Shown here one piece after another: positions 1 through 51,135 of a stretch of 51,135 bases of DNA; position 1 is the first letter of the stretch; the number at the start of each line of letters is the position of its first letter. The stretch covers positions 1 through 51,135 of the forward strand of contig CAIKTR010000013.1 of the NCBI GenBank assembly GCA_903830425.1, written 5' to 3'. Below the pieces are notes generated by a model. The model saw only the letters and a list, made by a program, of their open reading frames with translations. It was not told the origin of the DNA and searched no databases. Both the position numbers and the translations under genes were made by a program. This stretch comes from an uncultured Opitutia bacterium. Lineage in GTDB: Bacteria > Verrucomicrobiota > Verrucomicrobiia > Opitutales > Opitutaceae.

Positions 1-2
1 CG

Positions 3-25
3 ATTGTCACGTAATACGTGACAAT
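3..25. repeat. 23-bp palindrome, copy 1
   Basis: Two 11-nt arms, ATTGTCACGTA and its exact reverse complement, surround a single central A. It could be bound by a dimeric protein or form a hairpin. No T-run follows on either strand, so a simple intrinsic terminator is unlikely. Confidence 0.85.
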
Positions 26-194
26 GGGGTTTTGCTCCGAGCGGCCGGAACGACAGCGGAACAGCGAGAAAAAAGTCGGGGGCCACACGGGCAGGGCACA
101 CGAGCAGGCCACACGAGCAGGCCACACGGGCAGGGCACACGGAGCGAGGTCACCCGCAGCAGACGCCCGGCAAGCGGCTTATCCCGGAAAACCG

Positions 195-217
195 ATTGTC
201 ACGTAATACGTGACAAT
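195..217. repeat. 23-bp palindrome, copy 2
   Basis: Identical to the copy at 3-25, with the same flanks (CG before, GGGGTTTTGCTCCGAGC after). Confidence 0.85.
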
Positions 218-399
218 GGGGTTTTGCTCCGAGCAGCCGGAACGACAGCGGAACAGCGAGAAAAAAGTCGGGGGTCACACGGGCAGGCCACACGAGCAGG
301 GCACACGGGTAGGCCACACGAGTAGGCCACACGGGCAGGGCACACGGAGCGAGGTCACCCGCAGCAGACGCCCGGCAAGCGGCTTATCCCGAAAAACCG

Positions 400-422
400 A
401 TTGTCACGTAATACGTGACAAT
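400..422. repeat. 23-bp palindrome, copy 3
   Basis: Identical to the copies at 3-25 and 195-217. Downstream sequence is shared for about 30 nt and then diverges into an 11-nt repeat. Confidence 0.85.
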
Positions 423-561
423 GGGGTTTTGCTCCGAGCAGCCGGAACGACGACGGAACGACGACGAAACGACGACGAAACGTCGGCGGGACGTCGGCGG
501 GATGACGGCGGGGCGGGACGGGGGCACCCCCTGGCGGCAGCCCCGGGGCGGCGGCGGGGGA

Positions 562-1407
562 TTACGCGCGCAGCTGGGGGCGGGTGAAGGCGATGGCCTG
601 GCGCACGAAGGCATCCCCGTCGGGGCAGACGTTCTGGAAGATGCCGCGCCGGCAGCCGAAATCGCCGAGGCCGGTGTTGTAGCCCTCGAAGCCGACGTAC
701 TCGGCGCGCGTGGCGCGCAGGGCGGCGAAGATCTCCGGCCAGGGCAGCAGCCCGCCGCCCGGCACGCCGCGGTCGTTCTCGCAGGCATGCAGGCCCCAGA
801 GCCGGTCGCCGACCGACCGGATGGCCGCCGCATAATCGCGCACCTCGGTGACGAGGTGATAGGTGTCGAGCAGGAGGAACAGGTTGGGATGCGCCGCGAG
901 GGTGAGCAGCTCCAGCCCCTGGGCGGGGGTGTTGACCACGTGCGAGCGGAACCGGCTCATCGGCTCGACCACCAGCTTCACCCCGGCGCGCTGGGCGTGG
1001 GCGGCGAGCGTCTGCAGCCCCTCGGCGGTCCGCGGCAGCTCGTCGGCCGGCGGCCGGCGCTTCAGGACCTTGCCCGGCCGGCCGTAGAGCGCGCCCGCAT
1101 AGGCCAGGGCGCCGAGCTCGGCCGCCTGGTCGATGATCGCGGTGTGAAAGGCGAGGGCGGAGCGGCGGTTCTCCGGGTCGTCGTCCGACAGGTCCGCGCC
1201 CGCGGGCCAGGCGCCGCCCGGGCCGACCAGCAGGCTGATGCCGGCGGCCTCGGCGGTGCGGCGGGTGAGCGCGGCGGAGAACGGCACATCGAGCCCGACC
1301 GACAGCTCGATCGCCTCCAGCCCCAGCCCGCGCGCCCGGTCGAACAGGCCGACCTCGGCATCGCTCCAGCGTTCCATCCAGAGATAGATATGCGCACCCA
1401 GTTTCAT
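562..1407 (-). CDS. Sugar (phosphate) isomerase/epimerase, TIM barrel
   Basis: A 281-residue protein of the xylose-isomerase-like TIM-barrel family (D-tagatose 3-epimerase / AP endonuclease 2 fold). The expected metal and catalytic positions are visible in order: Glu in 'VVEPMSRF', Asp in 'LLLDTYH', His in 'GLHACENDRG' and Glu in 'GFEGYN'. I chose the ATG at 1407 (MKLGAHIYLW) because the family begins with this first strand; an in-frame ATG 12 codons upstream adds a tail unlike the family. It is the last gene of the leftward microcompartment operon, 66 nt after the rhamnulose-phosphate aldolase fusion. It may isomerise or epimerise a deoxyhexose or its ketose, but the substrate cannot be read from sequence. 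Confidence 0.85.
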   Translation of the reverse strand: MKLGAHIYLWMERWSDAEVGLFDRARGLGLEAIELSVGLDVPFSAALTRRTAEAAGISLLVGPGGAWPAGADLSDDDPENRRSALAFHTAIIDQAAELGALAYAGALYGRPGKVLKRRPPADELPRTAEGLQTLAAHAQRAGVKLVVEPMSRFRSHVVNTPAQGLELLTLAAHPNLFLLLDTYHLVTEVRDYAAAIRSVGDRLWGLHACENDRGVPGGGLLPWPEIFAALRATRAEYVGFEGYNTGLGDFGCRRGIFQNVCPDGDAFVRQAIAFTRPQLRA

Positions 1408-1473
1408 GGGAAAGCAGTGTCGCGCCGACGGGACGAGGGGCAAGTCACAAGCGCCGGGCCGGGCGGGGCGGGT

Positions 1474-3666
1474 TCAGCGCAGGAAGGCCTCCGGCAGGCC
1501 GCCGTCGACGGTGAGCACCTGGCCGGTGGTCTTGCTCAGCCGCGGGCTGACGAGGAGGAAGTAGGCCTCGGCCTGGTCGGCCGGCGTGATCGGCGCCTTG
1601 GTGAGGGTCCGCTCGGCATAATAGCGCGCGAGCTTGGTGACGAGCGAGGCGGTGGGCTCGTCGTCGGTGAAGGCGACATGGTACTTGGCGAGGGAGCTGA
1701 CGACGCGCTCGCGCGGGAACATGGCGGAGCCCTGCACGACGGTGGCGGGGGCGACGCCGTTGACGCGCACGAGCGGGGACAGCTCGACGGCGAGCTCGCG
1801 CACGAGGTGGCTGACGGCGGCCTTCGACGTGTCGTAGGCGAGGGTGCCCTTCTTGGCGACGACGGCGTTGGCCGAGGAGGTGAGGACGAGGCTGCCGCGC
1901 AGGCCCTGTTTTTTCCACGTCTTGGCGGCCTCATCGGCGACGAGGTAGCTGCCGGTGACGTTGACGTGGTAGGTGAAGAGCCACTTGTCATCCGGGATGT
2001 GGCCGGCGGCGTCGCTGGGCCAGATGACGCCGGCGGTGACGACGATGGCGTCGAAGCCGCCGTAGGCGAGGGCGACCTGGTCGAGCATCGCGCGGATGCT
2101 GGCGCGGTCGGTGATGTTGCAGGCCAGGCCGAGGGCGGGGCCGCAGGCGGAAATCCCCGACCCGGCCACGCCGATCCCCTGCCCGAGCCGGTCGGTGATT
2201 TCCTGCGCGGTGGCCGCGGCGGCCTCCGGCTGCAGGTCGACGCACACGAGGTGGGCGCCTTCCCGCGCGAGGCGGTGGGCGGTTTCCCGGCCGATGCCGG
2301 AGCCGGCGCCGATGACGATGGCAATCTGGCGGGCGAGCTCCTTCTCGGCGGGCATGCGCTTCAGCTTGGCCTCCTCGAGCCGCCAGTACTCGATGTCGAA
2401 CGCCTCCTGCGGCGGCAACGCGATGTAGCGGTCGATGGCCTCGGCGCCGCGCATGACCTCGACGGCGCAGTTATAGAACTCGGCGGTGACGCGGGACTCC
2501 GACTTGTCCTTGCCCCAGGTGATCATGCCGAGGCCGGGGATGAGCACGACGGTCGGGCTGGCCTCGCGCATGGCGGGGGAGTGGGGGTGCCGGTACTGCG
2601 CGTAATAGGCCGCGTAGTCCTGGCGGTAGGCCGCGAGGCCGGCGGTGAGCCGGGCCTTGAGGTCGGCGAGGCCCTCGGTCTGCGGGTTCCAGTCCACGTA
2701 GAGCGGCTTGATCTTGGTGCGCAGGAAGTGGTCGGGGCACGACGTGCCGAGCGCGGCGAGCCGGGCGGCATCCCGCGAGTTCACAAAGCGGAGAATCTTC
2801 TCATCCTCCTGCACCGTGCCGATGAAGCGCTGCTGCGGCGACACCTGCCCCCGGAGCCACGGGAGGAGGCCGGCGAAGAGCGCCGCGCGCTGCTCGGGCG
2901 CGAGCGTGGCGTACTGCGCGCCGCCGAACGCCGCGGCGTCGCCGCCCTTCGCGGCGTACTGCCGCTCGATGTAGGCCGCGGCCCGCTCGATGCAGTCCAG
3001 CGTGTAGGTGTAGCAGGCCCGCTCGTCCTGGTCCCAGGAGATGAAGCCGTGCTGGCCCATCATGATGGACTTCACCTGCGGCTGCTGCCGGCAGATCTCC
3101 TGCATCGCGAGGCCGAGCTCAAAGCCGGGCCGCATCCACGGGACGTAGGCCATCTCGCCGCCGAAGATCTCCTGGGTGAGCTGGGCGCAGCGGGCCGACG
3201 CGGCGATCGCGATGATCGCGTTGGGGTGCATGTGGTCGACGAACGGGGCCGGGATGAAGCTGTGCAGCGGGGTGTCGATGGACGAGGCGCGCGGGTTCAG
3301 GTTGAAGGTGGCGTGGCCGGCCATGGCGACCATGTCGTCCTCGGCGGTGGACTTGAGCCCCCGGTCGGCGCGCGCCGCGTAGAGGGCCTGCATCCCGATG
3401 AGCTTCGACTGGTAGAGGGACGAGAAATTTTCGCGCGTGCTGGTGCGGAGGTCGCCGCCGGAGCCCTTGACCCAGAGGACGGTGGCGGGCTGGCCGGTCA
3501 GCGGGTCCGTTTCCGTGAGCTTGGACGACGTGTTGCCGCCGCCGGTGTTGGTGATGCGCTGGTCGCTGCCCAGGAGCTGGGAGCGGTAGACGAGGCGGGC
3601 GACGGGATCGAGCGCCGCGGCGGCGGCCTCATCCCAGCAATAGTTGACGTGGCGGTAGGTTTTCAT
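1474..3666 (-). CDS. Bifunctional rhamnulose-1-P aldolase / short-chain dehydrogenase
   Basis: A 730-residue fusion. Residues ~1-430 are a class II aldolase: Gly-rich 'NTGGGNTSSKL' near 40-50, zinc ligands H145 and H147 ('DHMHPN') and H206 ('GQHGF'). Residues ~445-730 are an SDR dehydrogenase with the 'GAGSGIG' nucleotide motif (453-459), S598, and Y611/K615 ('YDTSK'). Members of this family cleave L-rhamnulose 1-phosphate to dihydroxyacetone phosphate and L-lactaldehyde and oxidise the lactaldehyde to lactate with NAD+. The length matches the known fusions. It is the twelfth gene of the leftward BMC operon. I see no encapsulation helix at either end, so it is probably cytosolic. Confidence 0.93.
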   Translation of the reverse strand: MKTYRHVNYCWDEAAAAALDPVARLVYRSQLLGSDQRITNTGGGNTSSKLTETDPLTGQPATVLWVKGSGGDLRTSTRENFSSLYQSKLIGMQALYAARADRGLKSTAEDDMVAMAGHATFNLNPRASSIDTPLHSFIPAPFVDHMHPNAIIAIAASARCAQLTQEIFGGEMAYVPWMRPGFELGLAMQEICRQQPQVKSIMMGQHGFISWDQDERACYTYTLDCIERAAAYIERQYAAKGGDAAAFGGAQYATLAPEQRAALFAGLLPWLRGQVSPQQRFIGTVQEDEKILRFVNSRDAARLAALGTSCPDHFLRTKIKPLYVDWNPQTEGLADLKARLTAGLAAYRQDYAAYYAQYRHPHSPAMREASPTVVLIPGLGMITWGKDKSESRVTAEFYNCAVEVMRGAEAIDRYIALPPQEAFDIEYWRLEEAKLKRMPAEKELARQIAIVIGAGSGIGRETAHRLAREGAHLVCVDLQPEAAAATAQEITDRLGQGIGVAGSGISACGPALGLACNITDRASIRAMLDQVALAYGGFDAIVVTAGVIWPSDAAGHIPDDKWLFTYHVNVTGSYLVADEAAKTWKKQGLRGSLVLTSSANAVVAKKGTLAYDTSKAAVSHLVRELAVELSPLVRVNGVAPATVVQGSAMFPRERVVSSLAKYHVAFTDDEPTASLVTKLARYYAERTLTKAPITPADQAEAYFLLVSPRLSKTTGQVLTVDGGLPEAFLR

Positions 3667-3709
3667 GAAAGCGAGGCAGGGGATCGGGCGGGGGCCGGGG
3701 CGGCGGGGG

Positions 3710-4639
3710 CTACGCGCGCTGCACCTGGGCGAAGGTGTCCTGGAGGGCGCGGGCGGAGGCCTGCAGCGCCTGCAGCTCCTTGGGCCAGAGCTCCACCGGG
3801 ACGTGGGCGAGCGCGCCGGCGCGGCCGACGACGGTGGGCACGCTGAGCGCCACGCCGCGGAGGCCGTAGGCGCCCTGCTGCACGGTGGAGACCGGGAGGA
3901 CCTGCCGGCGGTCGAGGGCGATGGCGTGGACGATCTCGGCGATGGTGAGGGCGACCGCCCAGCCGGCGCCGCCCTTGCGGCGGATCACCTCGGCGCCGCT
4001 GCCCTTGGTGCGCTCGAAGATCTGCGCCTGGAAGGCGGGGGTGCAGCCGGGATGCTTGGCCAGCGGCAGGCCGGCCCAGGTGGCGGACGACCAGACGGGG
4101 AACATGGAGTCGCCGTGCTCGCCGAGGATCAGGGCCCGCACCTGGGTGGGGGCGAGCGCCAGCTCCTGCGCGAGGAGCGAGCGGAAGCGCGCGGTGTCGA
4201 GCATCGTGCCCAGGCCGAGCACCTGCGACCACGGCAGGCCCAGCTGCGCGGCGGCGAGCTGGGTGAGAATGTCGACGGGATTCGAGACGACGAGGACGAG
4301 CGCGTCGCGGCGGAGGCCGGCGGCCCGGAGGGAGTCGAGGATGCCGGTGAACAGCGCGACGTTGCGGTTGATCAGGTCGAGGCGGGACTCGTCGGGCTTG
4401 CGGCGGAGGCCGGCGGTGATGACGAACACGTCGCTGTCGCGGGCCCGGGCGTAGTCGCCGGCGTAGATGCGCTGGTCGGCGCTGACGGAGGAGCCGTGCC
4501 GCAGGTCGAGCGCCTCGCCCTCGGCGAGGTCGGCGTTGGCGTCGAGCAGCTGGATCTCGGACACGAGGCCGGCGCACTGGAGGGCGAAGGCGGCGTTGGA
4601 GCCGACGCGACCGCCGCCGCCGATGATGGAAACTTTCAT
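3710..4639 (-). CDS. Lactate/malate dehydrogenase family protein (BMC-associated)
   Basis: A 309-residue NAD-dependent 2-hydroxyacid dehydrogenase. The N-terminal 'IIGGGGRVGS' is the Rossmann loop, D33 ('LLDAN') fits NAD binding, and the catalytic His lies in 'GEHGDSMFP'. The substrate loop reads 'AGLRRKPDESRLDLINRN': the residue before Lys-Pro is Arg (R80), as in malate dehydrogenases, where lactate dehydrogenases have Gln. The start at 4639 is fixed by the Rossmann motif; upstream sequence in this frame is a shadow of the aldolase gene. PVM-type BMC loci usually carry such a gene, thought to recycle NADH from the aldehyde dehydrogenase. No clear encapsulation peptide is seen. Substrate is uncertain. 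Confidence 0.88.
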   Translation of the reverse strand: MKVSIIGGGGRVGSNAAFALQCAGLVSEIQLLDANADLAEGEALDLRHGSSVSADQRIYAGDYARARDSDVFVITAGLRRKPDESRLDLINRNVALFTGILDSLRAAGLRRDALVLVVSNPVDILTQLAAAQLGLPWSQVLGLGTMLDTARFRSLLAQELALAPTQVRALILGEHGDSMFPVWSSATWAGLPLAKHPGCTPAFQAQIFERTKGSGAEVIRRKGGAGWAVALTIAEIVHAIALDRRQVLPVSTVQQGAYGLRGVALSVPTVVGRAGALAHVPVELWPKELQALQASARALQDTFAQVQRA

Positions 4640-4655
4640 GGAAAAAAGGAAGGGG

Positions 4656-4761
4656 ACGGAGGGTGGAAAAGCGAAAAGCGAAAAGCGGAAAGCGGAAGGC
4701 GGAAGGTGGAAAGGCGGAAGACGGAAGGTGGAGAGTCGAATTTCGAACAGGCGAAATTCGA
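4656..4761. repeat. Purine-rich spacer repeats and inverted repeat
   Basis: The 188-nt gap between the dehydrogenase and aldolase genes, unusually long for this operon, is filled on the + strand with short variants of GGAAAGCG/GGAAGGCG (about 4660-4735). A perfect inverted repeat follows, TCGAATTTCG at 4736-4745 and CGAAATTCGA at 4752-4761 with a 6-nt loop. It may be an mRNA processing or stability site inside the operon, or a dispersed intergenic repeat. No T-run supports a terminator. Confidence 0.7.
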
Positions 4762-4827
4762 ACAACGCCGGGCGGGAGGCGACAGCCTCAGGCTGCGCCC
4801 AACCGACCGGACGGCGGGGGACCGGGC

Positions 4828-5880
4828 CTATTTGGCGGCCAGGGCCTTGAGGATCTGCTCGGTGATCTGCTGGACCACGGCTTCGACCTGGGGGTCGGCC
4901 GCGGCGCGCGCGGGCGCGGGGGTGGCCGGGGTGGTGCCGGGGCGAAATTCGGCGCTGTCGCAGAGCTCGCACTCCTTGAGGTTGGCGCGCGGGTCGGGCA
5001 TGCCGAGCTTCTGGCGGAGGTTGACGAGCTCCTTGGCCTGGCCGCCGGAGAAGCGGTGCAGGCCGCCGCCGAGGCCGGCGGCGATCCAGACCGTGCGGCA
5101 GTAGGAATCGATGTTTTCCATCTTCCAGTAGGCGTCCTCCACGTCCTTGCCCCAGACGATGACGCCGTGGTTCTGCATGAGGACGGCCTGGTGGGTCTTG
5201 CCGACCTCGCCGACCTCGTCGGCGTTGGCGGGGGTGCCGGGCGTGCGGTACTGGGCGACGCCGATCTTGCCGAGGAACACCTCGGCCTCGGGGATGAGGC
5301 AGGAGGGGATGTCGACGTTGGCGATGGCGAAGGCGGTGGCGTGGGGCGGGTGCGCGTGCACGCAGGACTTGCAGGCGGGCTGGCGCTTCATGATGCCGAA
5401 GTGGGTGAGGGCCTCGCTGGTGCGCACGCGGGCGCCGGCGAGCTGCCGGCCGTCGAGGTCGACGAGGCACATGTCGTCGGGCTTCATGTCGCCCTTGCAG
5501 ATGAGCGTGGGGGTGCAGAGCGCGAGGTTGTCGCCGACGCGGATGGTGATGTTGCCGCCGTTGCCGTCGGTGTATTCGCGCTGCCAGAGGCGGCGGCCCA
5601 TTTCGCAGATGCGCTCCTTGAGGAGCTGGATGGCGGGGGAGCGGAAGAACTTCTCGATCTCGGCGGGGGTCTTGGGATCGGAGCCGGGGGCCCACTTGAA
5701 CTCGTAGTCGGGCACGCTGGGGCCGGCGGGCTTGGCGGCGGCGGCGGCGGGCTTGAAGCCGGGCTTGGCGCGGCCGCTGAACACGTCGCGGGCGGACGGG
5801 GTGAGGATGGCGCCGGCCGGCGGCTGTTCCCCCTTGCGGAGGAGCTCTTCGGCTTCGCGGGCGGTGATGAGGTTGGACAT
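4828..5880 (-). CDS. Class II aldolase with encapsulation peptide (fuculose/rhamnulose-P type)
   Basis: A 350-residue protein in three parts. Residues 1-33 form a small helical module ending 'GAILTPSARD'. An Ala/Pro linker follows. Residues ~75-300 are a class II aldolase with Gly-rich 'DGNGGN' (105-110), catalytic E156 ('TSEALTH'), zinc ligands H175 and H177 ('VHAHPPH') and H238 ('QNHGV'). After a second Ala/Pro linker, residues ~329-350 ('VEAVVQQITEQILKAL') form an amphipathic helix typical of BMC cargo encapsulation peptides. It is therefore the likely signature enzyme, splitting a deoxyketose 1-phosphate to dihydroxyacetone phosphate and lactaldehyde in the lumen. At ~350 residues it is much longer than a free FucA (~215). 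Confidence 0.92.
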   Translation of the reverse strand: MSNLITAREAEELLRKGEQPPAGAILTPSARDVFSGRAKPGFKPAAAAAKPAGPSVPDYEFKWAPGSDPKTPAEIEKFFRSPAIQLLKERICEMGRRLWQREYTDGNGGNITIRVGDNLALCTPTLICKGDMKPDDMCLVDLDGRQLAGARVRTSEALTHFGIMKRQPACKSCVHAHPPHATAFAIANVDIPSCLIPEAEVFLGKIGVAQYRTPGTPANADEVGEVGKTHQAVLMQNHGVIVWGKDVEDAYWKMENIDSYCRTVWIAAGLGGGLHRFSGGQAKELVNLRQKLGMPDPRANLKECELCDSAEFRPGTTPATPAPARAAADPQVEAVVQQITEQILKALAAK

Positions 5881-5891
5881 GGGAAGGAGGG

Positions 5892-6191
5892 TTAGGCGGA
5901 CGGCGGAGTGTAGAAAATCTGGTCGATGATGGCGGCGTTGAAGGCGTCGACCGGGGTCGGCTGGGTGAAGGGGACGGCGGCCTCCGCGCCCTCGGTGAAG
6001 CCGATGACGTGGCCGTGGGTGGCGCCGAGGTTGTCGTAGACGACGAGACTGCTGCCCGGCGCCAGGGGGGTCATGGGGGCGCCGGCGAACTGGGGGGCGG
6101 CGAACGGCTGCACGAGCAGGAACCGGCCGCCGCGGTAGGCGGGATCCTGGTGGGAGAGGGTGACCCGACCGATGACATGGCCCAGGCGCAT
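5892..6191 (-). CDS. BMC-P shell vertex protein (EutN/CcmL family) 1
   Basis: A 99-residue EutN/CcmL protein beginning 'MRLGHVIGRVTLSHQDP', the usual first strand of the family ('G.V.G.V..T'). The core 'LVVYDNLGATHGHVIGF' matches the 'D.lGAG.G..V' segment. Such proteins form pentamers that cap the vertices of the shell. It is 2 nt from the next BMC-P gene at 6194 and directly upstream of the aldolase. The start is set by the conserved N terminus; the longer open frame upstream is antisense noise. Confidence 0.93.
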   Translation of the reverse strand: MRLGHVIGRVTLSHQDPAYRGGRFLLVQPFAAPQFAGAPMTPLAPGSSLVVYDNLGATHGHVIGFTEGAEAAVPFTQPTPVDAFNAAIIDQIFYTPPSA

Positions 6192-6193
6192 GG

Positions 6194-6469
6194 TCAGGCG
6201 GTCTCCCGGGCGGGCTCGTCCACGAGGGCGAGGATGAGGTTGCGCAGGGGGGAGCGGGGGTCCTGCACGTACTCGCGCGTCTTGGACCCGTCGGTGGAGA
6301 TGAGGACGTGCTGGTGCTGGCCGGCGCTGAGGGGGTCGAGGGCGAGGATCGGGGGGCCCTCGGGGCGTCCGGCCTCGTCGATCGGCTGGCAGATGACGGT
6401 GCGGCAGCCGGCCATGCTCGGATGGCAGACGGACGAGACGATCACCCCATCGACGCGCGCCAGGATCAT
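6194..6469 (-). CDS. BMC-P shell vertex protein 2
   Basis: A 91-residue EutN/CcmL protein, 'MILARVDGVIVSSVCHPSM', with 'VICQPID' as second strand. It differs strongly from its two paralogues here. The usual 'DxxGAGxG' core is replaced by 'LDPLSAGQHQHVLISTDGS', a shift also seen in some CcmL relatives. It is packed between the aldehyde dehydrogenase (3-nt gap) and BMC-P 1. Pentameric vertex role inferred from family. Confidence 0.92.
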   Translation of the reverse strand: MILARVDGVIVSSVCHPSMAGCRTVICQPIDEAGRPEGPPILALDPLSAGQHQHVLISTDGSKTREYVQDPRSPLRNLILALVDEPARETA

Positions 6470-6472
6470 GGG

Positions 6473-7957
6473 TCAGTAGATGCGGAGGTTGTCGACCATC
6501 ACGCAGCGGCGCGTGCGGGTGAAGGTGGCCGGGTTGGTGATGCCCTCGCCGGTGGTGGTGGCGATGGAGTAGCTGAGGTAGCCCTCGCCGCCGAGGCCGA
6601 GGCCGGCGGTGGACGGGCCGTTCTTGACGAAGAGCGTGGTGTCGAGCGCGCGGGCCATCTGGGTCATGTGGTCGACGTTGAGCGAGTGGATGACGGCGGA
6701 GTGCTTGTAGCCGTGCTCGGATTTCCGGGCGAACTCGATGGCCTGCTGGATGCTTTGGACGCGGACGACCGGGAGCATGGGCATCATCTGCTCCTCCATC
6801 ACGAACGCGTGGTCGACGTCGGTCTCGGCGTAGAGCAGGGGGGTGTTGGCGGGGACGTTGGCGCCGGCGTGGCGGGCGAGGACGGCGGCGTCGGCGCCGA
6901 CGAGCTGGCGGTTGAGCACGGCGTGGGAGCAGCCGCCGGCATCCTTGGAGGTGGTGAAGGCGGCGGCGGTGAGCTTGGCCAGCTGGGAGGAGCTGAGGGC
7001 GACGCCGCCGGCGGCCTTGAGGCCGTCGAGGAAGCGGTCGGCGAAGGGGGCGAGGACGAACACCTGCTTTTCGCCGATGCAGAGGAGGTTGTTGTCGAAG
7101 GCGCTGCCCTGGATGATGTCGCGGGCGGCCTTCTGGAGGCAGCCGGTGCCGTCGACGATGACGGGGGGGTTGCCGGGGCCGGCGCAGATGGCGCGCTTGC
7201 CGGACTTCATGGCGGCGCTGACGACGCCGGGGCCGCCGGTGATGCAGAGGAGGTTGATGAACTCGTGCTTGGTCAGCGCGGTGAAGGTGTCGAGGGTCGG
7301 CTGCAGGACGGTGCAGACGAGGTGCTCGATGCCGAGGGCGGCGGAGATGGCCTCGTTGTAGGCGCGGACGGCGAGGGCGGCGGAGCGGGCGCCGCCGGGA
7401 TGGGGGTTGAACACGACCGCGTTGCCGGCGGCGACGATGTTGATGATGTTGCCGCTGAGGGTCGGGATGGAATGGGTGACGGGCAGGATGGCGCCGACGA
7501 CGCCGAAGGGGGTGTGCTCCTCGAGGGTGATGCCGTGGTCGCCGCTGAGGCCGTAGGGCTTGATCCACTCGACGCCGGGGACGAGCTTCACGATCTGGAG
7601 CTTCTCGATCTTGTGCTCGAGCCGGCCGATCTTGGTCTCCTCGAACTCGAACTTCCCCCACTCGACCGCGTGGGCGGTGGACATGGCCTTGACGATCTCG
7701 ATGACCTTGGCGCGGCCGGCGACGCCCTTTTCCTTGAGCTGCTCGAACGCGCCCTGGGCGGCGACGCAGGCGGCGTTGACGTCCTCGAACACGCCGTAGC
7801 GCCCGCCCTTGGCGGCGGGCCGGGCCGGGGCGGCGCCCGCGGGGGGCGACGACGGGGACGCGGCGGGCGAGAGGATGGGCGAACGGGCCAGGCTGCGCAT
7901 CACGTCTTCGACCACGGCGCGCACGGCCTGCTCATCGAGTTGGAAGGGGGAGCTCAT
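6473..7957 (-). CDS. CoA-acylating aldehyde dehydrogenase (PduP/EutE-like), BMC cargo
   Basis: A 494-residue enzyme that should convert an aldehyde, here probably lactaldehyde, plus CoA and NAD+ to the acyl-CoA. Residues ~6-27 ('DEQAVRAVVEDVMRSLARS') form an amphipathic N-terminal helix followed by a Pro/Ala linker, the classic encapsulation peptide of PduP-type enzymes. The catalytic core follows, with 'GPGNPPVIVDGTG' and the nucleophile C293 in 'NNLLCIGEKQV'. The ATG at 7957 was preferred to one 24 codons upstream because the helix then sits at the true N terminus. The gene lies between two BMC-P genes. Lactaldehyde is inferred from the aldolases in the same operon. Confidence 0.94.
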   Translation of the reverse strand: MSSPFQLDEQAVRAVVEDVMRSLARSPILSPAASPSSPPAGAAPARPAAKGGRYGVFEDVNAACVAAQGAFEQLKEKGVAGRAKVIEIVKAMSTAHAVEWGKFEFEETKIGRLEHKIEKLQIVKLVPGVEWIKPYGLSGDHGITLEEHTPFGVVGAILPVTHSIPTLSGNIINIVAAGNAVVFNPHPGGARSAALAVRAYNEAISAALGIEHLVCTVLQPTLDTFTALTKHEFINLLCITGGPGVVSAAMKSGKRAICAGPGNPPVIVDGTGCLQKAARDIIQGSAFDNNLLCIGEKQVFVLAPFADRFLDGLKAAGGVALSSSQLAKLTAAAFTTSKDAGGCSHAVLNRQLVGADAAVLARHAGANVPANTPLLYAETDVDHAFVMEEQMMPMLPVVRVQSIQQAIEFARKSEHGYKHSAVIHSLNVDHMTQMARALDTTLFVKNGPSTAGLGLGGEGYLSYSIATTTGEGITNPATFTRTRRCVMVDNLRIY

Positions 7958-7982
7958 GGGTTGCGGGGAGGGGCGAGAGCCC

Positions 7983-8294
7983 TCAGGACTTGGCGGGATA
8001 GATCTTGTGGTTGAGGACCTCGACGGCATCGACGATGCCGACGACGACGGCGTCCACGGGCAGCGCCTTCATGCCGGTGGCCTGGCGCGCGGAGCTGCCC
8101 TGGCAGAACAGCACGACCTCGTCCAGGCCGGCCCCCAGGGTGTCCACGGCGACGATGGTGTTCGCGCCGGGGCGGAAGCGCGCGGGATTGGCCTCGTCCA
8201 CCAGGAGCGGACGGAGCACCACCAGCTTGCGACCCTTCATCGCCTCATCCTTTTTGGTCGAGACGACGGAACCGATGACGCGGGCGAGGAACAT
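7983..8294 (-). CDS. BMC-P shell vertex protein 3
   Basis: A 103-residue EutN/CcmL protein, 'MFLARVIGSVVSTKKDEAM', with the canonical 'GRKLVVLRPL' and 'VDTLGAGLDEVVLFCQGSSAR' segments. It is the most typical of the three BMC-P proteins in this locus. The C-terminal 'VVGIVDAVEV' strand is also conserved. It lies between BMC-H 1 and the aldehyde dehydrogenase. Confidence 0.95.
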   Translation of the reverse strand: MFLARVIGSVVSTKKDEAMKGRKLVVLRPLLVDEANPARFRPGANTIVAVDTLGAGLDEVVLFCQGSSARQATGMKALPVDAVVVGIVDAVEVLNHKIYPAKS

Positions 8295-8317
8295 GGGGAG
8301 GGGGGCCCGGTGAGGGG

Positions 8318-8617
8318 TTATTTCTTGGCGGGGGCGGCGGGGGCCTTGGGCAGCACGACGCTGACCTCGTCATGCGGGCGGGGGATGACCTGCACGCTGA
8401 CGACCTCGCCGACGGTGCGGGCGGCCTGGGCGCCGGCGTCGGTGGCGGCCTTGACGGCGGCGACGTCGCCGATGACGACGGCGGTGACGAGGGCGTTGCC
8501 GACCATTTTCATGGGGCCGGCGAGGGTGACGTTGGCGGACTTGAGCATGGCGTCGACGCCGGTGACGAGGGCGGTGAGACCGCGGGTTTCAAGGAGACCG
8601 ATGGCTTTGGAGGACAT
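8318..8617 (-). CDS. BMC-H shell hexamer protein 1
   Basis: A 99-residue single-domain BMC protein: '[20 protein letters not shown]' is the first strand and helix, and '[19 protein letters not shown]' the second helix. The pore loop is 'MVGNALV', different from the two other BMC-H proteins here. '[10 protein letters not shown]' is the usual C-terminal strand, followed by an Ala/Pro/Lys tail. Hexamers tile the shell facets. The gene lies between the acetate kinase homologue and BMC-P 3. Confidence 0.96.
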
Positions 8618-8648
8618 AATGGGTGGGAGTTGGTGGGCAGGAAAAGGG

Positions 8649-9839
8649 CTACTGCGGCGGGGTGAGGGCGCGGCGCGTCTCGCGGGCGACGACGAGCTCC
8701 TCGTTGGCGGGGATGACGAAGACCTTGACGCGGGAGTGGGGGGCGGAGATTTCGCCCTCGGCGCGGGTCGCGGCGTTGCGGGCGGGGTCGAGGACGAGGC
8801 CGAGCTGGTCGAGGTCGGCGCAGATGGCGGCGCGGAGGGCGGGGTTGTTTTCGCCGATGCCGGCGGTGAAGACGAGGGCGTCGCAGCCGTTGAGGGCGAA
8901 GAAGAGGGAGCCGATCCAGTGGCGGGCGGAGTGGACGAGGACGTCGAGCGCGAGCTGGGCGCGGGCGTGGCCCTGGTCGGCGGCGGCGCGGAGGTCGCGG
9001 AGGTCATTGCTCAGGCCGGAGAGGCCGAGCAGGCCGCTCTCCTTGGTCAGCTGGCGCTCGACCTCGGCGAGGGGGAGGCCGAGGGTCTTCATCACGAACG
9101 GGACGGCGGCGGAGTCGAGGTCGCCGACGCGGTTGTTGTGCGGCAGGCCGGACTGGGGGCTGAGGCCCATGCTGGAGCCGATGGCGACGCCGTCGCGCAT
9201 GCCGGCGACGGAGCTGCTGCCGCCGAGGTGGCAGGAGATGACGCGGAAGGGCGGGCGGGCGGGATCCGCGGGGGTCGGGCCGGCGGGATAGAGGTGGCGG
9301 ACGCGCGCGGCGATGTCGGGGCGGCCGAGGAGCTCGGCGGAGCGCTCGGCGATGAACTTGTGGCTGGCGCCGTGGTAGCCGTAGCGGCGGACGCCGGCCT
9401 GGTACCAGGCCTCGGGCACGGCGTAGCGGGTGGCGGCCTCGGGCAGCCACTGGTAGAACGCGGTCTCGAAGAGGGCGACGAGGGGGACGCCGGGGAGCTT
9501 GGCGCGGAAGCGGCGGATGCCCTCGGCGTAGGCCGGGTTGTGGGCCGGGGCGATCTCGCGCATACCCTCGAGGGCGGCGATGGCGCGGTCGTCGGCGAGG
9601 ACGCAGCCGGTGAGGTTCTTGCCGAGGACGGCCTTGAAGCCGACGCCGTGGAGGTCGGCGGCGGTGCGCACGTGGCCGGCGGCGCGCAGTTCGGCGAGGC
9701 AGTCGTCGATCGCCTTCCCCTGGTCGGCCACGCGCTCGTAGCCGCCCTTCGCGAGCAGGGTGGCCTCCCCCGCCCCATCAAAGCGAAAGAGGCGGAACTT
9801 GAAGGAGGTCGAGCCGAGGTTGGCGACGAGGATGTTCAT
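8649..9839 (-). CDS. Acetate kinase family protein (acyl-phosphate kinase of the BMC pathway)
   Basis: A 396-residue ASKHA acid kinase that should take an acyl phosphate plus ADP to acid plus ATP. Family landmarks are 'NLGSTSFKF' (phosphate 1), 'APAHNP' with H100, 'YGYHGASH' with H156, 'HLGGSSSV' (phosphate 2), R237 in 'NRVGDLD' and 'FTAGIGEN'. Compared with true acetate kinases, the acetate-site Arg (usual 'HRVVHGG') is K69, the pocket Leu before the catalytic His is A99, and the Phe of 'YGFHG' is Y155. This fits a larger or hydroxylated acyl group such as lactyl. It lies between BMC-H genes. Calling it plain AckA would be too confident. Confidence 0.9.
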
Positions 9840-9915
9840 GCGGGGGCCGCAGGGAACGGGACGGGGCGTCCCGCCCGGGATCCGGCGCCCGGGCGGGAGG
9901 CCCGGGCCGCCGGGA

Positions 9916-10212
9916 TCAGGTGGACGCGGGCTGGCTGAGCCACTTGCCGAGGCCGGCGAGCTCCTCGTGCGGGCGCGGGATGACCTGGACGGCGACGACC
10001 TCGCCGACCTTGGAGGCGGCTTCGGCGCCGGCGTCGATCGCGGCCTTGATCGCGGCGACATCGCCGCGGAAAAAGGCGCAGACGTAGCCGCTGCCGACGG
10101 CCTCATAGCCGGTCATGGTGACGCTGGCGGCCTTGAGGGCGGCGTCCGCCGCCTCGAGGAGCGCGCAGAAACCCTTGGTTTCGATAAGTCCGACTGCTTC
10201 TTGGTTAGCCAT
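9916..10212 (-). CDS. BMC-H shell hexamer protein 2
   Basis: A 98-residue single-domain BMC protein, 'AVGLIETKGFCALLEAADAA', with pore loop 'AVGSGYV' and second helix 'RGDVAAIKAAIDAGAEAA'. It ends with a short extension after 'VIPRPHEEL' ('AGLGKWLSQPAST'). It lies 24 nt downstream of BMC-H 3. The tyrosine in the pore loop sets it apart from BMC-H 1 and 3. Confidence 0.96.
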   Translation of the reverse strand: MANQEAVGLIETKGFCALLEAADAALKAASVTMTGYEAVGSGYVCAFFRGDVAAIKAAIDAGAEAASKVGEVVAVQVIPRPHEELAGLGKWLSQPAST

Positions 10213-10236
10213 AAAGAATGGAGGTTGGAGTTGGGG

Positions 10237-10506
10237 TTAGAGTCCGACGGTGCGGAGCAGTTCGGCGTGGGGCCGGGCGATGACGTGCGAGCAGACGAGC
10301 TCGCCGACGCGCTTGGCGGCCTCGGAGCCGGCTTCGACGGCGGCCTTGACGCTGCCGATGTCGCCTTTGACGACGACGGAGACAAAGCCCCCGCCGATCT
10401 GGATCTGGCGAACGAGGGTGACGTTCGCCGCTTTGACCATGGCGTCGCTAGCTTCGACGCTGCCTACATAGCCTTTGGTTTCTACCATGCCGATGGAATC
10501 ACTCAT
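10237..10506 (-). CDS. BMC-H shell hexamer protein 3
   Basis: An 89-residue minimal BMC-H protein, 'SIGMVETKGYVGSVEASDAM', with pore loop 'QIGGGFVS' and helix 'KGDIGSVKAAVEAGSEAA'. It is the second gene of the leftward operon, after PduL. Its GGG pore loop is nearest the typical small-metabolite pore, so it may be the main facet protein; that is inference. Confidence 0.96.
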   Translation of the reverse strand: MSDSIGMVETKGYVGSVEASDAMVKAANVTLVRQIQIGGGFVSVVVKGDIGSVKAAVEAGSEAAKRVGELVCSHVIARPHAELLRTVGL

Positions 10507-10554
10507 AATATGTGTGGGTGGGTGAGGGTTGAGGGAGACGGGAAAAGGGGACGG

Positions 10555-11232
10555 TTACTTGAGGAGCTCGACGGGGGTGTCGGGCTGGAGGGCGCAGGCG
10601 TTGCCCTCGTCGGTGTCGAGGTGCACCTCGAGCTTGAACTCGGGGTCCACGCGCACGAACACGCGGTCGAAGGTGAGGGCGCAGGGCCCGCCCACCCGCA
10701 GCCGCATGAAGTCGCCGCCCTTCACGCCGTAGAAGGCGGCGTCGTCGGGGTGCAGGTGAACGTGGGGCGCGGCGCGAATGACGCCCTCCTTCAGCTCGAA
10801 GAAGCCCTTGGGGCCCATCAGCATGCAGCCCGGGGTGCCCTCGATGCGGCCGGAAAAACGGATGGGGGCCTCGAAGCCCAGCGCGATGGAGTCGGTGTGC
10901 GCGAGTTCAACCTGGTTGAGGCTCCGGCAAGGGCCGAGGATGCGGAGGTTGGAGATGATGCGGCTGCGCGGGCCGACCAGCGTGACCATCTCCTGCGCGG
11001 CGAACTGGTCCTTCTGGTAGAGCCACTTCATCGGCGTGAGCTTGGCCCCCGGGCCGAACAGCGCCTCGACCGCCTCGGGGGTCAGATGGCAGTGCCGGGC
11101 GCTGATGTTCACCAACAGCGGATTCGGCGCGAGTGCGGTGCGCGGTAGCTCCCGGCCCAATTGCTGGTAAATCGAACGCCGGACGAGATGCTCGATCTCA
11201 ACACGGTGGGGCGATGGAGGAGGTAGGGACAT
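10555..11232 (-). CDS. pduL: PduL-type phosphate acyltransferase, BMC cargo
   Basis: A 225-residue PduL phosphotransacylase (acyl-CoA + Pi to acyl phosphate + CoA). Zinc ligands are visible as H47 and H49 in 'SARHCHL' and the His cluster 157-161 in 'HVHLHP'; 'GPKGFFEL' and 'NQVELAHTD' are further family signatures. Residues ~10-26 ('VEIEHLVRRSIYQQLG') form an amphipathic helix before a short linker, consistent with the N-terminal encapsulation peptide of BMC PduLs. It is the first gene of the leftward operon. It links the aldehyde dehydrogenase to the acyl-phosphate kinase and recycles CoA in the lumen. Confidence 0.95.
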   Translation of the reverse strand: MSLPPPSPHRVEIEHLVRRSIYQQLGRELPRTALAPNPLLVNISARHCHLTPEAVEALFGPGAKLTPMKWLYQKDQFAAQEMVTLVGPRSRIISNLRILGPCRSLNQVELAHTDSIALGFEAPIRFSGRIEGTPGCMLMGPKGFFELKEGVIRAAPHVHLHPDDAAFYGVKGGDFMRLRVGGPCALTFDRVFVRVDPEFKLEVHLDTDEGNACALQPDTPVELLK

Positions 11233-11256
11233 GCGTGGAAACGACTACTTCGGCCC

Positions 11257-11286
11257 ATAGAAAGCTAAATTCTTCCAATTAGTCAA
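11257..11286 (-). promoter_or_regulatory. Candidate sigma70 promoter of the BMC operon
   Basis: On the minus strand TTGACT (11281-11286) and TTCTAT (11257-11262) are separated by 18 nt and lie about 25-55 nt upstream of the PduL start at 11232. The 102-nt intergenic region is markedly AT-richer than its surroundings. Prediction from sequence only. Confidence 0.45.
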
Positions 11287-11320
11287 TGAAAAGATTGCAA
11301 TATCTACCAAAACCTTCCAA
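11272..11320. promoter_or_regulatory. Candidate DeoR operator repeats
   Basis: The heptamer CTTCCAA occurs at 11272-11278 and 11314-11320, with a variant CTACCAA at 11304-11310, so the last two are 10 bp apart, one helical turn. One copy lies within the candidate promoter of the leftward operon and two just upstream of the deoR-type gene. This fits autoregulation and control of both operons by that repressor. Confidence 0.35.
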
Positions 11321-11334
11321 CTTACACCAGATCG

Positions 11335-12132
11335 ATGCAAGCCGAGGAACGTCAATCCAAGATAGAGGCCTACCTGCAAAAGGCTGAATTTGCTTCACTT
11401 GAGGAGCTGGCGGGGCACGTCGGGGTGTCGGTTTCGACGGTGCGGCGGGATTTGACGGCGCTGGAAGGCGGCGGGGTGGTCCGGCGAACCCACGGCGGGG
11501 CGCGCACGGCGCAGCAGCCGAAGTCGGATGAATTTGTGTTCAACGTCCGCGACACCCACCAGGTGGCGGAGAAGGAGTCGATCGGCGAGGCCTGCGCCGC
11601 GCTCATCTCGCCCGGGCAGAATGTCATCATCGACAGCGGGACGACGTGCTTCCACGTCGCGAAGCGGCTCGGGGACAAGGTCGCGCAGATCATCACCAAT
11701 TCGCTGCCGGTCGCGAATCTCTTCTCGGCGTCGAACCGCCACGAGGTGCACCTCTCGGGCGGCGTGATCTACCCCCGGCTGGGCGTGCTGGTGGGCCCGC
11801 ACGCGGTGGAGACCTTTGCCCGCATGCACGCCGACGTGGCGATCCTGAGCGGCAGCGGCATCGCCGAGGACGGCATCTACAACTCGCACGCGCTGATCGT
11901 GGACATCCAGCGGGCGATGATCGCGGGCGCGGCCAAGGTCATCTTCTGCATCGACCACAGCAAGTTCGGCCGGCGCTCGACCTTTTTCCTGGCGGACCTG
12001 GCGGCGGTCGACGTGATCGTGACCGACGCCGGCGCCCCGGCGGAGCTGGTGGCGGCGCTCCGGGCCAAGGGCCTCGAGGTGGTCGTCGCCCCGCCCAGCC
12101 CGCCGCCCCCGACCCGGAATTCCCCCTTATGA
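11335..12132 (+). CDS. DeoR-family transcriptional repressor of the BMC locus
   Basis: A 265-residue regulator. Residues ~5-60 hold the DeoR winged helix-turn-helix ('LEELAGHVGVSVSTVRRDL'), and 'VVRRTHGGA' marks the end of the wing. The rest is the sugar-phosphate-sensing domain of the family with 'DSGTTCFHVAKRL' and 'TNSLPVANL'. DeoR proteins are usually released from DNA by a phosphorylated intermediate; here rhamnulose or fuculose 1-phosphate would be logical. It is divergent from the main operon and shares a 4-nt ATGA overlap with the next gene, so it is probably translationally coupled to the RnfC-like gene. Confidence 0.92.
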   Translation: MQAEERQSKIEAYLQKAEFASLEELAGHVGVSVSTVRRDLTALEGGGVVRRTHGGARTAQQPKSDEFVFNVRDTHQVAEKESIGEACAALISPGQNVIIDSGTTCFHVAKRLGDKVAQIITNSLPVANLFSASNRHEVHLSGGVIYPRLGVLVGPHAVETFARMHADVAILSGSGIAEDGIYNSHALIVDIQRAMIAGAAKVIFCIDHSKFGRRSTFFLADLAAVDVIVTDAGAPAELVAALRAKGLEVVVAPPSPPPPTRNSPL

Positions 12133-13445
12133 ACCTCGTCGAACAAGTCAGGGAGGCGGGGGTGGTCGGGGCCGGCGGCGGCGGATTTCCCGCGCACGTC
12201 AAGCTGGCGGGCAAGGCCGACACGGTGATCGCCAACGGCGCCGAGTGCGAGCCCCTCCTCCACAAGGACGCCGCGGTGATGGAGCGCCAGGCCGCCGAGC
12301 TGCTGCAGGGCGTCCAGCTGACGATGGAGGCGGTCGGGGCCCGGACCGGCATCATCGGCATCAAGGCCAAGAACCGGCACGCGGTCGACACCGTCCAGGC
12401 CGCCTGCCAGGGCACGGCGGTGCGCGTGCACCTGCTCGGCGACTATTATCCGGCGGGCGACGAGTACGACCTGGTGCACGAGGCGACCGGCCGGCTGATC
12501 CCGCCGGGCGGGATCCCGCTCAACGTCGGCCTGGTGGTCTGCAACGTGGAGACGCTGGTGAACATCGCCGCGGCCGCGGCGGGCCGCCCGGTCGTGACCA
12601 AGACGCTGACGATCGCGGGGGCGGTGCGGGAGCCGCAGACGATCACGGTGCCGCTCGGCACCAGCCTGCGCGCCTGTGTGGCGGCGGCGGGCGGCGCCAC
12701 CGTCGCCGACCCGGTGCTGGCCATTGGCGGCATGATGATGGGCGAGACGACGGACGAGCTGGACCGGCCGGTGATCAAGACCACCGGCGGCGTGATCGTG
12801 CTGCCGCGCGACCACCACGTGATCGCGCGCAAGCTCAAGCCGGCGGCGGCCCGCCAGGCGATCGGCAAGTCCGCCTGCGACCAGTGCCGCTACTGCACCG
12901 AGCTGTGCCCGCGCTACCTGCTGGGCTACGCGGTGGAGCCGCACCAGGTGATGCGCAGCCTCGCGTTCACCGCGACGGGCGCGGCGCACTGGAACGAGTG
13001 GGCGGCGATGTGCTGCGCCTGCGGGCTCTGCACGCTGTTCGCCTGCCCGGAGGAGCTCTACCCGAAGGAGGCCTGCGACCAGTCGAAGGCGGAGATGAAG
13101 CGGGCCAACCTCAAGTGGTCGGGCCCCACCACGGTGAAGCCGCACCCGCTGCGCGACGGCCGGCGCACGCCGATCGCGTCGCTGCTGAAGAAGCTGAATC
13201 TCGCGCAGTATGCGCACCCCGCGCCGTGGCAGGCCACCGTGCTGGCCCCGGCCCAGATCACCCTGCCGCTCAAGCAGGGCGCCGGCGCCCCCTGCCAACC
13301 GCTCGTCCGCGCCGGCGAGACGGTCGCCGCCGGCCAGGCCGTCGGCGGCATCCCGGACCAGGCGCTGGGCGCCCGGCTCCACGCCCCGTTCGCCGCGACC
13401 GTCGCCGCCGTCACCCCCACCCACCTCCTCCTCGATCGTCGCTGA
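12129..13445 (+). CDS. RnfC/PduS-like iron-sulfur flavoprotein
   Basis: A 438-residue protein of the RnfC/PduS family. The N-terminal 'GVVGAGGGGFPAHVKL' is the Gly-rich flavin/NADH-binding loop. Two ferredoxin-type clusters follow: C250/C253/C256/C260 ('CDQCRYCTELCP') and C295/C298/C301/C306 ('CCACGLCTLFACP'). In the Pdu compartment PduS transfers electrons from NADH and is linked to cobalamin reduction. No cobalamin enzyme or adenosyltransferase is in this window, so another electron sink must be considered. Start at 12129 overlaps the repressor stop (ATGA), and BMC-T follows after 11 nt. Confidence 0.92.
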   Translation: MNLVEQVREAGVVGAGGGGFPAHVKLAGKADTVIANGAECEPLLHKDAAVMERQAAELLQGVQLTMEAVGARTGIIGIKAKNRHAVDTVQAACQGTAVRVHLLGDYYPAGDEYDLVHEATGRLIPPGGIPLNVGLVVCNVETLVNIAAAAAGRPVVTKTLTIAGAVREPQTITVPLGTSLRACVAAAGGATVADPVLAIGGMMMGETTDELDRPVIKTTGGVIVLPRDHHVIARKLKPAAARQAIGKSACDQCRYCTELCPRYLLGYAVEPHQVMRSLAFTATGAAHWNEWAAMCCACGLCTLFACPEELYPKEACDQSKAEMKRANLKWSGPTTVKPHPLRDGRRTPIASLLKKLNLAQYAHPAPWQATVLAPAQITLPLKQGAGAPCQPLVRAGETVAAGQAVGGIPDQALGARLHAPFAATVAAVTPTHLLLDRR

Positions 13446-13456
13446 CCCCCTCCCCC

Positions 13457-14008
13457 ATGACTGAAAAATCCATTGGCTTGGTTGAACTCTCCAGCGTGGT
13501 GGCCGGGTTTCTCGTGGCCGACGCGGCCCTGAAGGCGGGCACGGTGCGGCTGGTCCTCTCGCGCTCGATCTGCTCGGGCAAGTACATGGTGCTGATCGCG
13601 GGCGACCCCTCGGCGGTGCAGAGCGCCATCGCCGCCGGCTGCGACGCGGCCACCGGCTGCCTGATCGACAGCTTCGTCATCACCAACATCCACCCCGACG
13701 TCATCACCGCGCTCGGCCGCACCGCGGTGGCCCCGCCGACGGGCGCGCTGGGGATCCTCGAGTCGTTCAACGTCGCCACGCTGATCAAGGCGGCGGATGC
13801 CTGCGCCAAGAGCGCGGCGATCCAGCTGCTCGAGGTCCGGGTGGCGATGGCGCTCGGCGGCAAGGCGTTTGTCACCATGACCGGCGACGTCGCCGCGGTG
13901 CAGGTGGCGGTGCAGGCGGGGCGCGAGATCATCGCCGCCGCCGGCATGCTGGTGAACGCCGCGGTGATCACGCGGCCGCATCCGGACGTCTACCGGGAAG
14001 TGGTCTGA
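13457..14008 (+). CDS. BMC-T tandem-domain shell protein (PduT-like)
   Basis: A 183-residue protein with two BMC domains: residues ~4-90 ('SIGLVELSSVVAGFLVADAA', 'AGDPSAVQSAIAAGCDAA') and ~96-180 ('ALGILESFNVATLIKAADAC', 'TGDVAAVQVAVQAGREII'). BMC-T proteins form pseudohexameric trimers. The first pore loop contains a cysteine, C39 in 'SRSICSGKYM', at nearly the position of the PduT cysteine (C38) that binds a [4Fe-4S] cluster in the trimer pore. Together with the upstream RnfC-like protein this suggests an electron path through the shell. It is the last gene of the rightward operon. Confidence 0.94.
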   Translation: MTEKSIGLVELSSVVAGFLVADAALKAGTVRLVLSRSICSGKYMVLIAGDPSAVQSAIAAGCDAATGCLIDSFVITNIHPDVITALGRTAVAPPTGALGILESFNVATLIKAADACAKSAAIQLLEVRVAMALGGKAFVTMTGDVAAVQVAVQAGREIIAAAGMLVNAAVITRPHPDVYREVV

Positions 14009-14027
14009 GGGCGCGCCGCGGCCGGGC

Positions 14028-14870
14028 CTACAGCACCACGTTGTCGATCAGCCGGATCTCGTCGATCCAGGCGGCGATGGCCAGCATCGTTCGGTCCGGG
14101 ATCGCCTCCCGCGCGGTCTCCATCGTCAGGGTGTCGACGATCAGGATGTAGATGATGCGCACGCGGCGGTGCTGGCTGAGGATGTGGGTGGCCTCGGCGA
14201 TGAGGCGGTCGGGGTTGCGCACGCCGTGGTCGGACATCTCCTTGACCTTGCGGAGGGCCTTGCTGAGGGCGAGGGCCTCCTGGCGCTGGCTCGGGGTGAA
14301 CTCGCGGTTGCGCACGCCGGCGGCCAGGCCGTCGACCTCGCGCACGGTGGGGACGACGACGACCTCGACGCCGCCGTGCAGGTCCCGCGCCATCTTCCGG
14401 ACCACCGCCGCGCGCTGGGCGGTCTTCTGCCCGTAGAAGGCGAAGTCGGGCCGGATGAGGTTGAGGAAGTTGGCCATCATCGTGGTGACGCCGCGGAAAT
14501 GGGTGGGCCGGGACGGCCCGCAGAGCGCCCGGCTGGTCTGGTCCTCGGTGACGTAGGTCGAGTAGCCGCGCGGGTACATTTCCTCGACCGAGGGGGCGAA
14601 CACGAGGTGCGCCCCGCAGGCCGCGCAAAGCTGGAGGTCCTCGGCGAAGCTCCGCGGGTAGTTGGCGATGACCTCGTTGGGGCCGAACTGGAGCGGGTTG
14701 ACGAAGATCGCGACGATCACGATGTCCGCCCGCTGCACCGCGGCGCGGATCAGCGCCTCCTGCCCGGCGTGCAGCGCGCCCATGGTGGGGACCAGCGCCA
14801 GGGTCTTGCCCTGGGACTTGAATTGGGCGGCGACGGACCGCATTTCAGCCACGGACTCGATTTTTTGCAT
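14028..14870 (-). CDS. panC: Divergent pantoate--beta-alanine ligase (PanC) homologue
   Basis: A 280-residue nucleotidyltransferase-fold protein colinear with pantothenate synthetase: 'LVPTMGALHAGQEALI', 'FVNPLQFGPNE', 'RGVTTMM' and 'YGQKTAQ'. Several usual active-site residues differ. The HxGH motif reads H34-A-G-Q37, the 'GQKDAQQ' motif reads 'GQKTAQR', and the 'SSRN' loop reads 'GVRN'. K149 and the Arg of RN remain. The start at 14870 (MQKIES) was preferred to one 8 codons upstream. It may still be the cell's PanC with a shifted site, or a paralogue acting on other substrates. It is convergent with the BMC-T gene, 20 nt away. Confidence 0.82.
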   Translation of the reverse strand: MQKIESVAEMRSVAAQFKSQGKTLALVPTMGALHAGQEALIRAAVQRADIVIVAIFVNPLQFGPNEVIANYPRSFAEDLQLCAACGAHLVFAPSVEEMYPRGYSTYVTEDQTSRALCGPSRPTHFRGVTTMMANFLNLIRPDFAFYGQKTAQRAAVVRKMARDLHGGVEVVVVPTVREVDGLAAGVRNREFTPSQRQEALALSKALRKVKEMSDHGVRNPDRLIAEATHILSQHRRVRIIYILIVDTLTMETAREAIPDRTMLAIAAWIDEIRLIDNVVL

Positions 14871-15030
14871 GGGGCGACGGAGTTGCGGCCCCACTCTGCA
14901 GGTGAAAGCGGCCGGTTGAAAGGGGAAAGCGGCGGGCGGCGGGCGCGGGAAAAATTACCGGCCGGCGGCGCAAGAGGGGTTGCGTCGTCGCCCCGCTTCT
15001 CGCAATGAAGCTGCCCGCACTTCCCCCGCC

Positions 15031-16254
15031 ATGATCCGCATCAACGAACACTACACCAAGCTCAAGGCCTCCTACCTGTTTGCCGACATCGCCAAGCGCG
15101 TGAGCGCCTACGTGGCGGCCAACCCGTCGAAGCCCGTCATCCGCCTCGGCATCGGCGACGTCACCGAGCCGCTGCCGCCGGTCTGCATCGAGGCGCTGCA
15201 TGCCGCCACCGACGAGATGGCGCGGCGCGAGACGTTCAAGGGCTACGGCCCCGAGCAGGGCTACGCGTTCCTCCGCGAGGCGGTGGTGCAGCACGAGTTC
15301 GCCCCGCGGGGCTGCCACGTCGAGGCCGACGAGGTGTTCATTTCCGACGGCTCGAAGTGCGACTGCGGCAACCTGCAGGAGATCTTCTCGACCGACCTCC
15401 GCCTGGCGATCCCGGACCCGGTCTACCCGGTCTACGTCGACACCAACGTGATGGCCGGCCGCACCGGCGCCAACGTCGAGGGCCGCTACGCGGGCATCAC
15501 CTACCTCGATTCCACGCCGGCGAACGGCTACGTGCCCGCCGTGCCGACGACCCCGGCCGACCTGATCTACCTGTGCTTCCCCAACAACCCGACCGGCGCG
15601 GTGGCGACGCGGGCCCAGCTGGCCGCCTGGGTGGCGTACGCCAAGCAGCACCGGGCGATCATCCTGTTTGACGCCGCCTACGAGGCCTACATCCGCGACC
15701 CGCAGATCCCGCACAGCATCTACGAGATCGAGGGCGCGCGGGACGTGGCGATCGAGTTCCGGAGCTACTCGAAGATCGCGGGCTTCACCGGGACCCGCTG
15801 CGCCTACCTGGTGGTGCCGAAGACGCTGCAGGCCTACGATGCCGCGGGCCAGCCGCACTCGGTGCACGCGCTCTGGAACCGCCGCCACTCGACCAAGTTC
15901 AACGGCGTCGCCTACCCGATCCAGCGGGCCGCCGCGGCGATCTACACCCCCGCCGGCCAGCAGCAGACCCGCGCCCTCACGGACTTCTATCTCGGCAACG
16001 CCCGGCTCATCCGGGAGGCCGTCACCCGGCTGGGCCTGTCCTGCGTCGGCGGCGACAACGCCCCGTACGTCTGGGTCAACACCGGCCTCGACTCGTGGGC
16101 GTTCTTCGACCGGCTGCTGCAGCAGGCCCAGGTGGTGTGCACGCCCGGCGCCGGCTTCGGCCGGTGCGGCGAGGGGCACGTGCGCATCAGCGCGTTCAAC
16201 TCCCGCGCCAACGTCGAGCAGGCCCTCGCCCGGATCGCCGCGGCGCTGGCCTAG
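15031..16254 (+). CDS. dapL: LL-diaminopimelate aminotransferase
   Basis: A 407-residue class I/II PLP aminotransferase. It begins '[20 protein letters not shown]', the characteristic DapL N terminus, has '[11 protein letters not shown]', and carries the PLP lysine in '[14 protein letters not shown]'. 'FPNNPTGA' is the family's cofactor-binding segment. It makes LL-diaminopimelate directly from tetrahydrodipicolinate in lysine and peptidoglycan synthesis, a route typical of Verrucomicrobia, Chlamydiae and plants. The ATG at 15031, preceded by CTTCCCCCGCC, was preferred to an upstream in-frame start at 14980. The 3' end overlaps the convergent lipoprotein gene by 4 nt. Confidence 0.95.
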
Positions 16255-16880
16255 GGGTTGGCCGCCGCCAGCAGGGTGGCGAGGCGTTCGCCGAACGCCT
16301 CGACCGCCGCGCTCAGCTGGGCCGCGAGCGGTCCGTAGCCCTGCCCGTCCCAGCCCGGGATTTCCGTGGTGAACGTCTCCCGGCAGCGGCGCGCCCCGCC
16401 GGGGCCCGCGGCATAGATCTCCACCGTGGCCGTGAACCGCGCCACGCCCAGCGCGCGGTCGCCCTCGCAGTGCTGCACGCGCACCGCGACCTCCAGGTCG
16501 TGCTCCTGGCCGGCGGTGGTCACCACCCAGGCGCCCTCCCCGCGGCCCTCCAGCCGCTCGCGCAGCACGCGGCCGAGGCCGGCCTCCAGCGGCTCCGCCC
16601 ACCGGGCCTCGTCGGCATAGGTGATCTCGTTGCCCGCCACCCGGACCGGCAGCGGCTTGCCCCGGAGAAACACGGGCAGCTCCACCGGACGGAGCAGGAC
16701 GCGGCCCGCCCGCGCGGCCGTCGCCGCGGCGGCCGGCTGGGCCGGCGCGGACGAGAGGACGTAGTAGCGGGTCGGGTCCGGCTGGGCCGGCGGCAGCGAG
16801 CAGCCGGCCCCGAGGCCGGCGAGCCCGAGCAGCAGGCCGGCGGCGAGGACGGTCAAAATCGGTCGGGAGGGAGTTTTCAT
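16251..16880 (-). CDS. ABC-type transport auxiliary lipoprotein (PqiC/Mla-associated)
   Basis: A 209-residue lipoprotein: signal helix '[17 protein letters not shown]' then lipobox 'LGAGC' with the Cys near residue 27. The mature part starts with the 'RYYVLSSAP' segment typical of the ABC-transport auxiliary component family, and '[10 protein letters not shown]' also fits. It is the last gene of the leftward MCE operon, 31 nt after the MCE protein. It probably sits on the inner face of the outer membrane as partner of the MCE tunnel. Confidence 0.85.
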
Positions 16881-16911
16881 CGGCGCGTCCGGGTGGTGGG
16901 GGCGGGGAAAA

Positions 16912-17910
16912 TCAGGGGCGCTTCTTGCCGGCGATGAGCGCGTTGGGATTGCGCTCGAGGAAGTCCGCCAGGCGCTGCACGGCGTCGGCCGCCTCGCCGA
17001 GCTGGGTGAGGGTGCGGGTGAGCTCGCGGTCCAGCCCGCCCTGCGCGGCGATGAAGCGGCGGGCGTCGTTGGCCGCGGCGTTGAAGGAGGTGAGCGTGAC
17101 CTGGGCCTGGGCGAGGGTGCGGGTGAGCTCCTGGCCGGCGGGCACCACCTGGGTGTCCAGCTTGGCCAGCAGCGTACGGAGGTCGGTGGCGGCGCCGTTG
17201 AGGCTGACGAAGGCCTGCTTGAGCTCGGGGGCGCTGACGGCGGTCTCGACGGCGGCGCCGGTGCGCCGCCACTGGGCGGCCACGCCCTTGAGGTCGAGGC
17301 CGTCGACCTGCTGGCGGGTGGCGGCCAGCAGGGCCTGCAGCTCGACCGAGAGGCCGGCGAAGTCGACCCGCCGGAGATTGGCCAGGATCTGGGAGGCGCT
17401 CGCCTGGAACTCCGAGATGGCCGACGGCACGGCCGGCACCACGGCGTAGCGGGCGCCGGTCAGGCGGTGGTCCGCGGGATAGGCCCGGGGGTCGAGGAAA
17501 TCGAGCTCCACAAAGAGCAGGCCGGTGGCGAGGCCGAGCACGCCCAGCTGGGCGCGGAGGCCGCGGTCGACCAGGCGCTGCAGCTCGCCGGGCTCGGAGA
17601 CGTTGATCCGCGCGCCGGTGGTGTCCGTGATCATGTTCCGGCTGAACTCGCACACCACCATCACCACCGAGTGGTTCTTCGCGGCGTCGTAGCGGAGGTT
17701 CAGGTCCACCACGCGGCCGACGCGCACGCCGCGGAGCTTGACCGGGGAGCCCAGGTCGAGGCCGTGGATCGACTCGTCAAAATACACCTCGAAGCGCGGC
17801 GGCTTGGAAAAGAAGCTGACGCCGCCGAACGCCAGCAGCCCGATGATGATGAGGGCGAACCCGCCGAGCACAAAGGCGCCGACGACGGTGGGGCTGAACT
17901 TGGGATTCAC
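16912..17910 (-). CDS. MCE-domain (MlaD-family) lipid-transport protein
   Basis: A 332-residue protein: one N-terminal membrane helix (residues ~8-30, 'VVGAFVLGGFALIIIGLLAF'), then a single MCE domain ('FEVYFDESIHGLDLGSPVKL', 'GVRVGRVVDL', 'LRAQLGVLGLATGLLFVEL'). The rest is a long helical region with many Gln/Ala heptads, as expected for a periplasmic needle or tunnel. The start codon is GTG (17908-17910). It lies between the ATPase gene (39 nt) and the lipoprotein. It probably carries phospholipid between inner and outer membrane. Confidence 0.92.
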   Translation of the reverse strand: MNPKFSPTVVGAFVLGGFALIIIGLLAFGGVSFFSKPPRFEVYFDESIHGLDLGSPVKLRGVRVGRVVDLNLRYDAAKNHSVVMVVCEFSRNMITDTTGARINVSEPGELQRLVDRGLRAQLGVLGLATGLLFVELDFLDPRAYPADHRLTGARYAVVPAVPSAISEFQASASQILANLRRVDFAGLSVELQALLAATRQQVDGLDLKGVAAQWRRTGAAVETAVSAPELKQAFVSLNGAATDLRTLLAKLDTQVVPAGQELTRTLAQAQVTLTSFNAAANDARRFIAAQGGLDRELTRTLTQLGEAADAVQRLADFLERNPNALIAGKKRP

Positions 17911-17949
17911 GGGACGGAGGGATAAGGGCTGGGCTCCGGCGGGGGAAGC

Positions 17950-18717
17950 CTATTGCGGCGGCGCCTCGCGCTGGAGGAACTCGGTCACGCGCGGGTCGCG
18001 GCTGCCGGCCACCAGCGCGCGCGGCGGCCCGGCCGCGATGATGCCCTGCGCGCCGCGGTCCAGCAGGATGACGCGGTCGGCGAGGCGGAAGATCGAGTCG
18101 AGCTCGTGGGACACGACGACCAGGGTGGTGCCGAAGAGCTCGCGGATCTGGAGCAGCAGCTCGTCGAGGCGGCGCGACGTGATGGGGTCGAGGCCGGCCG
18201 AGGGCTCGTCGAGAAAGACGATGGCGGGGTCGAGGGCCAGCGCGCGGGCGAGGCCGGCGCGCTTCCGCATGCCGCCGCTGATCTCGGACGGGTAGTAGTC
18301 CTCGAAGCCGGTGAGGCCGACCTGGGAGAGCTTGAGCGCGACGACCTCGCGGATCTCGGCCTGCGAGAGCGGGGTGTATTCCTCCAGCGGCAGGGCGACG
18401 TTCTGGCGCAGGGTGAGGGAGCTCCAGAGGGCCCCGCCCTGGTAGAGCACGCCGAAGGTCTGGAGCCGCGCGCGCTGCGCGGCCGGGTCGTGGGGGGAGA
18501 AGGGCTGGCCGAAGAACTCCACCGTGCCGGCCTGCGGCGGCCGGAGGCCGACGAGGTGGCGCAGCAGGGTGCTCTTGCCGCAGCCGGACCCGCCGATGAT
18601 GAAGAAGATCTCCCCGGGCGCGACGGCGAACGTCAGGTCGGTGAGCACGGCGCGGCCGTCGTAGCCGCAGGCGAGGCCGGTGACGGCGATGGCGGGGGGG
18701 AGCGGCGCGGCGGGCAT
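17950..18717 (-). CDS. MlaF-type ABC transporter ATPase
   Basis: A 255-residue ABC ATPase: Walker A 'GGSGCGKST' near residue 42, Q-loop region 'VLYQGGALWSSLTL', signature 'SEISGGMRKRAGLARAL', Walker B 'IVFLDEPSAGLDP' and H-loop 'VVSHELDS'. The 'GGMRKRAGLARA' form of the signature is typical of MCE-linked ATPases. The gene starts at 18717, 5 nt after the permease stop. It powers the lipid transporter encoded by its neighbours. Confidence 0.94.
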   Translation of the reverse strand: MPAAPLPPAIAVTGLACGYDGRAVLTDLTFAVAPGEIFFIIGGSGCGKSTLLRHLVGLRPPQAGTVEFFGQPFSPHDPAAQRARLQTFGVLYQGGALWSSLTLRQNVALPLEEYTPLSQAEIREVVALKLSQVGLTGFEDYYPSEISGGMRKRAGLARALALDPAIVFLDEPSAGLDPITSRRLDELLLQIRELFGTTLVVVSHELDSIFRLADRVILLDRGAQGIIAAGPPRALVAGSRDPRVTEFLQREAPPQ

Positions 18718-18722
18718 GGGGC

Positions 18723-19850
18723 TCAGAGGCCGACGATGTTGAACAGGACCGCGAAGACCGCGTCGGCCACGATGATGAAGAGGATGGCGGTGACCACGGC
18801 GGAGGTGGCGGCCTGGCCGACGCCGGCGGCGCTGCGCTCGGCCTGCAGGCCGCGGAGGCAGCCGGCGAGGCCGACGATCAGGCCGAAGGCGACGGCCTTG
18901 ATCACGCCGACCAGGACGTCCGACAGGCTCACGATGGTCTGGAGCTCGATCCAGTAGGCGGTGGGCGAGATGGCGAGCAGGCCGCGGGAGACGGCCATGC
19001 CGCCGAGGATGCCGCAGGCGTCGGCGTAGAGCGCGAGCAGCGGCAGCATCACGCCCAGCGCGAGCAGCCGCGGCAGCACGAGGAAGTTCACCGCCGGGAT
19101 GCCGAGGGTCTCGAGCGCGTCGATCTCCTCGTTGGCCTGCATGTTGCCGAGCGTGGCGGCGAACGCCGCGCCGGTGCGCCCGGCCAGCACCACGCCGGTC
19201 AGCATCGCGCCCATCTCGCGCACCATCGCGAGGCCGATCAGGTCGGCCACGAAGATGTCGCCGCCGTACTGCCGCAGCACGAGGGCGCCGGTGTAGGCCA
19301 GCGTCACGCCCACGAGGAAGCTGATCAGGCCGACGATCGGCAGCGCCATCGCCCCGCACTGCTGCATCTCCACCAGGCAGTCGTGCCAGCGGAACGCCCC
19401 CGGGCGCCGCACCAGCCGGCCCGCGCTCAGGACGCATTCCCCGACGAAGTGGGAGATGGCCCGCGCCTTGACCAGGACGTCCTGGGTCGCCCGCCCGACG
19501 GTGATGAGGAAATTCTCCGTGCGGTCGAAGGGCACGCTGGTCTCGTGCGAGGACGCGAGCTGGGCGAGCAGGCGGCGGATCTTCTCGGGCAGGGCGTCCG
19601 GGTCGCAGTGGGCCCCGGTCGCCCGGCACCACTGCTGGACCCCGAAGAGGAACAGCAGGAGGGAGCTGTCCCACTGCTCGACCTGGTCGACCCGCAGGCG
19701 CACCCGCGCGGGGTCGAGGGTCCCGCGCACCTCGCGCCACGACGGCCGCGGCTCGGTGATCTTCCAGGTTCCGGCCAGCGACACCTCCAGCACGCCGTCG
19801 ACGGCCAGGGCCGAGACGCGGGCGCGGGGGGCGGCGGGGGAGACCGGCAT
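18723..19850 (-). CDS. MlaE-family permease with N-terminal STAS-like domain
   Basis: A 375-residue protein. Residues ~1-115 look like a STAS domain ('VLEVSLAGTWKIT', 'VEQWDSSLLLFLF'), and ~130-375 are the MlaE permease with about five membrane helices ('LPIVGLISFLVGVTLAYTGA', 'EMGAMLTGVVLAGRTGAAFA', 'ADACGILGGMAVSRGLL'). The 'EEIDALETLGIP' coupling segment is conserved. In E. coli the STAS protein MlaB is separate; here it is fused to the permease, a common alternative. First gene of the leftward operon MlaE-MlaF-MCE-lipoprotein. Confidence 0.94.
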   Translation of the reverse strand: MPVSPAAPRARVSALAVDGVLEVSLAGTWKITEPRPSWREVRGTLDPARVRLRVDQVEQWDSSLLLFLFGVQQWCRATGAHCDPDALPEKIRRLLAQLASSHETSVPFDRTENFLITVGRATQDVLVKARAISHFVGECVLSAGRLVRRPGAFRWHDCLVEMQQCGAMALPIVGLISFLVGVTLAYTGALVLRQYGGDIFVADLIGLAMVREMGAMLTGVVLAGRTGAAFAATLGNMQANEEIDALETLGIPAVNFLVLPRLLALGVMLPLLALYADACGILGGMAVSRGLLAISPTAYWIELQTIVSLSDVLVGVIKAVAFGLIVGLAGCLRGLQAERSAAGVGQAATSAVVTAILFIIVADAVFAVLFNIVGL

Positions 19851-19903
19851 GGCGGCAGTTCACTCGTGACACCGGCCGCCGCCAAACCAATTCTGGGCCC
19901 TCC

Positions 19904-20545
19904 ATGGCCCCCTTCGCCACCCTGCTGCTGGACCTCGACGGCACGCTGATCGACGCCTTCACGACGATCCAGCGCGCCTACGCGCACACCCTGCCGCAGT
20001 TCGGCCGGCCCGCGCCCACGCTGGCGGAGGTGCGGCGGGCGGTCGGCGGCGGGCTGGCGGACGCGATGGGCCGCTTCCTGCCGCCGGAGCTGGTGCCCGC
20101 GGCGCTCCCGATCCACGTGGCCTACACGCACCGGATCCTGCTGGAGGACGTGGTGCTGATGCCCGGCGGCCGCGAGCTGCTCCAGGCCCAGCACGCCCGC
20201 GGGGTGCAGCTCGCGGTCTTCACCAACAAGCAGGCGGAGGCCTCCCGCCGCATCTGCGCGCACCTGGGGGTGACGCCGCTGCTGCAGGGCATCTTCGGCG
20301 CCGGCGACACCCCGTGGCTCAAGCCGCAGCCGGAGTTCACCGCGCACGCGCTCGCCGCCCTGGGCGCAACCGCGGCGCGCACGCTGCTGGTCGGCGACTC
20401 GCCCTTCGACGTGGCCGCGGCGCGCGCGGCGGGCCTGCCCTGCTGGGCGGTCACCACCGGCACCCATGACGCGGCGCAGCTGCAGGCCGCGGGGGCAACG
20501 CGGATTTTCCCCGGGCTGGTCGAGCTCGGGGCGGCGCTGGCCTAG
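19904..20545 (+). CDS. HAD-family hydrolase, phosphoglycolate phosphatase-like
   Basis: A 213-residue HAD phosphatase: motif I 'LLLDLDGTLID' (nucleophile Asp near residue 10), motif II 'AVFTNKQ', motif III Lys in 'WLKPQPEF' and motif IV 'LLVGDSPFDVAAA'. The helical cap between motifs I and II is of the Gph/PGMB type. Substrate is unknown; phosphoglycolate or another small phosphoester is possible. It is divergent from the Mla operon, and its stop overlaps that of the convergent dioxygenase gene by 4 nt (CTAG). Confidence 0.88.
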   Translation: MAPFATLLLDLDGTLIDAFTTIQRAYAHTLPQFGRPAPTLAEVRRAVGGGLADAMGRFLPPELVPAALPIHVAYTHRILLEDVVLMPGGRELLQAQHARGVQLAVFTNKQAEASRRICAHLGVTPLLQGIFGAGDTPWLKPQPEFTAHALAALGATAARTLLVGDSPFDVAAARAAGLPCWAVTTGTHDAAQLQAAGATRIFPGLVELGAALA

Positions 20546-21258
20546 GCGGCCGATCCCGCGCCGGGGGCGGGGACGAGCACGTGGCGGGCGGGGAAGTCGA
20601 GGTCGAACGGCTCGTCGGCCGCCGGCGCGTGGTAGGTGCTGATGATGGCGTAGCGGTCCCGGCCGGCGGTGTTGGGCGTGGAGCCGTGCACCAGCCGGTC
20701 GGAGAAAACGACGGCGGTGCCGCGCGGGATCGCGCAGGTGACGATGTCGCCGTCCTGCCAGCCGCCGGGGGTGATCTCGTCGTGGAACTCGCCGTTCGCG
20801 AGGCCCTTCTTCACCATCGTCCAGTCCTGGCGGTGGCTGCCCGGCACGACGGTGAGGGTGCCGTTCGCCGCGGTGGCGTCGTCGAGCGGGATCCAGACCG
20901 AGAGCTTCGGCCGGGTGTTGCGCCAGTAGAAGCAGTCGATGTGCCAGGGCGTGGGGAAGGTCTTGTCGGCGGACTTGTAGACGATCTTGTCGCTCAGGAA
21001 CATCACGCCGTGGGGCATGACGTCGCGGAGCACGCCGACGACGCGCGGGTCGCCGGCGAGGGCGCGGAACACGGGGCTGGCGGCGGCCAGGTGCAGGTGC
21101 ACGGAGGCGCCGGGCCGGGCGAAGGTGTCGAGCACGCGGCGCGCCTCGACCTTCAGCCGGTCGCACTCGGCCGGGGGAATGAGGTCGGGCACGAGGAGGA
21201 AACCGTCGCGGGCGTACTGCGCGGCCCGGGCGGCGGAGGTGGAAGCGGTGGAGGCCAT
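20542..21258 (-). CDS. Phytanoyl-CoA dioxygenase (PhyH) family protein
   Basis: A 238-residue Fe(II)/2-oxoglutarate oxygenase-like protein. It opens with 'YARDGFLLVPDLIPPAE', typical of PhyH proteins, has the HxD motif in 'PWHIDCFYW', a distal His in 'LVHGSTPN' and a 2-oxoglutarate Arg in 'GRDRYAII'. 'VWIPLDDATAANGTLTVVPG' is a strong family segment. The full iron triad is present, so it should be active; its substrate is not predictable. The start at 21258 is supported by the conserved N terminus. Confidence 0.88.
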   Translation of the reverse strand: MASTASTSAARAAQYARDGFLLVPDLIPPAECDRLKVEARRVLDTFARPGASVHLHLAAASPVFRALAGDPRVVGVLRDVMPHGVMFLSDKIVYKSADKTFPTPWHIDCFYWRNTRPKLSVWIPLDDATAANGTLTVVPGSHRQDWTMVKKGLANGEFHDEITPGGWQDGDIVTCAIPRGTAVVFSDRLVHGSTPNTAGRDRYAIISTYHAPAADEPFDLDFPARHVLVPAPGAGSAA

Positions 21259-21417
21259 GGGAGGGAAAGCGGCCCCAGCTCTGTCTCCCGCCCCGGCGGA
21301 GCCAAGGCAAAACGGCGGAATCTTTGCCCGAGAATCCGCTTCCCTCCGCCGCCGCTTGCGCCAACGTAGCCGGGTCGGCCGCCCCACCCCCGGTTTCCCG
21401 GGCGCCGGCACTCCCCC

Positions 21418-22917
21418 ATGACCCTCTCCCCGATCGACTGGATTATCGTCGTCGTCTACGTCTTTGGCTGCCTCTTCGCGGGGCTGTGGATGCGGCGCTT
21501 CATCCGCGGCGTCGACGACTTCACGATCGCCGGCCGCGAGGTGCACGTGAACCTCGGCATCGCCTCGCTCGCCGCGACCGAGATGGGCCTGGTCACCGTG
21601 ATGTACACCGCCCAGCTCGGCTACGAGAAGGGCTTCGCCGGCGAGGTCATCGGCGTGATCATGGCCGCGGCCTTCCTCGTCGTCGGCCTGAGCGGCTTTG
21701 TCATCCGGCCGCTGCGCGACGCGGGGGTGATGACGATCCCCGAGCTCTTTGAGCAGCGCTTCAGCCACCGCGTGCGCTGGCTGGCGGGCGTGTTTGTCGC
21801 CCTCGGCGGCCTGCTCAACATGGGCATCTTCCTCCGCCTCGGCGGCGACTTCCTGGTGCATGCCACCGGGATGCCGGCGAGCTGGCTGGAGAGCGTCATG
21901 ACCGTGCTGCTCGTGCTCGTGCTGCTCTACACGGTGGTCGGCGGCATGCTCTCGGTGCTCGTGACGGACTACCTGCAGTTCATCCTGGTCGGCATCGGGA
22001 TCGTGACGACGTCGGTGATGGTGATCATCAACATCGGCTGGACCAACCTGATCACCACGCTGCAGGCCACCTGGGCGGCCAGCGGCGGCACGGCCCCGCA
22101 CCCCTTCAATCCCGCGCATCCGACCAGCTTCGGCTGGGGCTACCTGATCTGGATGTTCGTCTTCCAACTCGCGGTGGTGACGACCTGGCAGACCACGATC
22201 AGCCGCGTGCTCGCGACCAAGGATTCCGGCACGGCCACGAAGATGTACCGGCGGGTGTCGTACTATTTTGTCGGCCGCTTCCTCCTGCCCGGGCTCTGGG
22301 GCGTCGCGGCGTTTGTCTATTTCTCGCAGCACGGCGGCCTGCCGGCGGGGCTCAACTCGATGACCGCCATGCCCCGCTACCTCAGCGCGGTGCTGCCGAT
22401 CGGGCTGATGGGGATCCTCGTGGCGGCGATGATCGCCGCGGAGATGTCCACGATCAGCGGCTACATGCTGACCTGGGCGACGGTGATCTACAACGACATC
22501 ATCACGCCGTGCCTGCGGACGCCGCTCTCGAACCGGGGGCAGCTCCTGCTCACCCGGATGATCCTGCTGGGCATCGCGATCTTCCTGCTGTTCTTCGGCC
22601 TGTGGTACGAGCTGCCGGGCGACGCGTGGACGTTCCTGGCGGTCACCGGCAACATCTACCTGGCGAGCGTGTTCACGCTCCTGCTGGCCGGCCTCTACTG
22701 GCCGCGCGCCAACTCCACCGGCGCCTACGCGGCCCTGATCCTCGGGGCGATCGGCCCGCTCACCTTCCTCGTCCTCGCCAAGGTCCTGCCCGCGCACCAG
22801 ATCCCCGCCGAGGTGGCGGGCGGCTCGTCCTTCGCCCTCGCGTTTCTCGGCATGGTCGTCGGTTCGCTGGTCTCGCGCGCCCCGGCCCAGGCCCTCCACC
22901 CCCAACCGACCCCTTAA
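21418..22917 (+). CDS. Sodium:solute symporter family (SSS) transporter
   Basis: A 499-residue membrane protein with about 13 helices. 'PIDWIIVVVYVFGCLFAGLW' is TM1 and 'DFTIAGREVHVNLGIASLAA' the conserved TM2 entry of SSS proteins. 'TVVGGMLSVLVTDYLQFILV' matches the SSS signature region. Substrate unknown: a sugar, carboxylate or other solute is possible, and the microcompartment locus lies over 7 kb away. The ATG of a 57-codon gene follows the stop codon with no gap. Confidence 0.92.
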   Translation: MTLSPIDWIIVVVYVFGCLFAGLWMRRFIRGVDDFTIAGREVHVNLGIASLAATEMGLVTVMYTAQLGYEKGFAGEVIGVIMAAAFLVVGLSGFVIRPLRDAGVMTIPELFEQRFSHRVRWLAGVFVALGGLLNMGIFLRLGGDFLVHATGMPASWLESVMTVLLVLVLLYTVVGGMLSVLVTDYLQFILVGIGIVTTSVMVIINIGWTNLITTLQATWAASGGTAPHPFNPAHPTSFGWGYLIWMFVFQLAVVTTWQTTISRVLATKDSGTATKMYRRVSYYFVGRFLLPGLWGVAAFVYFSQHGGLPAGLNSMTAMPRYLSAVLPIGLMGILVAAMIAAEMSTISGYMLTWATVIYNDIITPCLRTPLSNRGQLLLTRMILLGIAIFLLFFGLWYELPGDAWTFLAVTGNIYLASVFTLLLAGLYWPRANSTGAYAALILGAIGPLTFLVLAKVLPAHQIPAEVAGGSSFALAFLGMVVGSLVSRAPAQALHPQPTP

Positions 22918-23091
22918 ATGAAAGACCCCTTCGTCCTCGTCTGGGCGGTGCTCCTGTTCACCTCCCTGGGCTGGTATGGCTTCCTCGTGTTCTACATCGG
23001 CGCCAAGGCCGGCAAGGAGCTGAAGACGCTGATCGCGGACCTCACCCTCGCGCGCCCGCCGACGCCCCCCGCGCCCCCGGCGCCGCGCTAG
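22918..23091 (+). CDS. Small membrane protein, candidate symporter accessory subunit
   Basis: A 57-residue protein whose ATG follows the symporter TAA directly, so translation is probably coupled. It has one hydrophobic segment (residues ~5-28, 'VLVWAVLLFTSLGWYGFLVF'), then 'IGAKAGKELKTLIADL', a charged amphipathic helix, and a Pro-rich tail. Small partner proteins are known next to several SSS-family genes. Nothing else is recognisable. The reading frame is clean and ends right against the convergent DUF1304 gene. Confidence 0.72.
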   Translation: MKDPFVLVWAVLLFTSLGWYGFLVFYIGAKAGKELKTLIADLTLARPPTPPAPPAPR

Positions 23092-23454
23092 CTACCGGGC
23101 GGCGGCGCAGACCAGCGCCAGCGCCACGGCGCCCGGCACGGCCTGGACCCAGAGGATCCGTCGGCTGGCCGTGAGCGCGCCGAAGATGCCGGCGACGATC
23201 ACGCAGGAGAGAAAAAACACCTTGGGCGGGTCGCCGGCGGCGCCGGCGGCGATTCCCCAGACCAGCCCGGCGGCGAGAAACCCGTTGTAGAGCCCCTGGT
23301 TCGCCGCGAGCGACCGCGTGGCCTCCGCCCGCTCCGGCGTCAGGCCGAACACCCGCCGGCCCACGGGCTTCGTCCAGAGGAACATCTCCAGCACGAGAAA
23401 GTAGGCGTGCAGGGCCGCCACCAGGCCCACCGCGACGTTGGCGACGAGGATCAT
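23092..23454 (-). CDS. DUF1304 family membrane protein
   Basis: A 120-residue protein with four predicted helices. 'VGLVAALHAYFLVLEMFLW' followed by 'RRVFGL' is the hallmark of DUF1304, and 'ANQGLYNGFLAAGLVWG' is the second conserved block. The start at 23454 (MILVANVAVG) puts the first helix at the N terminus; upstream sequence in frame is not family-like. Function of the family is unknown. Confidence 0.88.
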   Translation of the reverse strand: MILVANVAVGLVAALHAYFLVLEMFLWTKPVGRRVFGLTPERAEATRSLAANQGLYNGFLAAGLVWGIAAGAAGDPPKVFFLSCVIVAGIFGALTASRRILWVQAVPGAVALALVCAAAR

Positions 23455-23555
23455 GGCCGGAGCCTGGCCGGCCCGGGGCCCGGTTCCAAGCGGCAAGTGC
23501 CGGCGGGCCGCCGCCTCCCCGCAGTTGCCTCGCCGCGCATCTGTGTTTTTGTCCG

Positions 23556-25799
23556 GTGAACGTGGCTCCTCCCGCACCGACCTCCCTGACCGGCGTCCTC
23601 GAGCGCATCATCTTCTTCAACGAGGAAAACCACTACACCATCGCGGAGTTCCGGCCCGACGCGGACCGCGCGGCGGACCCCGCGGCCAAGGTCACGATCG
23701 TCGGCGCGCTGCCCGGGGTGGAATGCGGCGAGACGCTCCACCTCGACGGCGAGTGGACCCGCCACGCCCAGCACGGCGCCCAGTTCAAGGTCACGGCCTT
23801 CAAGTCCGAGCTCCCCGCCTCCGTCTACGGCATCCGCAAGTACCTCGGCAGCGGCCTCGTCCCGGGCATCGGCAAGGTGTACGCCAACAAGATCGTCGAC
23901 GCCTTCGGCACCGACACCTTCCGCGTCCTGAGCGAGGAGTCCGGCCGGCTGCGCGACGTCGCGGGCATCGGCCAGAAGCGGGCCGGCTCGATCAAGCAGG
24001 CCTGGGAGGAGAAGCGCACGGAGCGGGAGCTGTACATTTTCCTCCAGACTTACGGCGTGACGCCGGCGCAGTGCGTGAAGCTGGTCAACCACTTCGGCCC
24101 GGGGGCGAAGCAGGTGCTGCTGCACGAGCCGTATCGCGTCGCCCGCGAGATCGACGGCATCGGCTTCAAGACCGCCGACCGGGTGGCGATCAACCTCGGC
24201 TTCGCCAACGACGCCCCGCCCCGGCTCGACGCCGGGCTGATCTACGCGCTGGAGACGCTGCAGGAGGAGGGCCACACGGCGTTCCGCGAGGCCGACCTGG
24301 TCGCCTACTCGGCGAACCAGCTCGAGACGAATTCCGACCTGGTCACCGCCCGCATCCAGGCCCTGGTCGCGGGCCAGGCGCTGGTCCGCCACGCGGCTCC
24401 CGCGGGCCCCGGCGCGGCCGCCCCGCTCCCCGGCTCCGCCCTGCTGCAGCTGCCGCACAACGACCGGGCCGAGCAGAAGATCGCCGAGGTCGTCGCCCGG
24501 CTCGGCCGCGTCGGCAGCGGGCTGCCGCCGATCAAGGCCGACGCCGCCGTGCGCTGGGCCGAGGACAAGGCGGGCTTCGCCTTCCACGAGCTGCAGCGCA
24601 CCGCGGTCCGCCACGCGCTCGCCCACAAGTTCACCATCCTCACCGGCGGGCCCGGCACGGGGAAAACCACGATCCTGCGCGCCCTGGTCGAGATCCTGAA
24701 GGCCAAGCAGGTCCGCGTGCACCTCGCCGCGCCCACCGGCCGCGCCGCCCAGCGGCTCGCCGAGACCACCGGCGGCTTCGCCTCCACCATCCACCGGCTG
24801 CTCAAGTACGACCCCGCCACCGGCGGCTTCACCAGCAACGAGTCCCACCCGCTCGCGACGGACTTCCTCATCGTCGACGAGGCCTCGATGCTCGACGCGC
24901 GCCTCGCCTCCGCCCTCCTCCAGGCCGTCCCGGCCAGGGCCCACCTGCTGCTCGTCGGCGACACCGACCAGCTGCCCAGCGTCGGCGCCGGCAACGTGCT
25001 CAAGGACCTGATCGCCGCCGGCGCGGGCCCGGTCACGCGCCTGTCCGTCATCTACCGCCAGCAGGAGCAGAGCGGCATCGTCACCACCGCCCACGCGATC
25101 AACGCCGGCGACGCGGCGCTGCCGCCGGCCGTCACCGACCTCGCCGGGGTGCAGGCCTGGAGCGACCTGACGTTCGTGGTCGCGACCGACGCCGAGGACT
25201 GCCTGCGCAAGGTCACGGCGCTGTGCACCGAGTTCGTGCCGCGGCTGTGGCCGTGGTTCGACCCGGTGAACGACGTGCAGGTGCTGGCCCCGATGCACAA
25301 GGGCGTGGCCGGCGTGGCCAACCTCAACGCCACGCTGCAGGGCGCGCTCAACCCCCACGCCCGCGGCCTGCGCGGGCCCGCCGCCGAATACCGGCCCGGC
25401 GACAAGGTCATCCAGCTCCGGAACAACTACGACAAGAACCTGTTCAACGGCGACATCGGCGCGGTGCGCTCGGTGGACGCCGCCGCCGGCACGCTGGACG
25501 CGGAGTTCGACGGCGAGCGGCACACCTTCGAGCGCGGCGAGTTCAACGACCTCGTGCTCGCCTACGCCATCAGCATCCACAAGTCGCAGGGCAGCGAGTA
25601 TCCCGTCGTCATCATCCCGCTGCTCAAGGGGCACTTCATGATGCTGCAGCGCAACCTGCTCTACACGGCGATCACGCGCGGCCGGAAGAAGGTCGTGGTC
25701 GTCGGCGAGCCCGCCGCCTACGCCATGGCCGTGCGCAACAGCGAGTCCAAGCAGCGCGTGACGCACCTGCAGGCGAAGATCGCCGCGGTCCGGCGGTAG
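23556..25799 (+). CDS. recD2: RecD2-type ATP-dependent DNA helicase
   Basis: A 747-residue SF1B helicase. The N-terminal region has the RecD2 specific 'IIFFNEENHYTIAEFRP' segment and helix-hairpin-helix-like repeats ('VPGIGKVYANKI', 'VAGIGQKRAGSI'). The motor has Walker A 'GGPGTGKTT', motif Ia 'LAAPTGRAAQRL', Walker B 'IVDEASMLD', 'VGDTDQLPSVGAGNVL', and motif V/VI 'AYAISIHKSQGSEYP' and 'YTAITRGRKKVV'. Start is GTG at 23556 or GTG at 23562; no ATG fits. No RecB or RecC genes are nearby, as expected for RecD2. Confidence 0.93.
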   Translation: MNVAPPAPTSLTGVLERIIFFNEENHYTIAEFRPDADRAADPAAKVTIVGALPGVECGETLHLDGEWTRHAQHGAQFKVTAFKSELPASVYGIRKYLGSGLVPGIGKVYANKIVDAFGTDTFRVLSEESGRLRDVAGIGQKRAGSIKQAWEEKRTERELYIFLQTYGVTPAQCVKLVNHFGPGAKQVLLHEPYRVAREIDGIGFKTADRVAINLGFANDAPPRLDAGLIYALETLQEEGHTAFREADLVAYSANQLETNSDLVTARIQALVAGQALVRHAAPAGPGAAAPLPGSALLQLPHNDRAEQKIAEVVARLGRVGSGLPPIKADAAVRWAEDKAGFAFHELQRTAVRHALAHKFTILTGGPGTGKTTILRALVEILKAKQVRVHLAAPTGRAAQRLAETTGGFASTIHRLLKYDPATGGFTSNESHPLATDFLIVDEASMLDARLASALLQAVPARAHLLLVGDTDQLPSVGAGNVLKDLIAAGAGPVTRLSVIYRQQEQSGIVTTAHAINAGDAALPPAVTDLAGVQAWSDLTFVVATDAEDCLRKVTALCTEFVPRLWPWFDPVNDVQVLAPMHKGVAGVANLNATLQGALNPHARGLRGPAAEYRPGDKVIQLRNNYDKNLFNGDIGAVRSVDAAAGTLDAEFDGERHTFERGEFNDLVLAYAISIHKSQGSEYPVVIIPLLKGHFMMLQRNLLYTAITRGRKKVVVVGEPAAYAMAVRNSESKQRVTHLQAKIAAVRR

Positions 25800-25802
25800 G
25801 CG

Positions 25803-28172
25803 CTACCGCGCCTCGTAGACTTCCACCAACGCCACGCCGGTCGTGCCGTCGCGGGACGAGACCTGCGCCGTGTAGGCGCCCGGGGCCAGCGTCACCAGCA
25901 GCGCGGCGTCCCGGCTCCCGGCCGGGAGCGTCCCGGCGCCCGCCTGCGCGAACGCCTGGGCCAGCGCCGCCGGGCCGCCCCAGTCGTCGTTCTCCGCCAG
26001 CAGCGTCCCCGCGGCGTCGAAGAGCTGGAGCCGCGGGTCCGGCAGCACGCCCGCCACCCCGTACGCGCCGAGCGCGGGGCCGAGGCCGCGGAGGAGCAGC
26101 GTCACCGGGGCGTTGCCCGTGATGACGAAGCCCGCGATCAGGGTGTCCGACCCCGCGCCGGCGAGGGCGCGGGCCGAGACGTTCACCAGGCGGGTGGCGC
26201 GGCCGGCCTCGGCGTCGTAGGCTTCCACCAGGCAGACCCCCTCGGCGGTCCCCCCGCCCCCGGGCGAGGGGGAGGCCTGGGCAGTGTAGGCCCCGGCGGG
26301 CCAGGTGGCCGCCACCGCCGCATCGAGCGAGGACGCGTCGAGCGCGAAGGCGCCGAGCGACTGGCCGAGCGTCCGCAGGGGCGCGCCGCCGCCCCAGTCG
26401 TCGTTTTCCCCCACGAGGCCGCCGGCGGCATTGAAGATTTGCACCCGCGGGTTCGCCAGCACGCCGGCCACGCCGAGGGGCGCGAGCGAGGGGCCGATCG
26501 CGCGGAGGAGCACGGGCTTGCCGGTCGGGCCGGCGACCACGCACCCGACGATCAGGGTCTGGTCGCCGCGGCCGGCGTGCGCCCGGACGGAGGCGTTGAC
26601 GAGCTTCGCGGTGGTGTCGACCGCCCCGCCCAGGCCGAGGAAGCTGAGCGACCGCGTGGCGCCGCCCGCCGCGTAGGTGGCCGCGAGAGCGTGCTCGGGG
26701 ATCTGCACCGTGAGACCGAGCGTGGCGCCGCTGGGCGTGGCCGCGGTCAGCCCGGCGGTCGTGGCCGAGGCCAGCGCCAGCGTGCCGCGCGCGCCCTCCG
26801 CGACGGCGGGGGTGATCACGACGGCCAGGGTGTCGCCGCCGTAGCCGACCACCGCGTAGACCCGGCCCCGGTCGCCCTTCAGCGCCAGGGCGGTGTAGAA
26901 GTCCCCCGCCGCCGGGGTGAGCGCGCCGCCGCCGGCGCGAAACTCGCCGCTGAGCGTCCGGCCCAGGCCGGCCAGCGTGCCGGTGACCAGCCGGCGGGAG
27001 GGATCGCCGGCCAGGCCGGAAATCTGCCCCGTCAGCGTGAAGGGGGCGCCGGACCCGGCGGCGTCCCCGTCGCCCGCCAGCCGCTCGGTGCCGGCGGCGC
27101 TGAAGCCGCCCGTCGGCTCCACCGTCAGCGGCAGCACGATCACGCTGTGCCGGTCGGGCAGGTCGGCGAGAAACGTCGCCGCCGCGCCGCGGAGATAGAG
27201 CGCCCAGCGGCCGCCGCCGGCATCGAGGCTGCCGAAATAGGCGCCCGAGTAGGCCAGGAGCTGGGTGCTGAGCGCGACCCCGTTGGAGGCCTCGGTGCCG
27301 TTGGCGTTCGTCACCACGCAGCGGTACAGGGACTGGTCCATCGCCGGGATCACGGCGCTGAGCCGCAGCGTGTCCGTCGTGGCGCCGGAGACGAGGCCCG
27401 CGTCGCTCAGGTCGGCCCACGGGTCGGACCGGGAGGCCCGCTGCTGCCACTGGAAGGTCGCCGGCAGGCCCGGCCGGGCAGACACGGTGAAGACCGCCGT
27501 CTGCCCCGCCAGCACCGTCTGGGGCGCGGGGTGGAACTGGATGATCGCGCCGGTGCTGACGGCCAGGGTCGCGGGATCCGAAATGAGGGAGCCGAACGGA
27601 TTGGTGACGGCCACGGTGTAGTCGCCGGCGTCGGCCGCGGTGAGGGCGACGAAGCTGAGCCAGCTGTCCGTGGCCCCGGGGATGGGCACGCCGTCCTTCC
27701 GCCACTGGTAGGTGGGGAGCGGCCAGCCGAGGGCGAAGCAGGTGAAGGTGGCGGGGGAGCCGGGGGACGCGGACTGGTCCGCCGGCGGGGTGATGAGGTA
27801 CGGCGCCGCGTTGAAACGCAGGTCCGATCCCGCCGAGGTGACCGTGCCGGCGGCGTTCGCCACGACGACCGCGTAGGTGCCCAGATGCGGGCCGTACTGG
27901 GCGTTGGGGATGACGAGCGTGGCGCGGGTCTCGCCGGCCAGGGGCTGGCCGTTCTTCAGCCACTGGTAGCTGAGCGGCGCGGTGCCGGCGGCCACCACGG
28001 TGAAGGTCACGGTGGCGCCCGGGTCGACCGCGACCAAGGCCGGCGGCGGCGTGGTGAGGCTGGGGGCGGTCTGGGCCCAGAGGCCGCCGGCGACACCGCA
28101 GGACAGGAGCGCCAGCCCGACGCGGCGCCGCCAGCGGCGGGCCGAGGAGCGGAGGAGTCGGAGGGTGGGCAT
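25803..28172 (-). CDS. Secreted Ig-like domain protein with duplicated C-terminal domain
   Basis: A 789-residue protein with an N-terminal signal (R-rich, then 'VGLALLSCGVAGGLWAQ'). Residues ~37-310 hold three immunoglobulin I-set-like repeats, each with 'Y.WxK(N/D)G' or 'FQWQQ' and 'G.Y.VxVxN'. The first two have 'LSYQWLKNGQPL' and 'PTYQWRKDGVPI'. A unique ~210-residue region follows. The C terminus has two copies of a ~125-residue unit, each with 'NPRVQIFNAAG/DPRLQLFDAAG', 'ENDDWGG' and 'GAYTAQ(A/V)S', ending 'ALVEVYEAR'. Likely an extracellular or cell-surface protein; ligand unknown. Confidence 0.85.
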   Translation of the reverse strand: MPTLRLLRSSARRWRRRVGLALLSCGVAGGLWAQTAPSLTTPPPALVAVDPGATVTFTVVAAGTAPLSYQWLKNGQPLAGETRATLVIPNAQYGPHLGTYAVVVANAAGTVTSAGSDLRFNAAPYLITPPADQSASPGSPATFTCFALGWPLPTYQWRKDGVPIPGATDSWLSFVALTAADAGDYTVAVTNPFGSLISDPATLAVSTGAIIQFHPAPQTVLAGQTAVFTVSARPGLPATFQWQQRASRSDPWADLSDAGLVSGATTDTLRLSAVIPAMDQSLYRCVVTNANGTEASNGVALSTQLLAYSGAYFGSLDAGGGRWALYLRGAAATFLADLPDRHSVIVLPLTVEPTGGFSAAGTERLAGDGDAAGSGAPFTLTGQISGLAGDPSRRLVTGTLAGLGRTLSGEFRAGGGALTPAAGDFYTALALKGDRGRVYAVVGYGGDTLAVVITPAVAEGARGTLALASATTAGLTAATPSGATLGLTVQIPEHALAATYAAGGATRSLSFLGLGGAVDTTAKLVNASVRAHAGRGDQTLIVGCVVAGPTGKPVLLRAIGPSLAPLGVAGVLANPRVQIFNAAGGLVGENDDWGGGAPLRTLGQSLGAFALDASSLDAAVAATWPAGAYTAQASPSPGGGGTAEGVCLVEAYDAEAGRATRLVNVSARALAGAGSDTLIAGFVITGNAPVTLLLRGLGPALGAYGVAGVLPDPRLQLFDAAGTLLAENDDWGGPAALAQAFAQAGAGTLPAGSRDAALLVTLAPGAYTAQVSSRDGTTGVALVEVYEAR

Positions 28173-28390
28173 GGCGCGGAGAGGGAAACCGCCGTGAGTT
28201 TATCCCGGCGGCGGGCGGTGTCTAGCATGACCGCCGACCGGCCGGCAGCCGCCATCCACCAGGATCAAAATGAATCCGGCCGCCGCTCATCCGGCGCGCC
28301 GACCGATCACCCCAAACACCATCGCCCCGCCGCAACGGGCTTGGCATGGGTCGTTTCCCCTCGCACCTTGTCCGCCTTTCCCCCTGTCGC

Positions 28391-29788
28391 ATGAAACTCC
28401 GCCTCCTGTCCCCCCTCCCCTTCCTGCTGGGCGCCGCCGGCCTCTCGGCCGCCGCGCCCGCGGCCAGTCCGGCCCCCGTTGAAGGCTACCACTTCGTCCA
28501 GACCGTCGGCGCCATCTCCGAGTACACGCTCGACGCCAACGGCCTCCAGGTCCTCCTCCTGCCCGACCACTCGGCCCCGGTCATCACCTACCAGGTCACC
28601 TACCGCGTCGGCTCGCGCAACGAGGTCACCGGCACCACCGGCGCCACCCATCTCCTCGAGCACCTGATGTTCAAGGGCTCCACCCACTTCAACCGGGAGC
28701 TGGGCACCAAGGTGGACCAGATCCTCGACCCGATCGGCGCGACCAACAACGCCTCCACCTGGGTCGACCGCACCAACTATCACGAGACCTTCGGCGCCGA
28801 GCACCTCCCGCTGATCGTGCGGATGGAGGCCGACCGCATGCGCGGGCTGCTCCTCCGCGACAGCGACCGCCAGCCGGAGATGACCGTGGTGCGCAACGAG
28901 TTTGAGCGCGGGGAGAATTCGCCCTTCCAGGCCCTGATGAAGGAGATCACCGCCGCGGCCTACGTCGCCCACCCCTACCACCACAGCACGATCGGCTGGC
29001 GCAGCGACATCGAGCAGGTCTCGACCGCGAAGCTCCGCGAGTTCTACGACACCTACTACTGGCCGGACAACGCGACCGTCTCGGTCGTGGGCGACTTCCA
29101 GCCCGCCGCCGCCCTCGCGCTGGTCCGGCAGCATTACGCCGCGATCCCGCGCGCGCCAAAGCCCATTCCCCAGCTCTACACCCAGGAGCCCGAGCAGACC
29201 GGCCCGCGGCGCGTGGTGGTGAAGCGCGCCGGCCGCCTCGGCGTCGTCGGGATCGGCCACAAGATCCCCGCCGCCACCCATCCCGACGCCCCGGCGATCA
29301 CCGTCCTCAGCCTCATCCTCACCGACGGCAAGAACAGCCGCCTCTACCGGGCCATCACCGACCAGAGCCTCTCGACCGGCGTCTCCGGCTTTCCCTTCCC
29401 CACCCACGACCCGTCGCTCCACTTCACCTTCATCCCGCTGGCGCCCGGCGCGAAGCACGAGGCGGTCGAGCAGCTCGCCACCGCGCAGATCGAGCGGCTC
29501 AAGCAGGACGGCGTGACGGCCGCCGAGGTCCAGGCCGCGATCGCGAAGTACCTCGCCGACTCCGCCTTCCAGCGCGACGGCACCTATGCGATCGCCGACA
29601 ACCTCAACACCGCCATCGCCGTCGGCGACTGGACGATGTTCTACCGCTTCGACGAGGGCGTGCGGCAGGTCACCGCGGCCGACGTCCAGCGCGTCGCCCG
29701 GAAATATTTCAACGAGGACCAGAGCACCACCGGCTGGTTCGTGCCGCTCGCCCCCGCCGCCCCGCCCGCCGCCGCCGCCGCCAAATAA
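28391..29788 (+). CDS. M16 family zinc peptidase (active subunit)
   Basis: A 465-residue pitrilysin-type peptidase with a signal peptide ('LLSPLPFLLGAAGLSAAAP'). The inverted zinc motif HxxEH is present at H87-E90-H91 ('ATHLLEHLMFKGS'), with a third ligand near E170 ('VVRNEFERGE'). The C-terminal half is the usual inactive repeat domain. The ATG at 28391 is preferred because it starts the signal peptide. The next gene, 19 nt on, encodes an M16 protein without the zinc motif, so the two probably form a periplasmic heterodimer. Confidence 0.93.
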   Translation: MKLRLLSPLPFLLGAAGLSAAAPAASPAPVEGYHFVQTVGAISEYTLDANGLQVLLLPDHSAPVITYQVTYRVGSRNEVTGTTGATHLLEHLMFKGSTHFNRELGTKVDQILDPIGATNNASTWVDRTNYHETFGAEHLPLIVRMEADRMRGLLLRDSDRQPEMTVVRNEFERGENSPFQALMKEITAAAYVAHPYHHSTIGWRSDIEQVSTAKLREFYDTYYWPDNATVSVVGDFQPAAALALVRQHYAAIPRAPKPIPQLYTQEPEQTGPRRVVVKRAGRLGVVGIGHKIPAATHPDAPAITVLSLILTDGKNSRLYRAITDQSLSTGVSGFPFPTHDPSLHFTFIPLAPGAKHEAVEQLATAQIERLKQDGVTAAEVQAAIAKYLADSAFQRDGTYAIADNLNTAIAVGDWTMFYRFDEGVRQVTAADVQRVARKYFNEDQSTTGWFVPLAPAAPPAAAAAK

Positions 29789-29807
29789 TCCCCCGCCCCC
29801 CTTCGCC

Positions 29808-31175
29808 ATGAAACGCTTCTCCCTCCTGCCCCTGCGGCCCGCCGGCTCCCTGCTCCGGGTCGCGGCCTTCCTGCTCCTGGCGACCGCGGCGACCGCCGCG
29901 GTGGCGCCGAACGTCCTGCGCAGCCGCATCGCCGGCCTCGACGTGCTGATCTACCGGACCGGCGTCCGGGACGTCGTCACGATCAAGGGCTCGCTGCCCG
30001 CGGGCGACGCCCACGCCGGCGGCGGCAACGGGGCCGTGGCCTCGCTCTGCGGCCACCTGCTCGACCAGGGCACCACCCGGCACGGCAAGTTCGAGATCGC
30101 CGAGCAGCTCGAGCGCGTCGGCGCCACCCTCAGCTTCAGCGTCGGCCCCCAGGCCCTCGCGATCGAGGCGAAATGCCTGAAGCAGGACGTCCCGCTCGTC
30201 CTCGGCCTCATCGCCGAGCAGCTCCGCTGCCCCGCGTTCCAGGCGGAGGAGTTCGCCAAGGCCAAGGCCCAGATCGCCGGCAACCTCCAGCGCGCGGCCG
30301 AAAACACCGACTTCCGCGCCAACGAGGCCTTCCTCCAGGCCGTCTACTCCCCCGGCCACCCGAACCGCGAGCTCACCACCGACGAGTTCCTCGCCGCCCT
30401 CCAGACCGCGACGCTCGACGACGTGAAGGCCTTCCATGCGCGGACCTACGGCCCGGCCCATCTCACGCTCGTGCTGGTGGGCGACGTGGACGCCGCGGCC
30501 AGCACGGCCGCCCTCGCCACCGCCTTTGCCGGCTGGACCGGCGGCGCCGACTACCTCCACCCCGCCGCCACCACCGGCACCGACGCCCCGCGCGAGCAGA
30601 CGGTGTTCCTGGCGGACAAGACCAGCGTCTCCGTCGTCATCGGCCAGGCCAGCGGCCTGCGCTACGGCGACCCGGACTATGTGGCCCTGCGCGCCGCCAC
30701 CTCGATCCTCGGCAGCGACTTCACCAGCCGGCTCGTCGCCTCCGTCCGCGACACCGAGGGGCTGACCTACGGCATCCGGGCCCAGCTGGCCAACGACGAC
30801 TTTTCCGACGGCGACTGGAAGGTCACCGCCACCTTTGGGCCGAACCTCCTGAACCGGGGCATCACCTCCACCCAGCAGCAGCTCCGGAAGTGGTACGAGC
30901 AGGGCGTGACCGACGGGGAGCTCGCCAAGCGCAAGACCAACCTCATCGGCCGCTACCAGGTGGCCCTCGCGACGACCGACGGCCTGGCCGGCACGCTCAT
31001 CGCCTGCGTCAACCGCGGCGTCGGCCCGGAGTGGATCGACCAGTATCCCGCCAAGCTCGCCGCGCTCACGCTCCCCGAGGTCAACGGCGCGATCAAAAAA
31101 CATCTCAACCCCGACCGCATGGTCGTGATCCAGGCCGGGACGGTCCCCGGCGCCGCGGCGCCGGCCAAGCACTGA
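29808..31175 (+). CDS. M16 family protein, catalytically inactive partner
   Basis: A 455-residue M16 homologue with a signal peptide ('LLRVAAFLLLATAATAAVA'). At the position of HxxEH it has 'CGHLLDQGTT', so the zinc site is lost. The C-terminal half keeps 'SVRDTEGLTYGIRA', which contains the Arg and Tyr that bind substrate in M16 dimers. Active/inactive pairs of this kind occur in mitochondrial processing peptidase and in several bacterial M16B systems. It is probably co-transcribed with the active subunit upstream. Confidence 0.9.
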   Translation: MKRFSLLPLRPAGSLLRVAAFLLLATAATAAVAPNVLRSRIAGLDVLIYRTGVRDVVTIKGSLPAGDAHAGGGNGAVASLCGHLLDQGTTRHGKFEIAEQLERVGATLSFSVGPQALAIEAKCLKQDVPLVLGLIAEQLRCPAFQAEEFAKAKAQIAGNLQRAAENTDFRANEAFLQAVYSPGHPNRELTTDEFLAALQTATLDDVKAFHARTYGPAHLTLVLVGDVDAAASTAALATAFAGWTGGADYLHPAATTGTDAPREQTVFLADKTSVSVVIGQASGLRYGDPDYVALRAATSILGSDFTSRLVASVRDTEGLTYGIRAQLANDDFSDGDWKVTATFGPNLLNRGITSTQQQLRKWYEQGVTDGELAKRKTNLIGRYQVALATTDGLAGTLIACVNRGVGPEWIDQYPAKLAALTLPEVNGAIKKHLNPDRMVVIQAGTVPGAAAPAKH

Positions 31176-31199
31176 CCGCCGGAGTCCGCGCCGCCCCGC

Positions 31200-32885
31200 T
31201 CAGCGCAACGGCGCGGCGGGGGGGCCTTCCGGGCTGGGGCCCGACGGCAGGAACTGCGGTTCGCGGCGGGCCCGGGTCCGCTGCTCAAAGTCCGCGGCCA
31301 GGCGCAGCAGGGCGGGCTCGCTCCACGCCCGGCCGAAGAAGGACAGCCCGACCGGCAGCCCGGCCACCGCGGTGGCGGGCACGGTCACGCTGGGATAGCC
31401 GGCCACCGCGGCCAGGGTGGCGCTGCTGCCGGTGAACGGGTCGCCATTGACGGGGTCGCTCGGCCAGGCGGGGCCGTTGGTGATCGCCACCAGGGCGTCG
31501 AGCCGGTGCGCCGCCATGACCGCGTCGATGCCCTCGGTCCGCGCGAGCCGGAGGCAGGTGGCGCGCGCCGCCGCATAGGCCGGCTCGGTCAGGGGCCCCT
31601 GGGCCTGCGCGCGCTCCAGCAGTTCCTGGCCGAAATACGCCATCTCCCGGTCCGCCTGCCGCCGGTTGAAGGCGATGACGTCCGCGAGCGACTTGACCGC
31701 GGACGTTCGCCCCAGGCCGGCGAGGTAGCGGTTCAGGCCATCCTTGAACTCATAGAGCAGCACCTCCTCCTCCGCCTGCTCCAGCTGCGCCGCGGCGGGA
31801 AATTCCACCGGGTCCACCAGCTCGGCCCCGGCCGCGCGCAGCTCCGCGACCAGCGCCGTCAGGAGGACCTGCATCCGGGGATGGAAGCCGAAGGGGCCGC
31901 GCACCACGCCGAGCCGGGCGCCCTGCAGCCCCCCCGGCGCGAGCGGCCGGGAAAAATCCGCGGCCCAGCCCGCCGGGCGCCGCAAGGTCGCGGCATCCTC
32001 CCGGTCCGGGCCGGCCAGCACGCCCAGCAGCAGCGCGGCATCGCGCACCGTGCGCGCCATCGGCCCGGCCGTGTCCTGCGAGCGGGAGATCGGGATGAGC
32101 CCGGCGCGGCTGACGAGGCCGACGGTCGGCTTGATCCCGACGATGCCGTTGACCGAGGCGGGGGACATGATGGAGCCGTCCGTTTCGGTGCCGACGGCGA
32201 CGACGCAGAGGTTGGCGGCGACGGCCACGGCCGAGCCGGAGCTGGAGCCCGAGGCGCTGCGGTCGAGGGCGTAGGGGTTGTGGGTCAGCCCGCGGCGGGC
32301 GCTCCAGCCGTTGAGCGAGGCGGGGGAACGGAAGTTGGCCCATTCGCTCAGGTTGGTCTTGCCGAGCAGCACGGCGCCGGCCTCGCGCAGGCGCGCCACC
32401 AGCGCGGCATCGCGGGCCGGCCACGCCCCCACCAGCGCCAGCGAGCCCGCGGTGGTCGCCATGCGGTCCGCGGTGGCGATGTTGTCCTTGAGCAGGACGG
32501 GGATGCCATGCAGCGGACCGCGCACCCGGCCGGCCTGGCGCTCCCAGTCGCTCTGCGCGGCCAGCCGCATGGCGTCGGGGTTGATTTCCAGGACCGCGCT
32601 CAGGCCCGGCCCGCCCTCGTCAATCTCCGCGATGCGCTGGAGGTAGGCGGCCGTGAGCTCCCGCGACGACAGCGTGCCCAGCCGCATGCGGTTCTGCAGG
32701 TCATCAATGGTCGCCTCGGCAAAGGGAAAAACCGCCGGCTTCGGTTCCGGCTGGCGGCCGGCGGCCGGCGCCGCGGACCCAAGCGCCGGCCCGTCGGCGC
32801 GGCCGGGCAAGCCCGGCGCCGGCGCCTGGGCCCACCCCGCCAACAGGGTTGCCCCGACGCACCCGAGCACCAGGACAAGTCTCAT
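31200..32885 (-). CDS. Secreted amidase (amidase signature family)
   Basis: A 561-residue amidase with a signal peptide ('LVLVLGCVGATLLAGWAQAP'). The Ser-cisSer-Lys triad is visible: Lys in 'PVLLKDNIAT', cis-Ser in 'ASGSSSGSAVAV' and Ser in 'GTETDGSIMSPAS'. 'RGPLHGIPVLLKD' and 'GYPSVTVPA' are further family blocks. The ATG at 32885 was chosen as the start of the signal peptide; an in-frame extension to 33074 runs across a terminator-like hairpin. It is probably an envelope amidase acting on amides or peptides; substrate unknown. Confidence 0.9.
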   Translation of the reverse strand: MRLVLVLGCVGATLLAGWAQAPAPGLPGRADGPALGSAAPAAGRQPEPKPAVFPFAEATIDDLQNRMRLGTLSSRELTAAYLQRIAEIDEGGPGLSAVLEINPDAMRLAAQSDWERQAGRVRGPLHGIPVLLKDNIATADRMATTAGSLALVGAWPARDAALVARLREAGAVLLGKTNLSEWANFRSPASLNGWSARRGLTHNPYALDRSASGSSSGSAVAVAANLCVVAVGTETDGSIMSPASVNGIVGIKPTVGLVSRAGLIPISRSQDTAGPMARTVRDAALLLGVLAGPDREDAATLRRPAGWAADFSRPLAPGGLQGARLGVVRGPFGFHPRMQVLLTALVAELRAAGAELVDPVEFPAAAQLEQAEEEVLLYEFKDGLNRYLAGLGRTSAVKSLADVIAFNRRQADREMAYFGQELLERAQAQGPLTEPAYAAARATCLRLARTEGIDAVMAAHRLDALVAITNGPAWPSDPVNGDPFTGSSATLAAVAGYPSVTVPATAVAGLPVGLSFFGRAWSEPALLRLAADFEQRTRARREPQFLPSGPSPEGPPAAPLR

Positions 32886-32918
32886 CCCGCCAACCAAACG
32901 CGGGGAACTGCCCGGCGC

Positions 32919-32961
32919 AAAAAAAAAGAGCCGGGGCGGAGGACGAATCCCCCACCCCGGC
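32919..32961 (-). terminator. Rho-independent terminator
   Basis: On the minus strand GCCGGGG (32955-32961) pairs with CCCCGGC (32930-32936), with further pairing inside. The downstream arm is followed, after CTC, by nine T residues (32919-32927 as A on the + strand). It stops leftward transcription just after the 85-codon gene at 32978 and before the amidase. Confidence 0.8.
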
Positions 32962-32977
32962 GTTGTTTGCTGTTTAT

Positions 32978-33235
32978 TTAGACTGAACCGACGGGCTTGG
33001 TGGCCGGCCGCCCCAGTGACTGCGGGACGAGACGCTTCCACACCTTGGGCAGGTGCTTGAACGCCTGCGTCCAACTGCGTTGCGGGCTCTGGCGTGACGC
33101 GAGCGGCTGATCCCCATCGGTCAGAGGTTCGTTCGCGCGCTGGTAGGGGTCTTCACCCGCATGCCAACTGATGAACGCCACCCCGGTGGGAAATCCCGCA
33201 CTCATGACGAAGAGCTGTCTTGTCCTGTTTTTCAT
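32978..33235 (-). CDS. Hypothetical small protein (85 aa)
   Basis: I do not recognise it. It is an 85-residue basic protein, 'MKNRTRQLFVMSAGFPTGVA' at the N terminus, with a C-terminal 'WKRLVPQSLGRP'. In its favour: it is closely followed by a strong leftward terminator, a 14-bp hairpin lies 8 nt before its ATG, and base composition is less GC-rich than in the neighbours. Against: no domain is recognised and no clear promoter is seen. An in-frame ATG at 33310 would read through the hairpin and is less likely. Confidence 0.45.
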   Translation of the reverse strand: MKNRTRQLFVMSAGFPTGVAFISWHAGEDPYQRANEPLTDGDQPLASRQSPQRSWTQAFKHLPKVWKRLVPQSLGRPATKPVGSV

Positions 33236-33243
33236 GGTCAGAT

Positions 33244-33276
33244 GGAGCCTTCGACACGGCATGTGTCGACGGCTCC
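33244..33276. other. Strong stem-loop before the 85-aa gene
   Basis: Arms GGAGCCTTCGACAC (33244-33257) and GTGTCGACGGCTCC (33263-33276) pair over 14 bp with one mismatch around a 5-nt loop. It ends 8 nt upstream of the ATG at 33235 (minus strand) and has no T-run on either side. It could control translation or stability of that leftward mRNA, or be a protein-binding palindrome. Confidence 0.7.
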
Positions 33277-33388
33277 CCGCTGACCACGAAGGTGCAAAGA
33301 ACGGCCGCAACGTGCAGGCCTTCTTCCGACCGTCAAGAAAAGGATCTTTTCACCCCGGCAGCAGCCGATCCTAAATATTGTCCGTCAG

Positions 33389-33982
33389 CTACTTGCCTAG
33401 TTTTTTAAGGGCCTTGTTTATCTTCACCAGGTCGCAGGCGGCGGGGTCGTAATCGGGGCCGAGCCACTCGAGCCATTCGCGGCCCAATTCGGTATGCGGC
33501 TCCTTGATGCAGGCCAGCATGTCATGGAAGGCCTCGAGTCCGCCGCAATCCTCCGGCGGGCCGGCGCGCTCGCCGGCGAGGCAGACCGGATAGGGGGCGC
33601 CTTTTTCGAAGGCGACGAGCTTCTCGACCTTGATCTCGATCTGCCAGCCCTCGCCGAAGTGGTAGCCGTAGGTGAAGCGGGCCCGGTGCTCGAGGTCGAG
33701 GTCGGCCAGGCTCACGTCGCGGTCGTCCTCGATGGCGAGTTCGTCGCGCTGGAGCGGGTTGCCCAGCCGCCGGTCGTCGAGGTTGAAGGCGTGGGTCTGG
33801 TAGTCGAACCAGTCGAAGGCGATCTGGATGCTGTCGTGGAGGCGGGACAGCCACATCGTCTCGCGCACGAGCAGCCGGCGCCAGATGCGCGGCTGGCAGC
33901 CCACCGCGGCGAGCCGCAGGGAGAACACCCGCTCGGGTGGTTTTTTGGCCGATGCGCCCTTGCCTTCGAGAAGCCCGATCAT
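33389..33982 (-). CDS. Plasmid pRiA4b ORF-3 family protein
   Basis: A 197-residue protein of the pRiA4b ORF-3 / IS1096 TnpR-like family. The strongest signature is 'CLAGERAGPPEDCGGLEAFHDML'-type sequence (first part 'CLAGERAGPPEDCGG'); also 'RIWRRLLVRETMWLSRLHDSIQIAF', the first conserved block, begins 'PRIWRRLLV'. Members often lie on plasmids or by mobile elements, but no transposase is nearby and the molecular function is unknown. It ends 154 nt before the 85-codon gene on the same strand. Confidence 0.85.
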   Translation of the reverse strand: MIGLLEGKGASAKKPPERVFSLRLAAVGCQPRIWRRLLVRETMWLSRLHDSIQIAFDWFDYQTHAFNLDDRRLGNPLQRDELAIEDDRDVSLADLDLEHRARFTYGYHFGEGWQIEIKVEKLVAFEKGAPYPVCLAGERAGPPEDCGGLEAFHDMLACIKEPHTELGREWLEWLGPDYDPAACDLVKINKALKKLGK

Positions 33983-34073
33983 GCCCCAGTGGAACCGCCC
34001 GGGCGGCCGCGCGCAAGCGAGAGGTCGGGGCGCCCCACCCCATCCCCGACCCGGCCCGGGCGGACGACCGGCG

Positions 34074-36437
34074 TCAGTATTTCAGCTTCACATACCCCTC
34101 CAGCCGGCGCGGCAGCTCGGGGAAGATGAGCTCGCTCGCGGTGTAGGCGTCGCCGTTGTGGATCCAGTTGCGCTGGTGCGTGAGGTTGAGGCAGTCGAGG
34201 TTGGCCGACCAGCGCCGCGCCTCGTAAAACAGCGCGGCGTTGAGCGTGTACTGGGCGGGGAGGTGCCACTGGTCGTCGAGGTTGCCGCGCTGGCGGCTCT
34301 GGCTCTGGAGGTTGGCGCCCGCGCCGAAGCCGCCGGCCCACCGGTAGCGCACGCTGGCGTTGAGGAGGGTGTGCGACAGCCCCAGCAGCGGCCAGTCCCC
34401 GGCGGGCACCTGGTTGGCGTAGGGATCGTAGAACCCGGTGGCGGTGCCCCGCCCGCCCGGGCCGCGGCCGAGGGCGTAGGCCGCATACAGGTCGCGGCCG
34501 CCCGCCTGGTAGGGGCGGGAATTGACGTAGTGCCCGCTCTGGAAGGTTGCGTTGGCCGTGACGCTCAGCCGCGGGCCCGGCTGGTAGACGGCCTCCAGCT
34601 CGAGTCCGTGGAGCGTGAGGTTGTTTTTCTGGCCGCCCAGCGCGACCCGCGAGCGGTCCTGCTGGAAACCGGTGACCGCGGCGAACAGCTGGCGGTCGAG
34701 CAGCGCGGCCTTGAGCCCCGCCTCGCGCAGCTCGCTGAGGTTGCGGAAGTCCTCGCGGTTGATCTGCCCGTCCGGAAGGTTGAGCATCACCCCGCCGCCG
34801 GTGACGTTGCCGTTCGCCGCGCGGATGCGGTTGTGGGTCGCATACAGGGACAGCTGCGGCGTCGCCCGGTACACCAGGCTGTAGGCCTGCGAACCGGCGC
34901 TGACCGTCTCGGCATCGCGCCACGGCGCCCCGGCTGCGTCGCCGAGCGGGTCCCGGGCCCGGGCGAAAAACATGTCGGCGCGGAGGCCGAGCAGCACCGA
35001 GAGCCGGTCGGTGAGCGCGACGTCCTGCTGCCAGAAGACCGCCGGGTTCCAGGTCTCGCTGCGCACCGTCTCCGGGCTGTCGTAGCTGGCCGGGAAGAAC
35101 TCGCGGCCGCCGGGCCCGATGAAGCCCGGGAAGGTGCTGAGGGGATAGTCCGCGCGGAAGTTGAAGACCCGCGACGGGTTCGTGAGGTCGAAGTTGTAGT
35201 AGTACTCGTTGAAGTAGTTGGTGAAGCTCTCGCGCCCCTCGTAGCGCACGGCCACGCCGCCGAGCCCGGTGGCGGCGAGGCCGCCGGCGGACAGCGCGAG
35301 GTGCGCCTCGGTGCGGTTTTCCGCGGTGTCCTGGGTGACGTACTCCGCGTACTCGAACTGGTGCACGCGGCGCCGGTCGACGTGCTCGCCGAGGGTGCGG
35401 TTGACCAGCGTGAGGGCCGGCGAGATCACGCGCGTCACGACCAGCTGGCCGCGGACCACGTTCGCGTTGGAGAAGTCCCCCCGCGAGAACAGGGTGGCCT
35501 CCCAGGGCAGATTCACGGCGGCCGTCGCGGGCACCGGGCCGGGCATCCCGAGGTCGGCCGAGGCGCCGGTGTAATAGGTGCCGTGCCAGACCAGCTCCTG
35601 GTTCACCCGGTTCACCCCCAGCACCTCCGGCGACGCCTGCCAGAGATACTGCAGGCTCGCGTCCAGCGTCGTGCCGTCCGCCGGCCGCCACGTCACCGCG
35701 GCAAAGAGGTCGCTGCGATCATCGCGCACGCCGTTCTTTTTCCAGAACGTGTCGCCCCCCTGCGCCTCGACGCTGACGCGCCAGGCGAGCCGGTCCGACA
35801 CCGGCGCGGTGGCATCCAGCTGCACCGAGCCGTTGAGCGGGCTGACCTGCCCGGGCGCCCACGTGCCGAGCCGGGTGGTGAGCACCGTCTCCGGCCCCGA
35901 GAACTTCGGCTGCTTCGTGACGTAGTTCACATAGCCGCCGGTCAGGTAGCCGGCGCCGAACACGACCGAGCCGGGACCGCGCACGAGGTCGAGGGCCTCG
36001 ACCCCGTTGAACGAGGGGAAGTAGCCGTAGAGGTTGTAGCTGAGGCGCTGGCCGTTGAGGTAGGTCTCCGCCGGGTCCCCGCGCAGGTTGGGCACCGTGG
36101 CCTTCCCGTAGCTCGCGCCGGCATAGGCGGAGGGCGAGTAGAGCAGGATCTCCCGCACGCCGTGGATCTGCCGCTCGTTGCACAGCGCCGTGGTCAGCGT
36201 GCTCACCCCGCGCGGGGTGGCGAGCGGGTCGCGGGCCTCACCGAGGGCGGCGGAGCTCGCCCGCGTGAGCGGGTTGACCGACGCCTCCAGCGGCACGCCG
36301 GCGACGACGTAACGCGGGAGCGGGGTGGCATCCCCGCCGGGGGCGGGCGGGTCGCCGGCCACGGCGGCGGTCGGGCGGAGGCCGGAGGCCAGCGCGGCCG
36401 GGGCAAGGAGGAGGAGCAGGAGGGGCGGTCGTTTCAT
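34074..36437 (-). CDS. TonB-dependent outer-membrane receptor, probably for thiamine
   Basis: A 787-residue receptor: signal peptide ('LLLLLLAPAALASGL'), then a plug domain from ~residue 60 ('QIHGVREILLYSPSAYAG', 'ETYLNGQRL', 'DLVRGPGSVVFGAGYLTGG') and a ~600-residue beta barrel ending in aromatic 'EGYVKLKY'. By sequence alone it looks like a siderophore-type receptor. The mRNA leader, however, carries a TPP riboswitch, which points to uptake of thiamine or a precursor. The start at 36437 begins the signal peptide; the upstream in-frame extension runs through the riboswitch and is not coding. No inner-membrane thiamine transporter gene is adjacent. Confidence 0.92.
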   Translation of the reverse strand: MKRPPLLLLLLAPAALASGLRPTAAVAGDPPAPGGDATPLPRYVVAGVPLEASVNPLTRASSAALGEARDPLATPRGVSTLTTALCNERQIHGVREILLYSPSAYAGASYGKATVPNLRGDPAETYLNGQRLSYNLYGYFPSFNGVEALDLVRGPGSVVFGAGYLTGGYVNYVTKQPKFSGPETVLTTRLGTWAPGQVSPLNGSVQLDATAPVSDRLAWRVSVEAQGGDTFWKKNGVRDDRSDLFAAVTWRPADGTTLDASLQYLWQASPEVLGVNRVNQELVWHGTYYTGASADLGMPGPVPATAAVNLPWEATLFSRGDFSNANVVRGQLVVTRVISPALTLVNRTLGEHVDRRRVHQFEYAEYVTQDTAENRTEAHLALSAGGLAATGLGGVAVRYEGRESFTNYFNEYYYNFDLTNPSRVFNFRADYPLSTFPGFIGPGGREFFPASYDSPETVRSETWNPAVFWQQDVALTDRLSVLLGLRADMFFARARDPLGDAAGAPWRDAETVSAGSQAYSLVYRATPQLSLYATHNRIRAANGNVTGGGVMLNLPDGQINREDFRNLSELREAGLKAALLDRQLFAAVTGFQQDRSRVALGGQKNNLTLHGLELEAVYQPGPRLSVTANATFQSGHYVNSRPYQAGGRDLYAAYALGRGPGGRGTATGFYDPYANQVPAGDWPLLGLSHTLLNASVRYRWAGGFGAGANLQSQSRQRGNLDDQWHLPAQYTLNAALFYEARRWSANLDCLNLTHQRNWIHNGDAYTASELIFPELPRRLEGYVKLKY

Positions 36438-36516
36438 GGTGGTGGCGGAAGCCCGGACCCCAACGAACTCCCGGCGAAAGCGGCGTTGCCCGCCCCACGG
36501 CGCTCGCAGCGCCTGC

Positions 36517-36612
36517 TGTTTCCTTCGTCGGCATGATCCGTTCAGGTTCGAAGGGTCGAGCGGCCGCGCGTGCCGCAATCTCAGTCCTCCGCGGAGGACA
36601 CCCCTACAGGCA
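36517..36612 (-). promoter_or_regulatory. TPP riboswitch (THI element)
   Basis: Read leftward, the classic blocks occur in order: AGGGGTGTCC, 'GGACTGAGATTGCGGC' (CUGAGA loop), 'ACCCTTCGAACCTGAACGGA' and 'ATCATGCCGACGAAGGAAA'. These match the thi-box core CUGAGA...ACCCUU.GAACCUGAUC.GG.UAAUGCC.GCG.AGGGA. It ends about 80 nt before the TonB receptor ATG. No T-run follows, so control of translation seems likelier than termination. Binding of thiamine pyrophosphate should switch the receptor off. Confidence 0.93.
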
Positions 36613-36689
36613 AGCCGCAGCAAATGACCGGACCGCGACACTGCAAGCGAAAGTTCGCCGCGCCCGGCCCGGCCGGCCCCCTAAACTAC

Positions 36690-36718
36690 AAAAGCCGCCC
36701 CTCGCGGGGCGGCTTTTT
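36690..36718. terminator. Bidirectional terminator-like hairpin
   Basis: AAAAGCCGCCCC (36690-36701) pairs perfectly with GGGGCGGCTTTT (36706-36717) around a TCGC loop. A T-run follows on the + strand (TTTTT, 36714-36718), and on the minus strand TTTT then GTAGTTT follows. It forms the first part of the duplicated element and would isolate the TonB receptor leader from transcription from the right. Confidence 0.7.
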
Positions 36719-36835
36719 GACCTAACACCAAGCAAACCATCAGAACTACCAACACTCATCGTCTTACCAGGACGATGTTGACTACACGGGGATAGATGCG
36801 GCGACCGGCCAAACGTTCAAAAAAGATTTTTTCCC
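36690..36835. repeat. Duplicated intergenic element, copy 1
   Basis: A GC hairpin, then 'TGACCTAACACCAAGCAAACC' type sequence (starting 36718), 'AGAACTAC.AACA', a private insert with its own hairpin (CATCGTC/GACGATG, about 36757-36776), 'TGACTACACGGGGATAGA' and finally TCAAAAAAGATTTTTT. Copy 2 repeats this order exactly 180 nt further on. On the minus strand a short open frame contains 'FFERLAGRRIYPRVVNIV' and then stops at 36756; copy 2 keeps a similar frame. It may be an sRNA, a small-peptide gene or a dispersed repeat. Confidence 0.7.
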
Positions 36836-36866
36836 GGCGGCGCGGCCCCGACGACACCCCGAAAAC

Positions 36867-36999
36867 ACAAGGGCCGCCTCTTGCGAAGCGGCCCGAGTGA
36901 CCTAACACCAAGCAAACCGTAAGAACTACAAACAATGCTGACTACACAGGGATAGACGGGCCTCCGCGCAAAATGCTCAAAAAAACCGGATTTTTTTGG
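36867..36999. repeat. Duplicated intergenic element, copy 2
   Basis: Hairpin GGGCCGC...GCGGCCC (36871-36894), the shared block from 36898 (20 of the first 20 nt after TGA match copy 1), 'GCTGACTACACAGGGATAGA', and CAAAAAAA...TTTTTTTG around CCGGA (about 36978-36997). It lacks the 20-nt insert of copy 1. The minus-strand frame reads 'FFEHFARRPVYPCVVSIV', parallel to copy 1, but here stays open past the homology. Confidence 0.7.
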
Positions 37000-37110
37000 G
37001 CCTGGAATCATCTGGCGCAAAAGCCTGTGGTTCAGATGTTACCGGATTGTGAATGACTTGGCTTGGACATTTATGACACGGGGTCCGAGAGCTCTGCGCA
37101 CCCCCTTCCC

Positions 37111-37854
37111 ATGGAAAACCAATCCTCACGCCCCCACCTTTTCGGCCTGCTGGCCGGACTGTTTCTCGCCGCCGGCCTCTGCTTCGCCTCGATCACGTTC
37201 ACCCGGACCTGGACGCACCTCCACGAGTCCCAGGTCATCGAGGTCACCGGCTCGGCCCGCAAAGATATCCTCTCCGACCTCGTGATCTGGCGGGCGAGTT
37301 TCACGGTCGAGGACGAGTCGCTGCTGAACGCGCAGGAGAAGCTGAAGGCGGACCGCGAGAAGGTGGCGGCGTTTCTGCGGGCGAAGGGGGTGGCGGAATT
37401 TTCGCTCCTGCCGGTGCAGATCCGGGAGATCACGGCGCGGGGCCGGCGCGAGGAGGACGAGACGGTGACGCGGCGGATCGGCTACCGCCTCACGCAGAAG
37501 CTGGAGCTCAAGTCGACCGACCTCGTCCCCGCCAGTGCGCTCGGCACGGAGTCGGCCGCGCTGCTGGCGCAGGGCATCGCGCTGGTGTCCGAGGGGCTGG
37601 AGTTCATCTACACCAAGTCGAGCGAGGCGAAGGTCGAGATGATGGCGGAGGCGACCAAGGACGCGCGGGCCCGGGCCGAGCAGATTGCCGGGCAGGGCGG
37701 CCGCCGGATCAAGGAGCTGCGCACCGCCCGGATGGGCGTCGTGCAGATCAATCCCCGGTATTCGAGCGCGACCAGCTGGGAGGGCAACAACGACATCACC
37801 GCCCTCGAGAAGACCATCATCACCACGGTCAGCGCGACGTTTGCGCTGGAGTGA
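37111..37854 (+). CDS. SIMPL-domain (DUF541) membrane-anchored protein
   Basis: A 247-residue protein with one N-terminal membrane helix (residues ~9-30, 'GLLAGLFLAAGLCFASITF') and a periplasmic SIMPL domain. Family features are 'VIEVTGSARKDILSDLVIWR', the repeated Lys/Ala helix 'MMAEATKDARARAEQIA' and the C-terminal 'ISATFAL'-like strand ('TTVSATFALE'). The ATG at 37111, preceded by CACCCCCTTCCC, was preferred to one at 37063. Proteins of this family are often linked to envelope stress; the exact role is unknown. Confidence 0.85.
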   Translation: MENQSSRPHLFGLLAGLFLAAGLCFASITFTRTWTHLHESQVIEVTGSARKDILSDLVIWRASFTVEDESLLNAQEKLKADREKVAAFLRAKGVAEFSLLPVQIREITARGRREEDETVTRRIGYRLTQKLELKSTDLVPASALGTESAALLAQGIALVSEGLEFIYTKSSEAKVEMMAEATKDARARAEQIAGQGGRRIKELRTARMGVVQINPRYSSATSWEGNNDITALEKTIITTVSATFALE

Positions 37855-37875
37855 GCCGCGGGGGCCGGCCGCCGC

Positions 37876-39096
37876 TCAGGGCACGACGGGGTGCGGCGGC
37901 AGGTGCGCGTGGGGATGCGCGTGCGGGTGCGGCACGTCGGCCGGGGTCCGGTCGGGCACCGGCGTGCTGGTGAGCGGATAGGAGAAGCGCGCGCCCTCGT
38001 AATTGCGGAACACCACCTCGCGGTCGGTGATTTTTTCGACGTAGTCCGGGTTGATCGGCACCTTGCCGCCGCCCCCCGGGGCGTCGATCACGTACTGCGG
38101 CACCGCATAGCCGGTGGTGTGGCCGCGCAGCGACTCGATGATCGCGAGCCCCTGCCGGACATCGACCTTGAAGTGCGCCCCGCCCGTGATCAGGTCCATC
38201 TGGTAGAGGTAATAGGGCCGCACCCGCATGCGCAGCAGGCGGTGCACGAGCGCCTGCATGACCTCGGCGTCGTCGTTCACGCCCTTGAGCAGCACGCTCT
38301 GGTTGCCCAGCGGCACGCCGGCGAACGCCAGCCGGTCGCAGGCGTCCTTCAGCTCCTGGGTCGCCTCCTTCGGATGGTTCATGTGGATGCTCATCCAAAT
38401 GGGCCCGTATTTCTTGAACACCTCGCACAGCTCGGGGGTGATGCGCTGGGGCAGGAACACCGGGATGCGCGAGCCGATGCGGATGAACTCGACGTGCTTG
38501 ATGGCCCGCAGCCGCGCCAGCAGGTGCTCGAGCTTCTTGTCCGACAGCAGCAGCGGGTCGCCCCCCGACAGCAGCACGTCGCGCACCTCCGGGTGCGACT
38601 CGATGTAGCGGAGCGCCTGCTCGTACTCGGGGTGGAAGTTGTAGTCCTGGGCGTTCGAGACCAGCCGGCTCCGCGTGCAGTAGCGGCAGTAGGCCGCGCA
38701 CCGGTCCGTCACCAGAAACAGCACGCGGTCCGGGTACCGGTGCACCAGCCCCGGCACCGGCGAATGCTCGTCCTCCCCCAGCGAGTCCAGCTGCTCCTCG
38801 GCCGACAGCTGCCGCTCGCCCGCGCGCGGGATGACCTGCTTGCGCAGCGGGCAGTCCGGGTCGTCGCGGTCGATCAGGTTGAAGAAATACGGCGTGATCG
38901 CCAGCGACAGCTTCTGGTCCGCAAACGCGCACCCGGCCCGCTCGTCCGGCGTGAGCGTCATGAACTGCTCCAGCTGCGCCACGCTCGTGATCCGGTGCTT
39001 CAGCTGCCACGTCCAACTGCGCCAGTCGCTCTCGGGGATGTGCTGCCAGAGACCCTGGCCTTCAAACCAGGTGGCGCGGTCTTCGGTATAGGGCAT
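37876..39096 (-). CDS. Lysine 2,3-aminomutase family radical SAM enzyme
   Basis: A 406-residue radical SAM protein with C133-x3-C137-x2-C140 ('CAAYCRYCTRSR'), the [4Fe-4S] motif of KamA. 'DWRSWTWQLKHRI' at the N terminus, 'LLSGGDPLLLSD' and the C-terminal 'VIDAPGGGGKVPINPDY' with the PLP/substrate region are all typical. The length (406) is nearer to KamA/AblA (about 416) than to the EF-P modifying EpmB (about 340). The last ~20 residues are unusually rich in His ('HPHAHPHAHLPPH'). No acetyltransferase for N-acetyl-beta-lysine or EF-P gene is adjacent, so the role remains open. Confidence 0.88.
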   Translation of the reverse strand: MPYTEDRATWFEGQGLWQHIPESDWRSWTWQLKHRITSVAQLEQFMTLTPDERAGCAFADQKLSLAITPYFFNLIDRDDPDCPLRKQVIPRAGERQLSAEEQLDSLGEDEHSPVPGLVHRYPDRVLFLVTDRCAAYCRYCTRSRLVSNAQDYNFHPEYEQALRYIESHPEVRDVLLSGGDPLLLSDKKLEHLLARLRAIKHVEFIRIGSRIPVFLPQRITPELCEVFKKYGPIWMSIHMNHPKEATQELKDACDRLAFAGVPLGNQSVLLKGVNDDAEVMQALVHRLLRMRVRPYYLYQMDLITGGAHFKVDVRQGLAIIESLRGHTTGYAVPQYVIDAPGGGGKVPINPDYVEKITDREVVFRNYEGARFSYPLTSTPVPDRTPADVPHPHAHPHAHLPPHPVVP

Positions 39097-39109
39097 TTTT
39101 TGGTCGGGA

Positions 39110-39139
39110 AGTGGTAAGGGGCCTAACCACTCCTGTCAA
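39110..39139 (-). promoter_or_regulatory. Candidate promoter with overlapping operator (aminomutase gene)
   Basis: On the minus strand TTGACA (39134-39139) is followed after 17 nt by TACCAC (39111-39116), 15 nt before the aminomutase ATG at 39096. An inverted repeat, AGTGGTAAGG / CCTAACCACT (39110-39131, one mismatch), overlaps the -10 region and could be a repressor site. The -10 match is weak. Confidence 0.4.
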
Positions 39140-39266
39140 ATGGCGGGGCAAAATAGGCCGCGGCCCGCCTGCCGGCCCCGGCGCACGCCCGGCGGAGGCG
39201 ATTTTTCGCCCGCCGGCCCGGTTTCCCCTTGGCAGGGGCGGGGCGACTCCTTTTCGTCAGGCTTTA

Positions 39267-40439
<1,173 letters not shown>

Positions 40440-40499
40440 CCCGGCGGTCCGGGCCGCCCCGCGCGGGCGCCGGACCGCGTTGCGCCCGACCTCCTTCCG

Positions 40500-41090
40500 G
40501 TGAAAAAAATCCTGCTCCTGGCCGCGCTGGCGGCCGCCGGCTGGGTTTATTTCCATGAGCCGCCCGCCGGCTGGAAGGGCATCCCGGCTGCGCGCGACCC
40601 GGCGCAGACCGCCGATCAGCTGCCCCCGGCCTGGGCGCACGGCGAGTACACCCTCACCCCGCTGGCCCGCTACGCCGTGACCGCCGTGGTGCTCAGCCGG
40701 GACCGCTACCGCCTCGACCGCGGCGCCGAGCTGAGCCCCGTGGACCTCGCGCTCGGCTGGGGGCCGATGTCGGTGGCCGCGGTCGTCAACGACCTGAAGT
40801 TCAGCCAGTCCGGCCGCTGGTACGAGTACACCTACCGGGGCGAGCCGCCCCTCGAGCCGGGCCTCATCGCCTCCCACTCCGCCAACACCCACTGCCTGCC
40901 GGCCGACGACACCGTCCGCGCCCAGCTGCTCGCCGTGCGCCGCCATGACCTCGTCACCGCCGAGGGTTACCTCGTCCAGGTGACCGCCCCCGACGGCTAC
41001 CGCTGGCGCTCGTCGCTCCGCCGCGACGACACCGGCGGCGGGGCCTGCGAGGTCTTCTGGATCACCGGGCTCACCCGCCGGGCGCTCTGA
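40500..41090 (+). CDS. Conserved hypothetical protein, membrane-anchored or secreted
   Basis: A 196-residue protein with a GTG start (40500) and a hydrophobic N terminus ('ILLLAALAAAGWVYF'), a signal or anchor. The rest contains 'LSPVDLALGWGPMS', 'YEYTYRGEPP', and 'SHSANTHCLPA', followed by 'GYLVQVTAPDGYRWRSSL'. This resembles a set of short periplasmic proteins of unknown function in many Gram-negatives. Conserved-looking His, Asn and Cys in 'SANTHCLP' could form a site, but I do not assign a function. Confidence 0.78.
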   Translation: MKKILLLAALAAAGWVYFHEPPAGWKGIPAARDPAQTADQLPPAWAHGEYTLTPLARYAVTAVVLSRDRYRLDRGAELSPVDLALGWGPMSVAAVVNDLKFSQSGRWYEYTYRGEPPLEPGLIASHSANTHCLPADDTVRAQLLAVRRHDLVTAEGYLVQVTAPDGYRWRSSLRRDDTGGGACEVFWITGLTRRAL

Positions 41091-41126
41091 CCCGGCGGCC
41101 CGCCGGCGCGGGGCGGGCGGCGGGGC

Positions 41127-41873
41127 TCAGGTCCCCAGCCACTGCTCGAACTTCACCGCGTCCTCCGGCGTGTCCACGCCGATGGTGGGGTCGTCCGTCA
41201 CGCCGCAGGCAATGTCGTAGCCCTGCTCCAGGGCGCGCAGCTGCTCGAGCTTCTCGATCTGCTCCAGCCGGCCCGGCGGCAGCTGGGCGAACTTCTCCAG
41301 CAGCTCCGCCCGGTACCCATAGAGCCCGAGGTGCTTGTAGCAGGGGTGGGCCTGCACCCAGGCATCGTCCAGCGCGGGGCCCCGCTCGCGCGGGTACGGC
41401 GTCATCGCCCGCGAGAAATACAGCGCCCGGCCGTCCTGCCGCAGCACGACCTTGACCTGGTTGGGGTTGGCAAAATCGGCCGCGGTCCGGAACGGCGTGG
41501 CCAGGGTCGCCATCGGCGCCCCGCCCTTCAGCAGCGCCGCCAGCGCCCGGATCTGCCCGCCGGTCACCAGCGGCTCGTCCGCCTGCACGTTGATCACCTC
41601 GCGGGCCCGGATCGTCCGGTTCGCCTCGGCGATCCGGTCCGTGCCGCTCTGGTGCGCGGCCGAGGTCAGGATCGCCCGCCCGCCCGCCTGGGTGACGCAC
41701 TCGGCCAAAAGCTCGTGGTCCACCGCGAAATAGAGCGGAAACTCCGGGGCCTGCTGGGTAATCCGCTCGGCCACCCATGCCAGCAAAGGCCGGCCCTTGA
41801 TCTTATGTAAGAGTTTGCGGGGGAACCGGGTAGACTCAAGCCGGCAGGGCACGATAATGGCAGCTATGGTCAT
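41127..41873 (-). CDS. kdsB: 3-deoxy-manno-octulosonate cytidylyltransferase
   Basis: A 248-residue enzyme that activates Kdo as CMP-Kdo for lipopolysaccharide. Family motifs: 'VPCRLESTRFPRKLL' (nucleotide binding), 'GTDRIAEA', 'VINVQADEPLV', 'YKHLGLYGYRAELL', 'IEKLEQLRALEQGY' and 'GVDTPEDAVKFE'. The start at 41873 places the first strand at the N terminus; an ATG 12 codons upstream (41909) is possible. Its presence shows the organism makes a Kdo-containing outer membrane glycolipid. Confidence 0.94.
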   Translation of the reverse strand: MTIAAIIVPCRLESTRFPRKLLHKIKGRPLLAWVAERITQQAPEFPLYFAVDHELLAECVTQAGGRAILTSAAHQSGTDRIAEANRTIRAREVINVQADEPLVTGGQIRALAALLKGGAPMATLATPFRTAADFANPNQVKVVLRQDGRALYFSRAMTPYPRERGPALDDAWVQAHPCYKHLGLYGYRAELLEKFAQLPPGRLEQIEKLEQLRALEQGYDIACGVTDDPTIGVDTPEDAVKFEQWLGT

Positions 41874-41957
41874 CTGGAGCCATGTTGGCAGCTGGTTTTT
41901 AGGTTGCAAGCCGAGCCCTCATACCGGATTTACGCCCGCTCGCCCTCCGCCGACTCC

Positions 41958-42257
41958 ATGAACAACACCGACGCCACGCCTGCCGCCACCCAGCTCATCA
42001 AGGAGCTGGTGGTGCAGAACAAGATGGGGATTCACGCCCGTCCGGCGGCGATGATCGTGCGGATCACCAACCGGTTCAAAGCCGACGTGTTCGTGGAAAA
42101 GGACGAGGAACAGGTCAACGGCAAGAGCATCATGGGCCTCATGATGCTGGCCGCCGGCAAGGGCTCCACGGTCAAGTTCCTCGCCACCGGCGCCGACGCG
42201 GCCCAGATGCTCGAGGAACTCGCACAGCTTTTCGCCCGCAAGTTCGACGAGACGTAA
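41958..42257 (+). CDS. HPr-family phosphocarrier protein
   Basis: A 99-residue HPr. The phosphorylation His lies in 'NKMGIHARPAAMIV' and the regulatory Ser in 'NGKSIMGLMMLAAGKGS', so it may be a target of both Enzyme I and an HPr kinase. A ~14-residue N-terminal extension precedes the usual start. No other PTS component is in the window, so a regulatory role is possible. It is divergent from kdsB. Confidence 0.93.
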   Translation: MNNTDATPAATQLIKELVVQNKMGIHARPAAMIVRITNRFKADVFVEKDEEQVNGKSIMGLMMLAAGKGSTVKFLATGADAAQMLEELAQLFARKFDET

Positions 42258-42296
42258 GCCGTCACTCCCCGCGGGGAATCCGGCGGGCTCGCGCCC

Positions 42297-43097
42297 CTAC
42301 AGCCCGAAGAAGCGCCGCGCGTTCGCGGTCGTGGCCGCGGCGAAGTCCTCCGGCCCCACCCCAAAGACCTCCCGGGCGGCGAACTCCGCGGTGTGCCGCA
42401 GAAAGGCGGGCTCGTTGGGCTTGCCCCGGTGCGGCAGCGGGGTGAGGTACGGCGCATCGGTCTCGATCATGCACCGGCCGAGCCCCTGCGCGCTCGCCGC
42501 CGCGCGGAGGTTGCCCGCGTTCTTGTAGGTGAGGATGCCGGTGAACGACCCGAACCCGCCCCGCCGGGTCAGCTCCGCCAGCTCCGCCGCGCCTTCGGTG
42601 AAGCAGTGAAACACGACCTTCGCCCAGTCCACGCCGCTGGCGTCGATCAGCTCCACGCAGTCCGCGAACGCCCCGCGCGAATGGACCACCACCGGACAGC
42701 CGAGCCGTTTGGCCGCCGCCAGCCCCGCGACGAAGGCCGCGCGCTGCCACCCGAACACCTGCTCCGCCGCCGCGGGCTCCGTCGGCAGGTGGAACCGGTC
42801 CAGCCCGATCTCCCCCAGCGCCACCGGGCCGGGTCCCGCCCCGCCCCAGAACCCCTCCACCTGCGCCTGCGCCGCCGCCCAGTCCGCGTCGACCGCACAG
42901 GGGTGCAGCCCCACCGTGTAATGCACCCAGCCCGCCTGCGCCCGCGCCAGGTCCCGGTAGAGCGCCCAGTCGTCCGGCGAGGTCCCGACCGTCACCAGCG
43001 CCTCCAGCCCGGCCGCGCGCGCCCGCGCCAGCGCCGCGTCCAGCGTGCCCTGCCGGACGAAGGACTCGAGGTGCGTGTGCGTGTCGATGAGTCCCAT
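42297..43097 (-). CDS. TatD-family metal-dependent hydrolase
   Basis: A 266-residue amidohydrolase-fold nuclease. Metal ligands: H7 and H9 ('IDTHTHLES'), Glu in 'ALGEIGLDRFH', His in 'VVHSRGAF', His in 'VVFHCFTEG' and Asp in 'IETDAPYLTP'. TatD proteins act as 3'-5' DNases or D-aminoacyl-tRNA type hydrolases. It starts 3 nt after the stop of the M32 carboxypeptidase gene, so the two are probably co-transcribed. Confidence 0.93.
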   Translation of the reverse strand: MGLIDTHTHLESFVRQGTLDAALARARAAGLEALVTVGTSPDDWALYRDLARAQAGWVHYTVGLHPCAVDADWAAAQAQVEGFWGGAGPGPVALGEIGLDRFHLPTEPAAAEQVFGWQRAAFVAGLAAAKRLGCPVVVHSRGAFADCVELIDASGVDWAKVVFHCFTEGAAELAELTRRGGFGSFTGILTYKNAGNLRAAASAQGLGRCMIETDAPYLTPLPHRGKPNEPAFLRHTAEFAAREVFGVGPEDFAAATTANARRFFGL

Positions 43098-43100
43098 GGC

Positions 43101-44597
43101 TCACCGCAAGTAGAGCGCGCCGTAGCGTTCGCGCAAATAGCGCAGCAGGGACCGCGGCGACAGTTCCTCACCCGTCACGCGCCGGGCCAACTCGAGCGCG
43201 TCATAGCGCCGGCCCTGGGTGTGGATGTTCTCCCGCAGCCAGCCGAGCAGCCAGGTAAAGTCCCCGCGCGCAAAGTCCTCCTCCAGCTTGGGCCGCAGCG
43301 CGAGCGCCCGGTACCACAGCTGCGCCGCCAGCATGTTGCCGAGGCAGTAACTCGGGAAATAGCCAAAGGCACCGCCGCTCCAGTGCACGTCCTGGAGCAC
43401 GCCCTCGCGGTCGTTCGGCGGGGTGAGCCCCAGCAGCTCCGCCGCCGCCGTGCGCCACGCCCCGGGCAGGTCGGACACGGCGAGTTCGCCGGTGAAGAGC
43501 TTTTTCTCGAGCTCGAAACGCAGGATAATGTGCAGGTTGTAGGTCACCTCGTCGGCATCCACGCGGATCAGCGTCGGCGACACCGCATTGATCGCGAGGT
43601 ACAGTTCCTCCGTCGAAACCCCCGACGTCTGCGCGGGAAACACCGCCCGCAGGCGCGGCTCGAAGCCTTGCCAGAATCCGCGGCTGCGCGCGACCTGGTT
43701 TTCCCAGAGCCGGCTCTGCGACTCGTGCACCGCCATGCCCGCATGGATGCCCAGCGCCGTGCCGAGCTGGTCCGCCGGCAGGCCCTGCTCGTACAGGCCG
43801 TGACCCGTCTCGTGGATCGAGCTGAAGAGCGAGTCCAGCGGCTCGTGCTCCTTGAACCGCGTCGTCATCCGCACGTCGGAGCCGGTGCCCGAACAGAAGG
43901 GATGCAGCGACACGTCAATCCGGCCACGGTTGTAGTCGAAACCCAGCCGTTCCGTCACCTCGCGCAAAAACACCTGCTGACCCTCGGTGGAAAAGCCCCG
44001 CAGCGCATCCGCCCGCGGCTTCACCTTCGACGCGGCGATTTCCCGCACCAGCGGCACGAGCTCGCGCTTGAGTTCGCCAAAGAGCCGCCCGATGACCTCC
44101 GCCGTCATTCCGGGGTCGTGCTTGTCGATCATGTAGTCGTACTCGCGCCCGGCCCAGCCAAGGTAACTGGCCTCGCGTTTCACCAGCTCCAGGTTCTTCG
44201 CCAGCACCGGCGCATAGCCGGCAAAATCATCCGCCGCCCGCGCCTTCGCCCAGGCATGGTAGCCCCGGCTGTCCTGCGTCGCCTTCTCGCGGACAAACTC
44301 CGCCGGCAGCTTCGTCGCGCGGTCGTAGTCCTTGCGCGCATTCTGCACCACCGCGCGCTGGTCCGCGGACAATCCGGCCGCCCCCTCCAGCTGGGTCAGC
44401 CAACCGCCGAGCCGCGGATCACTCGCCGCCCCATGCGCCGCCTCGGCCAGCGCCGCCTGTTGGCCGGCGCGCTGCTCAGCCGCACCGGGCGGCAGGTTCA
44501 CCTGCTCGTCCCAGCCGAGTAATTCGCCTACCGTGCCGAGGGCATGCACGCGTTGGATCCAGCGGGTGAGCTCCGCATAGGTGGTTTCGGTCGACAT
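43101..44597 (-). CDS. M32 family metallocarboxypeptidase (Taq type)
   Basis: A 498-residue thermostable-carboxypeptidase-family enzyme. The zinc motif HETGH lies in 'SSIHETGHGLYEQGLP' with a downstream Glu in 'HESQSRLWENQV'. 'CSGTGSDVRMTTRF' and 'IRVDADEVTYNLHIILRFE' are strong M32 signatures. It removes C-terminal residues from peptides in the cytoplasm (no signal peptide). It leads a two-gene unit with the TatD gene. Confidence 0.94.
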   Translation of the reverse strand: MSTETTYAELTRWIQRVHALGTVGELLGWDEQVNLPPGAAEQRAGQQAALAEAAHGAASDPRLGGWLTQLEGAAGLSADQRAVVQNARKDYDRATKLPAEFVREKATQDSRGYHAWAKARAADDFAGYAPVLAKNLELVKREASYLGWAGREYDYMIDKHDPGMTAEVIGRLFGELKRELVPLVREIAASKVKPRADALRGFSTEGQQVFLREVTERLGFDYNRGRIDVSLHPFCSGTGSDVRMTTRFKEHEPLDSLFSSIHETGHGLYEQGLPADQLGTALGIHAGMAVHESQSRLWENQVARSRGFWQGFEPRLRAVFPAQTSGVSTEELYLAINAVSPTLIRVDADEVTYNLHIILRFELEKKLFTGELAVSDLPGAWRTAAAELLGLTPPNDREGVLQDVHWSGGAFGYFPSYCLGNMLAAQLWYRALALRPKLEEDFARGDFTWLLGWLRENIHTQGRRYDALELARRVTGEELSPRSLLRYLRERYGALYLR

Positions 44598-44695
44598 GAC
44601 GTCATTCCAAACCGCGCGGCCCCGCGATGGCCAGTGTGATGTGGCCGGGGCAAAATCGCTTGCGACCTTTCCGCGTCGCCCGGAGCCTGCCCCCA

Positions 44696-45841
44696 GTGGA
44701 CTCTCCCCCTTCCTCCCCCGCCGTGCCGCCCTCGCGGCTCTGGTCGCTCGATGTGATGCGCGGCGGTTGTGCGATGGCGGTCTTTCTCTGCCACTGGCAC
44801 CTCTGGTCGGACTTTGCGCCGCAGGCCGGATTCGAGCACGGGGTGCGGCTGGTCGGAGAAAAGGCCTATGATCTTTTCACGACCCTCACCTGGCCCACCG
44901 GCGGGCATCATCCCGCCGTCATCGGTTTCTTCGTACTGAGCGGGTTTTGCATTCACTACCCCTTCGCCCAGCGGGCCCGCGCCGGCCTCCCCCAGCCCGG
45001 CTGGAAGGACTATTTCTCCCGCCGGTTCCTGCGCATCATGCCCGTGTTTTGGACCGCTTGTGTCTTCGGCCTGATTTTTGTCCTCGCCGAAACCCACCGG
45101 CCCAGCGGCGACCCGCTGTTGTCCACCCATGCCGCGGGCTCGCCGGGCGAGATCGCCGTGCGGTTCGCCGCGCTGGCGGGACTCTATCCGCATGAAATCT
45201 TCGCGGGAAACTATCCGCTGATCACCGTCGCCGTGGAGCTCCTGATGTATGCCCTTTATCCCCTGGTCTACGCCCAGGCCGCCCGCGGGCGCTGGCTCGG
45301 ACTCGGCCTGGGTTTTGTCTTTCTCCAGCTGGTCGCGGTCTGGCTGCTGCAGTACGTCACGCCCTACTGGGTGTTCAACAGCGTCCTGATGTTCGGCTTG
45401 TTCTGGTATGCGGGCGCCCTCGCCGCCCACCTCTATGTCAACCGGCACACGGTCGTCCGCGGCCGCTGGTTGCTGGCCGTGTGGCTGGCGTATCTCGCCC
45501 TCAAGGCGGCGCCACACTTTTACGGCATCACCCTTTTTAAGCAGGCCGCTTGGGCGCTGGTCTGCACCTTCGGTCTCCTCTGGGCCCTGCGCCGTGAAGC
45601 CCTGCATCCGGCCGCCCAGTCCCGTCCCGTCGTGGTGGCGCTGCGCTACTCGGGCCGGATCAGTTACAGCCTCTATGCCATGCACACGCCGGCCATCATG
45701 CTGGCCACGTGGGGGCTGCTGAGTTTCACCGGCAACCGGGACTACCTGGTGCAGCTGGCCGCCACGTTCACCGCCACCGCGGCCCTCACGCTCCTGACCT
45801 ACCACGGCGTCGAGCGGGTGTTTTACCGGCCGCGCGTCTGA
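44696..45841 (+). CDS. Acyltransferase 3 (OafA/YrhL-like) membrane protein
   Basis: A 381-residue membrane protein with about ten helices. The catalytic-region hallmarks are 'LDVMRGGCAMAVFLCHWHLW' (Arg and His of the 'R...H' pair), 'GFFVLSGFCIHYPF' and 'YFSRRFLRIMPVFW'. The start is uncertain: GTG at 44696 gives a short Pro/Ser leader before the first conserved block, and ATG at 44627 would add 23 residues. Family members acylate surface sugars or lipids. It is divergent from the carboxypeptidase gene. Confidence 0.85.
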   Translation: MDSPPSSPAVPPSRLWSLDVMRGGCAMAVFLCHWHLWSDFAPQAGFEHGVRLVGEKAYDLFTTLTWPTGGHHPAVIGFFVLSGFCIHYPFAQRARAGLPQPGWKDYFSRRFLRIMPVFWTACVFGLIFVLAETHRPSGDPLLSTHAAGSPGEIAVRFAALAGLYPHEIFAGNYPLITVAVELLMYALYPLVYAQAARGRWLGLGLGFVFLQLVAVWLLQYVTPYWVFNSVLMFGLFWYAGALAAHLYVNRHTVVRGRWLLAVWLAYLALKAAPHFYGITLFKQAAWALVCTFGLLWALRREALHPAAQSRPVVVALRYSGRISYSLYAMHTPAIMLATWGLLSFTGNRDYLVQLAATFTATAALTLLTYHGVERVFYRPRV

Positions 45842-45867
45842 GGTTCGGCGCGGCCGGATGGGGACGT

Positions 45868-46809
45868 TCAGCGGGTCTGGACGATGATGTCGCCGCCGCT
45901 CGAGCGGAGCTTGAGCACCGGCCCGCCGCCCTGGACCTTGCCCGCGAGCCGGCTGCGGCCGGCGCCGCCGCGTTCAACCGTCAGCGTCAGGCCGTCCGCC
46001 GTCACCCCGCCGCCGCTGGTCGCCGCGTCGAGGATGAAGCCCGCCGCCGGGTCGACCGTCACGCGGACCTGCCCGCCGGAGGTGCGGAGCTGGCTGTCGC
46101 CCCGGAGCGCGCCGGTGAAGCCCACACTGATGTCACCGCCGCTGGTCGAGGCCGCGAGGGTGTTTTCCGCCGCGGTGACGTCGATGTCGCCGCCGGAGGT
46201 GCTGAGCTCCGCCGGCCCCGCGACGCGCCCCACGCGGAGGTCGCCGCCGGAGGTCCCGAGCTTCACCGCCGCCCGGCCCTCCCGCAGGCACACGTCGCCG
46301 CCGGAGGTGCCGGCATGGACGTCGCCGGTGATCCGGCCCAGCGTGAGGTCGCCGCCCGAGGTGTGCGCCTCGACCCGGCCGAGCAGGTCGCCGACCGTGA
46401 TGTCGCCGCCGGAGGTCTTCAGGTCCGCGTGGTAGTTCGCGGGCACCGTCACCGTGAAGTCCACCCGGACCGGCGGCCAGGCGCCGACGTGGAAGCTCGA
46501 CGCGGCTTTTTCATAGACCGCGGTGGCCGCGACGCCCCCGGCCTGCAGCTCGATCGTCAGCGCGAGTTTTTTCAGGAGCTCGTCGGCGGCGGCCTCGGAA
46601 TCGGCGCGGATGCGTTGCCGGGCGACGACGGTGACGACGGCGTCGGGGGCGGTCAGCACCCGGATGTCCCCGCCCTGGGTGGCCACGGTCAGCCGGCCGC
46701 CGGGCTGGACGGAAAAAGTTTTGGTGACGGTGCGCTCAATCTTGGCCTGGGCGGAAAGCGGCGCCAAGGCCAGCAGGCCGGCCGCGAGGATCAGGGCAGG
46801 GGAGTTCAT
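45868..46809 (-). CDS. DUF4097-type secreted beta-helical repeat protein
   Basis: A 313-residue protein with a signal peptide ('ALILAAGLLALAPLSAQA'). From ~residue 130 onward it holds eight or nine repeats of about 19-25 residues centred on 'TSGGD(I/L/V)' ('DLKTSGGDITVG', 'EAHTSGGDLTLG', 'HAGTSGGDVCLR', 'KLGTSGGDLRVG', 'ELSTSGGDIDVT', 'AASTSGGDISVG'). This fits a right-handed beta-solenoid of the DUF4097 adhesin-like family. Role unknown; such proteins often accompany envelope stress systems. No partner gene is seen. Confidence 0.85.
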   Translation of the reverse strand: MNSPALILAAGLLALAPLSAQAKIERTVTKTFSVQPGGRLTVATQGGDIRVLTAPDAVVTVVARQRIRADSEAAADELLKKLALTIELQAGGVAATAVYEKAASSFHVGAWPPVRVDFTVTVPANYHADLKTSGGDITVGDLLGRVEAHTSGGDLTLGRITGDVHAGTSGGDVCLREGRAAVKLGTSGGDLRVGRVAGPAELSTSGGDIDVTAAENTLAASTSGGDISVGFTGALRGDSQLRTSGGQVRVTVDPAAGFILDAATSGGGVTADGLTLTVERGGAGRSRLAGKVQGGGPVLKLRSSGGDIIVQTR

Positions 46810-46880
46810 AGGTTCCCCTATAACCCGGACGGCCGCGGGAAGTTGCAGCGAAACCTACCGGGGACGGTGGCCGGCGGCGG

Positions 46881-47132
46881 CTAGACCTTGGCGCTGTTGT
46901 CGCACTTGAAGTGGACCTGGGAGCGCCGCAGGCCGTGGGCGCGCAGGGCCGAGGTCTGGGCCGGGTCGCGGCGCTGAATCAGGTGGCGCTGCCGCTCCTC
47001 GGCCTCGGCGGCGGCGGCCAGGGCGGCCACGCAGAGGAGGACTTCGGAACGGGTTTCCAGCCGGCTCGCGGGGAAGCGCGTGTGCGCGGCAAGCCAGCGC
47101 ACGGTGTCGCGGAGCGGGTCGGGGGAGTTCAT
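46881..47132 (-). CDS. Hypothetical protein (83 aa)
   Basis: An 83-residue soluble protein, 'LRDTVRWLAAHTRFPASRLE' at the N terminus, an Ala/Glu-rich central helix, and a C-terminal 'VHFKCDNSAKV'. No domain recognised. Its ATG overlaps the stop of the ArsC-like gene (ATGA), which argues that it is a real, coupled third gene of the operon. Confidence 0.6.
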   Translation of the reverse strand: MNSPDPLRDTVRWLAAHTRFPASRLETRSEVLLCVAALAAAAEAEERQRHLIQRRDPAQTSALRAHGLRRSQVHFKCDNSAKV

Positions 47133-47500
47133 CGTTTCAACAGTGCCACACTCCAGGCCGGTTCGTCAAAGCCTGTCAGGGCCACGCCCGCGCCGATCAG
47201 GAACGGCCGTTTCACCAGGTTTCCGTCGCCCGCGAGCAAGGCGAGCACCGCCGCCTCGGTCATGGCCGGCAGCTTTTCGGCCAGCCGCTGCTCCCGGTAG
47301 GCCTGGCCGGAGGTGTTGCACAGCCGGCGCAGCGCCCCGCCCTGCGCCGCCAGCATCGTCCGCAGCTCCGCGGGCGAGGGCGGGGTCTCGCGGATGGGCC
47401 GCTCGTCCACGGCGATCCCGTGGGTGTGCAGCCACTGCCGCGCGCGCCGGCAGGTGCTGCAGTGGGCGTAGGTGTAAAGCTTCAGGATCGGGCCGCTCAT
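47129..47500 (-). CDS. ArsC/Spx-family thioredoxin-fold protein
   Basis: A 123-residue protein of the arsenate reductase/Spx/YffB family. The CxxC site is 'AHCSTCRRARQWL', followed by 'ERPIRETPPSPAEL', 'CNTSGQAYRE' and the conserved 'KRPFLIGAG' (usually 'KRPIL'). The pattern is closer to YffB/Spx-like proteins than to true plasmid ArsC; arsenate reduction is not established. It sits between two genes with 4-nt ATGA overlaps on both sides. Confidence 0.85.
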   Translation of the reverse strand: MSGPILKLYTYAHCSTCRRARQWLHTHGIAVDERPIRETPPSPAELRTMLAAQGGALRRLCNTSGQAYREQRLAEKLPAMTEAAVLALLAGDGNLVKRPFLIGAGVALTGFDEPAWSVALLKR

Positions 47501-49005
47501 TGGACCCAGCTTTCATCCCGGATCACGAATTGCCAGTGTCCTTTGTACTGGCCGAGTTCGCCGTAAAAGCGGAGCGGGGCGCCGGCCGGATAGGCCGCCC
47601 GCAGCCGGGCGCGCAGCGGCGCATCGAAGCTCCAGACGTCGTAGGTCTCGCCCAAAAACTCCACCGTGAGCCGCGCGCCGGCCCCCACCCGGCCCTCGAC
47701 CCGGATGACCTTGCCCGCGTAGGCCGGCGTGCGCAGCCCGGCCCCGGCCGGCAGCTGGGCGGCGGTGAGGCCGACGCGGGCCAGGTCGATCGCGCGCGGG
47801 TCGGGCCGGGCCGGCGCCGCCGCCACCGTCGGCTCGGGCGCGGGCCGCGCCACCGGCAGGTAGCGGTCCGGGTTGCCGTCGGCCACGGTCGTGAACCGCG
47901 CCGTGAGGGGAAAATGGTCCGAGCAGCCCGCGCCGCCCGGGCCGGCGAACGACCACCGCCGCGGCCGGCCCGCCGCATCCTCGTTCAGGCCGGAAAACTT
48001 GCCGACGGCAAACGAGTGCGCCACGTACTGCACCCCGCGGTAATCCAGGAGCCCGCGGGAGACGATGAGCTGGATCAGCGTGCCCCATTCGCCGCGGAAC
48101 GTGTCGCTGCCGCGCTCCGCCGCCGGCACCTCGTACCACAGGTTGTAGAGGTCGCGCTGCGGGCCCCGCACGGCGACAGCGTCGCCCTGCGACCGGAGGA
48201 TGTCGTTCAGGCCGGTCTGCGGCATCGTCGCCGCATAGCGGGCGCTCTGGTTGTACTGCGAGTTGAAATCGCCGCCGATGATGAGGTCGGCCGAGGGATC
48301 CGCCTGGAGGATCTCGTCGATCCGCCCGCGCAGCGTCCGGGCGTTTTCGATCCGGATCTTTTCCGTCCCCGCGTCCCCCGCGCCCGACTTCCAGTGGTTG
48401 GCGAAGACGTGCAGCGGGGCGCCGTCGGCGTCGAGCTGGACCTCGAGGATCGCGCGCGCGCCGGGCGTGGGCAGCACGCGGACCGCCTGCACCGGCAGGC
48501 GGGTGAAGATGACGCATTTCTGCGCATGGGGCGGCTGGGGCCGGGCCGCCGGGCCGGTGTCGCCGGCGATGATCTGGTAGCCGGTCATGCCGCGGTCGGC
48601 GAACGCCTTCGCCAGCAGGGCCTCGGCCGGCAGGTCCGCGACCGCCGCGTCGAACTTCGCCCCGAGCATCTCCTCCAGGCTCACCCCGGCGTACCGGCGC
48701 AGGAGCGCGGCGTAGTCGGGCGGCACCGGGCCGGGAGTCTGGTCCACCTCGATCTCCGCCAGCAGGATCACATCCGGCCCCCGCCCGTCCTCGTACTGCC
48801 CGACGACGCGGGCGATGTTCTGGAGCTTGGTCAGGACATGCGCCCGGGAATAGTGCGACGGCCGGTAGTCATCGAACACGGCCTGGCCGTCGGCGTCGAA
48901 GAGGTTTTCGACGTTGTAGGCCATCACGGTGAAAGTCCGGGCCTGGGCCGCGGAGGCGGCGGCCAGCAGGACGGCGCACAGGCCAAGGCAGCGGAAGAGT
49001 CTCAT
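47497..49005 (-). CDS. Secreted endonuclease/exonuclease/phosphatase family protein
   Basis: A 502-residue protein with signal peptide ('LFRCLGLCAVLLAAASAAQA'). Residues ~22-385 are an EEP domain: 'MAYNVENLFD' (metal Asn), 'ILLAEIEVD' (metal Glu), 'VFANHWKSG', 'IGGDFNSQYN' (Asp/Asn) and 'GCSDHFPLTARF' (Asp-His pair). The C-terminal ~100 residues ('GKVIRVEGRVGAGARL', 'YGELGQYKGHWQF') look like an OB-fold-type domain. It is probably a secreted nuclease or phosphodiesterase, first gene of a three-gene overlapping operon. Confidence 0.86.
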   Translation of the reverse strand: MRLFRCLGLCAVLLAAASAAQARTFTVMAYNVENLFDADGQAVFDDYRPSHYSRAHVLTKLQNIARVVGQYEDGRGPDVILLAEIEVDQTPGPVPPDYAALLRRYAGVSLEEMLGAKFDAAVADLPAEALLAKAFADRGMTGYQIIAGDTGPAARPQPPHAQKCVIFTRLPVQAVRVLPTPGARAILEVQLDADGAPLHVFANHWKSGAGDAGTEKIRIENARTLRGRIDEILQADPSADLIIGGDFNSQYNQSARYAATMPQTGLNDILRSQGDAVAVRGPQRDLYNLWYEVPAAERGSDTFRGEWGTLIQLIVSRGLLDYRGVQYVAHSFAVGKFSGLNEDAAGRPRRWSFAGPGGAGCSDHFPLTARFTTVADGNPDRYLPVARPAPEPTVAAAPARPDPRAIDLARVGLTAAQLPAGAGLRTPAYAGKVIRVEGRVGAGARLTVEFLGETYDVWSFDAPLRARLRAAYPAGAPLRFYGELGQYKGHWQFVIRDESWVQ

Positions 49006-49172
49006 CCCGCAAGCGTGTCGCAACCGGTCGGCGCGCGGCGAGCCGCATTTCGGGACCGGCCCCCGGCCCTGGGCCCCCGGCCCGCGGTCCCGAGCGCCCG
49101 CGAAAACTCCGCCGCGGAATTCAGTCCACCCTTGCCCGTCACCCCGAAAGCTGCGAAATCCGCGCTCCACCC

Positions 49173-49958
49173 ATGCAAGCCGTCCTCGAAGTCTCCGGTC
49201 TGCGCGTCGCCCGCGGCCGAACGACGATCCTGCACGACCTCGCCTGGCGGGTCCGGCGGGGCGAGCACTGGGTCATCCTGGGCCCCAACGGCTCCGGCAA
49301 AACCTCCCTGCTCAAGGTTCTCAACGGCCACCTGCCGCCCACGGCCGGGAGCATCGCCGTCCTCGGCCAGCGCTACGGCGCGAGCGACTGGCGCGAGCTG
49401 CGGCGGAAGCTCGGCGTGGTGATGAGCGCCTTCGTCAGCGCCATTCCGCCCGCCGAGACGGCGCTGGAGACCGTGCTCAGCGGCCGGTTCGCCCAGCTCG
49501 ACCTCTGGGCGCGCGTCCGCCCCGCCGACCGCCGCGCCGCCCGCCGCCTGCTGCAGCGCGTCCGCGCCACCCGGATCGCCGGCCGCGCGTGGCTCCATCT
49601 CTCGCAGGGCGAGCGCCAGCGCGTCCTCATCGCCCGGGCGCTCATGGCCCGGCCGCGCCTGTTGATCCTCGACGAGCCCTGCGCCGGCCTCGATCCCGTG
49701 GCCCGGGAGGAATTCCTGGGCTTCGTCCAGCAGCTGGCCCGGCGGCGCGGCGCCCCGGCGCTGGTGCTGGTGACCCATCACGTCGAGGAGATCACCCCGG
49801 CCTTCACCCACGCCCTGCTGCTCCGCGGCGGCCGCGTCGTCGCCGCCGGCCCGCGGGCGCGGGTGCTCACCTCCCGCCACCTCGCCGCGGCCTTCGGCGC
49901 CCCGCTCCGGCTCACCCGCGCCGGCCGCCGCCTGCAGCTCGCCTTTCCCCGCCGGTGA
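49173..49958 (+). CDS. ABC transporter ATP-binding protein (ModF/YlmA-like)
   Basis: A 261-residue single ABC ATPase: Walker A 'LGPNGSGKTS', signature 'HLSQGERQRVLIARAL', Walker B 'LLILDEPCAGLDP' and H-loop 'LVTHHVEEI'. 'SGLRVARGRTTILHDLAWRV' and the 'THHVEEI' form resemble ModF/YlmA-type ATPases rather than import-system ATPases. No permease gene of a usual ABC type is adjacent. The stop overlaps the GTG start of the membrane protein downstream (GTGA), so the two may work together. Confidence 0.88.
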   Translation: MQAVLEVSGLRVARGRTTILHDLAWRVRRGEHWVILGPNGSGKTSLLKVLNGHLPPTAGSIAVLGQRYGASDWRELRRKLGVVMSAFVSAIPPAETALETVLSGRFAQLDLWARVRPADRRAARRLLQRVRATRIAGRAWLHLSQGERQRVLIARALMARPRLLILDEPCAGLDPVAREEFLGFVQQLARRRGAPALVLVTHHVEEITPAFTHALLLRGGRVVAAGPRARVLTSRHLAAAFGAPLRLTRAGRRLQLAFPRR

Positions 49959-50971
49959 ATCCCCTCGCCGAAGCCATCGACCAGCTGGGGTTCACGAACC
50001 TCTGGACCTACCTCGGTCTGTTCCTCGCCGCCTCGCTCCTGATGGTCTGGCGGCTGGAGGCGCTGCTCGACCACGGGCTCGAGGGCACCGCCCTCGGGAC
50101 GCTGGTGATGCCCTACTGCTCGGGCCTGGGGAACCTGATCTTCGTCGCGATCATCGCCGGCCGCCGCGGCCCCGCGCAGGAGGTGCTGACCAACTGCCTC
50201 GTCAACAACGTCACCAACCTCACCCTCGTGCTGGCGCTGCCCGCGCTGGTCTGGGGCCTGAGCCTGCGCGGCCCCGCCCCGGGCCGGAAAGGCGGCGCCC
50301 GCGCCAAGGGGGGCACCCCGGCCGAGACCGAGCAGAAGATCAACCGGCTCTCGCTCCTGCTGACCCTCGCCGCGGTGATTTTCTTCAGCGCCATCACCTG
50401 GGACCTCGGCGCCGACGGCCAGCTCGACGCCAGCGACGGGCTGGTCCTGGTGGCGCTGTTCCTCTTCTGGCAGTGCTTCCAGGTGTTCGACGTGCTCAAG
50501 CAGAACGTCCGCCAGCGCCGCTCGTTCGGCCCGCTGTTCTACCTCGACCTGGGCGTCATCCTGCTCGCGGCCTACGGGATCTACGTGAGCATCGACTGGC
50601 TGGTCGCCTGGCTGTCCGCGCGCCCGGGCGGCTTCGTGAGCGCCGCCCACCTCGGCTGGCTCAGCGGCTGGCTGATGGTGCTCCCCAACGCCCTGCTCGC
50701 CTTTTATTACGCCGCCCGCCGCCGCGCCGACATCGTCTACGCGTCGCAGGTCGGCGACGGCCACATCTGCATCCCGCTCTGCCTCGGGCTGAGCGCCCTG
50801 GTCCAGCCGATCGCCGTCCCGAAGTTCTTCGAGACCGGCCTGGCGATCCTGCTGGGCGCGGCGGTGGTGCACGCCGGCTGCGTGCTGCTGGCCGGCGGGC
50901 TCCCCCGCTGGATGGGCTGGCCGTTGCTCGCCGCCTATGCCTGGTTCGTCGGGGCCGGCCTGCTGGCCTGA
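49955..50971 (+). CDS. Polytopic membrane protein, possibly cation-exchanger-like
   Basis: A 338-residue protein with about ten helices and a GTG start overlapping the ATPase stop. Two halves each hold a polar-residue helix pair: 'MPYCSGLGNLIFVAIIAG' with 'NNVTNLTLVLALPAL', and 'MVLPNALLAFYYAARRRADI' with 'SQVGDGHICIPLCLGLSAL'. This internal repeat with polar, Asn/Gly-rich helices recalls the cation/Ca2+ exchanger superfamily, but the classic alpha-repeat motif is not clear. I would not assign an ion. Confidence 0.75.
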   Translation: MNPLAEAIDQLGFTNLWTYLGLFLAASLLMVWRLEALLDHGLEGTALGTLVMPYCSGLGNLIFVAIIAGRRGPAQEVLTNCLVNNVTNLTLVLALPALVWGLSLRGPAPGRKGGARAKGGTPAETEQKINRLSLLLTLAAVIFFSAITWDLGADGQLDASDGLVLVALFLFWQCFQVFDVLKQNVRQRRSFGPLFYLDLGVILLAAYGIYVSIDWLVAWLSARPGGFVSAAHLGWLSGWLMVLPNALLAFYYAARRRADIVYASQVGDGHICIPLCLGLSALVQPIAVPKFFETGLAILLGAAVVHAGCVLLAGGLPRWMGWPLLAAYAWFVGAGLLA

Positions 50972-50988
50972 CCCCGCGCCGCCACCCG

Positions 50989-51135
50989 ATGAAACTTCCC
51001 ACCCCCGCCGCCCTGGCCCGCCGCACCACCGCCCGGCTGGATCCGGCCCGGGGCGAGCTCGTGGCCTCCCTCGAGCGCGAGCTGCACCGCCGGCGCGCCG
51101 CCCTCGACGCGGCCCGCGGCGCCCGCTGGCCGGCG
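50989..51135 (+). CDS. Partial gene at the right edge
   Basis: The frame opens with ATG at 50989, 17 nt after the preceding stop and after CGCCGCCACCCG, and runs off the window after 49 codons ('MKLPTPAALARRTTARLDPA' start). The visible part is Arg/Ala-rich and helical. No function can be assigned from this fragment. Confidence 0.5.
   Translation, partial: MKLPTPAALARRTTARLDPARGELVASLERELHRRRAALDAARGARWPA

Follow-up and report, generated by a model that had tools for sequence, protein, structure and literature searches.

The window analyzed here is a stretch of 51,135 nucleotides (contig CAIKTR010000013.1) from an uncultured Opitutia bacterium, whose genome is 95% complete and divided into 254 contigs. 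An operon-like unit of three genes on the + strand, deoR-pduS-pduT, was identified within it: a DeoR-family regulator (11335-12132; Pfam DeoRC and HTH_DeoR), a PduS-type NADH:FMN/[4Fe-4S] oxidoreductase of 438 aa (12129-13445; assigned from its Pfam domains, RnfC relatives and AlphaFold model), and a PduT-type BMC-T shell protein of 183 aa (13457-14008; two BMC domains, similar in both sequence and fold to 3nwg, 3pac and 3n79). The ATG of pduS overlaps the stop codon of deoR (ATGA), and 11 bases separate pduS from the BMC-T gene.

In this Opitutae-like genome the unit diverges from a complete PVM fucose/rhamnose locus, the PVM-type BMC being, reportedly from the 2014 work of Erbilgin, the fucose/rhamnose compartment of Planctomycetes and Verrucomicrobia. 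The divergent operon, on the - strand, begins with the gene for a PduL phosphotransacylase (10555-11232; PF06130, 229 bits), followed by those for two BMC-H shell proteins (10237-10506 and 9916-10212; both PF00936), an acetate/propionate-type kinase (8649-9839; PF00871), a further BMC-H protein (8318-8617; PF00936, start codon picked by eye) and a BMC-P vertex protein (7983-8294; PF03319). Next come a CoA-acylating aldehyde dehydrogenase (6473-7957; PF00171, above the cut-off of NCBIfam PRK15398), two more BMC-P vertex proteins (6194-6469 and 5892-6191; both PF03319), and the PvmN class II aldolase (4828-5880; PF00596), which is the signature enzyme, as the first-pass annotation of this DNA had proposed. 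Directly after the aldolase lies a lactate/malate dehydrogenase homologue (3710-4639; PF00056/PF02866), and then a bifunctional rhamnulose-1-phosphate aldolase/short-chain dehydrogenase (1474-3666; above the cut-offs of NCBIfam NF006189 and TIGR02632). Judged by eye, the aldehyde dehydrogenase (its start included) has an N-terminal extension, and the aldolase a C-terminal tail, that resemble encapsulation peptides.

The class II aldolase, acylating aldehyde dehydrogenase, PduL, acetate kinase, lactate/malate dehydrogenase, DeoR, BMC-H and three BMC-P proteins are shared with the PVM-type BMC, and such gene content has been reported for PVM fucose/rhamnose compartments (PMC4207490, PMC8217296). 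The window locus differs in having the added deoR-pduS-pduT unit with its Fe-S-type BMC-T.

No classical alcohol dehydrogenase was found among the ten locus proteins scanned, and the locus had been described as lacking such an enzyme for the recycling of NAD+. In substance this is wrong: the lactate/malate dehydrogenase is predicted to fill the core alcohol-dehydrogenase function of PVM compartments, as the sole PVM gene product besides the aldehyde dehydrogenase able to regenerate NAD+ (PMC4207490). Since a homologue of this predicted stand-in sits in the locus, the supposed lack is misleading, and the PduS-PduT pair is here an addition and not a replacement.

The product of 12129-13445 is, by its sequence, a PduS-type flavoprotein. 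Its Pfam domains (Complex1_51K, residues 7-147; SLBB, 161-205; Fer4_17, 249-310; RnfC_N, 371-431) follow the order Complex1_51K - SLBB - Fer4 dicluster - RnfC_N, for which the domain list in PMC6325248 served as the reference. The closest solved relatives are RnfC chains, although phmmer alignments revealed that the order is permuted with respect to RnfC, where RnfC_N comes first. The AlphaFold model has a pLDDT of 91.4. A GAGGGG loop at residues 14-19 conforms to GxGxxG, and two 4Fe-4S motifs 45 residues apart, CxxCxxCxxxC (Cys250/253/256/260) and CxxCxxCxxxxC (Cys295/298/301/306), have the spacings printed for Citrobacter PduS (C264..C274 and C309..C320; PMC2982820). Coordinates, domain order and spacings therefore agree with the earlier description of an RnfC/PduS-like protein with two intact 4Fe-4S motifs and a flavin/NADH loop.

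Both motifs were present in 32/32 PduS proteins of the fetched class loci and in every one of the 72 recoverable from 80 named loci. The eight cysteines are invariant in 40/40 aligned sequences (window counted), and the motifs are retained in relatives down to ~46% identity. The nearest named PduS records (86% identity; locus L187) belong to uncultured Opitutae/Opitutaceae, the window's own genome possibly being excluded from this comparison.

In the case of the BMC-T protein, Cys39 aligns one-to-one with residue 38 of PduT (phmmer, residues 4-183 to 3-182) and is invariant in 54/54 aligned sequences (window counted). The monomer model (pLDDT 92) has the tandem BMC-T fold and superimposes on 3nwg, 3n79 (PduT C38S) and 3pac (PduT with a 4Fe-4S site) with TM scores of 0.90-0.92, at 38-39% identity in the fold comparison. 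These results bear out the placing of Cys39 at the PduT cluster position, equivalent to the pore residue Cys38. The protein scores 120.8 bits against the NCBIfam equivalog eut_PduT (TIGR02526; cut-off 250.3), and is therefore a PduT homologue, not a PduT equivalog by the NCBI rule. To judge from the PduT homologues, the Cys39 residues of a trimer built from the modeled monomer would meet at a three-fold pore site.

We analyzed the distribution of the pair in a class sample of 384 genomes, accepting as full-length PduS those matches with E below 1e-150. Such proteins were found in 36/384 genomes, all 36 of which carry PVM genes. In 35 of them there is a PVM aldolase with an adjoining aldehyde dehydrogenase, while in the remaining one (G323) the contig with the pair holds PduL, BMC-H and DeoR genes. 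The other PduS matches listed were either fragments (G054, G106, G296, G164 and G242) or weak, the weak ones covering mostly the N-terminal NADH-binding part. The genome with the first of these fragments (G054; 75% complete) has no PVM aldolase among the matches listed, from which all PVM aldolase counts were taken and outside which weaker matches fall.

The pair lies in or beside a PVM locus in 10 of the 32 fetched class loci, the window being an eleventh case. In the other 22, the fetched stretch contains at most one kind of PVM core gene, which is how we define a stand-alone pair; in one genome (G020) the PVM locus starts ~14 kb from the pair. Presence of the pair switches at least 12 times on a tree built from 108 PVM cores, and the pair acts like a module gained and lost along with PVM compartments.

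Among 112 other PduS loci, which include Acidobacteria, Ignavibacteria, Latescibacterota and others, PduT was present in 106 and a DeoR homologue (30-87% identity) lay directly upstream of pduS in 15 (one contig counted twice); these counts are not independent, because the named set of 80 loci overlaps the class-sample loci. Beyond PduT and any PVM genes, the 112 loci revealed no conspicuously conserved gene next to stand-alone pairs. About six PduS loci share neighbours that resemble GroES, GroEL and DnaK, as judged by eye from their sequences.

An operator shared by stand-alone pairs and PVM promoters was sought in 20 genomes and none was seen, the best 18-base promoter match having a mean of 13.25 within the same genome vs 13.0 in other genomes. 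Together with the 22/32 loci whose fetched stretch has at most one kind of PVM core gene, this confines the suggestion of common control of the pair and the PVM genes to the in-locus form.

At E <= 1e-60, 54/384 genomes have a homologue of the locus dehydrogenase, and all 54 belong to the PVM-aldolase list. When the slot after the aldolase was examined in 120 PVM-type loci, it was occupied by a lactate/malate dehydrogenase homologue in 46, by a classical malate dehydrogenase in six and by pduS-pduT in five, at 19-263 bases from the aldolase (three of these loci come from the class sample and two from the named set). The slot held other or no recognized genes in 59 loci, two of them with a distant LDH homologue, and was cut by a contig end in four.

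For comparing the two, loci were verified by the presence of both aldolase and aldehyde dehydrogenase, which left 102 after 6/108 had been dropped as fragments or for lying at a contig edge. The pair is rarer with the dehydrogenase (9/45) than without it (25/57; odds ratio 0.32, p 0.012): nine loci have both, 36 only the dehydrogenase, 25 only the pair and 32 neither. With one genome per genus (69 genomes) the odds ratio is 0.28 (p 0.03), and when other LDH/MDH forms were counted too, a grouping made post hoc, the pair occurred in 9/53 vs 25/50 (p 0.0007).

A looser table of 130 genomes, less four with PduS fragments, gave 9/52 with the dehydrogenase vs 26/74 without it (p 0.04), and p 0.19 with one genome per genus. 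In some of the 130 genomes the fetched stretch lacks a shell gene, and the short aldolase matches of an Akkermansia-like genus (g43, family f3), as well as a few aldolase matches ending before residue 300, had earlier been left out by hand. Eleven independent pairs drawn from the tree of 108 PVM cores showed, on average, 2.8 cases of pair and dehydrogenase running against each other and 0.6 of running in the same direction, which is not significant.

These numbers reject the idea that the pair strictly replaces the dehydrogenase, as 9/102 loci have both and 32/102 neither, and the trend loses significance once kinship is corrected for. The 32 loci with neither indicate that neither is obligatory. 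Within the class there is a tendency toward mutual exclusion of pair and dehydrogenase, but nine genomes, that of the window among them, have both. Class-wide, the pair is therefore in part an alternative to the dehydrogenase, whereas in the window genome it is an addition. The suggestion that it provides another route of NAD+ recycling thus holds in part for the class, through this partial exclusion, but not as a substitution in the window locus, where both are present.

The gene content, the motifs, the fold, the DeoR unit, the association with PVM genomes and the partial alternation observed here lead us to favor, as the most likely reading and one somewhat more probable than not, that the pair serves a PVM-type fucose/rhamnose microcompartment as a second, optional exit for electrons. 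The outward direction, the cofactors, the acceptor and the encapsulation we infer. According to the PVM model (PMC4207490), to which the gene content points also in this case, the aldolase would make lactaldehyde, and the acylating aldehyde dehydrogenase would oxidize it with the formation of NADH inside the shell. PduT would hold PduS at the inner shell face, where the FMN of PduS would oxidize lumen NADH and pass single electrons to its two [4Fe-4S] clusters, then to a putative [4Fe-4S] cluster held by three Cys39 residues in the BMC-T pore, and finally to an acceptor outside the shell.

On paper, this chain (NADH-FMN-FeS-FeS-pore FeS) is intact, which favors the export of electrons from lumen NADH that the first-pass annotation envisaged; its framing as a replacement fails, since the dehydrogenase is present. 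In the window genome the pair would work beside the in-locus lactate/malate dehydrogenase homologue and not in its place, and in other members of the class NAD+ may be recycled chiefly by the pair.

Citrobacter PduS passes electrons from NADH to FMN and on to its clusters, and binds PduT (PMC2982820). The midpoints reported there are -262 mV for the flavin alone, -150 mV with the clusters and +99 mV for PduT; if valid here, they imply an outward flow of electrons and a rather oxidizing acceptor. Such an acceptor would suit a respiring cell, and four matches to heme-copper oxidase were found in the window genome.

Transfer of electrons across the shell by PduS/PduT is already a published idea for other, B12-free compartments (PMC8667426, PMC6325248, PMC4207490). 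In the literature searched we found no description of the pair in PVM loci.

It could also be that the locus LDH/MDH homologue recycles NAD+ alone, while the pair reduces flavin, flavodoxin or the thiols of shell proteins or enzymes at the shell. The dehydrogenase is indeed present here and in 45/102 verified loci, PduS has been reported to be an NADH-dependent flavin reductase (PMC2982820), and an NADH:flavodoxin role has been proposed (PMC6325248). However, the pair occurs less often alongside the dehydrogenase and takes its slot in 5/120 loci, which suggests related duties, and a pore cluster has no evident purpose in a purely luminal job. We consider this explanation rather unlikely.

Electrons might instead flow inward, with the pair supplying a luminal enzyme with reductant; such a supply has been proposed to activate the glycyl radical enzymes of GRM compartments, and PduS/PduT was reported in 57/57 GRM5 fucose/rhamnose compartments (PMC6325248). 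A PFL-like gene occurs somewhere in 13/36 genomes with the pair. In contrast, no PFL-like glycyl radical enzyme (PF02901) was found in the window genome, 95% complete as it is, with E. coli and two other controls positive, so that the glycyl radical diol dehydratase of GRM5 is not indicated here. Moreover, no luminal enzyme of this locus is known to need low-potential electrons, and a PduT cluster at +99 mV, as in Citrobacter (PMC2982820), would be a poor donor to PduS; inward flow thus appears very unlikely.

The first-pass annotation saw no B12 enzyme and named, as what would overturn its view, such an enzyme together with PduO under the same regulator. Our searches agree with it: the large subunit of the B12 diol dehydratase (PF02286) gave no match in the window genome or in the 36 pair-bearing genomes, a weak test because no control genome gave a match. 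As for the adenosyltransferase, a contig other than that of the window (C203) carries a PduO-like fragment of 47 residues at its edge, and a complete PduO was not found. That the pair is a relic, or continues to reduce cobalamin (its known Pdu role; PMC2982820) for a B12 enzyme encoded elsewhere, is the least likely possibility, and a very slight one: the contig-edge fragment and the incompleteness of a genome in 254 contigs speak for it, but against it stand the empty, uncontrolled PF02286 search, the cysteine motifs of PduS, whose retention in relatives indicates a family that is not decaying, and the occurrence of each full-length class-sample PduS in a genome with PVM genes.

Returning to the optional electron exit, its closest parallels lie in several known systems. 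With the Pdu pair it shares the domain order, the cysteine spacing, the NADH/FMN loop and the adjoining Fe-S BMC-T; unlike Pdu, the window genome has no detected diol dehydratase (in the search lacking a control) and no complete PduO. The GRM1, GRM3, GRM5 and Bilophila isethionate compartments likewise have a B12-free PduS/PduT for which electron export has been proposed, and the GRM5 pathway also begins with an aldolase (PMC6325248, PMC8667426); these compartments have a glycyl radical enzyme, whereas none was found in the window genome. The SPU-like loci of Latescibacteria share the class II aldolase, aldehyde dehydrogenase, PduL, PduS and acetate kinase, but belong to another phylum and have an RpiB-like protein, and the passages on them in PMC4207490 do not mention a PduT-type BMC-T.

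More tentatively, it is possible that exchangeable NAD+-recycling cassettes stand behind the PVM aldolase, namely either a dehydrogenase with a carried metabolite or a PduS-PduT wire to the respiratory chain. If so, the window genome has both cassettes, and its compartment would have two separate exits for reducing power. On whether electrons really cross a microcompartment shell, a natural comparison is offered by PVM loci, which differ in the presence of the pair, in that of the dehydrogenase, and in the position of the pair within the locus or away from it; in the window genome no glycyl radical partner, and no B12 partner in the search lacking a control, was found to confuse it.

The PVM dehydrogenase falls below the NCBI cut-offs for both malate and lactate dehydrogenase. 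An Arg of this enzyme aligns with a Gln of the L-lactate dehydrogenase 1a5z, at a position which we take to be the site separating malate from lactate dehydrogenases; the Arg was found in 45/46 locus copies, one copy having been missed by the search pattern. As a lead, this malate-type Arg raises the prospect that oxaloacetate/malate, rather than lactaldehyde or lactate, may be what the enzyme uses, and malate/oxaloacetate is possibly the metabolite carried by the dehydrogenase cassette.

The view of the pair as a mark of strict anaerobes is not supported, as heme-copper oxidase is absent in 4/35 genomes with it vs 3/45 without it, the latter hand-picked across families and including one (G164) with PduS fragments. 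No [FeFe]-hydrogenase was found in the window genome. In the same comparison, [FeFe]-hydrogenase is commoner with the pair (7/35 vs 1/45, p 0.019, kinship ignored).

The so-called lactate dehydrogenase of the Planctomycetes/Verrucomicrobia-type (PVM) loci, which is encoded directly after the aldolase gene (3710-4639 of the window, reverse strand) and is the predicted NAD+ recycler, carries a malate-type arginine at what we take to be its substrate-specificity position. The arginine is present in 45 of the 46 locus copies and would fit a malate/oxaloacetate shuttle. In three loci of family f2 (L131, L134 and L136), the place of the usual dehydrogenase, downstream of the aldolase, is occupied by a malate dehydrogenase of the classical type together with a zinc alcohol dehydrogenase, the latter with an N-terminus that, by eye, resembles an encapsulation peptide.

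A second BMC-T is encoded in the window's own genome (L001:5443-10556, contig C86), preceded by genes for an HpcH/HpaI aldolase-cupin fusion, a D-2-hydroxyacid dehydrogenase, an SDR and a xylose-isomerase-like protein.

Homologues of this BMC-T were found in three related genomes, G290, G320 and G024 (loci L106, L128 and L132, respectively), in each case grouped with a class II aldolase and three proteins each of the BMC-H and BMC-P kind; no match to AldDH, PduL or a kinase was detected in the fetched stretches around them. The enzyme set of L128 is, by Pfam, that of L001. These loci possibly represent a separate compartment type, close to the published ACI type.

The class II aldolases of G290 (L106:9570-10620) and G320 (L128:9324-10340) are approx. 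30 residues shorter at the C-terminal end; the encapsulation-like tail is missing from both and is kept in G024.

Among the 222 sequences searched, L183 and 37 other loci carry a protein of approx. 435 residues and unknown function, recurrent in the PVM loci of the class and without a match in the window. It ends in a C-terminal tail resembling an encapsulation peptide (by visual inspection) and shows weak similarity to DhnA-type aldolase.
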